NCBI RefSeq assembly: GCF_009617585.1
Contig: NZ_WIXI01000022.1
Location: 488,176-552,175, forward strand
Origin: Endobacterium cereale
Lineage (GTDB): Bacteria; Pseudomonadota; Alphaproteobacteria; Rhizobiales; Rhizobiaceae
Reading direction: 5' to 3'
Length of the DNA stretch: 64,000 bases
In this document: piece by piece, positions 1 through 64,000 of the stretch
Layout of the letters: each line of letters opens with the position of its first letter
Position numbering within the stretch: position 1 is the first letter of the stretch
Translations under genes and position numbers: made by a program
Notes under the pieces: model-generated
The model's database searches: none
What the model was told of the DNA's origin: nothing
Seen by the model: the letters and a program-made list of their open reading frames with translations, nothing else

Positions 1-687
1 CCGGACCCTGTAGAGCCGCAGCCCGAGGCGCCACCGGAAGAAGTGACGCCTCCCGAGCCTCCGCCACCGGAGCCGATCGTCGAGGAACAGCCGCCTGAGC
101 CGGAACCCGTCCAGGAAGTGACCGAGACCGTACCGGAAGAACCGCCGGAGCCGCAGGTGGATCCGATCGTGGAAGAACAGATGGCCGCGCTCGACAATGT
201 CGAAGTGCCGCTGCCGACGATGCGGCCACCGGAACCGGTAGAGAAAAAACCGGAAGAGCCGGTGAAAAAGAAAGTGGCGGAAAAGCCGCGTCCGAAAAAA
301 CAGGTTCAGGCCTCGCAGGCGCGTCAGGAAGCCAAGGTCGATGCGAACCAGTCCGACCGGACCGCGGCACAGCAGACGTCGGCGAGCAACTCCCGTTCGT
401 CCTCTATGTCGCCACAGCGCTGGCAGGGACGTCTTGCCGCGCATCTGGAGCGTCGCAAGCGCTATCCGGCGGCCGCCCGCTCCAAGCGTGAAGAAGGTAC
501 GGTGTACGTCCGCTTCCAGATCGACAATAGCGGCAACGTTCTGTCGGTTTCGCTGTCGCGCTCGTCCGGCTCCTCGGCTCTTGATCAGGAGGTTCTGGCG
601 CTAGTCAAACGCGCCTCGCCCGTGCCGGCGCCGCCTACTGGAGTGAACAAGACCATTACCTTCCCGATGCAGTTCACAATCCGCTAA
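1..687 (+). CDS. tonB: TonB-family energy transducer (5' end cut by window)
   Basis: The frame is open from base 1, so the N terminus with its membrane anchor lies outside the window; 228 codons are visible. The first ~100 residues are a Pro/Glu/Lys-rich spacer with repeated PPEP/EEQ units, the stiff periplasm-spanning part of TonB proteins. A Ser/Gln-rich linker follows, then a C-terminal TonB_C domain (about 140-228) that starts at RWQGRLAAHLERRKRYP, contains the EGTVYVRFQIDNSG strand and ends in PMQFTIR. TonB couples the ExbB/ExbD proton-motive-force motor to outer-membrane receptors. Any exbBD genes would lie upstream, out of view. Family call is firm; the particular receptor is unknown. 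Confidence 0.88.
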   Translation, partial: PDPVEPQPEAPPEEVTPPEPPPPEPIVEEQPPEPEPVQEVTETVPEEPPEPQVDPIVEEQMAALDNVEVPLPTMRPPEPVEKKPEEPVKKKVAEKPRPKKQVQASQARQEAKVDANQSDRTAAQQTSASNSRSSSMSPQRWQGRLAAHLERRKRYPAAARSKREEGTVYVRFQIDNSGNVLSVSLSRSSGSSALDQEVLALVKRASPVPAPPTGVNKTITFPMQFTIR

Positions 688-694
688 AAACATT

Positions 695-725
695 CAGCCG
701 CAATCGAGAAACTCGGTTGCGGCTG
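695..725 (+). terminator. Probable terminator hairpin after tonB
   Basis: Perfect 9-bp stem CAGCCGCAA / TTGCGGCTG closing a 13-nt loop, 7 bases after the tonB stop. The T-run after it is poor, so strength is uncertain. Confidence 0.55.
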
Positions 726-780
726 TAGCGTTCCTATTTGACGCTTGCTAGGTTTTGCTGCATCGCAACAGGTGCAGTCC

Positions 781-1770
781 ATGACCATTTCCCTGGCAGA
801 AGCCGAACTCCTCATCTCTTCCGTTTTTGAGCATAACGGCGTCGATGCCCCGGCAGCGGCCTCCGTTGCCCGTGCGCTGGTGCAAGCGGAAGCCGCCGGA
901 CAATCCGGCCATGGGCTTCGCCGCGTACCGGCTTATGTGAAGCAGGTTCTTACCGGCAAGGTGGATGGTCGCGCGCAGCCAGTCCCGTCGCAGCCAAAGC
1001 CCGGCATTCTGGCGATCAATGCCAATCATGGTTTTGCCTATCCGGCGCTTGATCTGGCAGCGGAGATGCTGCCTTCCATCGTGCGCAAACAAGGCATTGC
1101 GCTTGCTGCCATCAACCGTTCGCACCACGCCGGCGTAATGGCGTTGACGGTGGAGCGCTTTGCCGAGCAGGGTCTGGTGGCGATGATGTTTGCCAACGCA
1201 CCGGCGGCGATGGCGCCCTGGGGTGGCAAGACACCGCTTTACGGCACCAACCCGATTGCCTTTGCCGTGCCGGTTGCCGGTGCCGACCCGCTGGTGATCG
1301 ACCTGGCGCTTTCCAAGGTGGCGCGCGGCAAGGTGATGGCAGCGCACCAGAAACACGCCAGCATTCCCGACGACTGGGCTTTTGACGCGGATGGCAACCC
1401 GACCACCGACCCGGCCGCGGCGTTGAATGGCACGATGGCGCCGGCCGGCGGCGCCAAGGGCGCGGCACTGGCGCTGATGGTAGAAGTTCTGGCGGCAGGG
1501 CTGACCGGCGCCAATTTTTCCTATCAGGCCAGTTCACTGTTTGACGAACACGGCCCTGCCCCGTCGCTCGGCCACATGATCATCGCCATCGATCCGGAAG
1601 CTGCCGCAGGCGGCACGGCCGAGCGGATGGCTGCTCTTGCCACAGAGATAACCCGTGAAGAGGGTGTACGGCTTCCTGGGCGTCGTGGCGGCGATTTGCG
1701 CCGGACAGCGCTGGAAACCGGCCTGGTTATTGAAGATGACGTGATGGCTGCGATCGCTGCGTTGCGCTGA
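781..1770 (+). CDS. Ldh2-family NAD(P)H-dependent oxidoreductase
   Basis: 329 residues when started at ATG 781; the frame is open back to a TTG at 745, but the family motif spacing fits the ATG. Matches the malate/L-lactate dehydrogenase-2 fold family (AllD, YiaK, ComC, DpkA). Visible family motifs: GHGLRR (43-48), NRSHHAG with its catalytic-type His pair (112-118), and GTNPIA (155-160). Members reduce 2-oxo acids or cyclic imines such as delta1-pyrroline-2-carboxylate using NAD(P)H. The substrate cannot be read from the sequence. It is a single gene between the tonB hairpin and a convergent transporter operon, so context does not help. Confidence 0.8.
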   Translation: MTISLAEAELLISSVFEHNGVDAPAAASVARALVQAEAAGQSGHGLRRVPAYVKQVLTGKVDGRAQPVPSQPKPGILAINANHGFAYPALDLAAEMLPSIVRKQGIALAAINRSHHAGVMALTVERFAEQGLVAMMFANAPAAMAPWGGKTPLYGTNPIAFAVPVAGADPLVIDLALSKVARGKVMAAHQKHASIPDDWAFDADGNPTTDPAAALNGTMAPAGGAKGAALALMVEVLAAGLTGANFSYQASSLFDEHGPAPSLGHMIIAIDPEAAAGGTAERMAALATEITREEGVRLPGRRGGDLRRTALETGLVIEDDVMAAIAALR

Positions 1771-1788
1771 AAAGGACGGTGTCTTGGC

Positions 1789-3204
1789 TCAGGCCCTGAG
1801 GGCCTGAGCAGGCGACTGACGATAGGCAAGCAATGCCGGCACGGCCGCCAGCACACCGGCAAAGCCGAGCAGGATCAGCGCCAATCTCCCATCCTCCCGG
1901 GTAAAGCCGACCGGCAGTATGACGCCGCTCTTGGCGGTGAACATCTGCGCGCCGACATGCGCCGCCCCCAAGCCAACCAGAAATCCGATGCCGACGCCAA
2001 GCGCAACGAGCAGGAACAACTCCAGCCAGACGATGAGGAAGACCGAACTACGCGGCGCACCGAAGGCGCGCAGAGCGCCTATCTGACGGCGGCGCTGCCC
2101 CACGTGAATCACCGTGACGAGAACGAGGGCGGCGGCCACCAGACCTTGGGACCCAGCGGCGACAGCGCTTAACACCATCTTGGCATCGCCAAGCGTAGCA
2201 TAAAGGCCGGTGAGAACCTCGCCCGGAAAGACACCGAGCGTGGAGCCCGAACGGTATTCCTGGCGCAGGCGATAGGCATCGGCGATCGTCTTCGGCTTGA
2301 CCAGAATGGCCGGCAAGCCCGGTGTGGAGGCACCAAAGGTTTCGACGATGGGCGTATCAGCATCGATGCTGCCGTGATGGTCTTCCTCGACATGTTTCGA
2401 CGAGGCTGCACCCAGCGCAAAAGCATATTTCTGGCCCTGCTGCTGGGCTTCCTGAGCATGTGCCGCCGTATCCGGGTGACCTGATGCTCCTTCGGCATGG
2501 ACATCGGCGTCATCGTGGTGGGCTTCGCCTTCGGCGGAATGATCGTGACCATCCGCGTCGTGGTGCTCACCCTCATGTTCTTCATGATGGCCGTGATCCG
2601 CGCCGAGGCCGTGGACATGCCAGACGGCCTGAATAGGCACGAGGATGGCGCGGTCCCAGGGCGTGCCGGTGGGCTGCAGCTTGCCGACCACCTTGTACGC
2701 CGGCCCCGCATGCGTATGGCCACCGGTTTCCGCCGTGCCGTGCATGGGTTTGATTTCGGCACCGATCGACAGATCGACCGCAGCGCCGAGAACGGCCTCG
2801 CCTTCCAGCGCAAACATCTTGCCTTCGGAAAATCCGGTCGTCGTACCGCTGATCAGGCTGGTCGTCGTGCCGATGATCGGATAGCCGGCAAAGGAATCAC
2901 CAAACCCGACCGGTGCCGCCCATGATACGCGCGGATCAGCGGCAAGTTTCGTCAGGACCGAACCCTCGACCAAAGGCAGCGGTGCCGCCTGCAGGAAGAT
3001 CGATGAGAGGATCAGCTGCGTTTCGCTGCCGGGGGCCCCCACAACGAGATCGAATTTGTCCGCCGCACGTGCACTGCCCAGGCGCAACGAGCGTTCCTGA
3101 AGCGTGACGGCGACGCCAAGTGCGGTGGCAAGCGCCACCAGAAGAATGACGACAGCGCCGCCCAGCCAGAGACGACGCAGATCAGCAAGAATGAAGCGAA
3201 TCAT
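1789..3204 (-). CDS. FtsX/MacB-like ABC permease with histidine-rich loop
   Basis: 471 residues. One N-terminal membrane segment (about 14-35), a long periplasmic part, then three C-terminal segments (about 352-370, 388-414, 440-462) with the FtsX-type QRRRQIGALRAFGA cytoplasmic motif. Residues about 196-277 are extraordinarily rich in His, Asp and Glu (runs such as DHGHHEEHEGEHH), which suggests metal binding, probably zinc. It overlaps the upstream ATPase by 4 bp (ATGA). The set (DUF3299 protein, ATPase, permease) recalls zinc-related operons described in Vibrio (zrg type); that link is inference. LolE- or MacB-like roles are alternatives. Confidence 0.8.
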   Translation of the reverse strand: MIRFILADLRRLWLGGAVVILLVALATALGVAVTLQERSLRLGSARAADKFDLVVGAPGSETQLILSSIFLQAAPLPLVEGSVLTKLAADPRVSWAAPVGFGDSFAGYPIIGTTTSLISGTTTGFSEGKMFALEGEAVLGAAVDLSIGAEIKPMHGTAETGGHTHAGPAYKVVGKLQPTGTPWDRAILVPIQAVWHVHGLGADHGHHEEHEGEHHDADGHDHSAEGEAHHDDADVHAEGASGHPDTAAHAQEAQQQGQKYAFALGAASSKHVEEDHHGSIDADTPIVETFGASTPGLPAILVKPKTIADAYRLRQEYRSGSTLGVFPGEVLTGLYATLGDAKMVLSAVAAGSQGLVAAALVLVTVIHVGQRRRQIGALRAFGAPRSSVFLIVWLELFLLVALGVGIGFLVGLGAAHVGAQMFTAKSGVILPVGFTREDGRLALILLGFAGVLAAVPALLAYRQSPAQALRA

Positions 3205-3890
3205 GCGGCGATCTCCCCGGTCGGCACGTCACCGATGATACGACCACTTTTCAGAGACAGGCGGCGGCCGAGCCGCTCGACAAGGCGCTGGTCATGGCTT
3301 GCGATGATGAGTGTGGAGCCGGCATCGGCGGCGACGGATAAAAGCAAATCACCGACCGCCTCGCCACTTTCTAGATCAAGGCTGGCGGTTGGTTCATCGG
3401 CGATGATGACGCCGGGTTTACGCAAAAGGGCGCGGGCGATTGCCACACGCTGCATTTCACCACGCGACATGGTTTCGATGTGCTGTTCCGGACGTTTCAG
3501 CCCGACAGTTTCGAACAGTGCGTGCGCGCGCTTTACCAATTCGGCATTGGCGACACGCGACAGACGTGCTGGAAGCAGGATATTTTCGAGGGCGGAGAGG
3601 CCCGGGAACAGATGAAAATCCTGCATGACGAGGCCGATATTTTCGGCGCGCCATCGGTCGCGTCTGCCTTCGGAAAGATCGGCGAGGTTTTGAGAACCCC
3701 AGAGGACCTTGCCGGCGCGGATGCGCTCGAGCCCTGCAATGATGTTGATGAGTGTGCTCTTGCCAGAACCCGAACCGCCCGTCAGCGCCACATGGCTGCC
3801 GGCAGAGATTTCAAGCGTGCCGATACTCAGCACCGGCGCCACCAGACCGGGAAAGGTGACGGCGAGATTTTCGATTTTCAGCGGAAGCAT
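3201..3890 (-). CDS. ABC transporter ATP-binding protein (LolD/MacB class)
   Basis: The frame extends upstream, but ATG 3890 is chosen: it lies 4 bp beyond the stop of the preceding gene and gives a 229-residue protein of normal LolD length. Walker A GGSGSGKST (38-46), signature MSRGEMQRVAIARA (141-154), Walker B VIIADEP (161-167) and the H-loop ASHD (197-200) are all intact. It should energise the FtsX-like permease whose start overlaps its stop. Substrate or lipid cargo is unknown; the partner's His-rich loop points to metal. Confidence 0.88.
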   Translation of the reverse strand: MLPLKIENLAVTFPGLVAPVLSIGTLEISAGSHVALTGGSGSGKSTLINIIAGLERIRAGKVLWGSQNLADLSEGRRDRWRAENIGLVMQDFHLFPGLSALENILLPARLSRVANAELVKRAHALFETVGLKRPEQHIETMSRGEMQRVAIARALLRKPGVIIADEPTASLDLESGEAVGDLLLSVAADAGSTLIIASHDQRLVERLGRRLSLKSGRIIGDVPTGEIAA

Positions 3891-3894
3891 GTTT

Positions 3895-4374
3895 TCAAAC
3901 CGTGTCGTATTCGGCCTGGCGAATGCGCAGGAGGCTGACAAAGCCTGTTTCCGGGTCCGTCCAGGAACCCATTTCCAGCTTGCCGCGCACTTCGATCGTC
4001 TGGCTAGGCTGGGTAAAGGTCTGTTTTTCACCGAGATAAACGACGACGATATTGTCCGGCCAGTCGCTGTCGGTGGAGCAGAACGGGCAGATCGACATCG
4101 GGATTTCAGTCAGCACGAAAAACTGCGCTTCGGCCTTCAACGGCGGCGCCATGAAACCGCGCATGGCGATCTCCTTGCCGTTCAGCTGCTTGACCTTTTC
4201 CGAAAACTCGAGGCCAAGCACGCTGACCTTGCCATAGAGTTCGTCGAATGTGATGTCGCTATTGGCCTCGGCGCGCGTACCGGCGGCCAGAAGCGGTAGA
4301 CCGGCGATGAGGCCCAAGCCTATGGTCTGAAGGGTTTGGCGGCGATTAATACGCGCCTCAACCGACTTGCTCAT
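3895..4374 (-). CDS. DUF3299-type exported protein, Tat-like signal
   Basis: First gene of the three-gene ABC operon. ATG 4374 is chosen because AGGAG sits 7 nt before it; an ATG two codons earlier lies too close to the SD. The 159-residue product begins with a twin-arginine-like signal (INRRQTLQTIG, then a hydrophobic stretch ending near AEA, residue 36), so it is probably periplasmic. The mature part carries SICPFC (Cys96, Cys99), a possible metal or disulfide site. DUF3299 proteins are found beside metal-related ABC genes; their molecular role is not established. Operon partner proteins: ATPase and His-rich permease. Confidence 0.75.
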   Translation of the reverse strand: MSKSVEARINRRQTLQTIGLGLIAGLPLLAAGTRAEANSDITFDELYGKVSVLGLEFSEKVKQLNGKEIAMRGFMAPPLKAEAQFFVLTEIPMSICPFCSTDSDWPDNIVVVYLGEKQTFTQPSQTIEVRGKLEMGSWTDPETGFVSLLRIRQAEYDTV

Positions 4375-4447
4375 GACCATTCTCCTTTTGGAAATGTCTC
4401 CCGCATCGTGATCCCGACAGGACGGCGACACAAGAGCCGTAATGGCA

Positions 4448-4472
4448 AGGGCACGCCTTTGCAGCGTGCCCT
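4448..4472 (-). terminator. Hairpin downstream of alkaline phosphatase
   Basis: AGGGCACG / CGTGCCCT stem (8 bp) with a 9-nt loop, 14 nt past the phosphatase stop. No clear T-tract on the transcribed strand, so it may be a weak or Rho-assisted terminator. Confidence 0.45.
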
Positions 4473-4486
4473 CACGATATCAGGTC

Positions 4487-6241
4487 TTAGTTGGTCTGTT
4501 TTGCGCCGAGAGCGAAAGCTTCAGCCAGACCCTTGTAGACGTCGCTCTGTTCCATGTAGCCACGGAAACCTTCGGCGCCGGGGCCTTCAGCCTGCAGAAC
4601 GATGTCGTCAACAGCGTGGACGCCGCTGTCAGCGCTCTTCGGGATAATGCCCTGCACGAAGACGGCGCCGGGTACGTCCTTGTACTGTTCGTTGGCGATG
4701 TATTCCTTCTTTTCGTTCTGGATGGCCGGTGCGAACGGGCCGTCAAGCTTCGGGCGGAAGGTTTCGTAATGGTCCGGGCCGTTATTGGCATTCAGGAACA
4801 GGCGGCGGGAAACGTCGACCTTGTCCGGGAAGCCATCACCGTTTTTGTCTTCGTAGTTCGGGAAGCCGGCTTCGGCATACGTGCCGACCTTTTCGCGCAT
4901 GTCGGTGCCCGGCTTTTCGTCATCAACGGTGCCGATGATGGAAACGCCGTGGGTGTGGTCGCCGGTGACGACGATCAGAGTGTCGGGGTTCTTGGCCGCG
5001 AATTCGCGAGCAACACCGATGGCCTGGTCGAATTCGATCGTATCGACGACAGCGCGGTCCCAATCCAGCGGGTGAGACATCTTGTCGACATTGGCAGCTT
5101 CAACCATCAGGAAGAAACCTTCCGGGTTCTTCGAGAGCGTGTCGAGAGCGACCTTGGTCATTTCGACGAGGCCCGGCTGTTCCGGGAACTTGCCGACGGT
5201 ACCCTTTTTCAGGAACTCGCGGTCAAGCGTGGTGTCGAGATTGCCCGTGTGGAACAAGCCCAGGATCTTGCCATCGTTGGCGCCGGCAGCGGTTGCCAGT
5301 TCACCCTTGCTGGTTGCCAGCTTGTAACCGGCGTCTTGGAACAGCTTGACGAAATCCTTGTCGTCCTTACGCTTCGAGCCGGCAGTCGACTGCGGCAGGA
5401 AATAGGCGGAGCCACCACCGAGAACGACTTCCGGCTTCAGATCGAACAGCATGCCGTTGATGTCGGCCTTGTCGCCGCGCTTGCGGGTGTGGGCAACGAC
5501 GGCAGCAGGCGTCGCGTCCTGCAACTCGGCAGTCGAAACGATACCGATCGACTTCTTGGTCTGGCGACGCAGGGCTTCGGCGATGTTTTCGACCTTCGGG
5601 TCGTCCAGCGAGGCCGGTGTACGGTCGGCATAGACGCCGATGGCGTTCACGGCGGTCTTGTGACCGGTCATGTAGGCCGACATGGTGTTTGCCGAGTCGG
5701 TTGCGACAGCGTCGGTGGCCGAGGTGCCGATGAAGGCGACCGGCGGCACATCGTCCATGTTGAGGCGGCCATTGGCCTTACCCTCGGTCATGCCTTTGGA
5801 CATGATGCGGGCGGCGGTGCGGTGAGCAACCGAAAGACCATCAGCGATCAGGAAGATGACGTTCTTTGCCTTGGCCTGGGACGGCGTGCCATAAACATTC
5901 CAGGTGACGCTCTTGGTTTCAGAACCGGCAGAAACCTCGACCTTGTAGTCACCGGCATTTGCGATGGTGATGTCGCGCAGGATGACGGCCGAACCGAGGA
6001 CCTTGTCCTTGTTCCTTTCTTCGGCGACGAACTCGACTTCCTTGCCGAGTGCAGCCTTATAGTCCTGACCGTTGACGGTGATCTTGACGTCTTCCGGCTT
6101 CACGACGGCATCGAACTCGACCTTGAAGTCGAACGGCGAACCCGAAAGGATCGTGGCGCGATCAAGTGGGAAAACTTCGGCAGCCTGGGCGGCGCCTGCA
6201 AGAACGGTCGTAGCGACCAGAGCGGCAAGAATTTTGCGCAT
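4487..6241 (-). CDS. phoA: Alkaline phosphatase (PhoA superfamily), exported
   Basis: 584 residues from ATG 6241; the longer frame upstream lacks a plausible start. Sec signal with AQAAE cleavage near residue 20. An extra N-terminal beta domain (about 22-120) precedes the catalytic domain. Metal/catalytic motifs: IADG (Asp134), the phosphorylated serine in TDSAN (Ser183), VEAANVDKMSH (390-400) and GDHTHG (427-432). It releases phosphate from monoesters in the periplasm. A Pho box and -10 lie directly upstream, so phosphate-starvation control by PhoB is expected. Longer than E. coli PhoA (about 471 aa) because of the N-terminal domain. Confidence 0.88.
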   Translation of the reverse strand: MRKILAALVATTVLAGAAQAAEVFPLDRATILSGSPFDFKVEFDAVVKPEDVKITVNGQDYKAALGKEVEFVAEERNKDKVLGSAVILRDITIANAGDYKVEVSAGSETKSVTWNVYGTPSQAKAKNVIFLIADGLSVAHRTAARIMSKGMTEGKANGRLNMDDVPPVAFIGTSATDAVATDSANTMSAYMTGHKTAVNAIGVYADRTPASLDDPKVENIAEALRRQTKKSIGIVSTAELQDATPAAVVAHTRKRGDKADINGMLFDLKPEVVLGGGSAYFLPQSTAGSKRKDDKDFVKLFQDAGYKLATSKGELATAAGANDGKILGLFHTGNLDTTLDREFLKKGTVGKFPEQPGLVEMTKVALDTLSKNPEGFFLMVEAANVDKMSHPLDWDRAVVDTIEFDQAIGVAREFAAKNPDTLIVVTGDHTHGVSIIGTVDDEKPGTDMREKVGTYAEAGFPNYEDKNGDGFPDKVDVSRRLFLNANNGPDHYETFRPKLDGPFAPAIQNEKKEYIANEQYKDVPGAVFVQGIIPKSADSGVHAVDDIVLQAEGPGAEGFRGYMEQSDVYKGLAEAFALGAKQTN

Positions 6242-6284
6242 GGTGGAACCTCGCTGAGGAGTTGTAAAAGTGAAGGCGAGGTGG

Positions 6285-6318
6285 GGTATATCGGCGTCAG
6301 ATGACACTTACGTGACGC
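6285..6318 (-). promoter_or_regulatory. Pho box and -10 of the alkaline phosphatase gene
   Basis: On the minus strand, GCGTCAC-GTAA-GTGTCAT (6318-6301) gives two 7-bp direct repeats separated by 4 bp, matching the PhoB consensus CTGTCAT-N4-CTGTCAT. Ten nt further downstream is TATACC (6290-6285), a plausible -10. The ATG at 6241 follows about 45 nt later. Arrangement is that of a class II PhoB-activated promoter. Confidence 0.7.
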
Positions 6319-6383
6319 ATGGCATCAGCGGCTGACGAAGATAAAAATATCTGGAATAGCGCCCGTCGGAAACAAGGGCATAA

Positions 6384-6510
6384 AATGAAAAAGCCTGCCG
6401 CGGGAGGAGGTGCGGCAGGCTTTAAACTTGACCGACAACTGGGAGGAGGAGGATGTTGTCGATCCGTATCGGGCGACGCTGGGAGGAGGAGTGCGTCGCT
6501 TCGATGATTT
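6384..6510 (-). ncRNA. Anti-Shine-Dalgarno sRNA (alpha-r14 / CUCCUCCC-loop type)
   Basis: Read on the minus strand: three consecutive hairpins, each with CCTCCTCCC in its loop. Hairpin 1 has stem GCGACGC / GCGTCGC (6499-6493 with 6479-6473), hairpin 2 CGACAAC / GTTGTCG (6461-6455 with 6439-6433), hairpin 3 AAAGCCTGCCGC / GCGGCAGGCTTT (6423-6412 with 6401-6390) followed by TTTTTCATTTT, a Rho-independent terminator. Loops exposing anti-SD motifs define the rhizobial alpha-r14 and related 'cuckoo/CcsR' RNAs, which can pair with SD sequences. The 3' end is well defined; the 5' end is estimated. It lies between the phosphatase and the RNase D-like gene. Confidence 0.8.
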
Positions 6511-6678
6511 GCTTATAGCCATGCATTAGTGGAAAGGGAAACCAATTTGTTGCAACGCAGCAATGCGTTTTGCGCAACCCTTCATGAAATCCTGACCCCA
6601 AACGAGGCAAAACATTTAAAGATGGCGGGGCTGTCAGCGATTGCGGTATAGCGAGAAAGTTTCGAAAAAGGATGTTCC

Positions 6679-7302
6679 ATGGCACAGATCCGTTATCATA
6701 AAGGCGATATTTCAGCTGCTGACGCTACCCGTTACACCGGCGCTGTCGCCATCGATACGGAAACGCTGGGACTAGTGCCACGCCGCGACCGCCTCTGTGT
6801 CGTGCAGCTTTCTCCCGGCGACGGCACGGCCGACGTGATCCGCATTGCCGCCGGTCAGAGCCAAGCACCCAATCTCGTGGCGCTGCTCGCTGATCCGACG
6901 CATGAGAAGATTTTCCATTACGGCCGCTTCGACATTGCTGTGCTGTTTCACACTTTTGGGGTGACGACGGCGCCGGTCTTCTGCACCAAGATCGCCTCAC
7001 GGCTAACGCGTACCTATACAGACCGGCACGGACTGAAGGACAATCTGCGCGAACTTCTGGAAGTCGACATTTCCAAGGCGCAACAGCAGACGGACTGGGC
7101 CGCTGACGTGCTTTCGCAGGCGCAACTGGAATATGCGGCATCGGACGTGCTGCATCTGCATGCGCTGCGCGACAAGCAGGTGAACCGCCTCATCCGCGAC
7201 AAGCGCATGGAACTGGCCGAAGCGTGTTTCGCCTTCCTGCCGACACGGTCCAAGCTCGACCTTCTGGGTTGGGACGAAACGGACATCTTTGCCCATAGCT
7301 GA
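6679..7302 (+). CDS. RNase D-like 3'-5' exonuclease (DEDDy)
   Basis: 207 residues, start ATG 6679 with AAAGGA 8 nt upstream. Exonuclease motif I IDTET (25-29), motif II in FHYGRFDIAV (about 79-88) and motif III YAASDVLHL (about 154-162) with the Tyr/Asp pair of DEDDy enzymes. The HRDC domains of full-length RNase D are absent: the protein is only the catalytic domain, as usual for the small RNase D of alphaproteobacteria. Expected to trim structured RNA 3' ends in the cytoplasm. Monocistronic. Confidence 0.85.
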   Translation: MAQIRYHKGDISAADATRYTGAVAIDTETLGLVPRRDRLCVVQLSPGDGTADVIRIAAGQSQAPNLVALLADPTHEKIFHYGRFDIAVLFHTFGVTTAPVFCTKIASRLTRTYTDRHGLKDNLRELLEVDISKAQQQTDWAADVLSQAQLEYAASDVLHLHALRDKQVNRLIRDKRMELAEACFAFLPTRSKLDLLGWDETDIFAHS

Positions 7303-7387
7303 CGCTGTTTCTCGTCATGGCTGTTTAAGGGGGCGCTAAGTCTGCGCGCTTAGCCTTCCGGCAACCATAGCGAAGCGAACGCAGGCA

Positions 7388-7926
7388 ATGCTACTTCCGA
7401 CACAGGTAGCGGCCAGCACCGCCATTACCGACAGCATGCAGTCGATGCTCGACACGATCGAGAAACGGCGCAAGCAGGCCGAGAAAAAGACGGGCAGAAA
7501 AAGGACTCGCTTCTCGGGGCGCGCATCAGTGCCGGCACCGAAAACGGACGTGCGCAACGCCGCATTGCCGAAGCCCTTTTCGGCATGAAAGGTCGACATC
7601 AACGAACTCAAGATACAGTTGATGGACAAGCTCGGCGAAAAGCTGGGCATCAGCCGCGAAGACGGCATGTCGTCCTATGCCTGTGGCCGTGCCATCGAAG
7701 GTGCGCTGAAATCGGTTAGCGCTTCGGGACTGAACGACCTGGGCAAGGAACTCGGGCTAGGCGAACTCGACTTCTTCCTCACGGACCTCGTGGCCGCGAT
7801 CAAATACCCTTGGGGCGAAGAGAACGACAGGTTGGAAAGGTGCTCGACAAACAGCACGGCGACGGCAAGAGCACAGCCGATGAGCGGGCATTTTTCAACT
7901 CTCGCTTGAAGCACTCAGCGCATTAG
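7388..7926 (+). pseudogene. Frameshifted remnant of an unknown gene
   Basis: Protein-like sequence continues across the region but hops between two frames. Frame 2 gives STAITDSMQSMLDTIEKRRK; the other frame then gives KKDSLLGARISAGTENGRAQ and RRIAEALFGMK (about 7498-7590); frame 2 resumes with KVDINELKIQLMDKLGEKLG and ISREDGMSSYACGRAIEGAL; the other frame finishes with VGKVLDKQHGDGKSTADERA and a TAG at 7924-7926. In frame 2 a TGA (7586-7588) breaks the reading. At least three shifts are needed, so this is a decayed gene or, less likely, sequencing error. The intact ancestor is not recognised. Confidence 0.6.
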
Positions 7927-8090
7927 CAAAACATTAGGGATATCATCTGCATATTAAGCCGTATCATCCGGCATGAAAGTCGCCATGAGGCGCGGCGGTT
8001 GCAATCAGCAGGATTGCGAACCTCACCAAACCGTCCCGCCGGGCTGTCCCTTCAACATGAGGATCCGCCCTCTCCGACGTCGAGCCGGCC

Positions 8091-9857
8091 ATGCTGCCCC
8101 CTGTTCCCGCCACACCCGTCGCCCATGCCATGCAGGCGAACCAGCGTCAGGCATCCACCCAGCAGGTGGAGCAGGGAGTTGCCGTGCCGGGGAATGCGAC
8201 ACAGGTTACGGCAAGCCCGGTCGTGGGCGGAACTCAATCCAGCATGGAATTGCTCGACCTCTCTGGTCAGGTGCGGCTGGCGCAGAGTCTTTCTGTCTTT
8301 GCCGAAACGCTTGGCGGCCTCCTGAAACTGCCGCGCCGTGAAGGTGAAGCTCTTGCCGATTACAGCAAGCGGTTGGCGGCAGCCATCAATGCGTTGAGCG
8401 CGACCGAGCGCGCGCGCCTGCAAACACAGTTGAACCAGATCATGCAGGGCGCGACGCTACGCCTGCTGGCGGATCTGCTGAAAGACCCGTCCGGGCCTGC
8501 GGCAGCGCGCTTGGCCGTGCAGATCGAAATTGCCCAATATCAGGAACAGTATCAGGGACGCGACCTCGCTGCGCGCCACGCGGTCAATTCCTATCGGCAA
8601 AATAACGGCAACGACCTTCCCGCCAATGGCAATGGCAATGGCAATGGCAACAGGAACACGGCGGTCGTGCCAAATGGTGTCGGCACCAAAACCCTTCACA
8701 GCAAAGCTGATGCAACGACCGCGACGCCGAACATTGCCGGCGGAGCCTTGCCGAATGGGGCGACGGAGACTGACGCGTTGCTCGCAAAGGCTGCCACATT
8801 TTCCGAGACCAAGGCGACGCCTGCTGTCGCCAAACCGGTGGCCGAATCCGCCACCTCAGCATCCGGGCAGGCAGGACGATCACGCGAAAATGCCATCAGC
8901 CATCTCGCACCCGAGACCAAAATTGACACTGATGGCGACGCCGCGCAGGCCAACCGGCCGGTTGCAGACAGTCATCCTTCTGTCGAGGGAAAAACAGCGC
9001 CCGCAATCGCATCTGAGGCACGCCAACAGACGGCACGCGGCGAGAGCGCGCTCTTTGCCACGGCGCGTGGCACAGAAACGCCCACAACCAACAAGCCCGA
9101 ACCGAAAGCGCCAACCATCTATGATGCAGCCGCATTGGTCCGCCTGGCGCATGGTGAGAGCAACAAGCCGGTGGCCACGATTGCCAGGGCAATTTTCGAC
9201 GGGTTTCAGGCCGACTGGATTGCCGACCTCCTGACGGGTGAAACTGACGCGAAAAATGCGCGACAGGTTTTGCCGGCACAGGGCGGCCAGATGCCCCTCG
9301 CTGCGAATAGCGAAGAGATCGACACGCCGAAGGATGCCGCATTACCCGCCAACAGGCAGGTGCCCACTTCCGTGCAGGCTGACGAGAATGCGCCCGAACC
9401 TGTCATCGGCCCGCTGCCGCAGACTGCCAATCCTCTATCGGCAACGGCAATGATCGCGGCACAGCCCGATACCGCCTTCGAAAAGGCGCTGCTCGGCATG
9501 ACATTTTTGCCTCGAGAAGTGCCGGGGCATCCGCTCGTTCCGCAAGACGGCACGCCGGAATTCGATGACGAGCAAAATCACGAGGTCAGGCGCAAATCAG
9601 CCGTGGGCGATGACGAACAGCCATCGCGGCGCGAGCATCAGGGCTTTCACCAGCCTTCGGGTGGTGATGAACAGCCGACGGATGGCGATGAGCAACCGGC
9701 TGAGCTCATACTGCCCGGCGACGAGATGGAGCATCCGGACACCCCTGACAGTATGCCGACCACTTCGGGCCTGAAACAAGCGCCGCGCCAACATCTGTCG
9801 GATCATCCGTCAGCAAGCGCCGAAGATCTTTATCGCCGGCTGGCATCACTGGAATAA
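8091..9857 (+). CDS. Unknown low-complexity protein, 588 aa
   Basis: Not recognised. Residues about 50-165 are orderly and helical (LSVFAETLGGLLKLPRREGE, then a stretch rich in Ala/Leu/Arg), while the rest is Ala/Thr/Pro/Gln-rich and probably unstructured. NGNGNGNGN around residue 180 comes from a hexanucleotide repeat. The C-terminal 100 residues are acidic with repeated GDDEQP/GDEQP units. No signal peptide or membrane segment is seen. The layout recalls flagellar hook-length (FliK-like) or secreted adaptor proteins, but no diagnostic motif supports either. The start is uncertain: ATG 8091 has no strong SD and ATG 8130 is also possible. Confidence 0.6.
   Translation: MLPPVPATPVAHAMQANQRQASTQQVEQGVAVPGNATQVTASPVVGGTQSSMELLDLSGQVRLAQSLSVFAETLGGLLKLPRREGEALADYSKRLAAAINALSATERARLQTQLNQIMQGATLRLLADLLKDPSGPAAARLAVQIEIAQYQEQYQGRDLAARHAVNSYRQNNGNDLPANGNGNGNGNRNTAVVPNGVGTKTLHSKADATTATPNIAGGALPNGATETDALLAKAATFSETKATPAVAKPVAESATSASGQAGRSRENAISHLAPETKIDTDGDAAQANRPVADSHPSVEGKTAPAIASEARQQTARGESALFATARGTETPTTNKPEPKAPTIYDAAALVRLAHGESNKPVATIARAIFDGFQADWIADLLTGETDAKNARQVLPAQGGQMPLAANSEEIDTPKDAALPANRQVPTSVQADENAPEPVIGPLPQTANPLSATAMIAAQPDTAFEKALLGMTFLPREVPGHPLVPQDGTPEFDDEQNHEVRRKSAVGDDEQPSRREHQGFHQPSGGDEQPTDGDEQPAELILPGDEMEHPDTPDSMPTTSGLKQAPRQHLSDHPSASAEDLYRRLASLE
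8625..8648 (+). repeat. Hexanucleotide tandem repeat (AATGGC)x4
   Basis: Four perfect copies inside the 588-aa gene, encoding NGNGNGNG. Six-base units change length without breaking the frame. Confidence 0.8.
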
Positions 9858-9884
9858 TCTGAAATCGCATGATGATTAAGAAAA

Positions 9885-9912
9885 AGGCCGCCGGATCTTC
9901 ATCCGGCGGCCT
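9885..9912 (-). terminator. Strong terminator of rpsA (likely bidirectional)
   Basis: Perfect 12-bp stem AGGCCGCCGGAT / ATCCGGCGGCCT with a CTTC loop. Read from rpsA it is followed by TTTTTCTTAATC; read from the 588-aa gene by CTTCATTTC. It sits between the two convergent genes. Confidence 0.8.
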
Positions 9913-9940
9913 CTTCATTTCAAAAGATCGAAGCTAGCGA

Positions 9941-11644
9941 TTATTCGCCGCCACGGTTCTTCAGGGCTGCGCCCAGGATGTCGCCGAGCGAAGCGCCCGA
10001 GTCGGACGAACCGAACTGAGCAACGGCTTCCTTCTCTTCTGCGATCTCGAGAGCCTTGATCGACAGCATGACCTTGCGGTCCTTCTTGGAGAAGTTGGTG
10101 ACGCGAGCGTCAAGAACCTGGCCAACCGAGAAGCGCTCCGGACGCTGGTCGTCGCGATCGCGAGCGAGGTCAGCGCGGCGGATGAACGAGGTGATGTCTT
10201 CGTGTTCAACGAGCTTCACTTCGATGCCACCGTCGTTAACGGCGATAATTTCGCACGAAACAACAGCGTTCTTGCGCAGTTCGCCGGAAGCGGCAGCGTC
10301 GCCAACAGCGTCCTTGCCGAGCTGCTTGATGCCGAGCGAGATGCGTTCCTTCTCGACGTCAACGTCCAGAACAACAGCCTTGACGATGTCACCCTTGTTG
10401 AACTCTTCGATGACCTGCTCGCCCGGACGGTTCCAGTCGAGATCCGACAGGTGAACCATGCCGTCAACGTCGCCTTCGAGGCCGATGAACAGGCCGAATT
10501 CGGTCTTGTTCTTGACTTCGCCTTCGACTTCAGTGCCGGCCGGGTGGCTGAAGGCAAATGCCTGCCACGGGTTCTCGAGGGTCTGCTTGAGACCGAGCGA
10601 GATACGGCGCTTGGACGGATCGACTTCGAGAACGACGACGTCGACGTCCTGCGTGGTCGAAAGGATCTTGCCGGGATGAACGTTCTTCTTCGTCCAGGAC
10701 ATTTCGGAGATGTGGATCAGGCCTTCGATGCCCGGCTCCAGCTCTACGAATGCACCGTAATCGGTGATGTTCGTGACGGTACCGGAGATCTTCTTGCCGA
10801 CCGGGTACTTGGCCGAGATGCCATCCCACGGATCCGACTCGAGCTGCTTCATGCCGAGCGAAATGCGATGGGTTTCCTGGTTGATGCGGATGATCTGAAC
10901 CTTGACCTGCTGGCCAATGGACAGGATTTCCGACGGATGGTTCACACGGCGCCATGCCATGTCGGTGACGTGCAGCAGGCCGTCGATGCCGCCGAGGTCA
11001 ACGAACGCACCGTAATCGGTGATGTTCTTGACGACGCCGTCAACAACCTGGCCTTCTTCGAGGTTCTGAACGATTTCAGAACGCTGCTCGGCGCGGGACT
11101 CTTCGAGAACCGTACGGCGCGATACAACGATGTTGCCGCGACGCTTGTCCATCTTGAGGATTTCGAAGGGCTGCGGGTTGTGCATGAGCGGGGTGACGTC
11201 GCGGATCGGACGGATGTCGACCTGCGAACGCGGCAGGAAGGCAACGGCGCCGTCGAGATCGACGGTGAAACCACCCTTGACCTGGTTGAAGATAACGCCT
11301 TCGACACGCTCGCCAGCTTCGAACTTGACTTCGAGCTTGACCCAGCTTTCTTCGCGGCGAGCCTTTTCGCGCGACAGAACAGCTTCGCCGAGAGCGTTTT
11401 CGATGCGCTCAACGTAAACTTCAACTTCGTCGCCGACCTTCAGCGTGCCGTCTTTGCCCTTGGCGCCGAATTCCTTCAGCGCGATGCGGCCTTCGACCTT
11501 GAGGCCGACGTCGATGACGGCAACGTCTTTTTCAATCGCCGTGACGATACCCTTGGCTACATAGCCTTCGGCGAGATCGGTCTTGGCAAAGGATTCTTCC
11601 AGCAGGGCTGCGAAATCTTCGCGCGACGGGGTAGATACTGACAT
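9941..11644 (-). CDS. rpsA: 30S ribosomal protein S1
   Basis: 567 residues, ATG 11644 preceded by AGGAG at 7 nt. Six S1 RNA-binding repeats are visible at about 30-96, 112-178, 199-267, 284-352, 371-439 and 458-527; repeats 3-5 carry the typical ITDYGAFV / TEFGLFIGL strands. S1 binds mRNA leaders on the 30S subunit and is needed for initiation on most mRNAs. Length and layout match alphaproteobacterial S1. It follows cmk on the same strand, the usual arrangement, and ends at a strong hairpin. Confidence 0.97.
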   Translation of the reverse strand: MSVSTPSREDFAALLEESFAKTDLAEGYVAKGIVTAIEKDVAVIDVGLKVEGRIALKEFGAKGKDGTLKVGDEVEVYVERIENALGEAVLSREKARREESWVKLEVKFEAGERVEGVIFNQVKGGFTVDLDGAVAFLPRSQVDIRPIRDVTPLMHNPQPFEILKMDKRRGNIVVSRRTVLEESRAEQRSEIVQNLEEGQVVDGVVKNITDYGAFVDLGGIDGLLHVTDMAWRRVNHPSEILSIGQQVKVQIIRINQETHRISLGMKQLESDPWDGISAKYPVGKKISGTVTNITDYGAFVELEPGIEGLIHISEMSWTKKNVHPGKILSTTQDVDVVVLEVDPSKRRISLGLKQTLENPWQAFAFSHPAGTEVEGEVKNKTEFGLFIGLEGDVDGMVHLSDLDWNRPGEQVIEEFNKGDIVKAVVLDVDVEKERISLGIKQLGKDAVGDAAASGELRKNAVVSCEIIAVNDGGIEVKLVEHEDITSFIRRADLARDRDDQRPERFSVGQVLDARVTNFSKKDRKVMLSIKALEIAEEKEAVAQFGSSDSGASLGDILGAALKNRGGE

Positions 11645-11793
11645 GAAATCTCCTGGGCGTGCCCATTGGACACTGGCGCCGGGGGTTCGAGTTAAAAATA
11701 CCCGAAGTTCAAGTCCGCTTCCTCAAAGGAAGCAATCCGGCGCGGGGACTAGACTTTCGGGGCATGCCGGCTGCCGGGCGAACCGGCGAGCCA

Positions 11794-12432
11794 TCAATTT
11801 CGGTTCAGGGCAGCGTCGACAATGCGTTTTGCTGCCTGAAACGCGGCCTCTATACCCATTTCCGAGGTATCTAGCAAGACCGCATCATCCGCCGGTTTCA
11901 AAGGGCTGTCGACGCGGTTCATGTCGCGATCGTCGCGCGTCTTCACATCCGCGACGATTGCATCGTAGTCGGCCGCCTGTCCCGAGGCGACGATCTCGTC
12001 ATAGCGGCGGCGCGCACGCACTTCCGGCGAGGCGGTGACATAGAGCTTTACCGCAGCATCCGGGCAGACCACGGTGCCGATATCGCGGCCATCAAGCACG
12101 GTGCCCGGTGTCTTCCTCGAAAAGGCGCGCTGCGCTTCCACCAGCGCACGGCGCACGGAAGGCATGACAGCGATTTTCGAAGCGGCCTCGCCGATCTCGT
12201 GTTTTGCCAGCACGGCACGATCCAGCCCGGCAAGATCGACCTCGAGCGCCATCTTTTCAGCCACCGCCTCGTCATCGAAGGGCAGGCCGGCATCCAGCAG
12301 TGCCTTGGCTGTGGCACGGTAGGTCAGCCCGGTATCCAGATGATAAAAGCCATAGGTTTCGGCCAGACGGCGCGACAGTGTGCCCTTCCCGGCGGCGGCT
12401 GGTCCGTCGATGGCGATCGTAATGTGTTTCAA
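11794..12432 (-). CDS. cmk: Cytidylate kinase
   Basis: 213 residues if begun at TTG 12432, just before [17 protein letters not shown]; the frame is open further upstream, but the extra ~50 residues (Cys/Arg/His-rich) do not look like protein of the family. Walker [10 protein letters not shown] (10-18), the DGRDIGT motif and the R-rich lid segment [10 protein letters not shown] are present. Phosphorylates CMP/dCMP with ATP. rpsA lies downstream as expected. The TTG start has no good SD, and aroA, normally the gene upstream, is missing here. Confidence 0.9.
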
Positions 12433-12501
12433 GAGGACACCCCGCTGGTCCGGCTGCAAACCATATTTTCTGCACCTACATAGGCGGCGGCATACATGTG
12501 A

Positions 12502-12543
12502 TGCAACATGTTGCAGATAGGTCCATTCTGCCGCATGTTGCGG
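12502..12543. promoter_or_regulatory. Paired palindromes upstream of cmk
   Basis: TGCAACATGTTGCA (12502-12515) is a perfect 14-bp palindrome; CCGCATGTTGCGG (12531-12543) is a near-palindrome. Both contain CATGTTGC, 27 bp apart. They lie 70-110 bp upstream of the proposed cmk start and could be an operator. No regulator is assigned. Confidence 0.35.
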
Positions 12544-12692
12544 AATGGCGGGATTTTGCCGGGTCAAATTGCCTTTGACATGCAAAAGGACAACGACTAA
12601 GGGGACCGGCTAGCATTTTCACTTGAATATGACGACCGCAACAATGCGGCATTGCCGATACCATTCGGCCCATTCTCACGAGGCTTTCGACA

Positions 12693-13079
12693 GTGGCAAA
12701 AGCGGAACTTGGTACCAAACGTGTAGACCCGGATACGGGCAAGAAATTCTACGACCTCAACCGTGACCCGGTCGTGTCGCCTTATAGCGGCAAATCCTGG
12801 CCACTTTCCTTCTTTGAGGAAAACTCGGCAGCCGCCATCATGGAACAGGCCGAGGAAGAGGACGTTCAGGAAGTCGATTCCGAAAACAACGAAGTTGAAG
12901 TCGCGTCGCATGACGATAACGATGACGGCGCAAGCAACGACGACATCCCTGATGATCTGGGCGATGACGACGTAGAGCTTGACGGCGACGATGACGACAC
13001 CTTCCTCGAAACCGAAGAAGACGATGACGACGACATGTCCGACATCATCGGCGTCGGCGGTGACGACGAAGAAGGCTGA
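12693..13079 (+). CDS. TIGR02300-family small acidic protein
   Basis: 128 residues, GTG start at 12693. The N-terminal half holds the conserved GTKRVDPDTGKKFYDLNRDP core followed by SPYSGKSWP, diagnostic of TIGR02300, a family common in alphaproteobacteria next to the aroA-cmk-rpsA region. The C-terminal half (from about residue 52) is almost only Asp/Glu with runs such as DGDDDDTF and EEDDDDD. Function unknown; the sequence suggests a cytoplasmic protein with a basic binding partner or cation-binding tail. Confidence 0.8.
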   Translation: MAKAELGTKRVDPDTGKKFYDLNRDPVVSPYSGKSWPLSFFEENSAAAIMEQAEEEDVQEVDSENNEVEVASHDDNDDGASNDDIPDDLGDDDVELDGDDDDTFLETEEDDDDDMSDIIGVGGDDEEG

Positions 13080-13090
13080 TCTTCTTTTAA

Positions 13091-13131
13091 AATGCGGCCC
13101 GGACAAGATTTTTTCACCGGGTCGCATTTTT
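13091..13131 (+). terminator. Terminator after the TIGR02300 gene
   Basis: AATGCGGCCCGG / CCGGGTCGCATT stem (one mismatch), followed by TTTTTC. Starts 12 nt past the stop. Confidence 0.7.
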
Positions 13132-13232
13132 CGGCTTGCACTTCTCAGAAACAGGAAGTACTTAGCCGCCACTCCCGAAGCGAACTCGCTCACGGAGTTT
13201 CCCAGGACCGGAAAATACCGGACCACCCTGAT

Positions 13233-13308
<76 letters not shown>

Positions 13309-13361
13309 AATCTTCCCAGATATTTTTCGACCCATATAAGATCATCTAGCAGCCTTGTATG

Positions 13362-13766
13362 TCAGATCTTGAACACCTCTTCCCCGCAGAACACGATCAC
13401 GTAACCGCCCGACGATTCGGCTTTTGTTGCCCATGATTCGAGCTGGCTGCGATAGGGTTCGCTGCGCCACAATTCCGGGTGATCAGGATCGGCAAGAACG
13501 GTGATCTGCGGTCCCTGCTCGTAAATCATCATTTTCGAGATTTTCGGGTCCCATTCGGGCGGCAACGAATCATCCGTGCGCCAGAGACAGAGGAAATCAC
13601 GGCAGAGCGACGGGCGCTCGGCATAGATCGAACAGCCCTGCCCTTCGACGCAATGGCTGCACCAGGCGTTCGCCGGCTTGTCGAAATGATCGATATCGGG
13701 CAGCCGGCAACAGAGCGTGCAGGTACCGCAGGTTCGGCTTTCCGTATTTTCCATGATGGTGGACAT
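13362..13766 (-). CDS. YkgJ-type cysteine-cluster protein
   Basis: 134 residues if started at ATG 13766 (a second ATG at 13754 is possible; the longer frame would overlap nagA). Cys-rich: CGTCTLCCRLPD near the N terminus, then CSHCVEGQGCSIY and PSLCRDFLC. This is the YkgJ/UPF0153 arrangement thought to bind zinc or an Fe-S cluster. Enzymatic role unknown. It lies between tRNA-Ala and nagA, 40 bp after the nagA stop, so it could be transcribed with the nag operon. Confidence 0.75.
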   Translation of the reverse strand: MSTIMENTESRTCGTCTLCCRLPDIDHFDKPANAWCSHCVEGQGCSIYAERPSLCRDFLCLWRTDDSLPPEWDPKISKMMIYEQGPQITVLADPDHPELWRSEPYRSQLESWATKAESSGGYVIVFCGEEVFKI

Positions 13767-13806
13767 GCGCCTGCCAATAACACCGGCGAGCCCCATACAG
13801 AAGCGG

Positions 13807-14964
13807 CTATTGGCGATGCACGCAGGTGCCGCCAATGAAAGTGGCGCTCATCGACAGGTCGTTGTTCAGCACGACGAAATCCGCATCCATGCCAGCCCTC
13901 AAGGCGCCCTTGTGCGAAATGCCGACTGCTTCCGCCGGATAGACGCTTGCCATGCGTACCGCCTGCTCCAGCGGCAGGCCCAGCTTTTCATGCACGAAGC
14001 GAACTGATGACAGCATGTCGATATCGGCACCGGCGAGCGTGCCGTCGGCGAGCGTCAAACGGCCATCCTTGCGCAGGATTTCCCGACCATTGAGCGTGAA
14101 GCTGGTCACATCGGTGCCGATGGGCGACATGGCGTCGGTGACGATGAAAATACGGCCCTGCCCCTGTTTGGCGCGCAGGGCGACGGCCATGGATGGTGGA
14201 ACAACATGAATGCCGTCAACAATCAGGCCGCAATGCAGTGCGGTGCTTTCCAGCGCCGCGCCGACAAGGCCAGGTTCGCGATGGCCGAGCGGGCTCATGG
14301 CATTGAACAGGTGTGTGACCATACGCGCGCCGGCCCTTTCGTAGCGGCCAGCCGTCTCGAAGCTCGATTCGGTATGACCGAGACTGACGATGATGCCTGC
14401 ATTCGCCAACTGGCCAACCTGCGCTTCGGTGACGTTTTCCGGGGCAACTGTTGTCAGGAGAACATCGAGATCCTTTACCGAAGACAGAAGCAGATCGAGA
14501 TCAGCCTCTTCCATCGGACGAATCAATGAAGGGTCGTGCGCACCCTTGCGCGCGACAGAAAGATGCGGCCCCTCAAGATGCAGACCCAGAAAACCGGCAA
14601 TACCTTGCTGTTTCGCCTGCCTACCGGCCTTGATGGTGGCGCGGGTGATTTCCGGCGTATCGGTAATCAGTGTCGGCAACAGCGCCGTCGTGCCGAAACG
14701 GGCATGGGCGGCGCAGATACGGGAAATGCCTTCGACGGTCGGCTCGTCATTGAGCATGACGCCACCGCCGCCATTGACCTGCAGGTCGATGAAGCCAGGC
14801 AGAAGGATGCCGCCGTCGAGCGTTACTATCTCGATGCCTTCGGAAAGCGTTGAAAGCTCAGTGATGGTTTCCACCTTGCCGCCGGTTACGACGAGCACCG
14901 ATTCATCATGCCACATCTCGCCATCGAAAATGCGGGCGCCCAGATAGGCCTTTCGGTTGGTCAT
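13807..14964 (-). CDS. nagA: N-acetylglucosamine-6-phosphate deacetylase
   Basis: 385 residues. Amidohydrolase TIM barrel with PGFIDLQVNG (56-65), metal ligand Glu in HLEGPHL (129-135), His in SLGHTES (His197), His in THLFNAM (His218) and the catalytic Asp in VTDAMSP (Asp277). Removes acetate from GlcNAc-6-P to give GlcN-6-P. Its start overlaps the SIS gene by 4 bp (ATGA), so the two are translationally coupled: deacetylation followed by deamination/isomerisation to fructose-6-P. Last gene of the kinase-GntR-SIS-nagA arm. Confidence 0.93.
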   Translation of the reverse strand: MTNRKAYLGARIFDGEMWHDESVLVVTGGKVETITELSTLSEGIEIVTLDGGILLPGFIDLQVNGGGGVMLNDEPTVEGISRICAAHARFGTTALLPTLITDTPEITRATIKAGRQAKQQGIAGFLGLHLEGPHLSVARKGAHDPSLIRPMEEADLDLLLSSVKDLDVLLTTVAPENVTEAQVGQLANAGIIVSLGHTESSFETAGRYERAGARMVTHLFNAMSPLGHREPGLVGAALESTALHCGLIVDGIHVVPPSMAVALRAKQGQGRIFIVTDAMSPIGTDVTSFTLNGREILRKDGRLTLADGTLAGADIDMLSSVRFVHEKLGLPLEQAVRMASVYPAEAVGISHKGALRAGMDADFVVLNNDLSMSATFIGGTCVHRQ

Positions 14965-15989
14965 CGTGTTTCCGTTACTTTCTTGAGCGCCACCGGCGCA
15001 TCCGGATTAAAACCGCGGCTGCGCGACCAGGATTCGACGAACCCGTAGAAGGGCAGAATCAGAGCCAGCGCATCGGTGAGCGGATGGCCCGTGGCCACGA
15101 AGGGCAGTTTTCGAGCGGACTTGACCTTTTCCGATGTCGCGAAGGCAAGCGCGCGCTTGCCGGCGAGGCTTTCGACGATCTCCACGACAGAGCTCTCCGC
15201 GGCATCACGCGCGGCAAAGGCCAGAAGCGGAAATTTGTCTTCCACCAGCGCCACCGGTCCATGCAGCACTTCGGCGGCCGAGTAGGCCTCGGCATGCATG
15301 TTGGAGGTTTCCTTGAATTTCAGAGCCGCTTCGCTGGCAATCGCCAGCGCCGGGCCACGACCGAGCATGTAGAGCGATTCGGCATCACCGAGTTCTGCGG
15401 CAAAATCATCCCATCGCAGGGTGACGGCCTTGCCAAAGACTTCAGGCAGGTTTTGCAGGGCGTTGCGCAGATCGGCGTCACCCGTCCATTCGGTCAGAAG
15501 AGCGAGGCCGGCAACGATGGAATTCACGAAGGATTTGGTGGCGGCGACAGCGAGTTCCGGTCCGGCCTGGATATCCAACGCATGATTGCATGCGGATGCA
15601 ATCGGCGACGGCAGTGTGTTGGTAAGCGCGATGGTGACGGCGCCGGAAGTAGTCGCAGCCTGCGCCATGGCGACGATATCGGGACTTTTGCCGGATTGCG
15701 AAATGGCGATGGCGGCACCGCCATCCAGCTTCAGTTTTGCGCCATAGATGGAGGCAAGCGAAGGACCGAGCGAAGCGACCGGGCGGCCGGCCGTCAATTC
15801 CACCGCATATTTGATGAAGGTGGCGGCGTGATCGGAAGAACCGCGGGCGATGGTGACGAGAAAGGCCGGATCCTTTTCACGCAGGGCAAGGCCAGCCGAT
15901 TTGAAATCAGCGGCAGAACGTTCCAGAAGACGCGCGACGGCTTCGGGGATCTCATCGATCTCGCGGCGCATATGGGTCTGAGTGGTCAT
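14961..15989 (-). CDS. Double-SIS-domain glucosamine-6-P deaminase/isomerase (GlmS-C/AgaS-like)
   Basis: 342 residues, two SIS domains (about 30-170 and 200-325) like the isomerase half of GlmS but without the glutaminase domain. Visible sugar-phosphate loops: ARGSSDHAATF, ISQSGKSPDIV and LGRGPALAIASEAALKFKE. In nag clusters such proteins replace NagB as GlcN-6-P deaminase (NagB-II); this is inference from context, since no classical nagB is present in the cluster. Sits between the GntR gene (15 bp gap) and nagA (4-bp overlap). Confidence 0.82.
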   Translation of the reverse strand: MTTQTHMRREIDEIPEAVARLLERSAADFKSAGLALREKDPAFLVTIARGSSDHAATFIKYAVELTAGRPVASLGPSLASIYGAKLKLDGGAAIAISQSGKSPDIVAMAQAATTSGAVTIALTNTLPSPIASACNHALDIQAGPELAVAATKSFVNSIVAGLALLTEWTGDADLRNALQNLPEVFGKAVTLRWDDFAAELGDAESLYMLGRGPALAIASEAALKFKETSNMHAEAYSAAEVLHGPVALVEDKFPLLAFAARDAAESSVVEIVESLAGKRALAFATSEKVKSARKLPFVATGHPLTDALALILPFYGFVESWSRSRGFNPDAPVALKKVTETR

Positions 15990-16004
15990 CGTGGTCTCCC
16001 GTTT

Positions 16005-16769
16005 TCAGCGGTCGCCAAGCGTCAGCTCGGCCACGAAATCATAGGCATCGCCCCGATAGAGGGAGCGCGTGAACTCCACCACCCGGCCGGAACCGAGATA
16101 GGAAATACGTTCGATCGACAGGCCGGCGGCACCGACCGACATCTGCAACAACCCGGCATCCGGGTTTTTCACGTTGCAGGCGGAGATGCGCTGGATGGCG
16201 CGCACCGGCCGCGTATTGGCCTTTTCCAGCTCGGCATAAAGCGAGGTGGTGACGCGGCCCGGATCGGGCAGGAATTCCGCCGACAAGCTGGCGCGCTCGA
16301 TGGCAAGCGGCATGTCGTTGGCAATGCGCAGGCGGCCTATACGGGCAACCAGCGTACCAGGTGCAAGGCCCAGCATGACACTTTCCTCCGGCGAGGGATG
16401 GTAAAGCCCGCGCTCCAGCCATTCCGAGCGGGTGACAAGGCCGCGCCGCGCCATGTCCTCTGTGAAGGACGTCAGATGCGAGAGCGGTTGCTCGACGCGC
16501 GAAACAGGCTTGACCACAAAGGTGCCGGAACCGTGGCGGCGCAGCAGCAGGCCATCCTTGACCAGATCATCCACCGCCTTGCGCACGGTGACGCGGCTGA
16601 CACTGGCGTAATCGGCAAGGTCACGTTCTGCGGGCAATGCTGCGCCATGGGCAAGGCGTCCGGAGCGGATGGCATCTTCCAGCGTCTGGCGCAGTTTCAG
16701 ATAAAGCGGGCCGGCGCTTGCCGCCTGAAAGCCGTCGAGCGGCAGAAGGGCGGAAAGCGCTTCGCTCAT
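16005..16769 (-). CDS. GntR-family (HutC/UTRA) regulator of amino-sugar genes
   Basis: 254 residues. N-terminal winged helix (about 20-90) with LPAERDLADYASVSRVTVRK and AVDDLVKDGLLLRRHGSGTF, then a UTRA effector domain (about 105-248). Same subfamily as NagR/DasR/YvoA, which sense GlcNAc-6-P or GlcN-6-P. The start overlaps the stop of the kinase by 4 bp. The natural targets are the two matching 19-bp sites in the divergent promoter region about 0.9 kb upstream. Confidence 0.88.
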   Translation of the reverse strand: MSEALSALLPLDGFQAASAGPLYLKLRQTLEDAIRSGRLAHGAALPAERDLADYASVSRVTVRKAVDDLVKDGLLLRRHGSGTFVVKPVSRVEQPLSHLTSFTEDMARRGLVTRSEWLERGLYHPSPEESVMLGLAPGTLVARIGRLRIANDMPLAIERASLSAEFLPDPGRVTTSLYAELEKANTRPVRAIQRISACNVKNPDAGLLQMSVGAAGLSIERISYLGSGRVVEFTRSLYRGDAYDFVAELTLGDR

Positions 16770-17653
16770 CGATCGGTCCCTTCCGAGGTCAGTTCGGACA
16801 CGGCAAGCGAGACGGCGCCGGTGAGCGCATCGGCCAAAGGCTCGGACAGGCGGTTGCGATGACGTTCAGCCAGATAGACTGGATAGAGACCGGCAAGGCC
16901 GCCGAGCAGGCATAGGCGCCCCTCGCCCTGCATGACGGCGGCAACGGCATCAAGCGCAGCATCGACTTCGCCGGCGGCGGCGTGAAGAATGCGCAATGCC
17001 GTCTCATCGCCGCGTTCGGCTGCAAAAAATACGCGTGGCGCATAACGGCCGAATTCGCCGGGGCTGGCCTTGCGGGCAAACCCGACGACCTGCTCGGGAT
17101 CATTGCCGAACTCCGCCAAAAGTTCGGCGGAGAGCGGCGTCACCGAGCGGACGCCATCATGCGCCAGCAGGCACTCCTGCAACGCGGCATGACCGAGACG
17201 GGCACCGCTACCAAGATCGCTGACCTGAAAACCCCAGCCGCCGATAGAGGTGAGTTCAGCGCCGCGGCGCGCCAGGCAGATGGTGCCCGTACCGAGAATG
17301 GCGATGGCGCCATCTTCACTGCCAACGGCCCCCTCAAGCGCGATCAGCCCGTCATTGACGATTTTCGAGCGCTGGAACGGCAGGCGGGCCAGAACATAAT
17401 TGACGGCATCGCCGACATTGTTACCGGCAAGCCCGAGCAGAGCCGAGGATGTCGAGACCAGATGTTCCGAAAGACCGGCATCCCGAAAGGCCAGACGTGC
17501 GGCCTCGTCGATATGGCGCAGAGCATTGTCGGGATCGGACAGAATGTTGGAGGCGCCGCTTTTGCCACGGCCGAGAATGCGACCATCGGCATCCGCCACC
17601 GCCGCACGGCAACTGGTTCCGCCACCATCGATCCCGAGAATATAGTTGGGCAT
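16766..17653 (-). CDS. BadF/BadG/NagK-type N-acetylhexosamine kinase
   Basis: 295 residues from ATG 17653, with GGAGG 6 nt before it; the frame extends upstream but without support. ASKHA-fold ATPase: phosphate-1 loop GIDGGGTSCR (7-16), GTGTICL in the middle, and a GWGFQVSDLGSGARLG segment near the sugar site. Homologous to eukaryotic-type GlcNAc kinase; expected to phosphorylate incoming GlcNAc (or a related amino sugar). First gene of the minus-strand arm, divergent from murQ, with operator-like repeat 20 nt upstream. Confidence 0.85.
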   Translation of the reverse strand: MPNYILGIDGGGTSCRAAVADADGRILGRGKSGASNILSDPDNALRHIDEAARLAFRDAGLSEHLVSTSSALLGLAGNNVGDAVNYVLARLPFQRSKIVNDGLIALEGAVGSEDGAIAILGTGTICLARRGAELTSIGGWGFQVSDLGSGARLGHAALQECLLAHDGVRSVTPLSAELLAEFGNDPEQVVGFARKASPGEFGRYAPRVFFAAERGDETALRILHAAAGEVDAALDAVAAVMQGEGRLCLLGGLAGLYPVYLAERHRNRLSEPLADALTGAVSLAVSELTSEGTDR

Positions 17654-17673
17654 GAATACCTCCGACACAAACC

Positions 17674-17692
17674 ATACCAAAAAAGTACCAAT
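17674..17692 (-). promoter_or_regulatory. Operator-like direct repeat before the kinase arm
   Basis: Minus strand ATTGGTACTTTTTTGGTAT: TTGGTA repeated with an 11-bp period, one helix turn. It ends 20 nt before the kinase ATG. A 17/19 match faces the other arm at 17818-17836. Probable binding site of the GntR protein or part of a shared promoter. Confidence 0.55.
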
Positions 17693-17817
17693 AGCCAAGA
17701 GCGATTTGCAATTCGCATTTTGGAAACATTTCAATTCATTGAATTACAATTACATTTTTCCGAAATCATGGTCGTTCCGCGATTCAACTTAGGCGACCGT
17801 TAATTTGCATCTGGACA

Positions 17818-17836
17818 ATTGGTATTTTTTTGGCAT
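17818..17836 (+). promoter_or_regulatory. Operator-like direct repeat before the murQ/ABC arm
   Basis: Plus strand ATTGGTATTTTTTTGGCAT, matching 17 of 19 bases with the site at 17674-17692 in mirrored orientation. It ends 24 nt before the murQ ATG. Same position relative to the gene as its partner. Confidence 0.55.
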
Positions 17837-17860
17837 CATTTCTCTCGAGGGAGAACTCGG

Positions 17861-18751
17861 ATGAGCAAAAACGCCACCGAAGCCAGACATGACAATGCGA
17901 TCGGGCTCGATCAGCTTGAGCCGGCTGCCGTGCTGCGGCTGCTCGCGGACGGCCAGCAGGCTGCGGCGCTTGCGGTATCGGACGCCATTCCGGCGATTGC
18001 TGAGGCGGCCACACTGGCGGCCGACGCTCTGCGCAATGGTGGACGACTGATCTATGTCGGCGCCGGCAGTTCCGGCCTGATGGCCATGGCCGATGCGCTT
18101 GAATTGCCCGGCACTTACGGCATTGCCCGCGACCGGATCGTGGTGCTGTTGGCCGGTGGGCTTGCCAGCCTGACCGATCTGACGGGCGGGCCGGAAGACG
18201 ATATCGCTCTGGCCGAGCGAGACGCCGCTTCCATTGACGCCAACGACTGCGTGATCTGCGTCACCGCCAGCGGCTCGACACCCTATTCGCTCACTATCGC
18301 CAAAATTGCCGCATCCCGTGGAGCCAAGGTGATCGGTCTGGCCAACAATGCCGGCGCGCCTTTGTTCGATGTGGCCGATGTGGCCGTTCTTCTGGCGACT
18401 CCGCCGGAAGTGGTGGCCGGATCGACGCGCATGGGCGCTGGAACCGCCCAAAAAATCGCGTTCAACATGCTGTCGACTCTCACCGCCATCAAGCTTGGCC
18501 ACGTGCATGACGGGCATATGGTGGATGTGCGTGCCGACAATGAAAAACTGCGGGGCCGCGCTACCCGCATCGTTTCCGAAATCGCCGGCATCGACATGGA
18601 TGCCGCTGGCGAACGGATGCAAAGCGCTGCTGGCTCGGTGAAAATAGCCGTGCTGCTGGCGGCCGGCGCAAAAAATTCCGAAGCTGCGCAGGCAGCACTT
18701 GCTCGTTCAGGGCAAGTGCTGCGGCAGGCGCTGGCCGAGTTCAAAGAATAA
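17861..18751 (+). CDS. murQ: N-acetylmuramic acid 6-phosphate etherase-like SIS protein
   Basis: 296 residues from ATG 17861, with GAGGGAGA upstream; 14 further codons upstream look non-coding. Family motifs TEARHDNA near the start (MurQ usually TExRN), GAGSSGLMAMADA, the SIS phosphate loop TASGSTPYSL and GSTRMGAGTAQKI. MurQ cleaves lactate from MurNAc-6-P to give GlcNAc-6-P, which the nagA arm would consume, so the locus could take up cell-wall sugars as well as GlcNAc. First gene of the plus arm and probably co-transcribed with the ABC genes (about 50 bp gap). Confidence 0.85.
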   Translation: MSKNATEARHDNAIGLDQLEPAAVLRLLADGQQAAALAVSDAIPAIAEAATLAADALRNGGRLIYVGAGSSGLMAMADALELPGTYGIARDRIVVLLAGGLASLTDLTGGPEDDIALAERDAASIDANDCVICVTASGSTPYSLTIAKIAASRGAKVIGLANNAGAPLFDVADVAVLLATPPEVVAGSTRMGAGTAQKIAFNMLSTLTAIKLGHVHDGHMVDVRADNEKLRGRATRIVSEIAGIDMDAAGERMQSAAGSVKIAVLLAAGAKNSEAAQAALARSGQVLRQALAEFKE

Positions 18752-18801
18752 TAACCGGGAACCGAAAACGCGCCTGCGGGCGCTATAACTGGGAGAATGT
18801 C

Positions 18802-20067
18802 ATGACCCGTATGCTGAAAGGCCTGATGCTTGCCACGACCGTGCTTGTGCCTGCGGCACTGGCAGGTGTCGCCAACGCTGCTGATACTGCGCTGACCATC
18901 GAAAGCTGGCGCAATGACGACCTGTCGATCTGGCAGGAAAAGCTGATCCCCGCCTTCGAAGCCAAAAACCCTGGCATCAAGGTGACTTTTGCACCGATGG
19001 CGCCGACCGAATACAATTCGGCCGTCAACGCCAAGCTGGAGGCTGGCACGGCGGGCGATCTCATCACCTGCCGCCCGTTCGACCTGTCGCTTGCCATGTT
19101 CGAGAAGGGCCAGCTGGCCGCTCTGAACGATCTCGACGGCATCAAGAATTTTTCCGACACGGCAAAATCCGCCTGGACCACAGACGACGGCAAAACGACG
19201 TTTTGCGTGCCGATGGCATCGGTCATTCACGGTTTCATCTACAACAAGAAGGCCTTTGAAGAGCTGAAGGTCGAGGTGCCGAAGACCGAGGACGAGTTTT
19301 TTGCCCTGCTCGACAAGATCAAGACCGACGGCAACTATATCCCGATGGCCATGGGCACCAAGGACCAGTGGGAAGCCGCGACCATGGGCTATTACAATAT
19401 CGGCCCGAATGACTGGAAGGGCGAGGACGGCCGCAAGGCACTGATCGCCGGCACGCAGAAACTGACCGATGCCGACTGGGTCGAGCCCTACAAGACGCTC
19501 GCCAAGTGGAAGCCTTATCTCGGCGACGGTTTTGAGGCCCAGACCTATCCGGACAGCCAGAACCTCTTCACGCTCGGCCGCGCGGCCATCTATCCGGCCG
19601 GTTCGTGGGAAATCGCACCATTCAAGGCGCAGGCCGATTTCGAGATGGGCGCCTTCCCGCCACCGGTGAAGAAGGCCGGCGATACCTGCTATATTTCCGA
19701 CCATAACGACATCGGTATCGGCCTCAACGCCAAGGGCAAGAACCCGGAAGCGGCCAAAAAATTCCTCGCCTGGGTCGCCTCGCCGGAATTCGCCACGCTT
19801 TACGCCAATTCGCTGCCGGGCTTCTTCAGCCTGAACTCGACGGCTGTGAAGATGGAAGACCCGCTGGCGCAGGAATTCGTCTCGTGGCGCCAGACTTGCA
19901 AGCCGACCATACGTCCGAGTGCGGCAATCGTCGGCCGTGGCAAGCCGAACCTCGATCTGGAAATGTGGCGCGTGTCGGCAAACGTCATCAACGGCACGCA
20001 GACACCGGAACAGGCTGCCGAAGAGACCCAGAAGGGTCTGGACAGCTGGTACAAGCCGGCGAAGTGA
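18802..20067 (+). CDS. Sugar ABC transporter, periplasmic binding protein (family 1)
   Basis: 421 residues with a Sec signal (about 1-26, ANAAD cleavage). Family-1 extracellular solute-binding fold: early ESWRNDDLSIWQEKLIPAFE strand-helix and EAGTAGDLITCRP hinge, C-terminal helix ending in LDSWYKPAK. Four cysteines, unusual for this class. Gene order murQ-SBP-permease-permease-oxidoreductase-ATPase suggests an N-acetylglucosamine/chitobiose or muropeptide-sugar importer, like the rhizobial ngcEFG system. Ligand is inferred from neighbours only. Confidence 0.87.
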   Translation: MTRMLKGLMLATTVLVPAALAGVANAADTALTIESWRNDDLSIWQEKLIPAFEAKNPGIKVTFAPMAPTEYNSAVNAKLEAGTAGDLITCRPFDLSLAMFEKGQLAALNDLDGIKNFSDTAKSAWTTDDGKTTFCVPMASVIHGFIYNKKAFEELKVEVPKTEDEFFALLDKIKTDGNYIPMAMGTKDQWEAATMGYYNIGPNDWKGEDGRKALIAGTQKLTDADWVEPYKTLAKWKPYLGDGFEAQTYPDSQNLFTLGRAAIYPAGSWEIAPFKAQADFEMGAFPPPVKKAGDTCYISDHNDIGIGLNAKGKNPEAAKKFLAWVASPEFATLYANSLPGFFSLNSTAVKMEDPLAQEFVSWRQTCKPTIRPSAAIVGRGKPNLDLEMWRVSANVINGTQTPEQAAEETQKGLDSWYKPAK

Positions 20068-20135
20068 GCTGAATGAAGGCACGCAGGCTGATCATCAGCC
20101 TACGTATCTTCGGCAAGGCTCATCAACCTCTCAGT

Positions 20136-20222
20136 CGTCATCCTCGGGCTTGTCCCGAGGATCTGCAACTGCCTGAAGATCATGAACGTGGTCAGATCCT
20201 CGGCACAAGGCCGAGGATGACG
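20136..20222. repeat. RIME/REP-like palindromic element
   Basis: 87 bp bounded by inverted repeats CGTCATCCTCGG / CCGAGGATGACG, each arm itself folding into a hairpin (CCTCGGGCTTGTCCCGAGG; CCTCGGCACAAGGCCGAGG). Lies between the binding protein and the first permease, where such intercistronic elements adjust mRNA stability. The layout resembles rhizobial intergenic mosaic elements; copy number in the genome is unknown. Confidence 0.7.
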
Positions 20223-20250
20223 CCTCACATGCAAACGTAGAGTTCCAGTC

Positions 20251-21201
20251 ATGAGCGATATCTACACAGCCGATCCTGCGATCGTTCCGATCAAACGGCC
20301 CACTCGCTGGCATATCGCCGTGTTTCTGGCGCCCGCCGTGCTGGTCTATACGGCGATCATGATCCTGCCGCTGATCGAAACGCTGCGGTTGTCGCTCTAT
20401 AATCTCGTTGATGGACAAACGGCGTTTGTCGGCCTGTCCAATTTCGCCACGCTGTTTTCCGATCCGCGGCTTTCCGCGAGTTTCTGGAATGCGCTCGGCA
20501 ACAACCTGATCTTCTTCGTCATTCACATGCTTGTGCAGAACCCGGTGGGTGTTGCGCTTGCCGCCATGCTCTCCATTCCGAAACTGCGCTTCGCCACCTT
20601 CTATCGCACCGCCATTTTTGTGCCGACGCTGCTCTCATTTGTCATCGTCGGCTTCATCTGGAAGCTGATCCTGTCGCCGATCTGGGGCATTGCGCCGGGC
20701 ATGCTGGATGTGGTCGGTTTGAAATGGATGTTCGCGCCTTGGCTCGGTCGACCTGACAGTGCGCTGATCACCGTGTCGCTGATTTCGGTGTGGCAATATG
20801 TCGGTATTCCGATGATGCTGATCTATGCCGCCCTCTTGAACATTCCCGAAGAAGTGCTGGAGGCCGCCGAATGCGATGGCATTACCGGCTGGGGCCAGTT
20901 CTGGAAGATCAAGCTGCCGCTGATCCTGCCGTCGATCGGCATCATCTCCATCCTCACTTTCGTCGGCAATTTCAACGCCTTCGACCTGATCTACACCGTT
21001 CAGGGGGCGCTGGCCGGGCCCGACGGCTCGACCGATATTCTCGGCACCCTGCTCTACCGAACCTTCTTCGGCTTCCAGAACCAGATGGGCGACCGCTCGA
21101 TGGGGGCCACCATCGCCACCGTGATGTTCCTGATCATCCTCGCCGGCGTGTCGCTCTACCTTTTTGTCATCCAGCGGCGCATTCGTCGCTACCAGTTCTG
21201 A
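20251..21201 (+). CDS. Sugar ABC transporter permease (MalF/UgpA type)
   Basis: 316 residues, six predicted membrane segments beginning at WHIAVFLAPAVLVYTAIMIL. The EAA loop EVLEAAECDGITGWGQFWKI (about 207-226), which docks on the ATPase, is intact. Partner of the second permease 11 bp downstream. Cytoplasmic N terminus of about 20 residues before the first segment. Confidence 0.9.
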   Translation: MSDIYTADPAIVPIKRPTRWHIAVFLAPAVLVYTAIMILPLIETLRLSLYNLVDGQTAFVGLSNFATLFSDPRLSASFWNALGNNLIFFVIHMLVQNPVGVALAAMLSIPKLRFATFYRTAIFVPTLLSFVIVGFIWKLILSPIWGIAPGMLDVVGLKWMFAPWLGRPDSALITVSLISVWQYVGIPMMLIYAALLNIPEEVLEAAECDGITGWGQFWKIKLPLILPSIGIISILTFVGNFNAFDLIYTVQGALAGPDGSTDILGTLLYRTFFGFQNQMGDRSMGATIATVMFLIILAGVSLYLFVIQRRIRRYQF

Positions 21202-21212
21202 AGGAAGCGATC

Positions 21213-22052
21213 ATGGCCAAGGCACGCACCTCGCTTGTCCGCAGCGGACTGATCCACCTGGCGCTGATCAGCTACACACTGATTGCGCTGTTTCCGGTGT
21301 TCCTGACGCTCATCAATTCGTTCAAGAGCCGCAACGCGATCTTTCGCGATCCGATGGCGATCCCCACGCCTTCCACCTTTGATCTCGTCGGCTATCAGAC
21401 CGTGCTCGCACAGGGCGACTTCTTTGGTTACTTCCAGAACAGCCTGATCGTCACCGTTCTTTCCATCGCTCTGGTTCTGCTGTTCGGCGCCATGGCGGCT
21501 TTCGCGCTCTCCGAATATCGGTTTCGCGGCAATCTGCTGATGGGGCTTTATCTGGCGCTCGGCATCATGATCCCGATCCGGCTCGGCACCGTCGCCATCC
21601 TGCAGGGCATGGTGGCTGCCGGTCTCGTCAACACGCTGACGGCGCTGGTTCTGGTCTATACGGCGCAAGGACTGCCGCTCGCCATCTTCATTCTCTCGGA
21701 ATTCATGCGCAATGTTTCCGACGACCTGAAGAATGCCGGACGGATAGACGGGTTATCCGAATACGCAATCTTCTTCCGGCTTGTCCTGCCGCTGGTGCGC
21801 CCAGCCATGGCGACGGTTGCCGTGTTCACCATGATACCCATCTGGAACGACCTGTGGTTCCCGCTGATCCTTGCCCCCGGTGAGGAAACCAAAACGGTAA
21901 CGCTGGGCGCACAGATGTTCATCGGCCAGTTCGTGACCAACTGGAATGCCGTGCTCTCCGCCCTGTCGCTCGCCATCCTGCCGGTTCTGGTTCTCTACGT
22001 CATCTTCTCACGCCAGCTGATCCGCGGCATCACATCGGGAGCCGTCAAATGA
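21213..22052 (+). CDS. Sugar ABC transporter permease (MalG/UgpE type)
   Basis: 279 residues from ATG 21213, with AAGGAAG 6 nt upstream; the frame is open well upstream inside the first permease, but that is overlap in another frame. Six membrane segments; EAA loop NAGRIDGLSEYAIFFRLVLP (about 183-202). Pairs with the preceding MalF-type subunit. Its stop overlaps the start of the Gfo/Idh gene by 4 bp. Confidence 0.9.
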   Translation: MAKARTSLVRSGLIHLALISYTLIALFPVFLTLINSFKSRNAIFRDPMAIPTPSTFDLVGYQTVLAQGDFFGYFQNSLIVTVLSIALVLLFGAMAAFALSEYRFRGNLLMGLYLALGIMIPIRLGTVAILQGMVAAGLVNTLTALVLVYTAQGLPLAIFILSEFMRNVSDDLKNAGRIDGLSEYAIFFRLVLPLVRPAMATVAVFTMIPIWNDLWFPLILAPGEETKTVTLGAQMFIGQFVTNWNAVLSALSLAILPVLVLYVIFSRQLIRGITSGAVK

Positions 22053-23110
22053 GTTCACATTCCCCTCTTCGCGTGCTTGTGGCCGGTCTCGGCAATATGG
22101 GCCGCAGCCACGCACTGGCCTATCACAACAATCCCGGCTTCGAGATTGTTGGCCTAGTGAACCGAAGCAAGCCTGATTTGCCGGCAGAACTCGGCGACTA
22201 TCCTTTCTTCGATAATTTCGAGGCGGCACTTTCCGAACTGAAGCCGGATGTCTGCTCGATCAATACCTATTCCGACAGCCATGCGGACTTTGCCATCAAG
22301 GCATTCGAAGCAGGTGCCCATGTGTTTCTGGAAAAACCGCTGGCAACGACCGTGGCCGATGCAGAGCGCGTGGTCGCGGCGGCCAAGGCGACGGGCAAAA
22401 AACTGGTGATCGGTTACATCCTGCGCCATCACCCTTCGTGGATAAGACTGATCGCGGAAGCGCGCAAACTCGGACCGCCTTACGTCTTCCGCATGAACCT
22501 CAACCAACAGTCCTCCGGCGCCCATTGGGACGTGCACAAGGCGCTGATGCAGACGACGGCGCCGATCGTTGATTGCGGTGTGCATTATCTCGACGTGATG
22601 TGCCAGATCACCGATGCGCGTGCCGTGGAGGTGCGCGGCATGGGCCTGCGCATGACCGATGAGATTGCACCGAACATGTATAATTATGGCCACCTGCAGG
22701 TGATGTTCGAGGATGGATCGGTCGGATGGTACGAGGCCGGCTGGGGACCGATGATGTCGGAAACGGCTTTCTTCGTGAAGGACGTGATGTCGCCGAAAGG
22801 ATCAGTCTCTATCCGCGTCGATGAAAACGCCAAATCTGCCGATATCGACACGCATACGAAAACATCGGTTATCCGCGTGCATCGTGCCGAGACCGGGCCG
22901 GATGGCAAATTTCTCGCCCCTGACGAGGATCTCAGGATGGAAGGCGAACCCGGCCATCAGGAGCTTTGCGACCTCGAACAGGCCTATGTGTTGAAAGCGA
23001 TCCGCGACGATATCGACCTGACACGGCACATGCACGATGCCGTGCAATCGCTGCGCCTGGCGCTGGCGGCCGACGAAAGCGTGCGTACCGGTCTGCCGGT
23101 TCGTTTTTGA
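22049..23110 (+). CDS. Gfo/Idh/MocA-family NAD(P)-dependent oxidoreductase
   Basis: 353 residues. N-terminal Rossmann motif VAGLGNMGRSHALAY (10-24), then FLEKPLATTVADAERV (the conserved EKP of the family, about 94-96). The C-terminal domain has GVHYLDVMC with the catalytic-type His. Overlaps the second permease by 4 bp, so it belongs to the sugar operon. Probably oxidises or epimerises the imported sugar or a derivative; the exact reaction cannot be told. Confidence 0.88.
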   Translation: MSSHSPLRVLVAGLGNMGRSHALAYHNNPGFEIVGLVNRSKPDLPAELGDYPFFDNFEAALSELKPDVCSINTYSDSHADFAIKAFEAGAHVFLEKPLATTVADAERVVAAAKATGKKLVIGYILRHHPSWIRLIAEARKLGPPYVFRMNLNQQSSGAHWDVHKALMQTTAPIVDCGVHYLDVMCQITDARAVEVRGMGLRMTDEIAPNMYNYGHLQVMFEDGSVGWYEAGWGPMMSETAFFVKDVMSPKGSVSIRVDENAKSADIDTHTKTSVIRVHRAETGPDGKFLAPDEDLRMEGEPGHQELCDLEQAYVLKAIRDDIDLTRHMHDAVQSLRLALAADESVRTGLPVRF

Positions 23111-23132
23111 GATTACGTAAAGGAATAAGCTC

Positions 23133-24140
23133 TTGGGTTCTCTGAAACTGACATCCATCCGCAAAGCCTTTGGCACGCACGAGGTACTGAAAGGCATCGA
23201 TCTCGAGGTCGCGGACGGGGAGTTCGTGATCTTTGTCGGCCCGTCGGGCTGCGGCAAGTCCACGCTTTTGCGTGTGATCGCGGGTCTCGAGGATGCGACC
23301 AGCGGCAGCGTGCAGATCGATGGCGACGAGGTTGCATCGGTACCGCCGGCCAAGCGCGGCATCGCCATGGTCTTCCAGTCCTACGCGCTTTATCCGCACC
23401 TGACGGTGAAGGACAATATGGGGCTGGGCCTCAAACAGGCCGGTGCGCCAAAGCAAGAGATCGAGACGCGGGTGACCGAGGCTTCGCGCATGCTGTCGCT
23501 CGCGCCGTATCTGACGCGGCGTCCGGCTGAACTTTCCGGTGGCCAGCGGCAGCGTGTCGCCATCGGCCGCGCGATTGTGCGCGAACCAAAACTGTTCCTG
23601 TTCGACGAGCCCCTCTCCAACCTCGACGCAGCTTTGCGTGTGCAGACACGGCTGGAGATCGCCCGCCTGCACCGGCAGCTGAAAGCGACGATGATCTATG
23701 TGACGCACGACCAGGTGGAGGCCATGACGCTGGCCGACAAGATCGTGGTGCTGAATGCCGGCGCGATAGAGCAGATCGGTTCACCGATGGAGCTTTACAA
23801 CAGGCCAGCCAACACGTTTGTGGCCGGCTTCATCGGTTCACCGCAGATGAATTTTATCGAGGCTGAACGTCTGGGTGACACACAGGCAAAAACCATCGGC
23901 ATCCGGCCTGAGCATATCGCACTGTCTCGTGAAAGCGGCGATTGGGAGGGCAAGGTCGTACATGCCGAACATCTCGGCGCCGATACTATTCTTTATCTCG
24001 AAACGGAGGCTACAGGACTTCTGACCGTGCGCCTGTTCGGAGAACATCGCTATGGTGCCGACGACATCGTGTTCGCCACACCGGATAAAAGCCGTCTGCA
24101 CCGCTTCGATGCCGACGACAAGGCGATTGCCGCTTCCTGA
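23133..24140 (+). CDS. Sugar ABC transporter ATPase (UgpC/MalK/MsmK type)
   Basis: 335 residues, TTG start at 23133 with AAGGAATA upstream. Walker [10 protein letters not shown] (about 36-44), signature [14 protein letters not shown] (about 133-146), Walker B LFLFDEP, H-loop VTHDQ. The C-terminal TOBE-like domain with [10 protein letters not shown] is somewhat short. Last gene of the plus-strand amino-sugar operon; powers the two permeases upstream. Confidence 0.9.
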
Positions 24141-24206
24141 ACCTTACTCTGAGGCTTGCCGACATTTGCGAACAAGCCGATATCTTCACCGATGAAACGG
24201 TGAGAC

Positions 24207-24758
24207 ATGATGGATCTGCAGAAGTTTTTCGACCGGTCTTCGGTCGAGGTGGCGCGTGCGTTGATCGGTTCCGAACTAACCTTTGCCGGCGCGGGCGGGA
24301 TAATTGTCGAGACGGAAGCCTACGAGCCGGATGACCCGGCCTCGCACAGTTTTCGCGGCGTGACTCCGCGTACACGAACCATGTTCGGTGCGCCGGCCCA
24401 TGCCTATGTCTACCGCTCCTACGGCATTCACTGGTGCCTGAATTTCGTCTGCCGGCCAGGCAGCGCTGTGCTGATCCGGGCGCTGCAACCGACCGTAGGC
24501 CTGCAACAGATGGAGATACGGCGCGGCAAGACCGACCCTCTGCTTCTCTGTTCTGGGCCCGGGCGGCTGTGCCAGGCATTGGCGATCAGCATCGAGCACG
24601 ACGGTCTGTTTTTATCGCAGCCGCCGTTCACTCTTACACCGCCGCCGATTTCACCGATCATCGACACCGGCATCCGGATCGGCATAACGAAGGCGGTGGA
24701 ACTGCCGTGGCGTTTCGGACTGCATGGTTCCGCTCATGTCAGTCGTAAGTTTGCGTGA
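24207..24758 (+). CDS. 3-methyladenine DNA glycosylase, AAG/MPG family
   Basis: 183 residues. Contains the family core: IIVETEAYEPDDPASHSFRG with catalytic Glu near residue 35-37, TPRTRTMFG, AYVYRSYGIHWCLNFV and LCSGPGRLCQAL. Excises alkylated purines such as 3-methyladenine by flipping the base out. Slightly shorter than typical (about 190-200). Stands alone, 66 bp after the sugar ATPase. Confidence 0.92.
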   Translation: MMDLQKFFDRSSVEVARALIGSELTFAGAGGIIVETEAYEPDDPASHSFRGVTPRTRTMFGAPAHAYVYRSYGIHWCLNFVCRPGSAVLIRALQPTVGLQQMEIRRGKTDPLLLCSGPGRLCQALAISIEHDGLFLSQPPFTLTPPPISPIIDTGIRIGITKAVELPWRFGLHGSAHVSRKFA

Positions 24759-24939
24759 CAACTTTCCCTGCGTCGCACCTCAACACCGATGTATTGCCAT
24801 TCATTTGGCGGAGATATTGCCTATATAGGGTAATTTTTCGTGTTCATTACCGAATAAAGTAGAGTATTTAAATCAAACAACTACTGTATTTTCGCAAAAC
24901 TTGATGCAATATACCACGCAAGACGCGTGGAGAATCCCT

Positions 24940-25497
24940 ATGAACGACATGTCCGGAGCCAAGGGAGCGGCCCAAGATCCTTTGGCAGATCTCACCCTCT
25001 CCGAAGATGCACTGACCGCATTCGAGTGGTCATTATGGCGTATCTCCGCCGCCTTTCTGCGTTGGCAATCGGAATGCAGCACGGACCTCGCCGGCACCAG
25101 TATCAGCGGGCTTGAGACCGCCGTCCTGCATACAATCAGATATCGCCAGAAACCCAAGGGATTGAGCGAAATCTGCCGCCTGCTCGGCCGCGACGATACC
25201 GCCAATGTGCAATACGCCATCAAGAAACTGCAGGGCCTGAAGATGATCGAGCGCGTCAAGGGTCGCTCGCGCAAGGACACACTCTATATCCCGACCTCGA
25301 CCGGCGAGCAGCTGACGAAGGATTATCGCGCGGTGCGCGAAAACCTGCTGGTGTCGATGATCCAGCGCATCGACCGCTCCGACAACAGTTTGCAATCGAC
25401 CACGGAAATGCTGGAGTTGCTGACGAGCTTTTATGAAGCCGCGACGCGGCGCGTGGCAAGCAGTACACCGCCAATCAGCCATTCCGGCCAGGCCTGA
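24940..25497 (+). CDS. MarR-type winged-helix regulator
   Basis: 185 residues from ATG 24940, which has GGAGA 8 nt upstream; TTG 24901 and ATG 24904 are open in frame but lack an SD. Helix-turn-helix region KPKGLSEICRLLGRDDTANV, then the wing KKLQGLKMIERVKGRSRKDT. C-terminal dimerisation helices with long amphipathic stretches. It precedes an alpha/beta hydrolase by 20 bp in the same direction, so it probably controls that gene; ligand unknown. An AT-rich leader (24770-24900) is its likely promoter. Confidence 0.8.
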   Translation: MNDMSGAKGAAQDPLADLTLSEDALTAFEWSLWRISAAFLRWQSECSTDLAGTSISGLETAVLHTIRYRQKPKGLSEICRLLGRDDTANVQYAIKKLQGLKMIERVKGRSRKDTLYIPTSTGEQLTKDYRAVRENLLVSMIQRIDRSDNSLQSTTEMLELLTSFYEAATRRVASSTPPISHSGQA

Positions 25498-25517
25498 CCT
25501 TTTCCAACCGGTGATGC

Positions 25518-26390
25518 ATGGCTACGATGATGGAAAACAAGCCATCACGACAGGTGCATTCAATGATTTTCCATGCGGTTTCGGACTGGGACGATGCTTA
25601 TGCCAACGGGCCTAACATTCCCGACGGCGGCAAGTGGCCGCAGGCATGGGTAGAGCCGGCCAGAACCTACCGGGAAAAGCTGACGGCGCTCGGACGCGCC
25701 GAACTCGACATCGCTTATGGGCCGAAACCAAGGCACTTGCTGGATCTTTTCCTGCCGGAAGGTAAGCCAAAAGGCCTGGTTATCTACGTCCATGGCGGCT
25801 TCTGGCAAAATCTCGACAAATCCTACTGGTCGCATTTGGCCAATGGCGCGGCCCTGCATGGTTATGCCGTGGCGATGCCGCAATATACGCTCTGCCCCGA
25901 TGCCAGCATTTCCGACATCACACACGAAATTTCCGCAGCCATCACAATGGTGGCGAACCGCCTTGATGGGCCATTACAGTTGACTGGACATTCCGCGGGA
26001 GGACATCTGGTTGCGCGCATGGTGTCGGCTACATCGCCGCTTGAACCACACATCCGCAAGCGCATCCGCAACACTGTTTCGATTTCCGGCGTGCATGATC
26101 TGCGCCCACTGCTGGCAACGCGACTGAACGACAAGCTGCAATTGACCCCAGGCGAAGCAGACAGGGAGAGCCCGGCGCTTCTGTCGCCGGGACCAGACAC
26201 CCGGCTGTTCTGCTGGGTGGGCGCAAACGAGCGTACCGAATTCGTTCGCCAGAACGACCTTCTCGCCAATGTCTGGACCGGGCTTGGCGCCGCGACCGGC
26301 GTTTATCATGAGGCGGACCGCCACCATTTCAATGTGGTCGATGGATTAGCTGATCCAGAGCATCCGCTGACGAAAACCCTTTTATCTTGA
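25518..26390 (+). CDS. Alpha/beta hydrolase, kynurenine-formamidase-like
   Basis: 290 residues from ATG 25518 (ATG 25563 is a possible alternative). Oxyanion motif VHGGFW (91-96), nucleophile elbow GHSAGGH (157-163), late DRHHFNVVDG supplying the His. HGGxW plus GHSAGG is the pattern of arylformamidase / esterase-lipase family proteins that cleave N-formylkynurenine. No other tryptophan-pathway gene is nearby, so the substrate is uncertain. Probably in one operon with the MarR-type gene. Confidence 0.78.
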   Translation: MATMMENKPSRQVHSMIFHAVSDWDDAYANGPNIPDGGKWPQAWVEPARTYREKLTALGRAELDIAYGPKPRHLLDLFLPEGKPKGLVIYVHGGFWQNLDKSYWSHLANGAALHGYAVAMPQYTLCPDASISDITHEISAAITMVANRLDGPLQLTGHSAGGHLVARMVSATSPLEPHIRKRIRNTVSISGVHDLRPLLATRLNDKLQLTPGEADRESPALLSPGPDTRLFCWVGANERTEFVRQNDLLANVWTGLGAATGVYHEADRHHFNVVDGLADPEHPLTKTLLS

Positions 26391-26476
26391 TATTCATCAA
26401 GACTTACATGCATCCACCGTTCATTCTCGCCTGATAAGCCCCCGGGGCAAAGGCCTGTCACGGAAAAGTTGCGATC

Positions 26477-27199
26477 ATGACCATACAGAGACGACGCCGG
26501 ATCGTAAGAACCAGACGAGCCAGTCTGGGGATTACGCTCGTGGCGGCGATTTCCTTTCTGGCAGGGCTGACCGACGCGATCGGATTGCAGCTCTCCGGTG
26601 ATTTCGTCTCGTTTATGACCGGCAATACGACACGCGCTGCGATCTCCTTCGAGCAGGGAAATTATGGCCACGCGCTCGTGCTGGCCGGCGCGATCGTTAC
26701 ATTCGTGGCCGGCAATGCGCTCGGCATCATCGTGGCGCACCTGTTCGCAAGGCGCATCTTTGCGGTTTTGGTCACGGTTGGGATGCTTCTTACAGTCGCA
26801 TCCGCACTGGCCGCCCCAGAACAGGCTGTCTGGCGTTTTAACGCCGTGGTACTGGCCATGGGGTTGGTGAATGCCGCCGTGGAACATATCGAAGGCCTGC
26901 CGATCGGTCTGACCTATGTCACCGGTGCACTGTCGCGGCTAGGTCGTGGCATCGGCCGCACCATCCTCGGTGAGCGCAATTTTGGCTGGACGGTGCAGAT
27001 CGTGCCATGGCTCGGTATGGCGGCGGGCGCACTTTGCGGCGCGGCGCTGGCCATCGGACTTCCCGACCATGCGCTGCAGATGGCGGCATGGCTGACGCTG
27101 GGTTTTGCCGGCGTGACGCTATTTATTCCGCGTTCGCTCCAGCATCGCTACAATCAGCGACCCGCACGGTCACCGACCCAGAACGACGCGCGCCCTTGA
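26477..27199 (+). CDS. YoaK/DUF1275-family membrane protein
   Basis: 240 residues, six hydrophobic segments. The family signature is clear: FLAGLTDAIGLQLSGDFVSF then MTGNTTR near the N terminus, and GLTYVTGALSRLGRGI in the middle. Basic N terminus (RRRRIVRTRR) is cytoplasmic. Transporter-like topology; function unknown. Free-standing. Confidence 0.85.
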   Translation: MTIQRRRRIVRTRRASLGITLVAAISFLAGLTDAIGLQLSGDFVSFMTGNTTRAAISFEQGNYGHALVLAGAIVTFVAGNALGIIVAHLFARRIFAVLVTVGMLLTVASALAAPEQAVWRFNAVVLAMGLVNAAVEHIEGLPIGLTYVTGALSRLGRGIGRTILGERNFGWTVQIVPWLGMAAGALCGAALAIGLPDHALQMAAWLTLGFAGVTLFIPRSLQHRYNQRPARSPTQNDARP

Positions 27200-27266
27200 A
27201 CTTTCCGGACAGGATTTCGGGCTATAGTCATCTTTAGCGAAGCAAACCCGAAGGCACCCATCCCGG

Positions 27267-28058
27267 ATGATATTCTATCTTTCCAAAATAGTCTGGCTAC
27301 TGCTGCAACCATTGTCTCTGGCCTTTTTCCTGTGTTTTGCCGGTGTCCTTCTGGCCTTGTTCCGCTTCAGAAGAGTGGGAGGCGCGCTTTCGCTTTGTGC
27401 AGCACTCTTGCTGTTCGTGACGCTCTACACCACGGCGGGCAGCGTCGCGTTGCAGGTACTGGAAGACCATGTGCGAAAACCGCAGGTAGACCCGACCAGC
27501 CTGTCGTGCATCATCGTTCTCGGAGGCGCATTCGAAACTCCGGTAACGACCAGCCGCGGCGGCATCGAACTCAATCAGGCGGCCGACCGCTTTGTCGAAA
27601 CGGCAAGGCTGGCGCTGAAGTATCCGCAATCGAAAATTCTGGTGTCGGGCGGCGACGGATCTATCAGCGGCGCCTATGAGGGCGAGGCTGGGGCTTCGGA
27701 ACGGTTCTTCTCCGCATTCGGCATCCATGCTGACCGATTGATAAAGGAAAACACATCTCGCAACACGTTCGAAAACATGCTGAATACTGCGGCGCTGCTG
27801 AAAGACAACAAGCTTTCGGACTGCCTGCTGGTCACTTCGGCCTTTCACATGCCGCGCTCGCTCGGGCTGTTTCGCCATGCAGGGCTGACAGTGATGGCGT
27901 GGCCGGTGGACTATCGCACCACCGGCATCGAAACGCTCGGCCTTGATTTCACACAGCCTTCCGTCAACGCGCAACAGACCGCAACGGCCGCACGCGAATG
28001 GCTGGGTCTTGTCGGATATTATCTGGCCGGACGCACCGGGTCGCTGATGCCGAACTGA
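27267..28058 (+). CDS. YdcF/ElyC-type DUF218 membrane-anchored protein
   Basis: 263 residues. Two N-terminal membrane segments (about 7-31 and 38-60), then a Rossmann-like DUF218 domain: IIVLGGAFETP (84-94), VSGGDGSISG, NTFENMLNTA and SAFHMPRSLGLF. Related to E. coli ElyC/SanA, which affect envelope integrity and lipid-carrier recycling. The stop abuts the stop of the convergent gene at 28059. Confidence 0.85.
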   Translation: MIFYLSKIVWLLLQPLSLAFFLCFAGVLLALFRFRRVGGALSLCAALLLFVTLYTTAGSVALQVLEDHVRKPQVDPTSLSCIIVLGGAFETPVTTSRGGIELNQAADRFVETARLALKYPQSKILVSGGDGSISGAYEGEAGASERFFSAFGIHADRLIKENTSRNTFENMLNTAALLKDNKLSDCLLVTSAFHMPRSLGLFRHAGLTVMAWPVDYRTTGIETLGLDFTQPSVNAQQTATAAREWLGLVGYYLAGRTGSLMPN

Positions 28059-28529
28059 TTATTTCTTCGAGATGGTGACGAACTTGGCGCCACGAACGCG
28101 CACCGTCATCTGGCAGGGATCACCGCCCGTGCGATCGCAATATTTCGGCGCCATCTTGAAGACGAAGACCATATTGCCGAAACGCTTGATGAAATCGTAG
28201 GAAAAGATGCGGGCGGTGGCGATCATAAAATAACCGCCCTCCTTCACCTGCAGGTAAAAGTTATAGGGGCAGCCTTCTTCCGAGCTGCAGGCCGGCCCCT
28301 TGGTGCCGTCACAGGTGTAAGCGCCGTGATTGGCGATCGCATCGATCAAGCCATCATTGTTGATATCCAGCCGGGTGATGTAGTCTGCCCCGAACTCGGC
28401 CGTTTTGCATTGTTTGCGGAAATGATCTTTTTCATAAATTTCCGGATCGCTCAGCAGCTTCTGCTGGGCGGAAACCGGCAATGCCGCCACTAAAAAAAGC
28501 AGCGCAAATGCAAAGGACAATAGCTTCAT
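28059..28529 (-). CDS. Unknown secreted protein with EF-hand-like loop
   Basis: 156 residues from ATG 28529; the longer frame has no good start. Sec signal about 1-22 (VSAQQ cleavage). Contains DINNDGLID, a calcium-binding EF-hand-type loop, and six Cys after the signal (KQCKTAEF, YTCDG, PACSSEEGCP, KYCDRTGGDPCQM), which implies disulfides in the periplasm. No family recognised. It ends against ydcF-like and is transcribed in the same direction as irr, 139 bp from it. Confidence 0.7.
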   Translation of the reverse strand: MKLLSFAFALLFLVAALPVSAQQKLLSDPEIYEKDHFRKQCKTAEFGADYITRLDINNDGLIDAIANHGAYTCDGTKGPACSSEEGCPYNFYLQVKEGGYFMIATARIFSYDFIKRFGNMVFVFKMAPKYCDRTGGDPCQMTVRVRGAKFVTISKK

Positions 28530-28668
28530 CGAAATAACCCCGGGAAACAGCAGGCATGAAAAAGTCATGCTCGCCGATCTGTCGACCGGCGGCTTTGGCC
28601 CATAATCCCAGATGGTGCTTGCGTGGCGCTTGCGGGAAGCGCGCTCCATTTGCGCGCGCTGACTGCGA

Positions 28669-29088
28669 TCAGCTTTTCTTTTCGCGAAGACGGATGATCA
28701 CGTCGACATGCGCGATTTCCATGCCCTCCGGCGGTGCCGGCAGGTTGTCGATCGCCAGATTGTTGATCGGGATATCCAGCACTTCATTCCTTCCTTCAAC
28801 GAAGAAGTGATGATGATCCGACGTGTTCGTGTCGAAATAGGTCTTTGCGCTCTCGACCGCGAGAACACGGATCATGCCCGCTTCGGTGAACTGGTGCAGA
28901 GTGTTATAGACGGTGGCGAGCGAAACCGGCACGCCAGCGGACGTCGCCTCCTCGTGCAGTTCCTCCACCGTCAGATGGCGGTCACCCTTGGCAAAAAGGA
29001 GATCGGCCAGTGCGATACGTTGCCGCGTCGGACGCAGCCCGCATACCCGCAATCTCGTTTCCACGTCCATGCTGGCTTCAGCCATCAT
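28669..29088 (-). CDS. irr: Irr, Fur-family iron/heme response regulator
   Basis: 139 residues. Fur-fold winged helix with GLRPTRQRIALADLLF (17-32) and recognition helix VSLATVYNTLHQFTEAG (55-71). The SDHHHFF stretch (90-96) is the Irr heme-binding histidine cluster that replaces Fur metal site residues. The N-terminal Cys-Pro heme motif of Bradyrhizobium Irr is absent, as in Rhizobium/Agrobacterium. Represses iron-consuming and activates iron-uptake genes under iron limitation. The divergent neighbour fabA is its usual partner in rhizobia. Confidence 0.92.
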   Translation of the reverse strand: MMAEASMDVETRLRVCGLRPTRQRIALADLLFAKGDRHLTVEELHEEATSAGVPVSLATVYNTLHQFTEAGMIRVLAVESAKTYFDTNTSDHHHFFVEGRNEVLDIPINNLAIDNLPAPPEGMEIAHVDVIIRLREKKS

Positions 29089-29383
29089 GCAGGCAAACTC
29101 CCGTCATCTTTGATAAAGTTCAACACTCGATATAACTTTAGCGACGACTGGTTTCAATAGCGCACGTGTTCGCGCCATCACTGCCACCCTATGCGTCATG
29201 GAAAAAACGCAGATTCGACGTTTACGCCTCTGGTTTGGCGGCTTCGCTTCCTATATGCCCTCGTGATCGTATGGGGCATTCCCGGTTGATCGCGCAAGCG
29301 AATTGGGCCGCTCTCTTAATTTTGTGCCGATCCTGCTCTATAGCTTCGGATGGCCGCGACAGACGGAGTAATGGATAATCCTG
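29089..29383. other. irr-fabA intergenic region
   Basis: 295 bp with no convincing gene. AT-rich near irr (for example GTTCAACACTCGATATAACT), where both divergent promoters probably lie. No perfect iron-control element (ICE) could be identified by eye. Confidence 0.5.
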
Positions 29384-29899
29384 ATGGCAACGAGACAGTC
29401 CAGCTACAGCTACGAAGAAATCATCTCCTGCGCACATGGTGACCTCTTCGGACCCGGTAATGCGCAATTGCCGCTGCCGCCCATGCTGATGGTCCACCGC
29501 ATCACGGACATTTCCGAAACCGGCGGCGCCTTCGACAAGGGCTATCTACGCGCCGAATACGACGTGCGTCCGGACGACTGGTATTTCCCATGCCATTTTG
29601 AAGGCAACCCGATCATGCCGGGCTGCCTCGGCCTTGACGGCATGTGGCAGCTGACCGGCTTCTTCCTCGGCTGGCTGGGTGAAGAAGGCCGCGGCATGGC
29701 GCTTTCCACCGGCGAAGTGAAGTTCAAGGGCATGATCCGCCCGACTACAAAACTTCTCGAATTCGGCATCGACTTCAAGCGCGTCATGAAGGGCCGCCTC
29801 GTGCTCGGCACCGCCGACGGCTGGCTGAAGGCCGATGGCGAAACCATTTATCAGGCAACCGACCTGCGTGTCGGCCTTGCCAAAGACAAGACGGCCTGA
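29384..29899 (+). CDS. fabA: 3-hydroxydecanoyl-ACP dehydratase/isomerase
   Basis: 171 residues, the exact family length. Active-site segment [17 protein letters not shown] holds the catalytic His71 and Asp85. Dehydrates 3-hydroxydecanoyl-ACP and isomerises the trans-2 to the cis-3 double bond, the branch point to unsaturated fatty acids. fabB follows after 47 bp and fabI after that: the anaerobic unsaturated-fatty-acid operon. Confidence 0.97.
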
Positions 29900-29946
29900 A
29901 CCGCTTTTTTAAGAGCGGTCGACGAAAACAACAAAGGTTTGATCAC

Positions 29947-31170
29947 ATGAGACGGGTAGTAGTCACGGGCCTCGGGATCGTGTCCTCGATCGGTAACGAT
30001 GCTGGCGAAGTCACCGAATCCCTGCGTCAGGCAAAGTCCGGCATTTCCTTTTCCGAGGATTTTGCCGAGCACGGCTTCAAGTGCCAGGTCTGGGGCAAGC
30101 CGAACATCGATACGACGGATCTCGTCGATCGCCGCGCCATGCGCTTTCTCTCCCAAGGCGGAGCGTGGAACCACGTCGCCATGAAGCAGGCGCTGGCTGA
30201 CAGCGGCCTCGAAGAGAAGGACTACGCTCAGAACGAGCGTGCCGGCATCATTATGGGTTCGGGCGGTCCGTCCACCCGCACGCTGATCGAAGCCGCCGAC
30301 ATCACCATCAAGAACAACAGCCCGAAGCGCATCGGCCCGTTTGCCGTGCCGAAGGCAATGTCCTCGACGGCATCGGCAACGCTTGCCACCTGGTTCAAGA
30401 TCCACGGCGTCAACTACTCGATCTCGTCGGCCTGCTCGACATCTGCGCACTGCATCGGCAATGCCGCTGAAATGATCCAATGGGGCAAGCAGGACATCAT
30501 GTTCGCCGGCGGCCATGAAGATCTCGACTGGACCATGTCGAACCTGTTCGACGCCATGGGCGCCATGTCTTCCAAATACAACGACAACGCGCCAAGCGCC
30601 TCGCGCGCCTATGACGTTGATCGCGACGGTTTCGTCATCGCTGGCGGCGCAGGCGTTCTGGTTCTCGAAGAACTGGAACATGCCAAGGCCCGTGGCGCCA
30701 AGATCTACGCGGAAATCACCGGTTACGGTGCGACTTCCGATGGTTACGACATGGTCGCTCCGTCGGGCGAAGGCGCGATCCGCTGCATGCGCCAGGCACT
30801 TTCCACCGTGAAGGGCGATGTCGATTACATCAACACCCACGGCACCTCGACGCCGGTGGGCGATTCGAAGGAAATCGGCGCCATCCGCGAAGTGTTCGGC
30901 GATAAGATCCCGCACATCCAGTCGACCAAGTCCTTGACCGGCCACTCACTGGGTGCTGCCGGCGTGCAGGAATCGATCTACGGCCTTTTGATGATGCAGG
31001 CCGGCTTTATCGGTGAAAGCGCTCACATCCAGAACCTGGACCCGGAATTCGACGGCGTGCCGATCGTGCGCAAGCGCATCGACAATGCCAAGATCGACAC
31101 CGTTCTTTCCAATTCCTTCGGCTTCGGCGGCACCAACGCCACGCTGGTCTTCCAGCGTTACAACGGATAA
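29947..31170 (+). CDS. fabB: Beta-ketoacyl-ACP synthase I
   Basis: 407 residues. Thiolase-fold Cys-His-His triad: Cys163 in [10 protein letters not shown], His in [11 protein letters not shown] (about 298) and His in [12 protein letters not shown] (about 333). Elongates acyl-ACPs by condensing with malonyl-ACP; together with FabA it makes cis-vaccenate precursors. Six bp before fabI. Confidence 0.97.
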
Positions 31171-31176
31171 TCGCCC

Positions 31177-31983
31177 ATGACCGGTATCATGCAGGGCAAG
31201 CGCGGGCTCATCATGGGCGTCGCCAACAATCACTCCATCGCCTGGGGCATTGCCAAGGCGCTGTCGGCGCAGGGCGCGGAACTGGCCTTCACCTATCAGG
31301 GTGATGCGCTGGGCAAGCGTGTGAAGCCGCTTGCGGCAGAGGTCGGATCCGACTTCGTCATCCCGTGCGACGTGGAAGACATCGCATCCGTCGATTCGAC
31401 CTTCGACGCCATCAAGGAGCGCTGGGGTTCTTTCGATTTCATCGTTCATGCCATCGGCTTTTCCGACAAGAACGAGCTGAAAGGCCAGTACGCCGAGACC
31501 ACGCGCGAAAACTTTTCGCGCACCATGGTCATCTCGTGCTTCTCGTTCACCGAGATCGCCAAGCGCGCAGCCCCACTAATGACCAATGGTGGTTCGATGC
31601 TGACGCTGACCTATAACGGCTCGCAGCGCGTCATCCCGAACTACAACGTCATGGGTGTCGCCAAGGCTGCCCTGGAAGCCTCCGTGCGTTATCTGGCAGC
31701 GGATTTTGGCCCGCAGGACATTCGCGTCAACACGATCTCGGCAGGCCCGGTGCGCACGCTTGCCGGCGCCGGCATTTCGGACGCCCGCGCTATCTATGCC
31801 TGGAATAAGGAAAACGCACCGCTGCGCCGTACGGCCACCATCGAGGACATCGGTGGCTCGGCTCTTTACCTGCTGTCCGACCTGTCGCGCGGCGTCACGG
31901 GCGAAGTACACTATGTGGATGCCGGCTACAGCATCACCTCGCTGCCGACGCTCGACAAGCTGCGCAAGGCCGACGTCGAGTAA
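31177..31983 (+). CDS. fabI: Enoyl-ACP reductase (NADH)
   Basis: 268 residues. Short-chain dehydrogenase variant: nucleotide motif GVANNHSIAWGIAKAL (about 14-29), catalytic Tyr/Lys region YNGSQRVIPNYNVMGVAKAA (about 148-167) with the Y-x6-K spacing of FabI, and C-terminal GEVHYVDAGYSI. Reduces the trans-2 enoyl-ACP at the end of each elongation cycle. Last gene of fabA-fabB-fabI. A second in-frame ATG at codon 5 could also be the start. Confidence 0.95.
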   Translation: MTGIMQGKRGLIMGVANNHSIAWGIAKALSAQGAELAFTYQGDALGKRVKPLAAEVGSDFVIPCDVEDIASVDSTFDAIKERWGSFDFIVHAIGFSDKNELKGQYAETTRENFSRTMVISCFSFTEIAKRAAPLMTNGGSMLTLTYNGSQRVIPNYNVMGVAKAALEASVRYLAADFGPQDIRVNTISAGPVRTLAGAGISDARAIYAWNKENAPLRRTATIEDIGGSALYLLSDLSRGVTGEVHYVDAGYSITSLPTLDKLRKADVE

Positions 31984-31995
31984 TCGACCACTTCG

Positions 31996-32631
31996 TTATT
32001 GCTTCAATTCAGCGGCCGCCTGGATATTCCCGGCGGCCGCTGCTTCTTTCAGCAGATTTTTGGCTCTTGCCGGATCTTCTTCCACCAGCAAATGGGCAAG
32101 CTTCCATTTTGCCCAATGATCTTTTGTCTTTGGTAGGCTGAGTTCGAGATAGCGCCTCGCCAACGCAACATCCTTTTTCACGCCGTCGCCATCTGCGAGC
32201 ATGAATGCCAGCATGTGGTAGGCCCAGATATTCCCGTTTTCTGCTGAGACGCGGTACCAGATGGCCGCTATTTTCAGATCGGCCTGGACACCGATGCCCT
32301 TCTGATAACACCAGCCGACTTTCAGTTGACCGTGTTTGTCGTTCTTGGCGGCCGAGCGTATGTACCAGTTGAAGGCCTGGACGGGGTCTTCTGCAACGCC
32401 CGCACCGTGCTCATAAAGCTCGCCGAGTTTGAAGGCTGCGACAGCATTGCCTTTTTCCGCGGAGACCCTGAAATAGCGGGCGACCTTGACAGCATCCTGT
32501 GCGTTTCCGGAATCGCGAGCCTGATAAAATTCGGCGGCGTTGAACCATTCCCAGGAATTTCTGATCTGGTCCGATTGAGCGGTCGCGGCTGAAAATAGCA
32601 GCCCAACAAGACTGCAGGCTATCCTGTTCAT
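31996..32631 (-). CDS. Secreted Sel1-repeat protein
   Basis: 211 residues from ATG 32631, preceded by GGGGGAT; the longer frame is unsupported. Sec-type signal (about 1-22). Four to five Sel1/TPR-like repeats: EKGNAVAAFKLGELYEHGAG, KHGQLKVGWCYQKGIGVQ, NIWAYHMLAFMLADGDGV and later weaker ones. Solenoid scaffolds of this sort act in protein-protein contacts, often in the envelope. Convergent with fabI. Confidence 0.82.
   Translation of the reverse strand: MNRIACSLVGLLFSAATAQSDQIRNSWEWFNAAEFYQARDSGNAQDAVKVARYFRVSAEKGNAVAAFKLGELYEHGAGVAEDPVQAFNWYIRSAAKNDKHGQLKVGWCYQKGIGVQADLKIAAIWYRVSAENGNIWAYHMLAFMLADGDGVKKDVALARRYLELSLPKTKDHWAKWKLAHLLVEEDPARAKNLLKEAAAAGNIQAAAELKQ
32011..32041 (+). terminator. 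Hairpin serving fabI, inside the Sel1 gene end
   Basis: Perfect 10-bp stem AGCGGCCGCC / GGCGGCCGCT with an 11-nt loop, then GCTTCTTT. Starts 28 nt after the fabI stop but lies within the last codons of the convergent Sel1 gene, which encode AAAAGNIQAAAE. Confidence 0.5.
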
Positions 32632-32705
32632 GCCATCCCCCAACGCCACCGAATGCAACCTTAGAATGCATTCGACGGCCTTGGCAAGGAGATTGGCAAA
32701 GCGTG

Positions 32706-33713
32706 TTACTTCTTCGCCCAGAGAACCTTGAACTTCGAATTGCGGCAGGTCTCGCCGCTTTCACGGAAGGCCTCTGCCAGAACCGGCTCATAGGTCAAGC
32801 CACGATTGGCCACCATCAGCAGCTGGCCGCCGCTGCGCAGCGAACTGGCTGCCGTGCGGATCATCGTCTTGCCAAGCTCGGGATCGGCCGCCTGCGCCTC
32901 ATGGAAAGGCGGGTTCATGATGACGAGGTCGTATTTTTCCTTCGGCGGCTCGGCACCGAGATCCTGCCAGAAAAAGCGGGTGGCGAGATCGGGGCAGTTG
33001 CCGGCGAGATTACGCTTGGCAAACTCCAGCGCCTTCCAGTCTGCCTCGAAAAGGTCGATACGGTTGGTGCGGCGCGATTTCTCGGCCAGCATGACGGAGA
33101 GATAACCCCAGCCTGCGCCGAAGTCTGCAGCATTGCCGTCGAAATCAGTCGGCAGGCGGCTTGCGAGCAGCTCTGAGCCCGGATCGACGTGGTCATGGGA
33201 AAAGATGCCGGGAATCGTCTCAAAGCGTCCCTCGACCATGCCTGCGGTCTTGCGCAGCGCCTTGATGCTGGGGGACGCATCTTCCGGGCGTCCGAACCAG
33301 ATGGCGACGCCGTGATATTTCGGGGCATAGTCGAGAATGATGCCGAGTTTCAGCAGCATGGTACGGATCGGCTGGATGCCGTCTTCCTTGCCGCCGGCGA
33401 TGACGATGACGCCCCCGACCTTGACGCGGGCCAGAACCTCGGCAATGCGGTTTTCATTTTCGCCGCGATGTTTGCCGCAGAGCACGAGACCGAAATCGTA
33501 ATCTTCGCCTTCCACTTCCGGGAAAGCGTTATCGCCAAGCGCGCGAAACAGCGGGCGGAACGGCTGTACGGCGGTGATATCGCCCAAAAACTCCGACGGC
33601 TTGGCATGGCCGGCCTCGGCGCCAAGGAAGAGCACACGCTCGCCCTCGACCGGCATCGGCACCGCATCGGTGGCAAAGGGATGGAAAAGCGTCTTGAGGG
33701 CGTCTCTGCTCAT
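32706..33713 (-). CDS. rsmC: RsmC-like 16S rRNA (G1207-N2)-methyltransferase
   Basis: 335 residues. N-terminal degenerate methyltransferase-like half, then a C-terminal catalytic half: SAM-binding motif ADFGAGWGYLSVML (196-209), acidic motif II LFEAD, and the amino-methylation motif NPPFHE (267-272). Same two-domain plan as RsmC. Monocistronic; 74 bp from the Sel1 gene, 105 bp from pnp. Confidence 0.88.
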   Translation of the reverse strand: MSRDALKTLFHPFATDAVPMPVEGERVLFLGAEAGHAKPSEFLGDITAVQPFRPLFRALGDNAFPEVEGEDYDFGLVLCGKHRGENENRIAEVLARVKVGGVIVIAGGKEDGIQPIRTMLLKLGIILDYAPKYHGVAIWFGRPEDASPSIKALRKTAGMVEGRFETIPGIFSHDHVDPGSELLASRLPTDFDGNAADFGAGWGYLSVMLAEKSRRTNRIDLFEADWKALEFAKRNLAGNCPDLATRFFWQDLGAEPPKEKYDLVIMNPPFHEAQAADPELGKTMIRTAASSLRSGGQLLMVANRGLTYEPVLAEAFRESGETCRNSKFKVLWAKK

Positions 33714-33818
33714 GATGTCGGACCTTGGGAATTTAGGGGCGGTTTTGTTATTTAAACGGATAAAGAAAAGGCGCGGAAGATGAAACTCCCGCGCCTCGAT
33801 CTCTCGATAGACGAAAGC

Positions 33819-35951
33819 TTATTCTGCTGCTTCGCCTTCGGCCTTCTTGATTTCCTCGCCGGTGGTCTGGTCAACGACCTTCATCGACAGGCGAACCTTG
33901 CCGCGCTCGTCGAAGCCCATCAGCTTGACCCAAACCTTGTCGCCTTCCTTGACGATGTCGGAGGTCTTGGCAACGCGCTCGGAAGCGAGCTGCGAGATGT
34001 GGACCAGACCATCGCGGGCGCCGAAGAAGTTGACGAAGGCGCCGAAATCGGCGGTCTTCACAACGGTGCCTTCGTAGACCACGCCAACTTCCGGCTCGGC
34101 AACGATCGAGTGGATCCACTTGCGGGCCGCTTCGATTTCCTTGCCCGACGAAGATGCGATCTTGACGGTGCCGTCGTCTTCGATGTTGATCTTGGCGCCG
34201 GTCTTTTCGACGATTTCGCGGATGACCTTGCCGCCCGAACCGATGACTTCACGGATCTTGTCGACCGGGATGTTCATGACTTCGATGCGCGGTGCGAATT
34301 CGCCGAGCTGCGAGCGACCTTCGGTGATGGCATTCGCCATTTCGCCAAGGATGTGCTTGCGACCGCCCTGTGCCTGACCGAGAGCGACCTTCATGATCTC
34401 TTCGGTGATACCGGCGATCTTGATGTCCATCTGCAGCGAGGTGATGCCATCGGCAGTACCGGCTACCTTGAAGTCCATGTCGCCGAGGTGGTCTTCGTCG
34501 CCGAGGATGTCGGAGAGAACGGCAAAACGGTCGCCTTCGAGGATCAGACCCATGGCGATACCAGCAACCGGCTTTGCGAGCGGAACGCCGGCATCCATCA
34601 GAGCAAGCGAGGTGCCGCAGACGGTTGCCATCGAGGACGAGCCGTTGGACTCAGTGATCTCGGAGACGACGCGCAGCGTGTAGGGGAACTGTTCAGCCGA
34701 TGGCAGCATCGGACGGATAGCGCGCCATGCGAGCTTGCCGTGACCGATTTCGCGACGGCCCGGGGAACCCATGCGGCCGGTTTCGCCAACAGAGTAGGGA
34801 GGGAAGTTGTAATGGAGCAGGAATCGCTCCTTGTACATGCCGGTCAGGCTGTCGACATACTGTTCGTCTTCGCCGGTGCCGAGCGTGGCAACAACGATCG
34901 CCTGCGTTTCACCGCGGGTGAAGAGAGCAGAACCGTGAGTGCGCGGCAGAACGCCGACTTCAGACACGATAGCGCGAACGGTTTCGAGATCGCGGCCGTC
35001 GATACGGCTCTTGGTGTCGAGGATGTTCCAGCGAACGATCTTGGCCTGCAGGTGCTTGAAGGTCGCGCCGATGACTTCGGCGGTGTACTTCGGCTCAACA
35101 CCTTCCGGGAAGAAGTGCGCCTTCACCTTTGCCTTGACGGCGTCGACGGCTGCGTAACGTTCAGCCTTCTGGGTGTTCTTGTAGGCGGTGCGCAGCTCGG
35201 CTTCGAAATGCTGGAGCATTTCGGCTTCGAGTTCGGAATGATCTTCCGGCTGGAAATCGCGCGGTTCCTTGGCGGCAACTTCGGCGAGCTTGATGATCGC
35301 GTCGATGACCGGCTGGAAACCCTTGTGGCCGAACATGACGGCGCCAAGCATGACGTCTTCGTTCAGTTCCTTGGCTTCCGATTCAACCATCAGGACGGCG
35401 TCCTGGGTGCCGGCGACAACGAGATCGAGAACCGACTCGTCCATCTCGTCGAGATGCGGGTTCAGAACGTATTCGCCGTTGATGTAGCCGACGCGGGCGC
35501 CGCCGACCGGGCCCATGAACGGTACGCCGGAAATCGTCAGTGCTGCGGAAGCGGCAACCATCGACAGCACGTCGGGATCGTTTTCAAGGTCGTGCTGGAC
35601 GACGGTGACGACAACCTGGGTGTCGTTCTTGTAACCTTCCGGGAAGAGCGGGCGGATCGGACGGTCGATCAGGCGGGAAACCAGGGTTTCCTTTTCCGAC
35701 GGGCGACCTTCGCGCTTGAAATAGCCACCCGGGATCTTGCCGGCGGCGTAGGTCTTTTCCTGGTAGTTGACGGTCAGGGGGAAGAAGTCCTGACCCGGCT
35801 TCGGCGACTTGGCCGAAACGACGGTGGCGAGAACGACGGTTTCGCCGTAGGTGGCGAGAACGGCGCCGTCAGCCTGGCGGGCAATCTTGCCCGTTTCCAG
35901 CTTCAGCGGGCGGCCTGCCCATTCGATTTCGACGGTGTGGGTATTGAACAT
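33819..35951 (-). CDS. pnp: Polynucleotide phosphorylase
   Basis: 710 residues from ATG 35951 (AAGGA 8 nt upstream); upstream codons are in the rpsO-pnp spacer. Two RNase PH-like cores, the second with AMGLI and GDMDFKVAG metal-site region, then a KH domain ([15 protein letters not shown], about 560-575) and a C-terminal S1 domain ([18 protein letters not shown]). Phosphorolytic 3'-5' RNA degradation, degradosome subunit. rpsO-pnp order is conserved; the spacer hairpin (36237-36271) is a possible RNase III site. Confidence 0.97.
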
Positions 35952-36236
35952 ATAGTTGTCCTTCATTGCGGGAATGGCGTGACACCCTTTCTCAAGGCGC
36001 CGGCACAATCGACCGCAGATGTGACACATCACGGGCAAGACAACGAGAAGCTCCGATCCCTATTGAAGGGAGACATTGGCCAAGATTATCGAAAATCTCG
36101 GCCAACAAAGCATCCGGCAATCCTGCCCCATGACAGGTCGGGGTTGATCTGGCAAACCGGCCATCCGGTTTCGCCGACAGTTTTCGCGCACATCATGAAC
36201 GCGACAGGCAAAGATCGGGCAAAGCCCGGAAAGAAG

Positions 36237-36271
36237 TCCGGCGGACACCCTGCTAAGGAGCGCCCGCCGGA
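36237..36271 (-). terminator. Hairpin in rpsO-pnp spacer
   Basis: TCCGGCGG / CCGCCGGA, perfect 8-bp stem with a 19-nt loop, 8 nt past the rpsO stop, followed by CTTCTTTCC on the transcribed strand. Terminator or processing site. Confidence 0.55.
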
Positions 36272-36278
36272 AAAGGTC

Positions 36279-36548
36279 TTAGCGACGGATACCGAGGCTG
36301 GTGATCAGCTTGGTGTAACGGGCTTCATCCTTCTTCTTGACGTAGTCAAGAAGCGAACGGCGCGTGGAAACCATGGTCAGAAGGCCACGACGGGAGTGGT
36401 TGTCCTTCTTGTGGCCCTTGAAGTGTTCGGTCAGGTTGGTGATGCGCTCGGTGAGGATCGCAACCTGGACTTCCGGCGAACCGGTGTCGCCTTCAACGGT
36501 TGCGTATTCCTTGATGAGTTCGGCCTTGCGCTCTGCAGTGATCGACAT
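36279..36548 (-). CDS. rpsO: 30S ribosomal protein S15
   Basis: 89 residues from ATG 36548, the standard S15 length; upstream codons are leader. Contains the S15 signature [20 protein letters not shown] and LLDYVKKKD. Binds 16S rRNA helices 20-22 early in 30S assembly. Lies between truB and pnp as in most proteobacteria (rbfA-truB-rpsO-pnp). Confidence 0.97.
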
Positions 36549-36719
36549 CGTCTGATCCTTTATATGAAGAGGAATGTGGTCGCCAAAGGCCGAGATGTCG
36601 GTCAGCCTTGGCCGTGAATGCCGGGAACATGCCAATTGGCGGCACCTAGCTGGCGCTGCCTATAGACCATTCGGCATGGAATGGGAAGAGGCCCGCATTT
36701 TGAAGAGGCTGACGGCCTA

Positions 36720-37649
36720 TCAGCCGAACACCCGCTTCGGACGGAACTCACCCTGAGCGATATCGCCGATGGCAACCAGGCGTCCCTTGGCGGTCGCATA
36801 GACTTCCGGCGCTTCGAGCGGAGCATCACGTCCGCGCACGATAACCGGATTGCCCATCCGGATGCGATAGGCCTGGTCTTCGCTGAGCGGCAGATGCGGC
36901 AGATCGGACAGCGCCTCGACGGTGTCGAACAGAAGCGCATCGAGTGCTGCCAGTCGTTCGTCGCGATCTTCAACGCTTTCCAGCGCCACGAGATCGGCGA
37001 GCGGCACCATCTTTTCTTCTGCGAATGGAGCAACGAAGGTGCGACGCAGGTTGGAGATATGACCGAAACAGCCGAGATCGACCCCGAAATCGCGAGCGAG
37101 CGCACGCACATACGTGCCCTTGCCGCATTCGACTTCGAAATGCGCGCAGTTCTTTTCGGCACCGAGTAGCGTCAGGCGAAAGATCTCGACTTCACGCGAC
37201 GGGATCTCGACAACCTCTCCGCCACGGGCAAGGTCATAAGCGCGTTCGCCAGCGATCTTGATCGCCGAAAACTGCGGCGGGATCTGGCTGATAACACCGG
37301 TATAGTTCGGCAGGATATCGCGGATGTCCTGCTCGGCCGGGCGCTTGTCGGAGCTTTCGATCACTTCGCCTTCGAGATCGTCGGTCGAACGCTGCTCACC
37401 CCAAGTGACTGTGAATTCGTAGATCTTGCGGCCATCCATGACGTAAGGCACGGTTTTGGTGGCATCGCCCAAAGCGATCGGCAGCATGCCGGAGGCAAGC
37501 GGATCGAGCGTGCCGGCGTGACCGGCCTTCTGGGCATTGAACAGCCACTTGATCTTGGAAACGGCTTCTGTCGAGCCGAAATCAACGGGCTTGTCGAGGA
37601 TCAGCCAGCCGGAGACCGGCCGGCCCTTGGGTTTACGCGGTTTGGACAT
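36720..37649 (-). CDS. truB: tRNA pseudouridine(55) synthase
   Basis: 309 residues. The catalytic motif [15 protein letters not shown] has the nucleophilic Asp49; later [20 protein letters not shown] and [15 protein letters not shown] are TruB-typical. Converts U55 in the T arm of tRNAs. Seven bp after the rbfA stop, so co-transcribed. Confidence 0.96.
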
Positions 37650-37655
37650 TCTTCT

Positions 37656-38069
37656 CTATTCTTGCTCGTCGTCCGAGGTCTTGGCCCCGAGATCGCGCTG
37701 CACTTCAGGCGATTTCAGGAGCTCATCGATCTTCTTGTAATTGTCGAAGCTTGTATCGTCGCGGAAACGCACTTCAGGCATGTATCGCATCTGCCGCAAT
37801 TGATTGCCGAGGCGCCCGCGAATGTATTTCGCATTGCGGTTCAGGGCATCAATGACTTCTTGATGGTCGTTCAGTCCGAGCGGCGTGACATAGGCGGTCG
37901 CGACCCTCAGATCAGTAGACATGCGCACTTCCGAAACGGAAATCACGGTCTTTTCGATCAGATCGTCGCGCACTTCGCCGCGCTGCAGAACCTGCGTAAT
38001 GGCGGCGCGTACCTGCTCGCCGACGCGCAGCATCCGCTGCGAGGGCGCGGAAGATGTTGCTTTGCTCAT
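37656..38069 (-). CDS. rbfA: Ribosome-binding factor A
   Basis: 137 residues; KH-like fold recognised by [40 protein letters not shown] and [20 protein letters not shown]. Helps mature the 16S rRNA 5' end and acts in cold adaptation. Heads the rbfA-truB-rpsO-pnp run; infB, its usual upstream partner, is not next to it here. Confidence 0.95.
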
Positions 38070-38503
38070 TTCTTGTTTTTCTTTCTTCTCGTGTCCGCTT
38101 CGATACTGATCCTATCATAAAGATCGTCGTTTGGCGCGGGCAGGCGTGCTCCATGCCTTTTTGGCGGGCAAAGGTCAAGATCGACTGGGTATCACAGGCT
38201 GGCGGCTCATCGACTGGCCGATCATCAAACATTAGGGATCATGACGGCCACCCTCTTGACGAAAATCCGAAAACAGCCAATTTTTATGGTGTCTTCGCGT
38301 GCACTTACCGAACCCGCGAAAGAAACCTGGTGCCGGGCCCCTCTGGCGAGAGTTTTAACGGCGCTCTCGCGATGTCGGTGCCGCCTGCAAAACAGCCGGC
38401 GGATTATAAACGTCATGACACAATCCCAAATCTTTGGGATGGATGCCGCGTGCGGCATGACCATCTCCACCATGCCTGTTCTCTCCACCAGGGAGGATTT
38501 CGC
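38070..38503. other. rbfA-terC intergenic region, 434 bp
   Basis: No convincing gene. Holds the rbfA promoter side (T-rich TTTTTCTTTCTTCTCG next to its start) and the leader of the membrane-protein gene with tandem hairpins at 38423-38458. CGAGAG / CTCTCG (38348-38373) is a further inverted repeat. Confidence 0.5.
38423..38458 (+). promoter_or_regulatory. Tandem hairpins in the TerC-like gene leader
   Basis: Two adjacent perfect hairpins: ATCCCAAA-TC-TTTGGGAT (38423-38440) and ATGCCGC-GT-GCGGCAT (38443-38458), ending 45 nt before the start codon. TerC-family genes are often under Mn riboswitch control, but the yybP-ykoY consensus is not seen, so the role is open. Confidence 0.4.
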
Positions 38504-39610
38504 ATGAGCCAGTCCACCACCACAACGCTCGGCTATTTCCGCTGGGCCTTCATCATCACCGCGCTTGGCCTGATCCTCGGCGGCGTGCTCGGCTGGCAAT
38601 CGACCGGCACGATCAGCGGTACGGCAACAATCTTCTTCATCTGCGTGGTTCTCGCAGTTCTGGAAATCTCGCTGTCCTTCGACAATGCGATCGTCAATGC
38701 CAACAAGCTGAAGGACATGACGCCGGAATGGCAGCATCGCTTCCTGACTTGGGGCATTCTGATTGCCGTATTCGGCATGCGTATCGTCTTCCCGCTGCTG
38801 ATCGTGGTGATTGCCGCCCAGATCGGACCGATCGACGCGATCGTTCTGGCGGCCAGCCAGCCGGAAGAATATTCGCGGATCATGAATGACGCGCATCTGC
38901 CGATCGCAGCCTTCGGCGGCACCTTCCTGATGATGGTAGGGCTTTCCTACTTCTTCAATCAGGAAAAGGACGTGCACTGGATCCCGTTCCTCGAAAGCCC
39001 AATGGCGCGTTTTGCCGGCATCAAGGGGATCGAGATCGCGGTCGTCCTGCTGCTGATCCTGCTGTTCTCCCGCCTGCTGGGTGGCGAAGACGCGGTAACC
39101 TTCGTGCATTCTGCCATTTACGGCCTCGTCACCTTCCTGATTGTCGAGGTTATCGGCGGCCTGCTCGACGCGCAGCAGAAAACCATGTCGGAAGCCGCCA
39201 AGGGCGGTCTCGGCGCCTTCATCTATCTGGAAGTGCTGGATGCCAGTTTCTCTTTCGACGGCGTCATCGGCGCGTTTGCGCTGACACACAACCTGTTCAT
39301 CATCGCGATCGGCCTTGGCATCGGCGCCATGTATGTTCGCTCGATGACGATCATGCTGGTCGAAAAGGGTACGCTTACGCATTACCGCTATCTCGAGCAT
39401 GGCGCCTTCTACGCCATCTTGATCCTGTCGGTGATCATGTATGTGCAGACCATGTTCCACATTCCCGAGGTCATTACCGGCCTTGGTGGTGCAACCCTGA
39501 TCGGTATCTCGCTATGGTCCTCGATCCGCTATAATCGTCGACATGTTGCAGAGGACGAGCAGGCGGGAACGCTTGATCGACCGGTTAAGGCAGCGGTCAG
39601 CGAGGCCTGA
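38504..39610 (+). CDS. TerC/DUF475-family integral membrane protein
   Basis: 368 residues from ATG 38504, with GGGAGGA 7 nt upstream; upstream codons in frame are non-coding leader. Eight or nine hydrophobic segments. Two inverted acidic membrane motifs, ISLSFDNAIVNANKL (about 47-61) and EVLDASFSFDGVIGAFALT, the paired metal-site motifs of TerC/LysE-type transporters. Family members export Mn(II) or support secreted metalloenzymes. Ends at a strong terminator. Confidence 0.85.
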   Translation: MSQSTTTTLGYFRWAFIITALGLILGGVLGWQSTGTISGTATIFFICVVLAVLEISLSFDNAIVNANKLKDMTPEWQHRFLTWGILIAVFGMRIVFPLLIVVIAAQIGPIDAIVLAASQPEEYSRIMNDAHLPIAAFGGTFLMMVGLSYFFNQEKDVHWIPFLESPMARFAGIKGIEIAVVLLLILLFSRLLGGEDAVTFVHSAIYGLVTFLIVEVIGGLLDAQQKTMSEAAKGGLGAFIYLEVLDASFSFDGVIGAFALTHNLFIIAIGLGIGAMYVRSMTIMLVEKGTLTHYRYLEHGAFYAILILSVIMYVQTMFHIPEVITGLGGATLIGISLWSSIRYNRRHVAEDEQAGTLDRPVKAAVSEA

Positions 39611-39634
39611 TCTCTTCCCTATCGCTTGAAATCG

Positions 39635-39668
39635 AAAACCGCCCGTCACCCCGGTGACGGGCGGTTTT
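39635..39668 (+). terminator. Strong bidirectional terminator
   Basis: AAAACCGCCCGTCACC / GGTGACGGGCGGTTTT perfect 16-bp stem with a 2-nt loop, then CTTTT. Separates the convergent terC-like and yehW-like genes. Confidence 0.88.
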
Positions 39669-39684
39669 CTTTTGCCGTCGAAGA

Positions 39685-40437
39685 TCAGGCGGTTCGGTTG
39701 AGGCCGGTTCGTTGTGCCGCCAAACGTTCCGCAAACACCAGTGTGTCGTAAATCAGCACGGCCAATGCTGCGACCACCACGCCGCCCTGCAGGATGAAGG
39801 CAAGATTGTTGGACTGCAGGCCGGCGATGATGACTTCCCCCAGCGTGCGGGCCGCGACCGTAGAGCCGATCGTCGCGGTTGCCAGGCTGATGACGATCGA
39901 CAGCCTGATGCCACCGAGAATGAGCGGGAATGCCAACGGCAGCTCTACCTTGATCAAGCGCTGCCAGCCAGTCATGCCGGTGCCTCGCGCCGCCTCCATA
40001 ACCGGTCCCGGCAAGGTGGTGAGACCGGTGAGGGTATTTTCGAAAATCGGCAGAAGACCGTAGAGAAACAGCGCAATCAGTGTCGGCCAGGTACCAAATC
40101 CAAGCATGGGGACGGCCAGAGCGAGAACCGCCACGGGCGGAAAAGTCTGGCCGATATTCACCAGGCTGCGGGATAGAGGCAGGAATTCACGACCCGATTC
40201 ACGTGTGACGAGAATGGCAAGGCCGACCGCGACGAGAGTTGAGGCAATGGTAGCCGCAAAAACCATCAGCAGATGCGATATCGTCAGCGACAGAAGGCTG
40301 GCCTGAACATAGACGGGAGGCGCGCCATTTTCGGTCAACGGTCTCAGCAGCGATGCAAACCATTCCGGCCGAGCAAGAAATGTCGCCAGAGCGAGAAGGA
40401 CTGCAAGCCGGATCAGGAACGACAGTCCGACCCTCAT
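39685..40437 (-). CDS. yehW: Osmoprotectant ABC permease (YehW/OpuBB type)
   Basis: 250 residues, five to six membrane segments. EAA-like loop EAARGTGMTGWQRLIKVELP is clear. Overlaps the ATPase gene by 4 bp. Order SBP-long permease-ATPase-short permease equals E. coli osmF-yehY-yehX-yehW, and its length fits YehW (about 243). Imports glycine betaine-like or related quaternary amines at low affinity in E. coli. Confidence 0.82.
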   Translation of the reverse strand: MRVGLSFLIRLAVLLALATFLARPEWFASLLRPLTENGAPPVYVQASLLSLTISHLLMVFAATIASTLVAVGLAILVTRESGREFLPLSRSLVNIGQTFPPVAVLALAVPMLGFGTWPTLIALFLYGLLPIFENTLTGLTTLPGPVMEAARGTGMTGWQRLIKVELPLAFPLILGGIRLSIVISLATATIGSTVAARTLGEVIIAGLQSNNLAFILQGGVVVAALAVLIYDTLVFAERLAAQRTGLNRTA

Positions 40438-41369
40438 GCCGGCCTCGCCTGTTTCAGGAGACTATCGACCGTAACACGCCCGGCCACGATGCCATCCTTG
40501 CCGGTCACCGGCAAAGCCGGACGACCTGACCAGAGCAGTTCCGCCAGAGCATCACGCTGACTGGCCTCCCCGGAAATCGGCTCTCCCTCCGCCACACCCG
40601 GCTCCATGGCCTTTTCGACAGGGTTAAGCGCCAGGAGGCGGAAGGGTCTTTCCGCGGTACCGATCAGCGACGCCACGAAATCCGTCGCAGGATTGGCGAG
40701 CATCTCGGTCGGCGTCGCATATTGCAGCAGGCGCCCCCCATCCATGACGGCGATCCTGTCGGCGAGGCCAAAGGCCTCCTCCATGTCATGGGTGACGAGA
40801 ATGATGGTCGTGCCAAAATGTTTCTGGATGGCGAGGAGATCATCCTGCGCCTTGGCGCGAATGACCGGATCGAGGGCGCCAAATGGTTCGTCCATTAGGA
40901 GCAGGTTCGGTTCGGCGGCAAGCGCGCGGGCGACGCCAACACGCTGGCTCTGGCCACCCGAGAGCTCATGCGGGAAACGCGGGCCAAACGCCACGGGATC
41001 GAGCTGGAAGAGCTTGAGCAGTTCCTCTACACGCGCGTCGATTCGATCCTGCGGCCAGCCCAGCAGTTTTGGCACGGTGGCGATATTTTCGGCAACGGTG
41101 CGGTGGGGAAACAGGCCATGGCCCTGAATGGCGTAACCAATACGACGGCGCAGTTCGTGCGGGGCAATCGCCCCGTTATCTTCACCGTCGATGCGGATGG
41201 TGCCCCTGGTCGGTTCCACCAGCCGGTTGATCATCCGCAGCAATGTCGTCTTGCCCGAACCGGACGTGCCGACGATGACGGTGATCGACCCCGCATCGAT
41301 CGTCATCGATACATTGTCGACCACGGTGACATCGCCATAGGCCTTGCTGATTGCGTCGATCTCGATCAT
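40434..41369 (-). CDS. yehX: Osmoprotectant ABC ATPase (YehX/OpuCA type)
   Basis: 311 residues. Walker A GTSGSGKTT (about 34-42), signature LSGGQSQRVGVARA, Walker B LLLMDEPFGALDP, H-loop VTHDMEEA. The region after residue 240 is a short, CBS-like tail (DGIVAGRVTVDSLL), as in ProV/OpuCA proteins. 4-bp overlaps on both sides couple it to the two permeases. Confidence 0.88.
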   Translation of the reverse strand: MIEIDAISKAYGDVTVVDNVSMTIDAGSITVIVGTSGSGKTTLLRMINRLVEPTRGTIRIDGEDNGAIAPHELRRRIGYAIQGHGLFPHRTVAENIATVPKLLGWPQDRIDARVEELLKLFQLDPVAFGPRFPHELSGGQSQRVGVARALAAEPNLLLMDEPFGALDPVIRAKAQDDLLAIQKHFGTTIILVTHDMEEAFGLADRIAVMDGGRLLQYATPTEMLANPATDFVASLIGTAERPFRLLALNPVEKAMEPGVAEGEPISGEASQRDALAELLWSGRPALPVTGKDGIVAGRVTVDSLLKQARPA

Positions 41370-42583
41370 GCGGTCGCTTCCTTCCTGCCGGTGCCACTGC
41401 CTGCGTTTGCGGGTGCCACAAGTTCAACAATGGCATCGAGAATGACGGCTGCGGCAAAAGCCATGGTAACGGTCGGAACGGCGCCTAGGAGAACAAGATC
41501 CATCGCGGTCTGGCCGAGCCCCTGGAACACGAAGACACCGAAACCGCCACCACCGATCAGGGCCGCAATGGTGGCAAGTCCGATATTCTGCACGAGCACG
41601 ATGCGGATGCCGGTCAGGATGACCGGAAAGGCGAGCGGCAATTCGACCTGCGTCAAACGCTGACGATCCGTCATGCCGACGCCGCGAGCGGCATCATTGG
41701 CTTCGGCCGGCACGCCGGCAAGACCGCCGACCGTATTGGCCACCATTGGCAGCAGCGAATAAAGAAACAGCGCCAAGAATGCCGGCGCCATGCCGATGCC
41801 ACGAATGCCAAGATCGGCCGCACCCGGCACATTGGCGGCCACCCATGACAAGGGTCCGATGAGAATGCCGAACAGCGCGATCGACGGAATGGTCTGGACG
41901 ATGTTGAGCAGGTTGAGGATCGCAGAGCGCGCCGGCTCCACACGATGGCAAAGAATGCCAAGCGGAATGCCGACCACGGCCGCAACGGCAAGAGAACCAA
42001 GCGCGAGCGTCACATGTCGCCCGGCCTCGAGCCAGAAGGTGTCGGCACGCGAAGAATATTCCTTCAGGATCGACAGGCCATCCCATAGTCCGGAGGCCAG
42101 AACGAAGGCGATAGCTGCGATGATGGCCGTTAAAATGGCAATACGCATCCAGGGCGGCGGCCGCAGACGCGCCAGGCAATCCGTCGCCAGCAATGCGAAC
42201 GCGGCACTCAGCAGCCAGAAACCGGAGCCGGGCGAGACGCGGGCGTAATTATTGCCTTCTGGCGTAAGAAACCCGGCAGCGTTGCCGATGGCGAATGCCA
42301 GCACCGCCAGCATCACAAGACTTGCCAGCAGCTTCAGGAATAGGGGCAAACGAAGGAGCGCCATCACGATGGCGATGGCGGAAAGCACCAGGAGAATGGC
42401 ACCAAGCGAAGGCGGGAGGGCTGAGAATAGCGACCTTCCCTCCCCCTGCACGATACGATTGGCGCGAAACAGCGCAAAAGGCGCGACCAGCCCATAAGCA
42501 GCAATCAGGGCGACCACCACTCCAACCCGGTCAATCCGGTTCAGGCCAAACCGCATCCATTCCCCTGTTCTAAGCTTGCTCAA
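41366..42583 (-). CDS. yehY: Osmoprotectant ABC permease, long form (YehY type)
   Basis: 405 residues: an N-terminal half with about four extra membrane segments, followed by the usual permease core with DAARGVGMTDRQRLTQVELP as EAA loop. The extended N terminus is the hallmark of YehY (about 385 aa). Nine bp after the binding-protein gene. Confidence 0.85.
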   Translation of the reverse strand: MSKLRTGEWMRFGLNRIDRVGVVVALIAAYGLVAPFALFRANRIVQGEGRSLFSALPPSLGAILLVLSAIAIVMALLRLPLFLKLLASLVMLAVLAFAIGNAAGFLTPEGNNYARVSPGSGFWLLSAAFALLATDCLARLRPPPWMRIAILTAIIAAIAFVLASGLWDGLSILKEYSSRADTFWLEAGRHVTLALGSLAVAAVVGIPLGILCHRVEPARSAILNLLNIVQTIPSIALFGILIGPLSWVAANVPGAADLGIRGIGMAPAFLALFLYSLLPMVANTVGGLAGVPAEANDAARGVGMTDRQRLTQVELPLAFPVILTGIRIVLVQNIGLATIAALIGGGGFGVFVFQGLGQTAMDLVLLGAVPTVTMAFAAAVILDAIVELVAPANAGSGTGRKEATA

Positions 42584-42592
42584 GGTTCAGGA

Positions 42593-43504
42593 TTACTTCA
42601 GGAAACCATTCTTCTTGAGAAAGTCCTCGGCGACGGCCTTGGCGGGTTCACCACCGAGCTGGACGCGGCCATTCAGTTCCTGCAGCGTCACGCGATCGAG
42701 CTTTTCGAAGACGGGCTTGAGCAGGCTTTCGATTTGCGGATTTTCCTTCAAAACCTTTTCGCGGATGATCGGAGCAGGCTGGTAAACCGGCTGCACACCC
42801 TTGTCATCTTCCAAAACGACGAGGCCAGACGGGGCGATACCGCCATCGGTGCCATAGACCATGGCCGCATTGGCACCACTGGTCTGGTTGGCGGCAGCAG
42901 CAATCGTTGCCGCCGTGTCACCGCCGGAAAGCGTGATCAGCTGATCAGGCTTGAGGGTGAAACCATAGGCCTTCTGAAAGGCTGGCAGGGCTGCAGCCGA
43001 ATTGACGAATTCCGACGAGGCCGCAAGCTTCACCGTGCCGCCGTCAGCGACATATTTGCCGAAATCGCTCAAGGTGACGAGCTTGCCGGCATCCGTCACA
43101 TCCTTGCGCAGCGCGATCGCCCAGGTGTTGTTGGCCGGCGACGGTGTCAGCCAGACGATCTTGTTGGCATCGTAATCCAGCTTCTTGGCCTGCTCATACG
43201 CCTTGGCAGCATCGTTCCAGGCGGCGTCACCGCCCTTCTCGAAAAAGAAGGCCGCGTTGCCGGTATATTCCGGATAGATATCGATCTCGCCTGCGGTAAT
43301 CGCTTTGCGCACAACAGGGGTCGCGCCAAGCTGGATGCGATCCGTGGTCTTGATGCCATTGGCACCCAGAACCGACAGGATGATATTGCCCAGCACGCCG
43401 CCTTCGGTATCGATTTTCGAGGAGACAACTACCTGTGCCTGTGCCTGACTGAAGGCGAAAGAGGCTGCAAAAACGGCCCCGGCAAGTTTCGTGATCATAC
43501 GCAT
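42593..43504 (-). CDS. osmF: Osmoprotectant ABC substrate-binding protein (OsmF/YehZ type)
   Basis: 303 residues from ATG 43504 (another ATG two codons on). Sec signal about 1-24. OpuAC-fold: VVSSKIDTEGGVLGNIILSV, EIDIYPEYTGNAAFFFEKGG (ligand loop) and NAAMVYGTDGGIAPSGLVVL. First gene of osmF-yehY-yehX-yehW. In E. coli it is RpoS-controlled; no such promoter could be assigned here. It ends the minus-strand block 150 bp after fixS. Confidence 0.85.
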   Translation of the reverse strand: MRMITKLAGAVFAASFAFSQAQAQVVVSSKIDTEGGVLGNIILSVLGANGIKTTDRIQLGATPVVRKAITAGEIDIYPEYTGNAAFFFEKGGDAAWNDAAKAYEQAKKLDYDANKIVWLTPSPANNTWAIALRKDVTDAGKLVTLSDFGKYVADGGTVKLAASSEFVNSAAALPAFQKAYGFTLKPDQLITLSGGDTAATIAAAANQTSGANAAMVYGTDGGIAPSGLVVLEDDKGVQPVYQPAPIIREKVLKENPQIESLLKPVFEKLDRVTLQELNGRVQLGGEPAKAVAEDFLKKNGFLK

Positions 43505-43654
43505 AACGATTGTCTCTCCCTGTGAGGCCATGTGTTGCAGTTGACCATTCAACGACGGCCGACCGGCTCTGTCGCGGTATGGTTTTGCAATTAGGTCTCG
43601 GCAGGAGAAAAAACAGGGCGCGCTGACGTACAGACCCGAAAAAGGATAACCGGG

Positions 43655-43807
43655 TCAACCATCCTCCGGCTTGTCATCGGACAAAATCCGCCACGCAGCG
43701 CCATCCAGATCCTCATACTGACCGGAGCGCAGCGACCAGAGGAAAGCCCCCAGCCCCAGCGCGCCCAGAAACAGTGCCACCGGAATGAGGTAGATCAGCA
43801 TGTTCAT
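43655..43807 (-). CDS. fixS: cbb3 oxidase maturation protein FixS (CcoS)
   Basis: 50 residues, ATG 43807 overlapping the fixI stop by 4 bp. One membrane helix (MLIYLIPVALFLGALGLGAF) followed by LWSLRSGQYEDLDGAAWRIL, the invariant CcoS pattern. Needed for heme/Cu insertion into the cbb3 oxidase. Last gene of fixGHIS. Confidence 0.92.
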   Translation of the reverse strand: MNMLIYLIPVALFLGALGLGAFLWSLRSGQYEDLDGAAWRILSDDKPEDG

Positions 43808-46092
43808 GCGGTTCGAGCCTCCGGAGCCATGTCGAGATCGGCGCTTTCTGCCCTGATCACTTCCTTTTCGCCTGCGCGCATATGGTTGAGACGCAACGCA
43901 TTGGCGACGACGATCAGCGACGAGGTGGACATGGCGACGGCCGCGATCAGAGGTGTTGCGTAACCGGCGAGCGCGATCGGCACGGCGATGACGTTGTAAC
44001 CGATGGCGAGACCAAAATTCTGGCGGATCAGACTGCCGGCGCGCCGCGACATGTCGTGGGCAAAGGGCACGGCGGAGAGGCTTTCATGCATGAAAACGAA
44101 ATCCGCAGCCTGCCGGCCGATATCGGCGGCCGTTGCCGGCGCCATGGAGACGTGGGCGGCCCGCAGTGCCGGTGCGTCGTTGATACCGTCACCGACCATC
44201 ATCACCTTGCAGCCATCTGCGGCAAAGGCGGTCACTGCATCGGTCTTGTCGCGCGGCGACAGATCGGCCTGCCATGTATCCAGCGACAGACGCCGTGCCA
44301 TACGCTCGACCACGGCAGCCCGGTCTCCCGACAGAATGGCGGTGGACAAGTGTCTTGAATGCAGATCGCGTATCGCAGCCTCAGAACCTGCACGCAACCT
44401 GTCCTCGAAACGGAAGGTTGCCAGTTCGGCGCCATCGACCGACAAGACGACTTCCGACGAGGCCGCTCCACCAATATGATCCGAGCCACAGGCGAAACGC
44501 CGGCTGCCAAGGCGATAGCAGCGGCCATCGACAAAACCCTGCAATCCTTCACCCGGTCGTTCCTCGACGTTTTCGAACGACGGCACCACGCCGGTGTGTC
44601 GAGTGTAAAGCGTCTGCGATAACGGGTGGCGCGAATGCGCGGCGAGCCCCGCCGCAAGTGTCATATTCTGCGCATTGACCTCACCGGCATTGAGCAGGCG
44701 CGGACGCCCGACGGTCAGCGTGCCTGTCTTGTCGAAAACCACCATATCGACATTGGCAAGTCGTTCCATGGCGGAACCATCCTTGACCATGATGCCGTTC
44801 TTGAACAGACGTCCAGCGGCAACGACTTGCACTACAGGGACCGCAAGGCCGAGGGCGCAGGGGCAGGTGATGATCAACACGGCGATGGCGATCAGCATCG
44901 CATGTTTCCAGTCGCCGCCGAAAATGCCCCAGGCCAGAAAGGCGGTAATGGCCAGCAGATGGACAGCCGGCGAATAAACCTGTGCAACGCGGTCCGCCAG
45001 TCGGCGATAACCGGCGCGACTGCCTTCTGCGGCTTCCATCAGCGTCATGATTTCCGACAGGAAGGAATCCCGCGCCGCCGCCGTCGCCCTCAACACCAAC
45101 GAACCGGTGAGGCTGAGCATGCCGGCCTGCACGGCATCACCGGTCGATACCGGATGCGGCGCGCTTTCGCCGTTGACGATCGACACATCGAGATCGCTCG
45201 CCCCGCTTTCGACAACGCCATCCACCGGGATACGGTCACCGGCGGCAATGGCGATCCGGTCTCCCGGACGAATGTCGGAAACCGGGCGGTATTCGCGGCT
45301 ATCATCGGCGCCAAGCACCATGGCGCCACGAGGCGACAGGCGCGCCAGACCGCTGATCGAGGCACGCGCACGTTCACGCATTAGATGGTCGAGCGTGCGA
45401 CCGATCAGCAGGAAAAACAGCAGCGACACGGTCGCATCGAACCAGGCATGCTGGCCGTGGTTCATGGTTTCCCACAGGGACACGACATAGGAGAGCGTGA
45501 TGGCGAGCGCGATCGGCACATCCATATTGGTGCGACCACGGCGCACCGCATTCCAGGCCGACTGATAATAGAACCGGCCACCATAGATCAGCGCCGGTGC
45601 GGCGATCATCGCCGAGATCCAGTGGAACATGTCGCGCGTCGAGGCATCGGCGCCGGACCAGACGGAAACCGACAGCAGCATGATATTGGCAGCGGCAAAA
45701 CCGCAGACCGCCACGCCACGCAGCAATTTGGCTTTCATCGCATCCGATGCTTCCTCAGCATCGTTGAAGAGATGGGCCGAATACCCTGTCGAGGTGACGA
45801 TGGTGCGGACGATCTCAACCGGATCCGTCACCTCGCCGTTTACCACATCGCGCCAGACCACAGACACACGCTTGGTCGACAGGTTGACGCGCGCCCGTTC
45901 GACGGAGGGAAGATCATGCAGGGCCTTTTCGATCGTAGCGATACAGGCGCCGCAATAGACCTCCGGCACGCCAAGATCGGTCTGCTTGCGACCGTCACCG
46001 AGATCGCGGGCAGATAACATCAGTTCCTCAGCAGACGGCAACGCACCCAGAAGTTCGAGCGCACCTTCCGTTCCTGGGGCGCAGCAACTCAT
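43804..46092 (-). CDS. fixI: cbb3-type copper P1B-ATPase FixI (CcoI)
   Basis: 762 residues. N-terminal CC-rich start (SCCAPG), an HMA-like domain with YCGACIATIEKAL (Cys-x-x-Cys metal site), eight membrane helices with CPC (TCPCALGLAVPV), phosphorylation motif DKTGTLTVGRP, and GDGINDAPAL. Exports/delivers Cu for the CuB site of FixN. 4-bp overlaps with fixH upstream and fixS downstream. Confidence 0.95.
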   Translation of the reverse strand: MSCCAPGTEGALELLGALPSAEELMLSARDLGDGRKQTDLGVPEVYCGACIATIEKALHDLPSVERARVNLSTKRVSVVWRDVVNGEVTDPVEIVRTIVTSTGYSAHLFNDAEEASDAMKAKLLRGVAVCGFAAANIMLLSVSVWSGADASTRDMFHWISAMIAAPALIYGGRFYYQSAWNAVRRGRTNMDVPIALAITLSYVVSLWETMNHGQHAWFDATVSLLFFLLIGRTLDHLMRERARASISGLARLSPRGAMVLGADDSREYRPVSDIRPGDRIAIAAGDRIPVDGVVESGASDLDVSIVNGESAPHPVSTGDAVQAGMLSLTGSLVLRATAAARDSFLSEIMTLMEAAEGSRAGYRRLADRVAQVYSPAVHLLAITAFLAWGIFGGDWKHAMLIAIAVLIITCPCALGLAVPVVQVVAAGRLFKNGIMVKDGSAMERLANVDMVVFDKTGTLTVGRPRLLNAGEVNAQNMTLAAGLAAHSRHPLSQTLYTRHTGVVPSFENVEERPGEGLQGFVDGRCYRLGSRRFACGSDHIGGAASSEVVLSVDGAELATFRFEDRLRAGSEAAIRDLHSRHLSTAILSGDRAAVVERMARRLSLDTWQADLSPRDKTDAVTAFAADGCKVMMVGDGINDAPALRAAHVSMAPATAADIGRQAADFVFMHESLSAVPFAHDMSRRAGSLIRQNFGLAIGYNVIAVPIALAGYATPLIAAVAMSTSSLIVVANALRLNHMRAGEKEVIRAESADLDMAPEARTA

Positions 46093-46580
46093 GACCGTTC
46101 TCCATGAACCGCAATACGGCGTGTCTGATGCAGGATCGGCTTGCCATCGCGAGTGGCGATCGCTTCCACAATCCAGTGCCCCGCGCGGACTTCATGTTGT
46201 GTCGAAAAGATCCCGGGACCCTGCGGCGCAAGCGTCAGCGAAAAATCCTGGCGGTCACCGACCGGGCGGCGAAAAGCCAGCACCAATTCATCCGCGCTGA
46301 CCGCGCCATCCGGACCGGTCACCTCATAACGAACAGCCGTACCCTCGACAGTCAGGTTTCCCGTCACGCCGGTTGCGGCCAGCGCTCTTTCGGCCGCGAC
46401 CTTGGAGTTGAACTGCTGGCTGGCGACGTAGGTGTTTTTCACGACCAGCCCGCTCCAGCTGCTCACCGCCTGATAGGCCATGAAAAAATTGACCGAGATG
46501 ACGACGCCGAAAAACGACAGCATGATCGCCAGCATGTGCCAGCCGGTAAGGGTAAAGGGCTTGTTTGCGGCGCGGATCAT
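46089..46580 (-). CDS. fixH: cbb3 assembly protein FixH
   Basis: 163 residues. Single N-terminal anchor (MLAIMLSFFGVVISVNFFMA, about 16-35) with the family VNFFMAYQAVSSWSGLVVKN, then a periplasmic beta-rich domain. Overlaps fixG and fixI by 4 bp each. Needed for cbb3 biogenesis; biochemical role poorly defined. Confidence 0.93.
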   Translation of the reverse strand: MIRAANKPFTLTGWHMLAIMLSFFGVVISVNFFMAYQAVSSWSGLVVKNTYVASQQFNSKVAAERALAATGVTGNLTVEGTAVRYEVTGPDGAVSADELVLAFRRPVGDRQDFSLTLAPQGPGIFSTQHEVRAGHWIVEAIATRDGKPILHQTRRIAVHGERS

Positions 46581-48175
46581 TTCTTTCCTCCCGGCAGATT
46601 GAATGTGGCTTTGTAGGTATCGCTTTCGTGGCTCGAGCGATCTTCGGCGACGAAGCGAAGTTCCGGTACCTGCTGCTGTTTTGCATCCCGGCTGGGCGGC
46701 AACGTCACAAACACGCGCAAGGCCATGGCCTTGTCCGGCTCAGCCGGTATGGCAACGATCTGGCCGGGCACATCGGTCACGCCGACGACACGCATTGTCG
46801 CCTGCGGCAGGCCATCCAGCGACAGCATGATGGTGCGCGGTTCCGGCACCATGTTGAGAAGCCGGACAGTGTAGCCGTTGCGGATCGAGCCGTCCGATTC
46901 CAGAACGAATTGCGGATTGCGGTCATGCACGACATTGAGCTGCAGCCGGTCACGCGCCAGAAGTGCGTAAACAAGCCCGAGGCCGATCAGCGACCAGATG
47001 CCGAAATAGACGAGCGTACGGGGGCGGAAAATCACCTGCCAGCGAAACTCACGAATACGGTCGACGAACGAGCCGTCGGCATTGCGAACGCGCGCAGGCT
47101 CGATAACCGTCCGTCCGCCATTGGTCGCCACAGCCATGTTGCTATCGTACTCGTCGAGCGTGGCATAGGCGATCAGCCCGCGCGGCTTGCCGAGCTTGTC
47201 CATGACATTGTCGCACGCATCGATACAGAGCGCGCAGGTGATGCAGGCCATCTGCTGGCCATCCCTGATGTCGATACCCATGGGACAGACGGCGACGCAG
47301 GCATCGCAATCGACACAATCGCCGACCGGCTGGGCGGCAGCGGCCGCCTTCTTGGCGTGGCGGCTGCGTGGTTCGCCACGCCAGTCGTTATAGGTGACGA
47401 CCAGCGAATGTTCGTCCAGCATGGCGCCCTGGATGCGCGGCCAGGGACACATGTAGATACAGACCTGCTCGCGCATAAGCCCGCCGAGAATGTAGGTCGT
47501 TGCCGTCAGGATAGCGACGGTCCAATAAGCGACCATGGCCGCCTGCCCGGTGACGAAATCGAAAGCCAAGCCGGGCGCATCGGCAAAATAGAAAATCCAG
47601 GCGCCGCCGGTGAGAACTGCGATGAGGAGCCAGGTCGCATGTTTGCTGACGCGCTTGGAAAGCTTGGCAAAGGTCCAAGGGCTGGCATTGAGCTTGATCT
47701 GGGCGTTGCGATCTCCATCAATGAAACGTTCGACGGCCAGGAAGAGATCAACCCAGACCGTCTGGGGACAGGCATATCCACACCAGGCGCGCCCGACCGC
47801 CGAGGTGAGCAGGAAGAGACCAAGGCCGGCCATCAGCAGCAGGCCGGCCACGAAGAAGAATTCCTGCGGCCAGATTTCGATGAAGAAGAAATAGAAACGC
47901 CGGGCCGACAGATCGATCAGAACGGCCTGATCCGGCGCATGCGGGCCACGATCCCAGCGGATCCAGGGCGTCAGGTAATAAATCGCCAGAGCCAAGACCA
48001 TGAACAGCCATTTGAAGCGGCGGAACCGCCCCTTGACGCTTTTCGGGAAGATTTTCTGGCGCTTTTCGTAGAGTGGCTCGGAGGGAGGAACCGAACCGGC
48101 ACCACCTCCTGCACCGTTTCCGGATCTTCTCGCTCCGCCAGCGGGCTGGAGGTTGTCGGCCGTATAGAGATTCAT
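46577..48175 (-). CDS. fixG: FixG (CcoG/RdxA) ferredoxin-like membrane protein
   Basis: 532 residues from ATG 48175 (a GTG four codons upstream is open). Five membrane segments with GYACPQTVW and CIYMCPWPR in the N half, and two 4Fe-4S motifs CVDCDACVAVCPMGIDI and CITCALCIDACD. C-terminal Ig-like domain. Reduces copper for cbb3 assembly. First gene of fixGHIS, with a FixK box 56 nt upstream. Confidence 0.95.
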   Translation of the reverse strand: MNLYTADNLQPAGGARRSGNGAGGGAGSVPPSEPLYEKRQKIFPKSVKGRFRRFKWLFMVLALAIYYLTPWIRWDRGPHAPDQAVLIDLSARRFYFFFIEIWPQEFFFVAGLLLMAGLGLFLLTSAVGRAWCGYACPQTVWVDLFLAVERFIDGDRNAQIKLNASPWTFAKLSKRVSKHATWLLIAVLTGGAWIFYFADAPGLAFDFVTGQAAMVAYWTVAILTATTYILGGLMREQVCIYMCPWPRIQGAMLDEHSLVVTYNDWRGEPRSRHAKKAAAAAQPVGDCVDCDACVAVCPMGIDIRDGQQMACITCALCIDACDNVMDKLGKPRGLIAYATLDEYDSNMAVATNGGRTVIEPARVRNADGSFVDRIREFRWQVIFRPRTLVYFGIWSLIGLGLVYALLARDRLQLNVVHDRNPQFVLESDGSIRNGYTVRLLNMVPEPRTIMLSLDGLPQATMRVVGVTDVPGQIVAIPAEPDKAMALRVFVTLPPSRDAKQQQVPELRFVAEDRSSHESDTYKATFNLPGGKK

Positions 48176-48230
48176 GGAAGTTTCCACTTCTTGGTCAGGC
48201 TCTTTTTCCCACCCGGCGGCTCGGCAAACC

Positions 48231-48244
48231 TTGACCTAGGTCAA
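48231..48244 (-). promoter_or_regulatory. FixK/FNR box upstream of fixGHIS
   Basis: TTGACCTAGGTCAA, a perfect palindrome matching TTGA-N6-TCAA. Its near edge is 56 nt from the fixG start, the right distance for a -41.5 activator site. Confidence 0.85.
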
Positions 48245-48341
48245 GTTTCAGGTGCGACAGAATTGACAAAAGAAAGGCCGTACCTCTTGCGAAGCCCGGC
48301 CCTGAGGATCGAGGAGATAGAATATCGGTATCGGCGCAGGC

Positions 48342-49205
48342 CTATTCGCCACCGCCCAGCGAGTGGATGTAAACGGTCAGCTGTTTGACTGTTTCTCCGC
48401 TCAGACGAGCCTGCCAGGCAGGCATGACGCCATGTTTCGGGGCACGCACCTGCTCGGCGATTTCCGCCTCGCCATTGACCTTGAGCCAGATCGCATCGGC
48501 GAGATTGGGCGCGCCAAGCTCGCGATTGCCCTTGGCATCCTCACCATGACAGGACGAGCAGTTGTCGAGAAAGATCTGCTTGCCCGGTTCGACCATGGCG
48601 GCATCCCGCGGCGTGCCGGTCAGGCTGACGACATAGGCCGCGACCTGACGGATTTCGTCCGGCTGCAACATCTCCCCAAAGGCCGGCATGTCGGCAATCC
48701 GGGTGTCCGGATCGACGGCATCACGGATGCCGTGCGCGATCGTCTGCTGGATGGTGTCGAGATCGCCACCCCATAGCCAGTCATTATCGTTGAGGTTCGG
48801 ATAACCGATGCTGCCTTCGGCGCCGGAGCCATGGCAGTTGGAGCAGTTGACCTTGAAGGCGGATGCACCGCCGGCAATTGCAAACTGGTTCATCTGCGGA
48901 TCGGCGACGATTTCCTGTAGCGAGGATTGCGAAATCTTAGCAAGGATATCGCCCTGAGCGATCTTGGCGGAGGTACTGTCAGCGGCGTATTCAGCGCGGC
49001 TGGAATACCCCAGAATGCCCGGTGTGGCTTCCGTCAGCATCGGCCAGGCCGGATAAAGAACGGTATATCCAAGCGCCCAGACGATACAGGCATAAAAGGT
49101 CCAAAGCCACCAACGCGGCAGCGGATTGTTCAGTTCGCGGATGCCGTCCCACTCATGGCCGGTGGTCTCGACGCCGCTGATTTCATCGACATGTTTTTCG
49201 GACAT
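48342..49205 (-). CDS. fixP: cbb3 oxidase di-heme cytochrome c subunit FixP
   Basis: 287 residues. N-terminal membrane helix (about 32-55), then two cytochrome c domains with CSNCH (121-125) and CSSCH (216-220) and distal Met in ADMPAFGEM and GVMPAW. Passes electrons from cytochrome c to FixO. Last gene of fixNOQP, 3 bp after fixQ. Confidence 0.96.
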   Translation of the reverse strand: MSEKHVDEISGVETTGHEWDGIRELNNPLPRWWLWTFYACIVWALGYTVLYPAWPMLTEATPGILGYSSRAEYAADSTSAKIAQGDILAKISQSSLQEIVADPQMNQFAIAGGASAFKVNCSNCHGSGAEGSIGYPNLNDNDWLWGGDLDTIQQTIAHGIRDAVDPDTRIADMPAFGEMLQPDEIRQVAAYVVSLTGTPRDAAMVEPGKQIFLDNCSSCHGEDAKGNRELGAPNLADAIWLKVNGEAEIAEQVRAPKHGVMPAWQARLSGETVKQLTVYIHSLGGGE

Positions 49206-49208
49206 GGG

Positions 49209-49364
49209 TTAGTCCTCATCCTTCAGAGGGATATGCGCAGCCCTGTCCGCCGATGCCTTGCCGCCCGGACGCAGGGTGAAGAAGATGACGCCGACGAAGA
49301 ACAGGGCCATTGCGAGCAAGCCCCAGCTATCGGCGAAGTGACGCATCATTGTGTAGGTTTCCAT
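49209..49364 (-). CDS. fixQ: cbb3 oxidase small subunit FixQ
   Basis: 51 residues, ATG 49364. One helix (WGLLAMALFFVGVIFFTLRP) and the FixQ tail with PGGKASADRAAHIPLKDED. Stabilises FixP in the complex. Lies between fixO (12 bp upstream) and fixP; identified by direct translation. Confidence 0.93.
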   Translation of the reverse strand: METYTMMRHFADSWGLLAMALFFVGVIFFTLRPGGKASADRAAHIPLKDED

Positions 49365-49376
49365 GAAAGCCCCTCC

Positions 49377-50108
49377 TCAGCGATAACCGGTGGCGTCGTC
49401 ATAGGTCGAGAAATCGACCAGCGTGCCGAGCACCTGCAGGTAAGCGACAAGAGCGTCCATCTCGGTCAAGCGCGCCGGATCACCATCGAAATTGCCAACC
49501 TTGGCCTTGGGATAGCGCTCCAGGAGACCGGACGTATCCGCATCCGGATTGGCCTGCGCCTCGAGGTCCGCCTTGGCGTTTGCCAGCATGTCGTCCGTGT
49601 AGGGAACGCCGACATGTTTGTTGGCCGTCAGCTCCATGGTGGCGCTGGTGACCTTGAGCGTGGTTTCCTTGAGGAAGGAATAGCTCGGCATGATCGATTC
49701 CGGCACGACCGAGCGCGGATCACTGAGGTGCTGCACGTGCCATTCGTTGGAATAACGATCGCCGACACGGGCGAGATCCGGCCCGGTACGCTTGGAGCCC
49801 CACTGGAAGGGATGGTCGTACATGGATTCGGCCGCAAGGCTGTAATGACCATAACGCTCGACCTCGTCGCGGAACGGACGGATCATCTGGCTATGGCAGG
49901 CGTAACAGCCTTCGCGGATGTAGATGTTGCGACCGGCCAGTTCGAGCGGTGAATAGGGACGCATCCCCTCCACCTTCTCGATAGTATTTTCCAGGTAGAA
50001 GAGCGGCGCGATTTCCACGATGCCGCCGATCGACACGACGAGCAGCGAGCCGACCAGAAGCAGGGTCGCATTACGCTCGATGAACTGATGTTTATCCATC
50101 AAAGACAT
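49377..50108 (-). CDS. fixO: cbb3 oxidase mono-heme cytochrome c subunit FixO
   Basis: 243 residues. N-terminal anchor (about 13-38) followed by the heme motif GCYACHSQM (67-75), distal Met in SYSF..., and conserved [18 protein letters not shown]. Second subunit of the oxidase. 11 bp after fixN. Confidence 0.96.
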
Positions 50109-50119
50109 GAGTTTCGTCC

Positions 50120-51742
50120 TTATTCGGCGGGCTGCAGGTTGACTGTCACCTGACCGGGAAGCCGTTCTTCGCGTTCATGGCCGAGAATGGTCATGGTGAC
50201 GTTGAAGGCCATGATGATGCCGCCGGCGAGATACATGACGCCGCCGAGCGCACGCAGCAGGTAATAGGGGAAGAGCGCCGAGACGGTTTCCGCGAACGAG
50301 TAAACCAAGAAACCCTGGTCATCATATTCGCGCCACATCAGGCCCTGCTGGATGCCGGCAACCCACATGACCGCCGCGTAGACAACGATGCCGAGCGTGG
50401 CGAGCCAGAAATGCCAGTTGACCATGGCAAGGCTGTAAAGCCGCTTGCGACCCCAGAGCTTCGGAACGAGGAAATAGACGGCACCGAAGGTGATCATGCC
50501 GACCCAACCGAGTGCGCCGGAGTGAACGTGACCGATGGTCCAGTCGGTATAGTGGCTGAGCGAGTTGACGGCTTTCACCGACATCATCGGACCTTCGAAA
50601 GTCGACATGCCGTAGAAGGCGATGGCCATGACCATCATGCGCATGATCGGATCGGTGCGGATCTTGTCCCAGGCGCCCGAGAGCGTCATCAGGCCATTGA
50701 TCATGCCACCCCAGGACGGCATCCACAGCATGATGGAGAAGACCATGCCGAGCGTCTGCGCCCAGTCCGGCAGGGCCGTATAGTGCAGGTGGTGGGGACC
50801 TGCCCAGATATACATGAAGATCAGGGCCCAGAAGTGGATGATCGACAGGCGATAGGAATAGACCGGGCGTTCGGCCTGCTTGGGCACGAAGTAGTACATC
50901 ATGCCGAGGAAGCCGGCCGTCAGGAAGAAGCCGACGGCATTATGGCCATACCACCATTGCGTCAGCGCATCCTGAACACCGGCGAAAGCCGAATAGCTCT
51001 TGATGCCGAGGAAGGAGACCGGCATCGCCAGATTGTTGACGATGTGCAGCATGGCGATGGTGACGATGAAGGCGAGATAGAACCAGTTGGCCACATAGAT
51101 GTGGGGTTCCTTGCGCTTCAGGATCGTACCGAGGAAAACCACCAGATAGGCGACCCAGACGATGGTGAGCCAGATATCGACATACCATTCCGGCTCGGCA
51201 TATTCCTTACCCTGGGTGATGCCCAACAGATAACCGGTTGCCGCCATGACGATGAAGAGCTGGTAACCCCAGAACACGAACCAGGCGAGATCACCGCCGA
51301 ACAGGCGCGCGCGCGACGTGCGCTGGACGACGTAGAAGGAGGTCGCGATAAGTGCGTTACCGCCAAACGCGAAGACGACCGCCGATGTGTGCAGCGGCCG
51401 GACACGTCCAAAGGTCAGGAACGGTTCCAGGTTCAACGCCGGGAAGGCAAGTTGCAGCGCCACGAAAACGCCGACTAGAAAACCGACCACGCCCCAGAAG
51501 ACGGTCGCGATCGTTCCGTAGCGGATGACCTCGTCGAAATAGCCGGACTGATCATCCCGGCTGCTTGCCCGGCCCGCACCGGAAAAATCAACACGGCGCA
51601 CAACGACGACCGTGCTGATGGCAAGACAGAAAAAGAGCACCCACATATGGGCGGCAAAAAGATCATCATGGGCGAAACCGGCCCCCAGAAGCGCGAGAAA
51701 CGCTCCGGCAACCAGCCCACCAATGGTAATGGTATTGTTCAT
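50120..51742 (-). CDS. fixN: cbb3 oxidase catalytic subunit FixN (CcoN)
   Basis: 540 residues from ATG 51742 (a second ATG three codons earlier is closer to the GGGGG). Twelve membrane helices; heme-copper motifs include [20 protein letters not shown] (low-spin heme His region), [15 protein letters not shown] and [17 protein letters not shown] (CuB His pair, with the cbb3 active-site Tyr). Reduces O2 to water at very low oxygen. Heads fixNOQP behind a FixK box. Confidence 0.96.
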
Positions 51743-51836
51743 CGCGAACATCCCCCTGAAGCATATGACGGACGGCCGAATCCGATGTTCGACCGCCGCT
51801 CTCAGGCAGAAATGTCATTTGATGTGTTTGGCGGCC

Positions 51837-51850
51837 TTGATTCAGATCAA
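51837..51850 (-). promoter_or_regulatory. FixK/FNR box upstream of fixNOQP
   Basis: TTGATTCAGATCAA, matching TTGA-N6-TCAA, 95 nt upstream of the fixN start. Overlaps no gene: the HAD gene ends at 51877 on the same strand. Confidence 0.85.
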
Positions 51851-51876
51851 GGTTGGATGCGCAGTTTAGAGAGGCT

Positions 51877-52539
51877 CTATTTTCGCTGAAGCGACAGGCG
51901 GCCGTCCGCATCTACATGCGTGGTGAGATCGCGGTAATCAGCAATCGTCAGATGGCTGGTTTCAAGCGGATGCGTGTGCGTGTGTGTGATGACGGCCACA
52001 TCCGCACCGGCCGCTTCACCGGCCTTGACGCCGGCCATGACATCTTCGAACACAAGTGCCTGCGACGTGCTGATGCCGACCCGTTCGGCGCCAAGAATAT
52101 AGCATTGCGGATTGGGCTTGCCGACCTTCACATCCTCCGCAGTCACGATGAAACGCGGCTCTGCAATGCCGGCTGCGGCAAGCCGGCGCTTGGCCAACGT
52201 GATCGGTGAGGAGGTGACGATCGCCCATTTTTCCGGCGGGATGGACGCCAGGAATTCGATGGCGCCGGGGATCGGAACAACGCCTTCAACGTCGTCGATC
52301 TCACCCTGCAGGATGAGCGCCGCCTCCGCAGCCGGATCGACACCCGGCAGGTTCAGTTCGGTGATGGTATCGATGCCGCGCTTGCCGTGCATGGTCGGCA
52401 GGAATTTTTCGACATCCAGTCCGTGACTTGCCGCCCAGCGCCCCCAGACCCGCTCGGCGGAAGCAAGTGAATTCAGAATGGTGCCGTCCATATCGAACAG
52501 GAAGGCGCCATAAGTTTTTTGCGGCAGGGGTTGGGACAT
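51877..52539 (-). CDS. HAD-superfamily sugar phosphatase
   Basis: 220 residues from ATG 52539. Motif I DMDGTILNS (16-24), cap domain, motif II VTSSP, motif III Lys in LAKRRLAAAGI and VGKPNPQCYILGAERVG, motif IV VFEDVMAGVKAGEAAG. Beta-phosphoglucomutase/2-deoxyglucose-6-P phosphatase-like subgroup; substrate unknown. Last ordinary chromosomal gene before the accessory block; 187 bp from the left repeat. Confidence 0.85.
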   Translation of the reverse strand: MSQPLPQKTYGAFLFDMDGTILNSLASAERVWGRWAASHGLDVEKFLPTMHGKRGIDTITELNLPGVDPAAEAALILQGEIDDVEGVVPIPGAIEFLASIPPEKWAIVTSSPITLAKRRLAAAGIAEPRFIVTAEDVKVGKPNPQCYILGAERVGISTSQALVFEDVMAGVKAGEAAGADVAVITHTHTHPLETSHLTIADYRDLTTHVDADGRLSLQRK

Positions 52540-52725
52540 GCGGAAATACCTCGGCGATACCATGTTGCGCTTCGTCGTGTCTCTGATTAGCGGCGTGGCA
52601 ACCAAGATGCAAACGCCGGGGGCGTTACTTATCCGCGCAGTCTACGGCGGTCATCGGTGACAACCCCCCTCGTATCTGCCTGGACGATACCGATTTAGCA
52701 AGCGGTGTTTTTTTGACGTTTTCGG

Positions 52726-52868
52726 TTTAGAACGCCAGGGATGCGTCTTGCTTGGCTGGATTGAGGGTTGAGGCTCGAGATATTTTTCGAGAGATTTCGG
52801 GAGATTTTATTTTTTGGTTGCGGGGGCAGGATTTGAACCTGCGGCCTTCAGGTTATGAGCCTGACGAG
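52726..52868. repeat. Left direct repeat of the island (attL-like)
   Basis: Bases 52726-52816 match 63910-64000 with 3 mismatches in 91, all near the outer end, at a constant offset of 11,184. The left copy continues through tRNA sequence to 52868, where the match to an initiator tRNA stops. It comprises the 3' flank of the tRNA gene plus its 3' half. How far the right copy continues cannot be seen. Confidence 0.85.
52815..52868 (-). pseudogene. 3' half of initiator tRNA-Met gene, disrupted
   Basis: Minus strand gives the last 54 nt of a 77-nt tRNA-fMet: D-arm end CTCGTC, anticodon arm CAGG-CTCATAA-CCTG with CAT, T arm with GGTTCAAATCC, acceptor half CCCCGCA and encoded CCA. The 5' 23 nt (acceptor strand and D arm) are replaced by island sequence at 52869. 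Not functional here; the intact gene is predicted just right of the window. Confidence 0.85.
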
Positions 52869-54253
52869 GGCTGCACAGTATTGCGCAGGAACCAGTCGTC
52901 GTCCGTATCCGTCGATTGAGCTATACCGCCGCGATAAAGGTAGTATTCGAACGGTCCGGCAGCGACGGGGCCATTCAGACTGAACGCGCTTGCTGTCGTC
53001 GTCGCCGCGTTGATCGCATCGATGACGCGGATACCATCGCCGCTCGTCAGGGCGCCTTGTCCGTCGACGTTTGTGATCGAGATCCCGGTCGATCCACTGG
53101 CCTGACCTGAATCGATGATCAGTTGATCCGAGGGGGAGTTGTCCGTGCCCAGATACGTGTGCAGCCAGAGCGACCCGCCTTGTCCGACATAATTCCCTTT
53201 GACGCGAAATGTGTCATGTAACGTCGAACCATCGCCGGGAATATCATTTGTCAGATCGATGATACCGGCATTTTGCAGTGTGACCGATTGCACTGTATCA
53301 AACGGAACGATGCCGAAGCCATAGGAATTTCCAGCATTGATCCTGCTGGTAGAGTCGATCGAAATCGTGCCTGTCCCGGTCGCGGCATCTCCCAGTGTCA
53401 GCACGCCCGTTGTGTAGATGAAGGTCATCTGAGACCCGTCGAGAAGATTGATCTCTTCCCAATTGACAAAATTGGTCGGGTGATCGCCCCCACCGGACCC
53501 GCTATCGTTCGAGCTGCGGTGCCAGTTGAGTATATCGTTTCCGGAGCCGCCATCGACGATTTTTCCGGCAGTCAGATTGGACTGCGTCAGAAAATCGAGA
53601 TTGGCAGTGTCGTTGCCTTCCCCCATTTGTACGGTGGCTGCGATATTTCCGACGACCCAGGTGAAGCGGTCATCACCGGCGCCCATGTCAACGGATGTCT
53701 GCACAGTTCCGGCAAGGAGCCCAAGCACATCATCACCACCGCCAAGGCTGATGGCCCCGGCAAAAAAGCCGTTGTTGATGACTGTATCGTCGGAACTGCC
53801 GGTGCCGTTCACGCCATTCTGGACCGTTCCATCTCCATAATTGATGATGAAATTGGTGCCGGCGCCACCAAGGGTGATATTGCCATCGATCAGGCCGTGA
53901 TTGTTGAGGGTAAAGCGGTCATTGCTCGTGGCAATGAGACCATTGGTCAAGGTGCCATAGTTGTTCAGAACGCTTGTGCCTGGTCCCGTGACCGACACGT
54001 CGCTGGTGAAACTTGTTGTCCCATCAGCGTTGATCGTGACGGACTGCCCCAAAAAGCTCGGTCCCGGCCCCGATCCGGAGCAGTCGAACTGACCGGACCC
54101 CGGTGCGCTTTCGACGCAATCAGAATAGGCTGGACGGACGCTCAAACAGCCCAACAATGCGATTGAGGCGGCGGATGACAGGAGCAGCGACAGTCTGGGC
54201 TGGCACCACGTTTGCTGGAAATGCTGGCCGATGACAAAAGCCAAATTCCGCAT
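52853..54253 (-). CDS. Truncated autotransporter passenger (barrel missing)
   Basis: 466 residues from ATG 54253; the frame is open to a TTG at 54328. Long signal region ending near RPAYS. Beta-helix passenger with NNYGTLTNG, LNNHGLIDGNITLGG and INYGDGTVQNG repeats, then GGGDDVLGLLAGTVQ and MGAGDDRF calcium-repeat-like units. It ends in EYYLYRGGIAQSTDTDDDWF and LRNT, the passenger-barrel linker of pertactin-type autotransporters, then SSGS-stop, encoded by tRNA sequence. The ~300-residue beta-barrel is absent. Probably non-functional as an autotransporter. A 20-bp island motif lies 157 nt upstream. Confidence 0.75.
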   Translation of the reverse strand: MRNLAFVIGQHFQQTWCQPRLSLLLSSAASIALLGCLSVRPAYSDCVESAPGSGQFDCSGSGPGPSFLGQSVTINADGTTSFTSDVSVTGPGTSVLNNYGTLTNGLIATSNDRFTLNNHGLIDGNITLGGAGTNFIINYGDGTVQNGVNGTGSSDDTVINNGFFAGAISLGGGDDVLGLLAGTVQTSVDMGAGDDRFTWVVGNIAATVQMGEGNDTANLDFLTQSNLTAGKIVDGGSGNDILNWHRSSNDSGSGGGDHPTNFVNWEEINLLDGSQMTFIYTTGVLTLGDAATGTGTISIDSTSRINAGNSYGFGIVPFDTVQSVTLQNAGIIDLTNDIPGDGSTLHDTFRVKGNYVGQGGSLWLHTYLGTDNSPSDQLIIDSGQASGSTGISITNVDGQGALTSGDGIRVIDAINAATTTASAFSLNGPVAAGPFEYYLYRGGIAQSTDTDDDWFLRNTVQPSSGS

Positions 54254-54409
54254 TGTTGCGTGAGAGGGAGCTCGTCGCAAACGAGCGACGCTGACTGAAG
54301 AGCTAGCTCTGGGACGTGTCGGTTTCAAATGGCGTGGCCCCCGAAGTCTTGTTGGTTCGCAACATGATCGTCGATTATCGCCGCAGCCTGCTCAAATGCC
54401 TCGAGAAGC

Positions 54410-54429
54410 GGAAGTACGTTACTGTAAAT
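54410..54429 (-). promoter_or_regulatory. Island operator motif, copy A
   Basis: Minus strand ATTTACAGTAACGTACTTCC, in the 134-bp gap between the hydrolase stop and the autotransporter, pointing at the latter. Similarity to copy B extends beyond 30 bp. Core AGTA-N3-TACT palindrome overlaps TTAC-N-GTAA. Confidence 0.6.
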
Positions 54430-54462
54430 GCCGATGTTGCACCTTGTTCAGGCGACAGGGCG

Positions 54463-55674
54463 TCAATGGCCGAGCGGGTTAGCCTGCGGATCCGTATCAA
54501 GGGTCTGCTTCACATCCTCCGGATCAGTAACGGCAGTTTTTTTCGCAATCTGTAAAGGCGCTGCCACGGCTCCGCCTGCAACCTTGCCAACGGTTTGCAC
54601 TGTCCCTCCGACAACTGCCGCAACACCGTCTCCGAGCGTGATATTGTTGTCAGTGAGTGTCTGGCCGTTTATCAGTCGTGTGCCGATGAGCTTGACGATT
54701 TCGGGGCTTTCGGCAAACTTTCCATGGTTGAGGCGATCGTTCGTATTTACCTTCGTGAGGTCGATGGCGGTGATCCCGGCCTCCTCGAGGCGGGACCGAT
54801 ACGGTTCGCTTGTCGGGTCTATGCCGCCAAGGCGTGCGACCCGGCCTGTGATCAGGCTTGAGACGGCAAGCGCCCTGTCATCCTGGGAAACAAAGATTGT
54901 AAATTTCGGCGCGGGCTTTCCCATTTCAGCAAACTGCTTGGCGAACACCTGAATATCGATATCCGGCGAAGCGAGGATGACGTTTTTTACCTTGCTGGTG
55001 ACGTGGCCGTTGCGGATTCCCATTTGCCGCAACGCTTCCATTGCAAGCCAGGTGCCCATTGAATGGGCAAGAACGGTTATTTCCCTGACATCCTTGTCAT
55101 CCGCCAGCACGCGCAGTGTCTGCTCCAGCGAGGTGCGTGAATAGTTGGTGCTTTCCTTGTCGTATTCGTAGGCAGTCAACTGGGCACGCGAAGGCCAGGT
55201 AAATAGCACCGGCGTTGCGCGCATTCCGCTGTCGTGCACGATCTGGGCAAGGCGAAAGACTGAATCTTCGTAAGTGTTGTTGAAGCCATGAACGAAAACC
55301 AGCGCGTGGCCGGCCACCACGTGTCGACGGAACCATGCCCGCCCGTCCGCAATTGTTTGCACCTGCTGGACCCGCGTGACGGCAAAATCCGTTCTTGGAT
55401 CCGGCGGCAAGCGTTTGGGCCACTGCACCGTTCCGGGCTCGCGTTTTGCTGGAATGGAAACAGAAATATCCGTGATGAACGGTTTGGGACTGCGTTCGCC
55501 GGAAAACAAGGTTGCGGGGCTTCCGGATGGCTGACGCGTTGTTGCAACCAGCATGTCGACATGACTGGTCTTCGCTGTTGATGAAGCAACCGCAACCGGG
55601 GTCATGACGCCGGTCGGATGACCGCAGGATGAAAGCAGAACACTTACGGACAAAAGGATGGCTTTGATCTTCAT
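54463..55674 (-). CDS. Alpha/beta-hydrolase lipoprotein (DUF900-like)
   Basis: 403 residues from ATG 55674; upstream in-frame codons cover the intergenic spacer. Lipobox LLSSC (Cys17). Hydrolase core: HALVFVHGFNNTYEDSVFRL (about 122-141), TPVLFTWPSRA, and nucleophile elbow LAHSMGTWLAM, with ASPDID supplying an acid. This is the DUF900 group of large membrane-attached hydrolases. C-terminal Gly/Val-rich tail. Last gene of the five-gene exported-protein operon, 67 bp after the OmpA-like gene. Substrate unknown. Confidence 0.8.
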   Translation of the reverse strand: MKIKAILLSVSVLLSSCGHPTGVMTPVAVASSTAKTSHVDMLVATTRQPSGSPATLFSGERSPKPFITDISVSIPAKREPGTVQWPKRLPPDPRTDFAVTRVQQVQTIADGRAWFRRHVVAGHALVFVHGFNNTYEDSVFRLAQIVHDSGMRATPVLFTWPSRAQLTAYEYDKESTNYSRTSLEQTLRVLADDKDVREITVLAHSMGTWLAMEALRQMGIRNGHVTSKVKNVILASPDIDIQVFAKQFAEMGKPAPKFTIFVSQDDRALAVSSLITGRVARLGGIDPTSEPYRSRLEEAGITAIDLTKVNTNDRLNHGKFAESPEIVKLIGTRLINGQTLTDNNITLGDGVAAVVGGTVQTVGKVAGGAVAAPLQIAKKTAVTDPEDVKQTLDTDPQANPLGH

Positions 55675-55741
55675 GTCGGCTCCATCAATCCTCGGGCCGG
55701 ACGCGAACCGGACATGACGCGCCTCCGAACATCCCCGAACA

Positions 55742-56314
55742 TCATCGTGATGTGAACAGACCAAGATTGAAAAGCTGCACGCGCCGGTTGTTTGCGGCAT
55801 CAGCCCTGGAAGCTTCGATGGGAAAGCTCTCGCCCACACCGACGGCAAAAATCCTTTCGGGAGCAATGGCAAAAGTGGTCGCCAGAATTTCCTGAATTGC
55901 GGCCGCCCGCCGCTGGCTGAGATCGAGATTGTGCTCCGCGCTGCCTGTCGCGCTGGTATGGCCAACGATCAGGAATTTGTAGTCCCAGAGATTGGGATGA
56001 TGAAGCGCGTCGGCGATCAGGCCAAGCGTGCGATAGGAGCCCGGTTCGATCATCACGGAATTGTTCTTGAAGTCGATTTCGACAACCATCTGAGGAAGTT
56101 TTGTGACCTTGCTCCAGTTCGGCAGAGACGCCATGGTTCCGCCGGCCATCGCCTCCTGTCGCAAGAGTTCGACATCAACGATGGGGGTGGCGCTGGTCAG
56201 CTTGCCGAGGCTGGTGACGATGCGTTGCTCCGAGACGGCTTGGGCCGCGGCAAGGCTTGCCGAAAGCCCAACGCCCAAACCAGCCAGCAGCGAGAGGCGG
56301 ATAATTTTTCTCAT
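55742..56314 (-). CDS. OmpA-C-domain envelope protein
   Basis: 190 residues from ATG 56314 with GGAGG 8 nt upstream. Sec signal about 1-24 (AAAQA). C-terminal OmpA-like peptidoglycan-binding domain (about 85-190): LIVGHTSATGSAEHNLDLSQ, RRAAAIQEIL and NRRVQLFNLG. No beta-barrel, so a soluble or peptidoglycan-attached periplasmic protein. Four bp after the Cys-rich gene. Confidence 0.85.
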   Translation of the reverse strand: MRKIIRLSLLAGLGVGLSASLAAAQAVSEQRIVTSLGKLTSATPIVDVELLRQEAMAGGTMASLPNWSKVTKLPQMVVEIDFKNNSVMIEPGSYRTLGLIADALHHPNLWDYKFLIVGHTSATGSAEHNLDLSQRRAAAIQEILATTFAIAPERIFAVGVGESFPIEASRADAANNRRVQLFNLGLFTSR

Positions 56315-56318
56315 AACC

Positions 56319-56738
56319 TTACCTCCAGCCGGCATCGATGATGGTCTGATTGCATTCTTTCCCAACCCGGCTATGGGCCTTGTTGAGGCATGCCAGAATG
56401 TATCCGTCTCCCTTCACGCCCTTGCAGCGCCGCGCCATATCGCCTCGACACACCTTTTCATACGCGCCTTGTGCCTGCTCGCGCTTCTCGACCGAAGTGA
56501 ACACGGTCGTCAGCGATCCCGAACACGTCGGCGATATCCGCGCACTGTTCTTTTGCAGGCATTCGGCGATCCTGCCGCTGCCAAGATTGATACCGTCACA
56601 GTGTTTCTTGACATCGGAGCCGCAGTCTTGCGCCAGTTTTGTCATCGCCTCGCCATAGCTGAGGGTCTGTGCCTGAACGGCTGTCATGCCGGCGAATTGT
56701 AGCAACATGCCGACCACGGCGACATTCACCACTTTCAT
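56319..56738 (-). CDS. Cysteine-rich (GLG1-type repeat) secreted protein
   Basis: 139 residues from ATG 56738 (ATG 56750 is also possible). Sec signal about 1-23 (AVQAQ). Two matching repeats: DCGSDVKKHCDGINLGSGRI then AECLQKNSARISPTC, and VCRGDMARRCKGVKGDGYIL then ACLNKAHSRVGKEC. Each has the C-x7-C-x12-13-C-x11-C spacing of the Cys-rich repeat best known from Golgi GLG1, also found in bacteria. Role in bacteria unknown. Third gene of the operon, 46 bp after DUF2950. Confidence 0.78.
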   Translation of the reverse strand: MKVVNVAVVGMLLQFAGMTAVQAQTLSYGEAMTKLAQDCGSDVKKHCDGINLGSGRIAECLQKNSARISPTCSGSLTTVFTSVEKREQAQGAYEKVCRGDMARRCKGVKGDGYILACLNKAHSRVGKECNQTIIDAGWR

Positions 56739-56784
56739 CGTGCGCCCCATGTTAAATTGCCTCATGCGTGCGTGCCGCGACGTT

Positions 56785-57720
56785 TTAATCATCGGTCACA
56801 CTCCATCGATCATCCGGATTGAACTGGCTGATATTAGGCGCGATCTTGTCCGTTTCGTCGCCGAGATCGGCCTGGTAGACGATGCCGTTGCGATTGACGA
56901 CAAAGGTTTTCACGCCGGTCTCGCCGTATTTCACCGGCCAGGCCACCAGCCCATAACCGGCAATCATGTTTCCGTTGATCACATAGTCATAGGCGCCACC
57001 GGCGATATTGCTGCCCTGGCGGGAGAGAACCTTGTAGCGGTAACCGAAATAGCCCTTCTCTTCCTTCGAATTGAATTGGACGAAATTGATAAAGGAGGAA
57101 GCAGGGCTGAATCCCAACCCTTGCCCCTCCGGCCAATACAGGCCATCGGCACGGCCGGCGCTACTCACGAGTTTTTGGGCGTATTCCAGCACACCGTCGC
57201 CATCGCGATCTTCGCTGGCATATTCCTCCTGCGCATCGATGTAACCGAGGACGGTTTCGATCGTCTCGATTTCGTTTTCGCCAACCCTGCGATTGACGAT
57301 CTCCTCGACGCCGGTAACGGGGTCGAAGGCAAACTTTCCATTCTCCATTTTTTCGATGGGAAATGGGAAAGGCCACATGATGTCGCCGATATCGATGATG
57401 CTCTGGTCCTTGTTCGTCTCAAGGCCGATGCGTCGGGACACACCTTCCTTGACCAGCGCGACCACATCATTGATGCCTTCGGTCGATTTGAGACGGTCGG
57501 CGTTCAGTCCGATGATCGCGGCAAGCTTGTCGAGATCAGAAGCCGCAGCAGCCTCCTTGAAGGCAGACATGGCTTCATCTGCCGATGAAAACTCCTGCGA
57601 AGGCGCTTCGGAGATAAGTCCATCAAGGTTTGGTCCCTCTGCGGAATTCACTGTCACCGGCAGCATCAAGAGGCCGGCAGCAACCGTCATTGGGACGGAA
57701 GATTTTCTACCTACACGCAT
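56785..57720 (-). CDS. DUF2950-family exported protein
   Basis: 311 residues, AAGGA 8 nt before ATG 57720. Sec signal about 1-26. Recognised by FSSADEAMSAFKEAAAASDL, YFGYRYKVLSRQGSNIAGGA and GYGLVAWPVKYGETGVKTFV. DUF2950 proteins are typically encoded next to DUF3300, as here (20 bp). Function unknown; the pairing implies a shared envelope task. Confidence 0.85.
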   Translation of the reverse strand: MRVGRKSSVPMTVAAGLLMLPVTVNSAEGPNLDGLISEAPSQEFSSADEAMSAFKEAAAASDLDKLAAIIGLNADRLKSTEGINDVVALVKEGVSRRIGLETNKDQSIIDIGDIMWPFPFPIEKMENGKFAFDPVTGVEEIVNRRVGENEIETIETVLGYIDAQEEYASEDRDGDGVLEYAQKLVSSAGRADGLYWPEGQGLGFSPASSFINFVQFNSKEEKGYFGYRYKVLSRQGSNIAGGAYDYVINGNMIAGYGLVAWPVKYGETGVKTFVVNRNGIVYQADLGDETDKIAPNISQFNPDDRWSVTDD

Positions 57721-57740
57721 GACAAGATCCTTCTCTCTAC

Positions 57741-59096
57741 CTATCTGCGACGCCCGCCATGGGGCATGCGGGCATGTCCGCCACCACCGCCCCGATGGGC
57801 CGCCATATGGGCGCCGCCGCGTGGACCGGCATGGTGACCGCCTCCCATCGACAGCCCACCTCGTTGAGAATGCATTCTGGCTTGACTGCGCGGCCTGACT
57901 TCCCCGAGCCCTGATGGTCGGCTTGGACGATGATCTCTCTTTGCCGCCATGGAGTGGCGAGCGCTGCCCCGCTGGGCCTGAGGGCGCGGATTGATCTGGG
58001 CGCGATGCGCCTCTGGCGAACGACTGGCATGATCGCGCACGCCTCCGGCCTGCTGGCGCACCTTGTTGGCCCGTACGTCCTTGATGGTCGAAGGAGAAAT
58101 TTTTGCACGTTCGATATTGGCGGCGTGGGATCTTACGGATTTTGCCTTGGCACGGACTTCATTGTTGCCGCCGGCTTCAAGCCTGTTGCGGAAATTATTG
58201 CCGTCGATCTTTGAAAACTGATTGTGGTCGAACTTGATCTTGCTTCGGTCAATGTTCTTCCAGTCGGCATTGTTGAAATCGATCTTTCCATTGCGGTTGT
58301 TCATGCAATGATCGCAGTCGATATCGATATCGTTTCCATCGAACCGGCCACCCCAGACACCCCAGTCGTTCCAGTCGACAACGGCTCCGAACACGGCGCC
58401 GGTCACAAAGCCGGCAAAATAGGTCGCGGTCGGATAGACATAATTCGGATAGGGCTCGGGATAATAACCGATCGGTGCCGGGGCGTAGCTCTCGTCATAG
58501 AGCATCCGCGGCTCATATTGCGGAACATAGATCTTTTCGGGGTTCGCCGACTGGATGACCACATTGTCGTTCTGCTGAACGACACTGATCTTGTCATCAT
58601 CCTTGATAAGCCCGTTGGCCACGGCCTTGTCGCGTAATGTCTGGATCGCGATCAGCATATCCTTCTGCTGATTGGCGACCACATCACCCAATTGCTGGGT
58701 CCATTCGAGATCGTCGCTCATCATCTTGACGACATCCGGATAGTTCAGCAGAGAAACGATGCTTCCATCCCAATCCTCTTTCGGCTTCAGTGAGGGGGTC
58801 GACTTGACCTGGTCGAGAAACCGCGCCGCTTCGACGATCTGCAGCGGAAAGAGCGATGCGGATGTCGTCAGAGCCACCAACGCATCCGGATACAAAGCTA
58901 TGCGAGCGACAAGCACCTGCATTTGCTTGTCATCGAGTAGACCGGAAGAAGCTTCTTGCGCGGACTCAACGGGCGTTGCTGGCCTCGGGGAAGGCTGTTG
59001 CGCCCTCAGCCCTTGATCGCTGACAATGATCGATGCCGCTGCAGCCAAGGAGACTGCGAACTTCCATCGAAGCCCGCGGGAGGATTTATAAAGCAT
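57741..59096 (-). CDS. DUF3300-family exported protein
   Basis: 451 residues from ATG 59096 (AGGAG 8 nt upstream). Signal sequence about 1-33. Conserved N-terminal domain: LVARIALYPDALVALTTSAS, FLDQVKSTPSLKPKEDWDGS and VVANQQKDMLIAIQTLRDKA, then YVPQYEPRMLYD. The C-terminal 150 residues are Arg/His/Gly-rich low complexity, ending in a GGGGHARMPHGGRRR tail, probably unstructured and cationic. First gene of the five-gene operon, behind motif copy B. Confidence 0.85.
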   Translation of the reverse strand: MLYKSSRGLRWKFAVSLAAAASIIVSDQGLRAQQPSPRPATPVESAQEASSGLLDDKQMQVLVARIALYPDALVALTTSASLFPLQIVEAARFLDQVKSTPSLKPKEDWDGSIVSLLNYPDVVKMMSDDLEWTQQLGDVVANQQKDMLIAIQTLRDKAVANGLIKDDDKISVVQQNDNVVIQSANPEKIYVPQYEPRMLYDESYAPAPIGYYPEPYPNYVYPTATYFAGFVTGAVFGAVVDWNDWGVWGGRFDGNDIDIDCDHCMNNRNGKIDFNNADWKNIDRSKIKFDHNQFSKIDGNNFRNRLEAGGNNEVRAKAKSVRSHAANIERAKISPSTIKDVRANKVRQQAGGVRDHASRSPEAHRAQINPRPQAQRGSARHSMAAKRDHRPSRPSGLGEVRPRSQARMHSQRGGLSMGGGHHAGPRGGAHMAAHRGGGGGHARMPHGGRRR

Positions 59097-59228
59097 CGAC
59101 ACAACTCCTGTCTGACTGCGCAACCGACGGCAGCTTCAACGCAGCAGCATGGAGCTGGTGCTCACCGAAAGTCGGCATCCTGAATTCTCTTGAGCCTTCG
59201 GACAGCGCACCAAAAAAGTGGGAGGCGT

Positions 59229-59248
59229 GGAAGTACGTTACTGTAAAT
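59229..59248 (-). promoter_or_regulatory. Island operator motif, copy B
   Basis: Minus strand ATTTACAGTAACGTACTTCC, identical to copy A over 20 bases, 132 nt upstream of the DUF3300 start. Confidence 0.6.
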
Positions 59249-59525
59249 GACGATATTGCCTGCACAGGCCGGTGCTCAACGCCGTGATCCCGCAGCACTC
59301 GCCTGTAAGATGTACATCGAAGTATTTTCGCTGCTTCCAGCATCTTCGGCTGAGCCATCGGTGACATTCAACGGCCGTCTCACCGGCGACTTGACGAGAC
59401 GCCTTGCTCATATGTCAAAAGCTCGCTTAGCGCCGAATACACAAGATAATTCGGCAGTTTTACTCTCAACGAACGCAGCGCTTTAGGCGCCTTTGGTCCA
59501 CAGCGGACTCCATCGTTACATCAGG

Positions 59526-59545
59526 ATTAACTGTAACGTACTTCT
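59526..59545 (+). promoter_or_regulatory. Island operator motif, copy C
   Basis: ATTAACTGTAACGTACTTCT, 17 of 20 identical to copies A and B, 110 nt upstream of the sulfatase start and pointing at it. Confidence 0.55.
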
Positions 59546-59654
59546 GCATTGACAGGTTAGCTGGCACTAAATTTCCGTCACTCTCAATGAGAGTTGCTGC
59601 TCGCTCTCATGAAATTCTGCCATCTGTAATCTGAGAACCACGGAGGCTTGACCG

Positions 59655-61229
59655 ATGAGACTTTCTGGCAAACTTGCTGCGTTAGCAGTGCTGCTCCTCA
59701 GCAGCTCCAGCTTTGCACAACAGTCCCGAACCCCGCCCCCTAATAAGCCGAATATCCTTGTTATCTTTGGCGACGACATCGGCCAAGCCAACGTTTCGGC
59801 TTACACGATGGGGGTGATGGGCTATCGAACACCAAATATTGACCGCATCGCTAAAGAAGGCGCGATTTTCACCGACTATTATGCCGAGCAGAGTTGCACG
59901 GCAGGGCGGTCAACCTTCATCACGGGCCAAGCAACGTTGCGGACCGGTCTCTCCAAGGTTGGTTTACCTGGCGCCCCTATCGGCCTCCAGAGCAGCGATG
60001 CCACGATTGCGTCGGCGCTCAAGCAGGGAGGCTATGCCACCGGTCAGTTTGGCAAAAACCATCTTGGTGATCGTGACGAGTTTCTTCCGACAAACCACGG
60101 CTTCGACGAGTTCTTCGGCAATCTCTACCACCTAAACGCCGAGGAAGAGCCGGAAGACCGCAATTACCCGCAGGACCCAAGCTTCCGGAAGCAATACGGC
60201 CCTAGAGGCGTCATCAAGGCCTCTGCAGATGGTAGGATCGAGGACACCGGGGCGCTCACCCGCAAGCGCATGGAGACTATCGACAACGAGACGTCTGCCG
60301 CTGCTATCGATTTCATGAAGCGCCAACATGATCAAGGCAAGCCTTTCTTCACTTGGTTCAACACTACGCGCATGCATGCACGCACCCATGTCAGCGACGC
60401 CCACCGCAGTCCGCCGGGTCTAACCGCTCCAACCGAATATGCAGACGGGATGGTGGAGCACGACGGGATTGTCGGCGACGTGCTGAATTCGCTCGATGAG
60501 ATGGGCATCGCAGACAATACGATCGTCGTCTATACGACCGACAACGGCCCACACGAGAATACGTGGCCGGACGCCGCGAATTCTCCGTATCGGAACGAGA
60601 AGACCTCCAATTGGGAAGGCGCATTTCGAGTTCCGGCGATGGTTCGTTGGCCTGGGCATATACAGCCAGCGACCCAATTGAATGGGATCGTGTCTGGCCT
60701 CGATTGGTTTCCAACGCTGCTTGCCGCGACGGGGGACATCGACATCAAAGATCGCCTGCTGAAGGGTACCTCACTCGGCGGCAAGAACTATAAAAACCAC
60801 CTCGACGGCTTTAACCAGCTCGACTATCTGACTGGAAAAGCTCCGACCAGTGCCCGTCGGCAGTTCTTTTACTTCAATGACGACGGTGATCTTGTCAGCC
60901 TACGCTACGAAAACTGGAAGCTCGTTTTCGAGGAACAGCGGGTAAATGGCACAATGGCAATTTGGGCTGAGCCGTTTACCAAGCTACGCCTCCCGAAGAT
61001 GTTCGATCTGCGTGCTGACCCTTACGAAAAGGCGGATATCACGTCGAACACATACTGGGATTGGCTCTTTCAGCATGCCTATCTCGTAGTTCCAGCCCAA
61101 GCGGAAGTGGCAAAATTCTTTGCTACCTTCAAGGACTACCCACCCGCGCAACGTCCTGCGAGCTTCTCTATAGATCAAATTCAGGAAAGGCTGAACGCGT
61201 CGTTCAATACAATGGGTGGCGGACGGTAA
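59655..61229 (+). CDS. Secreted arylsulfatase-type sulfatase
   Basis: 524 residues. Sec signal about 1-22 (SFAQQ). Metal Asp pair in VIFGDDIGQ (40-41), formylglycine motif CTAGR at Cys81 (needs a formylglycine-generating enzyme), TPNIDRIAKEG, GKNHLGD, YTTDNGPH and late C-terminal strand. Cleaves sulfate esters in the periplasm or outside. The C-terminal segment FKDYPPAQRPASFSIDQIQE is echoed downstream at 61457-61564. Codon usage and AT content differ from the core genes. Motif copy C lies upstream. Confidence 0.88.
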   Translation: MRLSGKLAALAVLLLSSSSFAQQSRTPPPNKPNILVIFGDDIGQANVSAYTMGVMGYRTPNIDRIAKEGAIFTDYYAEQSCTAGRSTFITGQATLRTGLSKVGLPGAPIGLQSSDATIASALKQGGYATGQFGKNHLGDRDEFLPTNHGFDEFFGNLYHLNAEEEPEDRNYPQDPSFRKQYGPRGVIKASADGRIEDTGALTRKRMETIDNETSAAAIDFMKRQHDQGKPFFTWFNTTRMHARTHVSDAHRSPPGLTAPTEYADGMVEHDGIVGDVLNSLDEMGIADNTIVVYTTDNGPHENTWPDAANSPYRNEKTSNWEGAFRVPAMVRWPGHIQPATQLNGIVSGLDWFPTLLAATGDIDIKDRLLKGTSLGGKNYKNHLDGFNQLDYLTGKAPTSARRQFFYFNDDGDLVSLRYENWKLVFEEQRVNGTMAIWAEPFTKLRLPKMFDLRADPYEKADITSNTYWDWLFQHAYLVVPAQAEVAKFFATFKDYPPAQRPASFSIDQIQERLNASFNTMGGGR

Positions 61230-61246
61230 ATAGGCATCAACAATGG

Positions 61247-61267
61247 GCCCGGACGTTTCGTCCGGGC
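61247..61267 (+). terminator. Sulfatase terminator
   Basis: GCCCGGACG / CGTCCGGGC 9-bp stem with a TTT loop, 17 nt after the stop, followed by GGAATTTTCG. Confidence 0.6.
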
Positions 61268-61456
61268 GGAATTTTCGCTTCATGTGAAGCATGAATAGGA
61301 CCCATCGGGATCCGACGCTCTTGTTTCGATTGCTGTTACCATACGACCGACTGCGCGAAGACTGCTGATGGCCCATTCCCGCCATTTCCCGCTTAGTAGT
61401 GGTGCTTGAAACGAGCCAAAACTTTGGCCAAGCTGCGACCAATAACAGCGTGTGGG

Positions 61457-61564
61457 CGTTTCTTGGGAACGTTCAAGGACTGCCGATCAGCCCAGGGAGG
61501 CGCAAGCTTCTGGATCAACCAGATCCAAGAACCACTGAGGAAGTCGTTTGACGCAATAGCCCAA
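61457..61564 (+). pseudogene. Relic of the 3' end of a second sulfatase gene
   Basis: Translates to RFLGTFKDCRSAQGGASFWI then NQIQEPLRKSFDAIAQ, aligning with the C terminus of the sulfatase (KFFATFKDYPPAQRPASFSI then DQIQERLNASFNTM) at roughly half its residues. No catalytic domain precedes it. Divergence suggests an old paralogue, not a fresh copy. The 404-bp gap 61230-61633 holds nothing else recognisable apart from the hairpin at 61247-61267. Confidence 0.65.
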
Positions 61565-61633
61565 TTTCGGCGGGCAAGACCGGCTCACGGCACCCGTGAG
61601 CCAGCGCCTTCCCGTCTACCTTCGGGAACTCCA

Positions 61634-62290
61634 ATGGAAAACCAATCGTATATCCAAATGGACGTGCGAGACAGCGGCAGCAAACGCAGCCGTTCGTCAG
61701 TCGATCTCGTCGTAGACGCTTTCATCTTGGCCGCTTCAAGCGTTCCCATGACAAAGACTGTTTGCAAAGAAGGCCCTCTCCTTTTCAATTTCGCCAATGA
61801 CGCGTCTCGCTACGATCACGATGAGATCACGCAGGTTTTGAAGAAACAAGACAAAGGCGGCCGGCAGACCCGCCGTTACGACGAGCATCTGTTTCGGCAA
61901 TTGCTGGACAGCGTGGTTGGCAAACCGCACGCCATTACCGCTTGCTTGATTGATACCCACCCTTCTTCGGGAAAACCGTCACAAAAGCTTCTGCAATGGA
62001 GGGAGTTCGTCGATCCCGCCCGCGACGGCGCTGTACTGCCAATCGTCAGGATCAGAGCGAGCATGTGCGCGGCATACCGTGGAGGCGTCGTCAAACTTGA
62101 AAACGCACTCACCGACAACGGCTACCTACCATTCCTCATCAAAAATGAGGGAAACACGGACCTGAATGAGAAATTGCGTGCCAAGATTGGCGCTGCATTC
62201 GAGCTTATAGGCGCTTATCAAAAGAATGCGCGTCGTGTCGGCAGTGCTTTTACAGTCCCACAATGGCCCGCGATAGTTCTGATGAGTTAA
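61634..62290 (+). CDS. Unknown cytoplasmic protein
   Basis: 218 residues from ATG 61634; the open frame continues upstream only through the sulfatase relic. No signal peptide or membrane segment. N terminus basic and Ser-rich (SGSKRSRSS), centre with KKQDKGGRQTRRYDEHLFRQ, C terminus helical (KLRAKIGAAFELIGAYQKNA). No family recognised. SD weak (GGGAAC). Stands between sulfatase relic and membrane protein. Confidence 0.55.
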   Translation: MENQSYIQMDVRDSGSKRSRSSVDLVVDAFILAASSVPMTKTVCKEGPLLFNFANDASRYDHDEITQVLKKQDKGGRQTRRYDEHLFRQLLDSVVGKPHAITACLIDTHPSSGKPSQKLLQWREFVDPARDGAVLPIVRIRASMCAAYRGGVVKLENALTDNGYLPFLIKNEGNTDLNEKLRAKIGAAFELIGAYQKNARRVGSAFTVPQWPAIVLMS

Positions 62291-62389
62291 AATAGGAAAC
62301 CATCGAGCACAGGTATCCCGGGCCTAATCAGGTTCCGATCCGCATTCCATCGCGGAGAAGAAGCCGTCAGCCAGGCCCGCGAAACGTCA

Positions 62390-62409
62390 GTTTACAGTAA
62401 CATACTTTC
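62390..62409 (+). promoter_or_regulatory. Island operator motif, copy D
   Basis: GTTTACAGTAACATACTTTC, 17 of 20 identical to copies A and B, only 36 nt before the start of the membrane-protein gene and pointing at it. Confidence 0.55.
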
Positions 62410-62444
62410 GTTGAGCCGAAACTCCTGTCCTTGTAGGGGACGAC

Positions 62445-63665
62445 ATGAGCGAACAACCAATCAATGTTCCTCCCGAGAAGGGCCCGCCAGGCGTTGCACC
62501 ACGCAGACCGCTTGCGTTGCGCCTCGCCCATGGCGGGCCCTTTTTTCACATTCAACGAAAGCTTGGACTTGTTCATGAAACGGATTTGCGGGCGTGGCCA
62601 CGAGCCGCCCTTTATGTAAGCCTGGCGTGGGCTGTGCCGCTATTTCTGACGCTTCCGATTCTATCCGGATCTTCAAGCGCAATGTCGGATTACCTTTCTG
62701 ATCCTGCTCCCCTCAGCCGATTTCTGATCGGTGTCGGCTGCTTCATCCTCGCGGAGAAAAGGATCGAGGCTACTGTGGACGAAAAATTGAGCCAATTCGA
62801 TCACACCGCGCTCGTCGCCACAGGTTCACAAGCCCTGCAGGGCAAGGCGGCTTCCTTGGCGGAAAGAAGAAAAAACGCAGGTTTTGCAGAGGTCATTTGC
62901 CTTCTCCTCGCGGTCGCGGCCAGCGCTTTTGCCTTCGATAGCCATCGAGATGGGTCCGTCTTGACGTGGGCAGCAACGCAGGAGGTCGACGAAACCGTCA
63001 TTACGCTTGCTGGCTGGTGGTGTTTATTCGTTAGTATCCCACTCTTCTTCTTTCTATTCCTGCGTTGCCTGTGGCGTCATGTCGTCCTGGTCGGTTTTCT
63101 ACATCGTCTTGCCTGCTTTAATTTGCGCCTGGTAGCAACGCATCCCGATGGCAAAGCTGGTCTGTCATTTTTTGGAAACTATCCAAATGCTTACTGGCCG
63201 TTCGTCTTCGGAGCCAGTTGTGCGATCGCGGCAGCTCTTTGGAAGCACGCAGGTCAGTCCGCACTCTCCGCAACCACCTTCGCCACGGTCATGGGGGCAT
63301 GGCTGCTCATCGTGCTCGTGTTTTTCGCGGCAGGTCTGTTGGCGTTTTCCCAACCTATCCGCGCCGTCAAGGAGGCGTCTCTCCAGAAAATCTCGGCTCA
63401 AGCCACCATCTTCCAGCGATCGTCGGAACGGCACGCTTTAGGAGAAAATGTCGCTGCGAATGACCCGAGCGAAAAAGAGGATTTGGCAGGCCCCGACATG
63501 ACGAAGCAATATGAACAGGTAGGCAAGGTTTCAAGCTTGCTGGTTGACAGAAGCATGCTCCTGCCCTTGGCTGCGGCCGCGCTTCTGCCCTTTTCTGTTG
63601 CTGGAGCCACCCACATTCCGGCAAAGGAGGTCTTGTCTGTTTTCAAGAAACTCCTTCTTTTGTGA
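62445..63665 (+). CDS. Unknown multi-span membrane protein
   Basis: 406 residues. About six to seven hydrophobic segments: near 50-72, 88-104, 149-165, 190-220, 245-262, 275-300 and 378-398. The N-terminal ~45 residues (Pro/Arg-rich, RRPLALRLAHGGPFFHIQRK) and the 300-370 loop are cytoplasmic-like. A Gln/Ala-rich helical loop with EKRIEATVDEKL follows TM2. No family recognised. It is led directly by motif copy D and is the last intact gene of the island. Confidence 0.6.
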   Translation: MSEQPINVPPEKGPPGVAPRRPLALRLAHGGPFFHIQRKLGLVHETDLRAWPRAALYVSLAWAVPLFLTLPILSGSSSAMSDYLSDPAPLSRFLIGVGCFILAEKRIEATVDEKLSQFDHTALVATGSQALQGKAASLAERRKNAGFAEVICLLLAVAASAFAFDSHRDGSVLTWAATQEVDETVITLAGWWCLFVSIPLFFFLFLRCLWRHVVLVGFLHRLACFNLRLVATHPDGKAGLSFFGNYPNAYWPFVFGASCAIAAALWKHAGQSALSATTFATVMGAWLLIVLVFFAAGLLAFSQPIRAVKEASLQKISAQATIFQRSSERHALGENVAANDPSEKEDLAGPDMTKQYEQVGKVSSLLVDRSMLLPLAAAALLPFSVAGATHIPAKEVLSVFKKLLLL

Positions 63666-63679
63666 GGAGTGAGGCCGAT

Positions 63680-63955
63680 ATGAAAAGTCGCTGCAAGATG
63701 TCGATCGAACACGTTTCCCAACAGCAATAACGTTGAGCCGCCCTAAGAGCCGCCAGAGAATTTAAAGCGAAAATTGACAGGCTGAAAACACAGTTCGATC
63801 CGACCCAAACCGCGATCGCCATTTTCAAGCTAATCTTGCTAGCGCGAAACTATGCCGACGAACAGTCCAAGCGTCGTTTGATGCCGACATTGGAGGCTTA
63901 TAACGTCACTTTAGAACGTCCAGGATGCGTCTTGCTTGGCTGGATTGAGGGTTGA
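63680..63955 (+). pseudogene. Short broken ORF running into the right repeat
   Basis: In one frame: MKSRCKMSIEHVSQQQ, stop (63728-63730), R, stop (63734-63736), then AALRAAREFKAKIDRLKTQF, DPTQTAIAIFKLILLARNYA and DEQSKRRLMPTLEAYNVTLE, ending with a TGA at 63953-63955 inside the direct repeat. The second part reads like real protein with amphipathic helices. Two adjacent stops suggest decay; a start after them is not evident. Family not recognised. Confidence 0.35.
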
Positions 63956-64000
63956 GGCTCGAGATATTTTTCGAGAGATTTCGGGAGATTTTATTTTTTG
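63910..64000. repeat. Right direct repeat of the island (attR-like)
   Basis: 88 of 91 bases identical to 52726-52816. The last two bases (63999-64000) correspond to the first two bases of the tRNA 3' end in the left copy, so the repeat and the tRNA should continue beyond the window. Confidence 0.85.

Follow-up and report, generated by a model that had tools for sequence, protein, structure and literature searches.

A conserved promoter-proximal box in front of sulfatase and envelope genes of Rhizobiaceae and relatives, and a candidate membrane regulator

Why does one 20-bp sequence recur in front of genes for an autotransporter, a DUF3300 protein, a sulfatase and a membrane protein? In the window, i.e., the whole 64-kb stretch of DNA analysed here, the 20-mer was found, with up to three mismatches allowed, at four places and at no other; 100 dinucleotide shuffles of the window gave zero matches. 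Sites A and B matched without mismatch and sites C and D with three each. The first-pass annotation had described these four copies with the same positions and strands, each directed at its own downstream gene, and had noticed none in the 52 kb of core sequence; all of this was borne out by the scan.

Site A (54410..54429, minus strand; core 54412-54428) lies 5' of an autotransporter gene (52853..54328, minus), which encodes a passenger with an autochaperone domain (PF18883) and is cut in a proline-rich linker. Its -10-like positions, at about 54393-54385 (minus), match at A40 and T44 and mismatch at TG. Site B (59229..59248, minus; core 59231-59247) lies 5' of a minus-strand unit and within two short mechanical ORFs; in its -10 region (about 59212-59204, minus), TG at 36-37 and T44 are present. 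The unit begins with the DUF3300 protein gene (PF11737, 57741..59123) and ends with a DUF900 alpha/beta hydrolase gene (PF05990, 54463..55695), and between them are genes for a DUF2950 protein (PF11453, 56785..57720), a Cys-rich repeat protein (PF00839, 56319..56792) and an OmpA-family protein (PF00691, 55742..56365), all on the minus strand. Site C (59526..59545, plus; core 59527-59543 with one core mismatch) precedes a sulfatase gene (PF00884, 59655..61229, plus) with the Cys-type signature CTAGR. It is the one window site of four with a good distal half-site, i.e., GTTAC 12 bp upstream, and TG and A40 are present but T44 is absent. Site D (62390..62409, plus; core 62391-62407 with one core mismatch) has TG and T44 and precedes a membrane protein gene (62445..63665, plus) that had no Pfam or NCBIfam match and whose homologues adjoin DUF2950 in relatives. 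Site D lies 37 bp 5' of its ATG, so the leader would be about 4 nt if the -10 assignment is right.

The core TTTACNGTAACGTACTT was found at up to one mismatch in 10 copies in the own 6.1-Mb genome, against 0 in the reversed control. The 10 copies form three clusters and every copy points into a gene, so the scatter within coding regions that the first-pass annotation had named as contrary evidence was not seen in this genome. At up to three mismatches there was no excess (20 matches vs 36 in the control). All three box sulfatases carry PF00884, with C-x-[PA]-x-R signatures CTAGR, CSPTR and CTAGR, and an FGE-sulfatase domain (PF03781, E 2e-81) was found in the same gene set. Outside this genome, 71 of 91 exact copies in Hyphomicrobiales stood 5' of the same gene types, i.e., sulfatases, their FGE maturase, DUF1254, DUF3300, MoxR and outer-membrane proteins, vs none of 38 in other taxa. 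Exact copies fell within a mechanical ORF of at least 200 aa, on either strand, in 23/97 cases in Hyphomicrobiales vs 25/39 in other taxa. The ORF-overlap and final context statistics used all 118 scan loci, with taxa sorted by titles; some comparisons, including the neighbours of the membrane-protein homologues, used 80 of the 118. The context sets comprised 94 contexts, then 81 and 113 non-redundant ones. Across Rhizobiaceae and relatives, the box is shown to precede a shared set of sulfatase and envelope genes.

The right part of the window had been taken for an island, which is doubtful as a biological unit, for both its edges consist of flank repeats of rRNA operons and the left one resembles a misjoin. 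The left repeat (52726-52816) is joined to the 3' part of a tRNA-fMet (to 52868), and the second copy occupies 63910..64000; past the window, a gap of Ns and a 5S/23S rRNA operon follow. The reading as a genomic island targeted to a tRNA and bounded by att repeats was rejected: the direct repeats, 91 bp long, are flanks of rRNA operons, given the 5S/23S operon just past the window and two other contigs, C32 and C36, that end inside tRNA-fMet. The left edge is probably an assembly misjoin at 52868, which would make the "island" artefactual, because it fuses a split autotransporter gene to the tRNA-fMet fragment, and the beta-domain part of that gene forms the start of contig C30, beside a regulator cluster.

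Contig C30 also carries the candidate regulator, P0001. The earlier proposal that the four transcription units share a regulator site, perhaps controlled from beyond the window, is supported. Judged from sequence and predicted structure, the box is probably the binding site of P0001, a predicted CadC/ToxR-like membrane regulator that would activate sulfatase and envelope genes. P0001 is a 578-aa protein with a predicted OmpR/PhoB-type winged helix, a low-confidence linker, one membrane helix (164-181) and a CadC-like periplasmic/TPR part. In the predicted fold of the N-domain, response-regulator DNA-binding domains made up 20 of the 22 best matches; in Foldseek the matches of this domain were weak (E 0.2-0.3, PerR first). 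By sequence, no winged helix was found at Pfam E 0.01, and profile A4 gave 0 PDB matches. With these matches missing, P0001 is not filed in the OmpR-type winged-helix sequence family, Trans_reg_C in Pfam. One hydrophobic peak (19-residue mean 1.71-2.54) was found in 12 of 12 homologues. For the periplasmic part, CadC came first in Foldseek (E 2.2e-6), but with a TM-score of 0.24 and an rmsd of 18; TPR proteins scored near CadC, and CadC was not among the 50 matches listed in a separate P0001 search. Pfam matches included no receiver domain. Databases name this type of protein TPR, hypothetical or adenylate cyclase, never a regulator in the names encountered. Its small partner gene P0002 is itself box-bearing and showed no family match and no signal visible by eye. 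NCBIfam had no name for either protein.

How such a protein would act is suggested by the layout of the box. Of the palindromes proposed in the first-pass annotation, AGTA-N3-TACT was rejected as a conserved element, since its first A is a free motif position, an A in 22% of 94 contexts. Conservation was seen for TTTAC-N7-TTTAC-N-GTAACGTACTTCC and an extended -10. The palindromic reading was only partly right. The element covers about 31 bp; its half-sites are repeated, the second 12 bp upstream of the core, and a sigma-70-like extended -10 follows at fixed spacing. The -35 hexamer is conserved but poor. The upstream half-site and the extended -10 at fixed spacing most likely indicate an activator at the -35 region. 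P0001 could also repress from the box, as a site over the -35 might block polymerase. This is unlikely, for a poor -35 hexamer with an extended -10 resembles activator-dependent promoters, the spacing to the -10 is fixed, and the CadC/ToxR precedent, in the excerpted text of PMC5430869, is activation.

The link between box and regulator was surveyed in 297 family genomes, with at most 4 regulator candidates scored per genome. The regulator was present in all 10 genomes with at least two sites, and none of the 281 genomes without a strong P0001 homologue had two sites. Among the 16 regulator-bearing genomes, three had no site and three had one only. Regulator identity does not fix the motif: the strict form was kept in G010 (37%) and not in G003, G014, G025 and G028. 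Twelve plasmid DUF3300 loci were also compared, hand-picked from 40 listed of 183 records. The two whose regulator was 40% or more identical had 5 sites each at up to two mismatches, and the six without a homologue in the stretch had 0; among these six, Ensifer adhaerens L238 had two relaxed sites, with a 33% homologue at another place on the plasmid, and S. mexicanum L241 had no relaxed site despite a 32% homologue elsewhere on the plasmid. The four with a 25-29% homologue carried a variant box in two cases and no related box in two. An R. etli p42a stretch carried a weakly similar homologue of the regulator but no member of the gene set. In two Sinorhizobium meliloti stretches, the DUF3300-DUF2950 pair was present, and box and regulator were absent. 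Part of this co-occurrence reflects common descent of a single gene cluster.

The box might instead be bound by a response regulator of a two-component system whose gene lies close to some of the gene sets, and not by P0001. A histidine kinase and a response regulator do adjoin the DUF3300 locus of S. meliloti RCAM1750, and ORFs in the G010 and G014 clusters resemble such a pair by their first residues. However, no box accompanies the pair in that S. meliloti stretch, and no such pair was recognised in the subset of ORFs scanned in the own-genome clusters, which makes this improbable. Strong conservation and a fixed distance to the gene start would also be expected of a promoter read by an alternative sigma factor of the ECF type. 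ECF promoters consist of two hexamers, whereas the present element is about 31 bp long, repeats its half-sites and terminates with a sigma-70-like extended -10, and the scanned clusters contained no recognised sigma gene; an ECF promoter is thus very improbable. The general alphaproteobacterial regulators ChvI and CenR control envelope genes too, according to the excerpts of PMC9731502 and PMC9561847, but the sites given there are unlike the box, i.e., N-GCC-N8-GCC or TTGC-N3-GCAA for ChvI (PMC9731502) and AgTCAC--C--cGTgAct for CenK-CenR, at four promoters including srlA and chvI (PMC9561847). As 287 of the 297 family genomes also lack the box at two or more sites, such a regulator is hardly credible and was rejected. 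That the copies are a spreading repeat with no regulatory role, as the likeness of sites A and B (38 bp at 87% identity) might suggest, has next to no probability, because the flanks vary among 113 non-redundant contexts, the copies keep a constant position relative to genes and the -10, and the motif tracks the regulator gene.

Binding of P0001 remains the preferred reading. A periplasmic signal would alter the sensor part of P0001, and its DNA-binding domains, on two or three half-sites, would touch sigma-70 polymerase at promoters that combine a weak -35 and an extended -10. This would switch on, as one group, exported sulfatases, the FGE maturase, DUF3300/DUF2950, and outer-membrane and channel proteins, and P0002 would be co-activated. 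The arrangement suggests that one membrane protein co-activates exported sulfatases and their maturing enzyme.

A paralogue of the regulator on contig C22 appears to go with a second motif. At up to one mismatch, this motif had 8 matches in the own genome vs 7 in the reversed control, a nearly equal count, so the support lies in their clustering, seven of them falling within about 22 kb of C22 and the remaining one at site D, one mismatch away, and in the four exact matches, all in C22. We lean slightly towards a family of membrane one-component activators, unrecognised as regulators in the annotations and papers covered here, with a Pfam-divergent winged helix, a periplasmic sensor resembling TPR and a very small partner protein, which would drive an exported-sulfatase/FGE/envelope programme in rhizobia and their kin; the paralogues within one genome would be circuits insulated from one another, each having its own operator variant and gene-set copy. 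With their shifted boxes, the paralogues form a natural series in which DNA reading by this type of regulator can be studied, and the regulator and operator are testable for a conserved, unexplained gene set including DUF3300 and DUF2950.

Literature searches gave no match for the string GTAACGTACTT, none for DUF3300 together with sulfatase, and none for any two of DUF1254, DUF1214 and sulfatase together. By title, none of the literature matches listed dealt with a CadC-like regulator that controls this gene set in rhizobia. In a further set of papers, the DUF families had few mentions. In an R. tropici acid-stress study, choline-sulfatase stands in one table line, and the excerpted text makes no link (PMC5936775).

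The DUF3300-DUF2950 genes of root-nodule bacteria are the same two adjacent genes as in the window. According to PMC4653623, they were induced in two symbiotic nitrogen fixation RNA-seq studies, with no functional hint; neither a regulator nor a motif nor a link to sulfatases is named in the excerpted text. In S. meliloti, this induction needs another control, since the two stretches have neither box nor regulator. Compared with PhoB/OmpR response regulators, P0001 has no receiver domain, and a predicted membrane helix and periplasmic part instead. It differs from ToxR of Vibrio cholerae in its TPR-like periplasmic part and in its partner, P0002 being without family match or visible signal. 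The nearest likeness in predicted plan is to CadC of Escherichia coli, i.e., an N-terminal winged helix, a low-confidence linker, a single membrane helix and a periplasmic part with alpha/beta and helical-repeat portions, for which the CadC periplasmic domain was the first Foldseek match. CadC binds two AT-rich sites with the consensus TTAxxxxT and has a disordered linker, as the excerpts of PMC5430869 describe. Unlike CadC, P0001 has an N-domain without Pfam or PDB sequence-profile match and a small partner gene. Cad1, a site of CadC, is located at -153 to -113, whereas the box abuts the -35, and CadC controls one lysine decarboxylase operon, whereas the box set comprises sulfatases and envelope genes in many units.

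The first-pass annotation described four copies of a 20-mer, each facing its own gene, and both observations were confirmed. The copies were located at window positions 54410-54429 (site A, minus), 59229-59248 (site B, minus), 59526-59545 (site C, plus), and 62390-62409 (site D, plus). No further window match was found at up to three mismatches, and 100 shuffles of the sequence gave none. Every copy was directed into the gene named for it. By Pfam, these were an autotransporter passenger with autochaperone (A), a DUF3300-DUF2950 unit with Cys-rich, OmpA-family, and DUF900 proteins (B), and a sulfatase (C); the membrane protein at site D had no Pfam match. An ORF between the sulfatase and the membrane protein (61406-62290) matched only part of the phosphoketolase N-terminal domain (PF09364, profile 152-278 of 364); this could be either the remnant of a gene or a novel arrangement of domains.

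In the 6.1 Mb genome, in which the window is C14:488176-552175, the 17-bp core TTTACNGTAACGTACTT occurred 10 times with at most one mismatch (reversed control, 0). The sites were placed in three clusters, i.e., four in the window, four on contig C30, and two on contig C8. The C30 sites (C30:12879-20216) are associated with P0002, a mechanosensitive channel, a sulfatase, and an Asp-Al exchanger family gene, and the divergent C8 sites (C8:42751 and 43021) with a sulfatase and DUF1254. Weaker C30 sites, TTTACCGTTGCGTACTT and TTAACCGTTGCGTACTT, were found upstream of MoxR and sulfatase maturase (FGE) genes, respectively. Their count by itself does not exceed the control; their TTGC form was found again upstream of MoxR or FGE in related genomes G004, G016, and G035.

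The island is bounded by copies of a 91-bp sequence. At the left edge (52726-52868), an rRNA-operon flank repeat is fused to the 3' part of tRNA-fMet; at the right edge (63910-64000), an N gap and then a 5S/23S operon lie beyond the flank repeat. Contigs C32 and C36 terminate inside tRNA-fMet, as expected for an assembly that stops at rRNA operons. The window tRNA fragment continues straight into the autotransporter gene, severed in its proline-rich linker, and the corresponding beta-domain part opens contig C30 in a CCG repeat, followed by DUF6065. In Aliirhizobium terrae (G016), the autotransporter gene is intact, is followed by DUF6065, and shares one cluster with DUF3300, FGE, sulfatase genes, and P0001, a 578-aa candidate membrane regulator. 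An assembly misjoin at 52868 is the simplest reading and very probably correct; the island would then continue the C30 cluster, with the regulator as neighbour. A true rearrangement at this junction is the less probable reading. Any annotation that places an island here, at 52.9-63.9 kb, is doubtful.

The scan of named genomes gave at least 118 loci, divided by record title into 80 Hyphomicrobiales (Rhizobium, Phyllobacterium, Brucella/Ochrobactrum, and others) and 38 of other taxa. Among the loci listed, the downstream gene was homologous to the own-genome set at 71 of the 91 exact Hyphomicrobiales sites with at least 350 nt downstream, and at 0/38 in other taxa. The 71 comprised sulfatases (18), DUF1254 (15), P0002-type (9), FGE (8), outer-membrane proteins (7), DUF3300 (3), and 11 others, i.e., MoxR, channel, lytic transglycosylase, Cys-rich, exchanger, DUF900, and membrane protein. 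The picked ORF began a median of 62 bp beyond the motif end. Exact sites within a mechanical ORF of at least 200 aa numbered 23/97 in Hyphomicrobiales and 25/39 in other taxa.

A strong regulator homologue (at least 200 bits) was present in 16 of 297 surveyed genomes of the family. Two or more sites were found in 10 genomes, every one of them among these 16; of the remaining six, three had no site and three had one. The 281 genomes without a strong homologue included none with two or more sites and seven with one, approximately the control rate (27 reversed-control matches over 297 genomes). In G003, G014, G025, and G028, where the regulator is 36-40% identical, the box was shifted, e.g., GTAACCGTTGCGTACTT with GTTAC upstream; G010, with a 37% identical regulator, kept the strict form. 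As a further control, 12 plasmid loci were located through DUF3300. Regulator identity reached 40% or more at two of them, R. grahamii and N. petrolearium, each with five sites at up to two mismatches. S. meliloti RCAM1750 and GR4 carried DUF3300, DUF2950, sulfatase, and channel genes, with no regulator homologue within 29 kb and no box site at this threshold. Therefore, the box tracks the regulator more than the targets. At the RCAM1750 locus (L231, plasmid p_1), a histidine kinase and a response regulator adjoin DUF3300-DUF2950-sulfatase, which suggests a changed control circuit.

The 97-aa protein P0002 (L010:12525-12818) contains an invariant GLWRLML-L-P motif and matched neither Pfam nor NCBIfam. 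In relatives it occurs alongside the regulator gene, and it could be a partner tuning the regulator. A paralogous set was also observed on contig C22 (L211/L212, C22:161500-184000), with a second regulator, small gene, gene set, and box variant. This variant, GTWACNGTAACANNCTT, is upstream of the set's own sulfatase, FGE-like gene, and others, and the cluster also contains DUF900 and MoxR. The count of GTWACNGTAACANNCTT does not exceed its control, and the clustering is the evidence.

Cys-type sulfatases require FGE. The Cys-type signature was found in 3/3 sulfatases checked, and FGE belongs to the box-bearing gene set. Many box-gene products look like exported or envelope proteins, judging by eye from their N-termini and by their families. 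Some periplasmic signal would jointly switch on sulfatases, maturase, and envelope partners. Induction of DUF3300 and DUF2950 has been reported from two RNA-seq studies on symbiotic nitrogen fixation, with no hint of their function (PMC4653623). No publication on the motif or regulator was found among the papers listed by searches of a largely open-access literature.

Box anatomy was analyzed in 113 non-redundant contexts. Conservation outside the 17-bp core is informative because those positions played no part in finding sites. A second TTAC was found at offset -10 in 38/113 contexts (runner-up offset, 7), thus giving TTTAC-N7-TTTAC, and C18 and C19 were conserved in 75/113 and 83/113. Among the window sites, only site C has a good distal half-site. 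Downstream, T36 and G37 were found in 51 and 64 of 113 contexts and T44 in 70/113 (p 4e-22); together they are a predicted extended -10, TGnWWnnnT. Its TG is present at three of the four window sites, as is T44. From the extended -10 position, the 3' end of the core coincides with the -35 position. We infer from this geometry a weak sigma-70 promoter at which the box would serve as a class II activator site.
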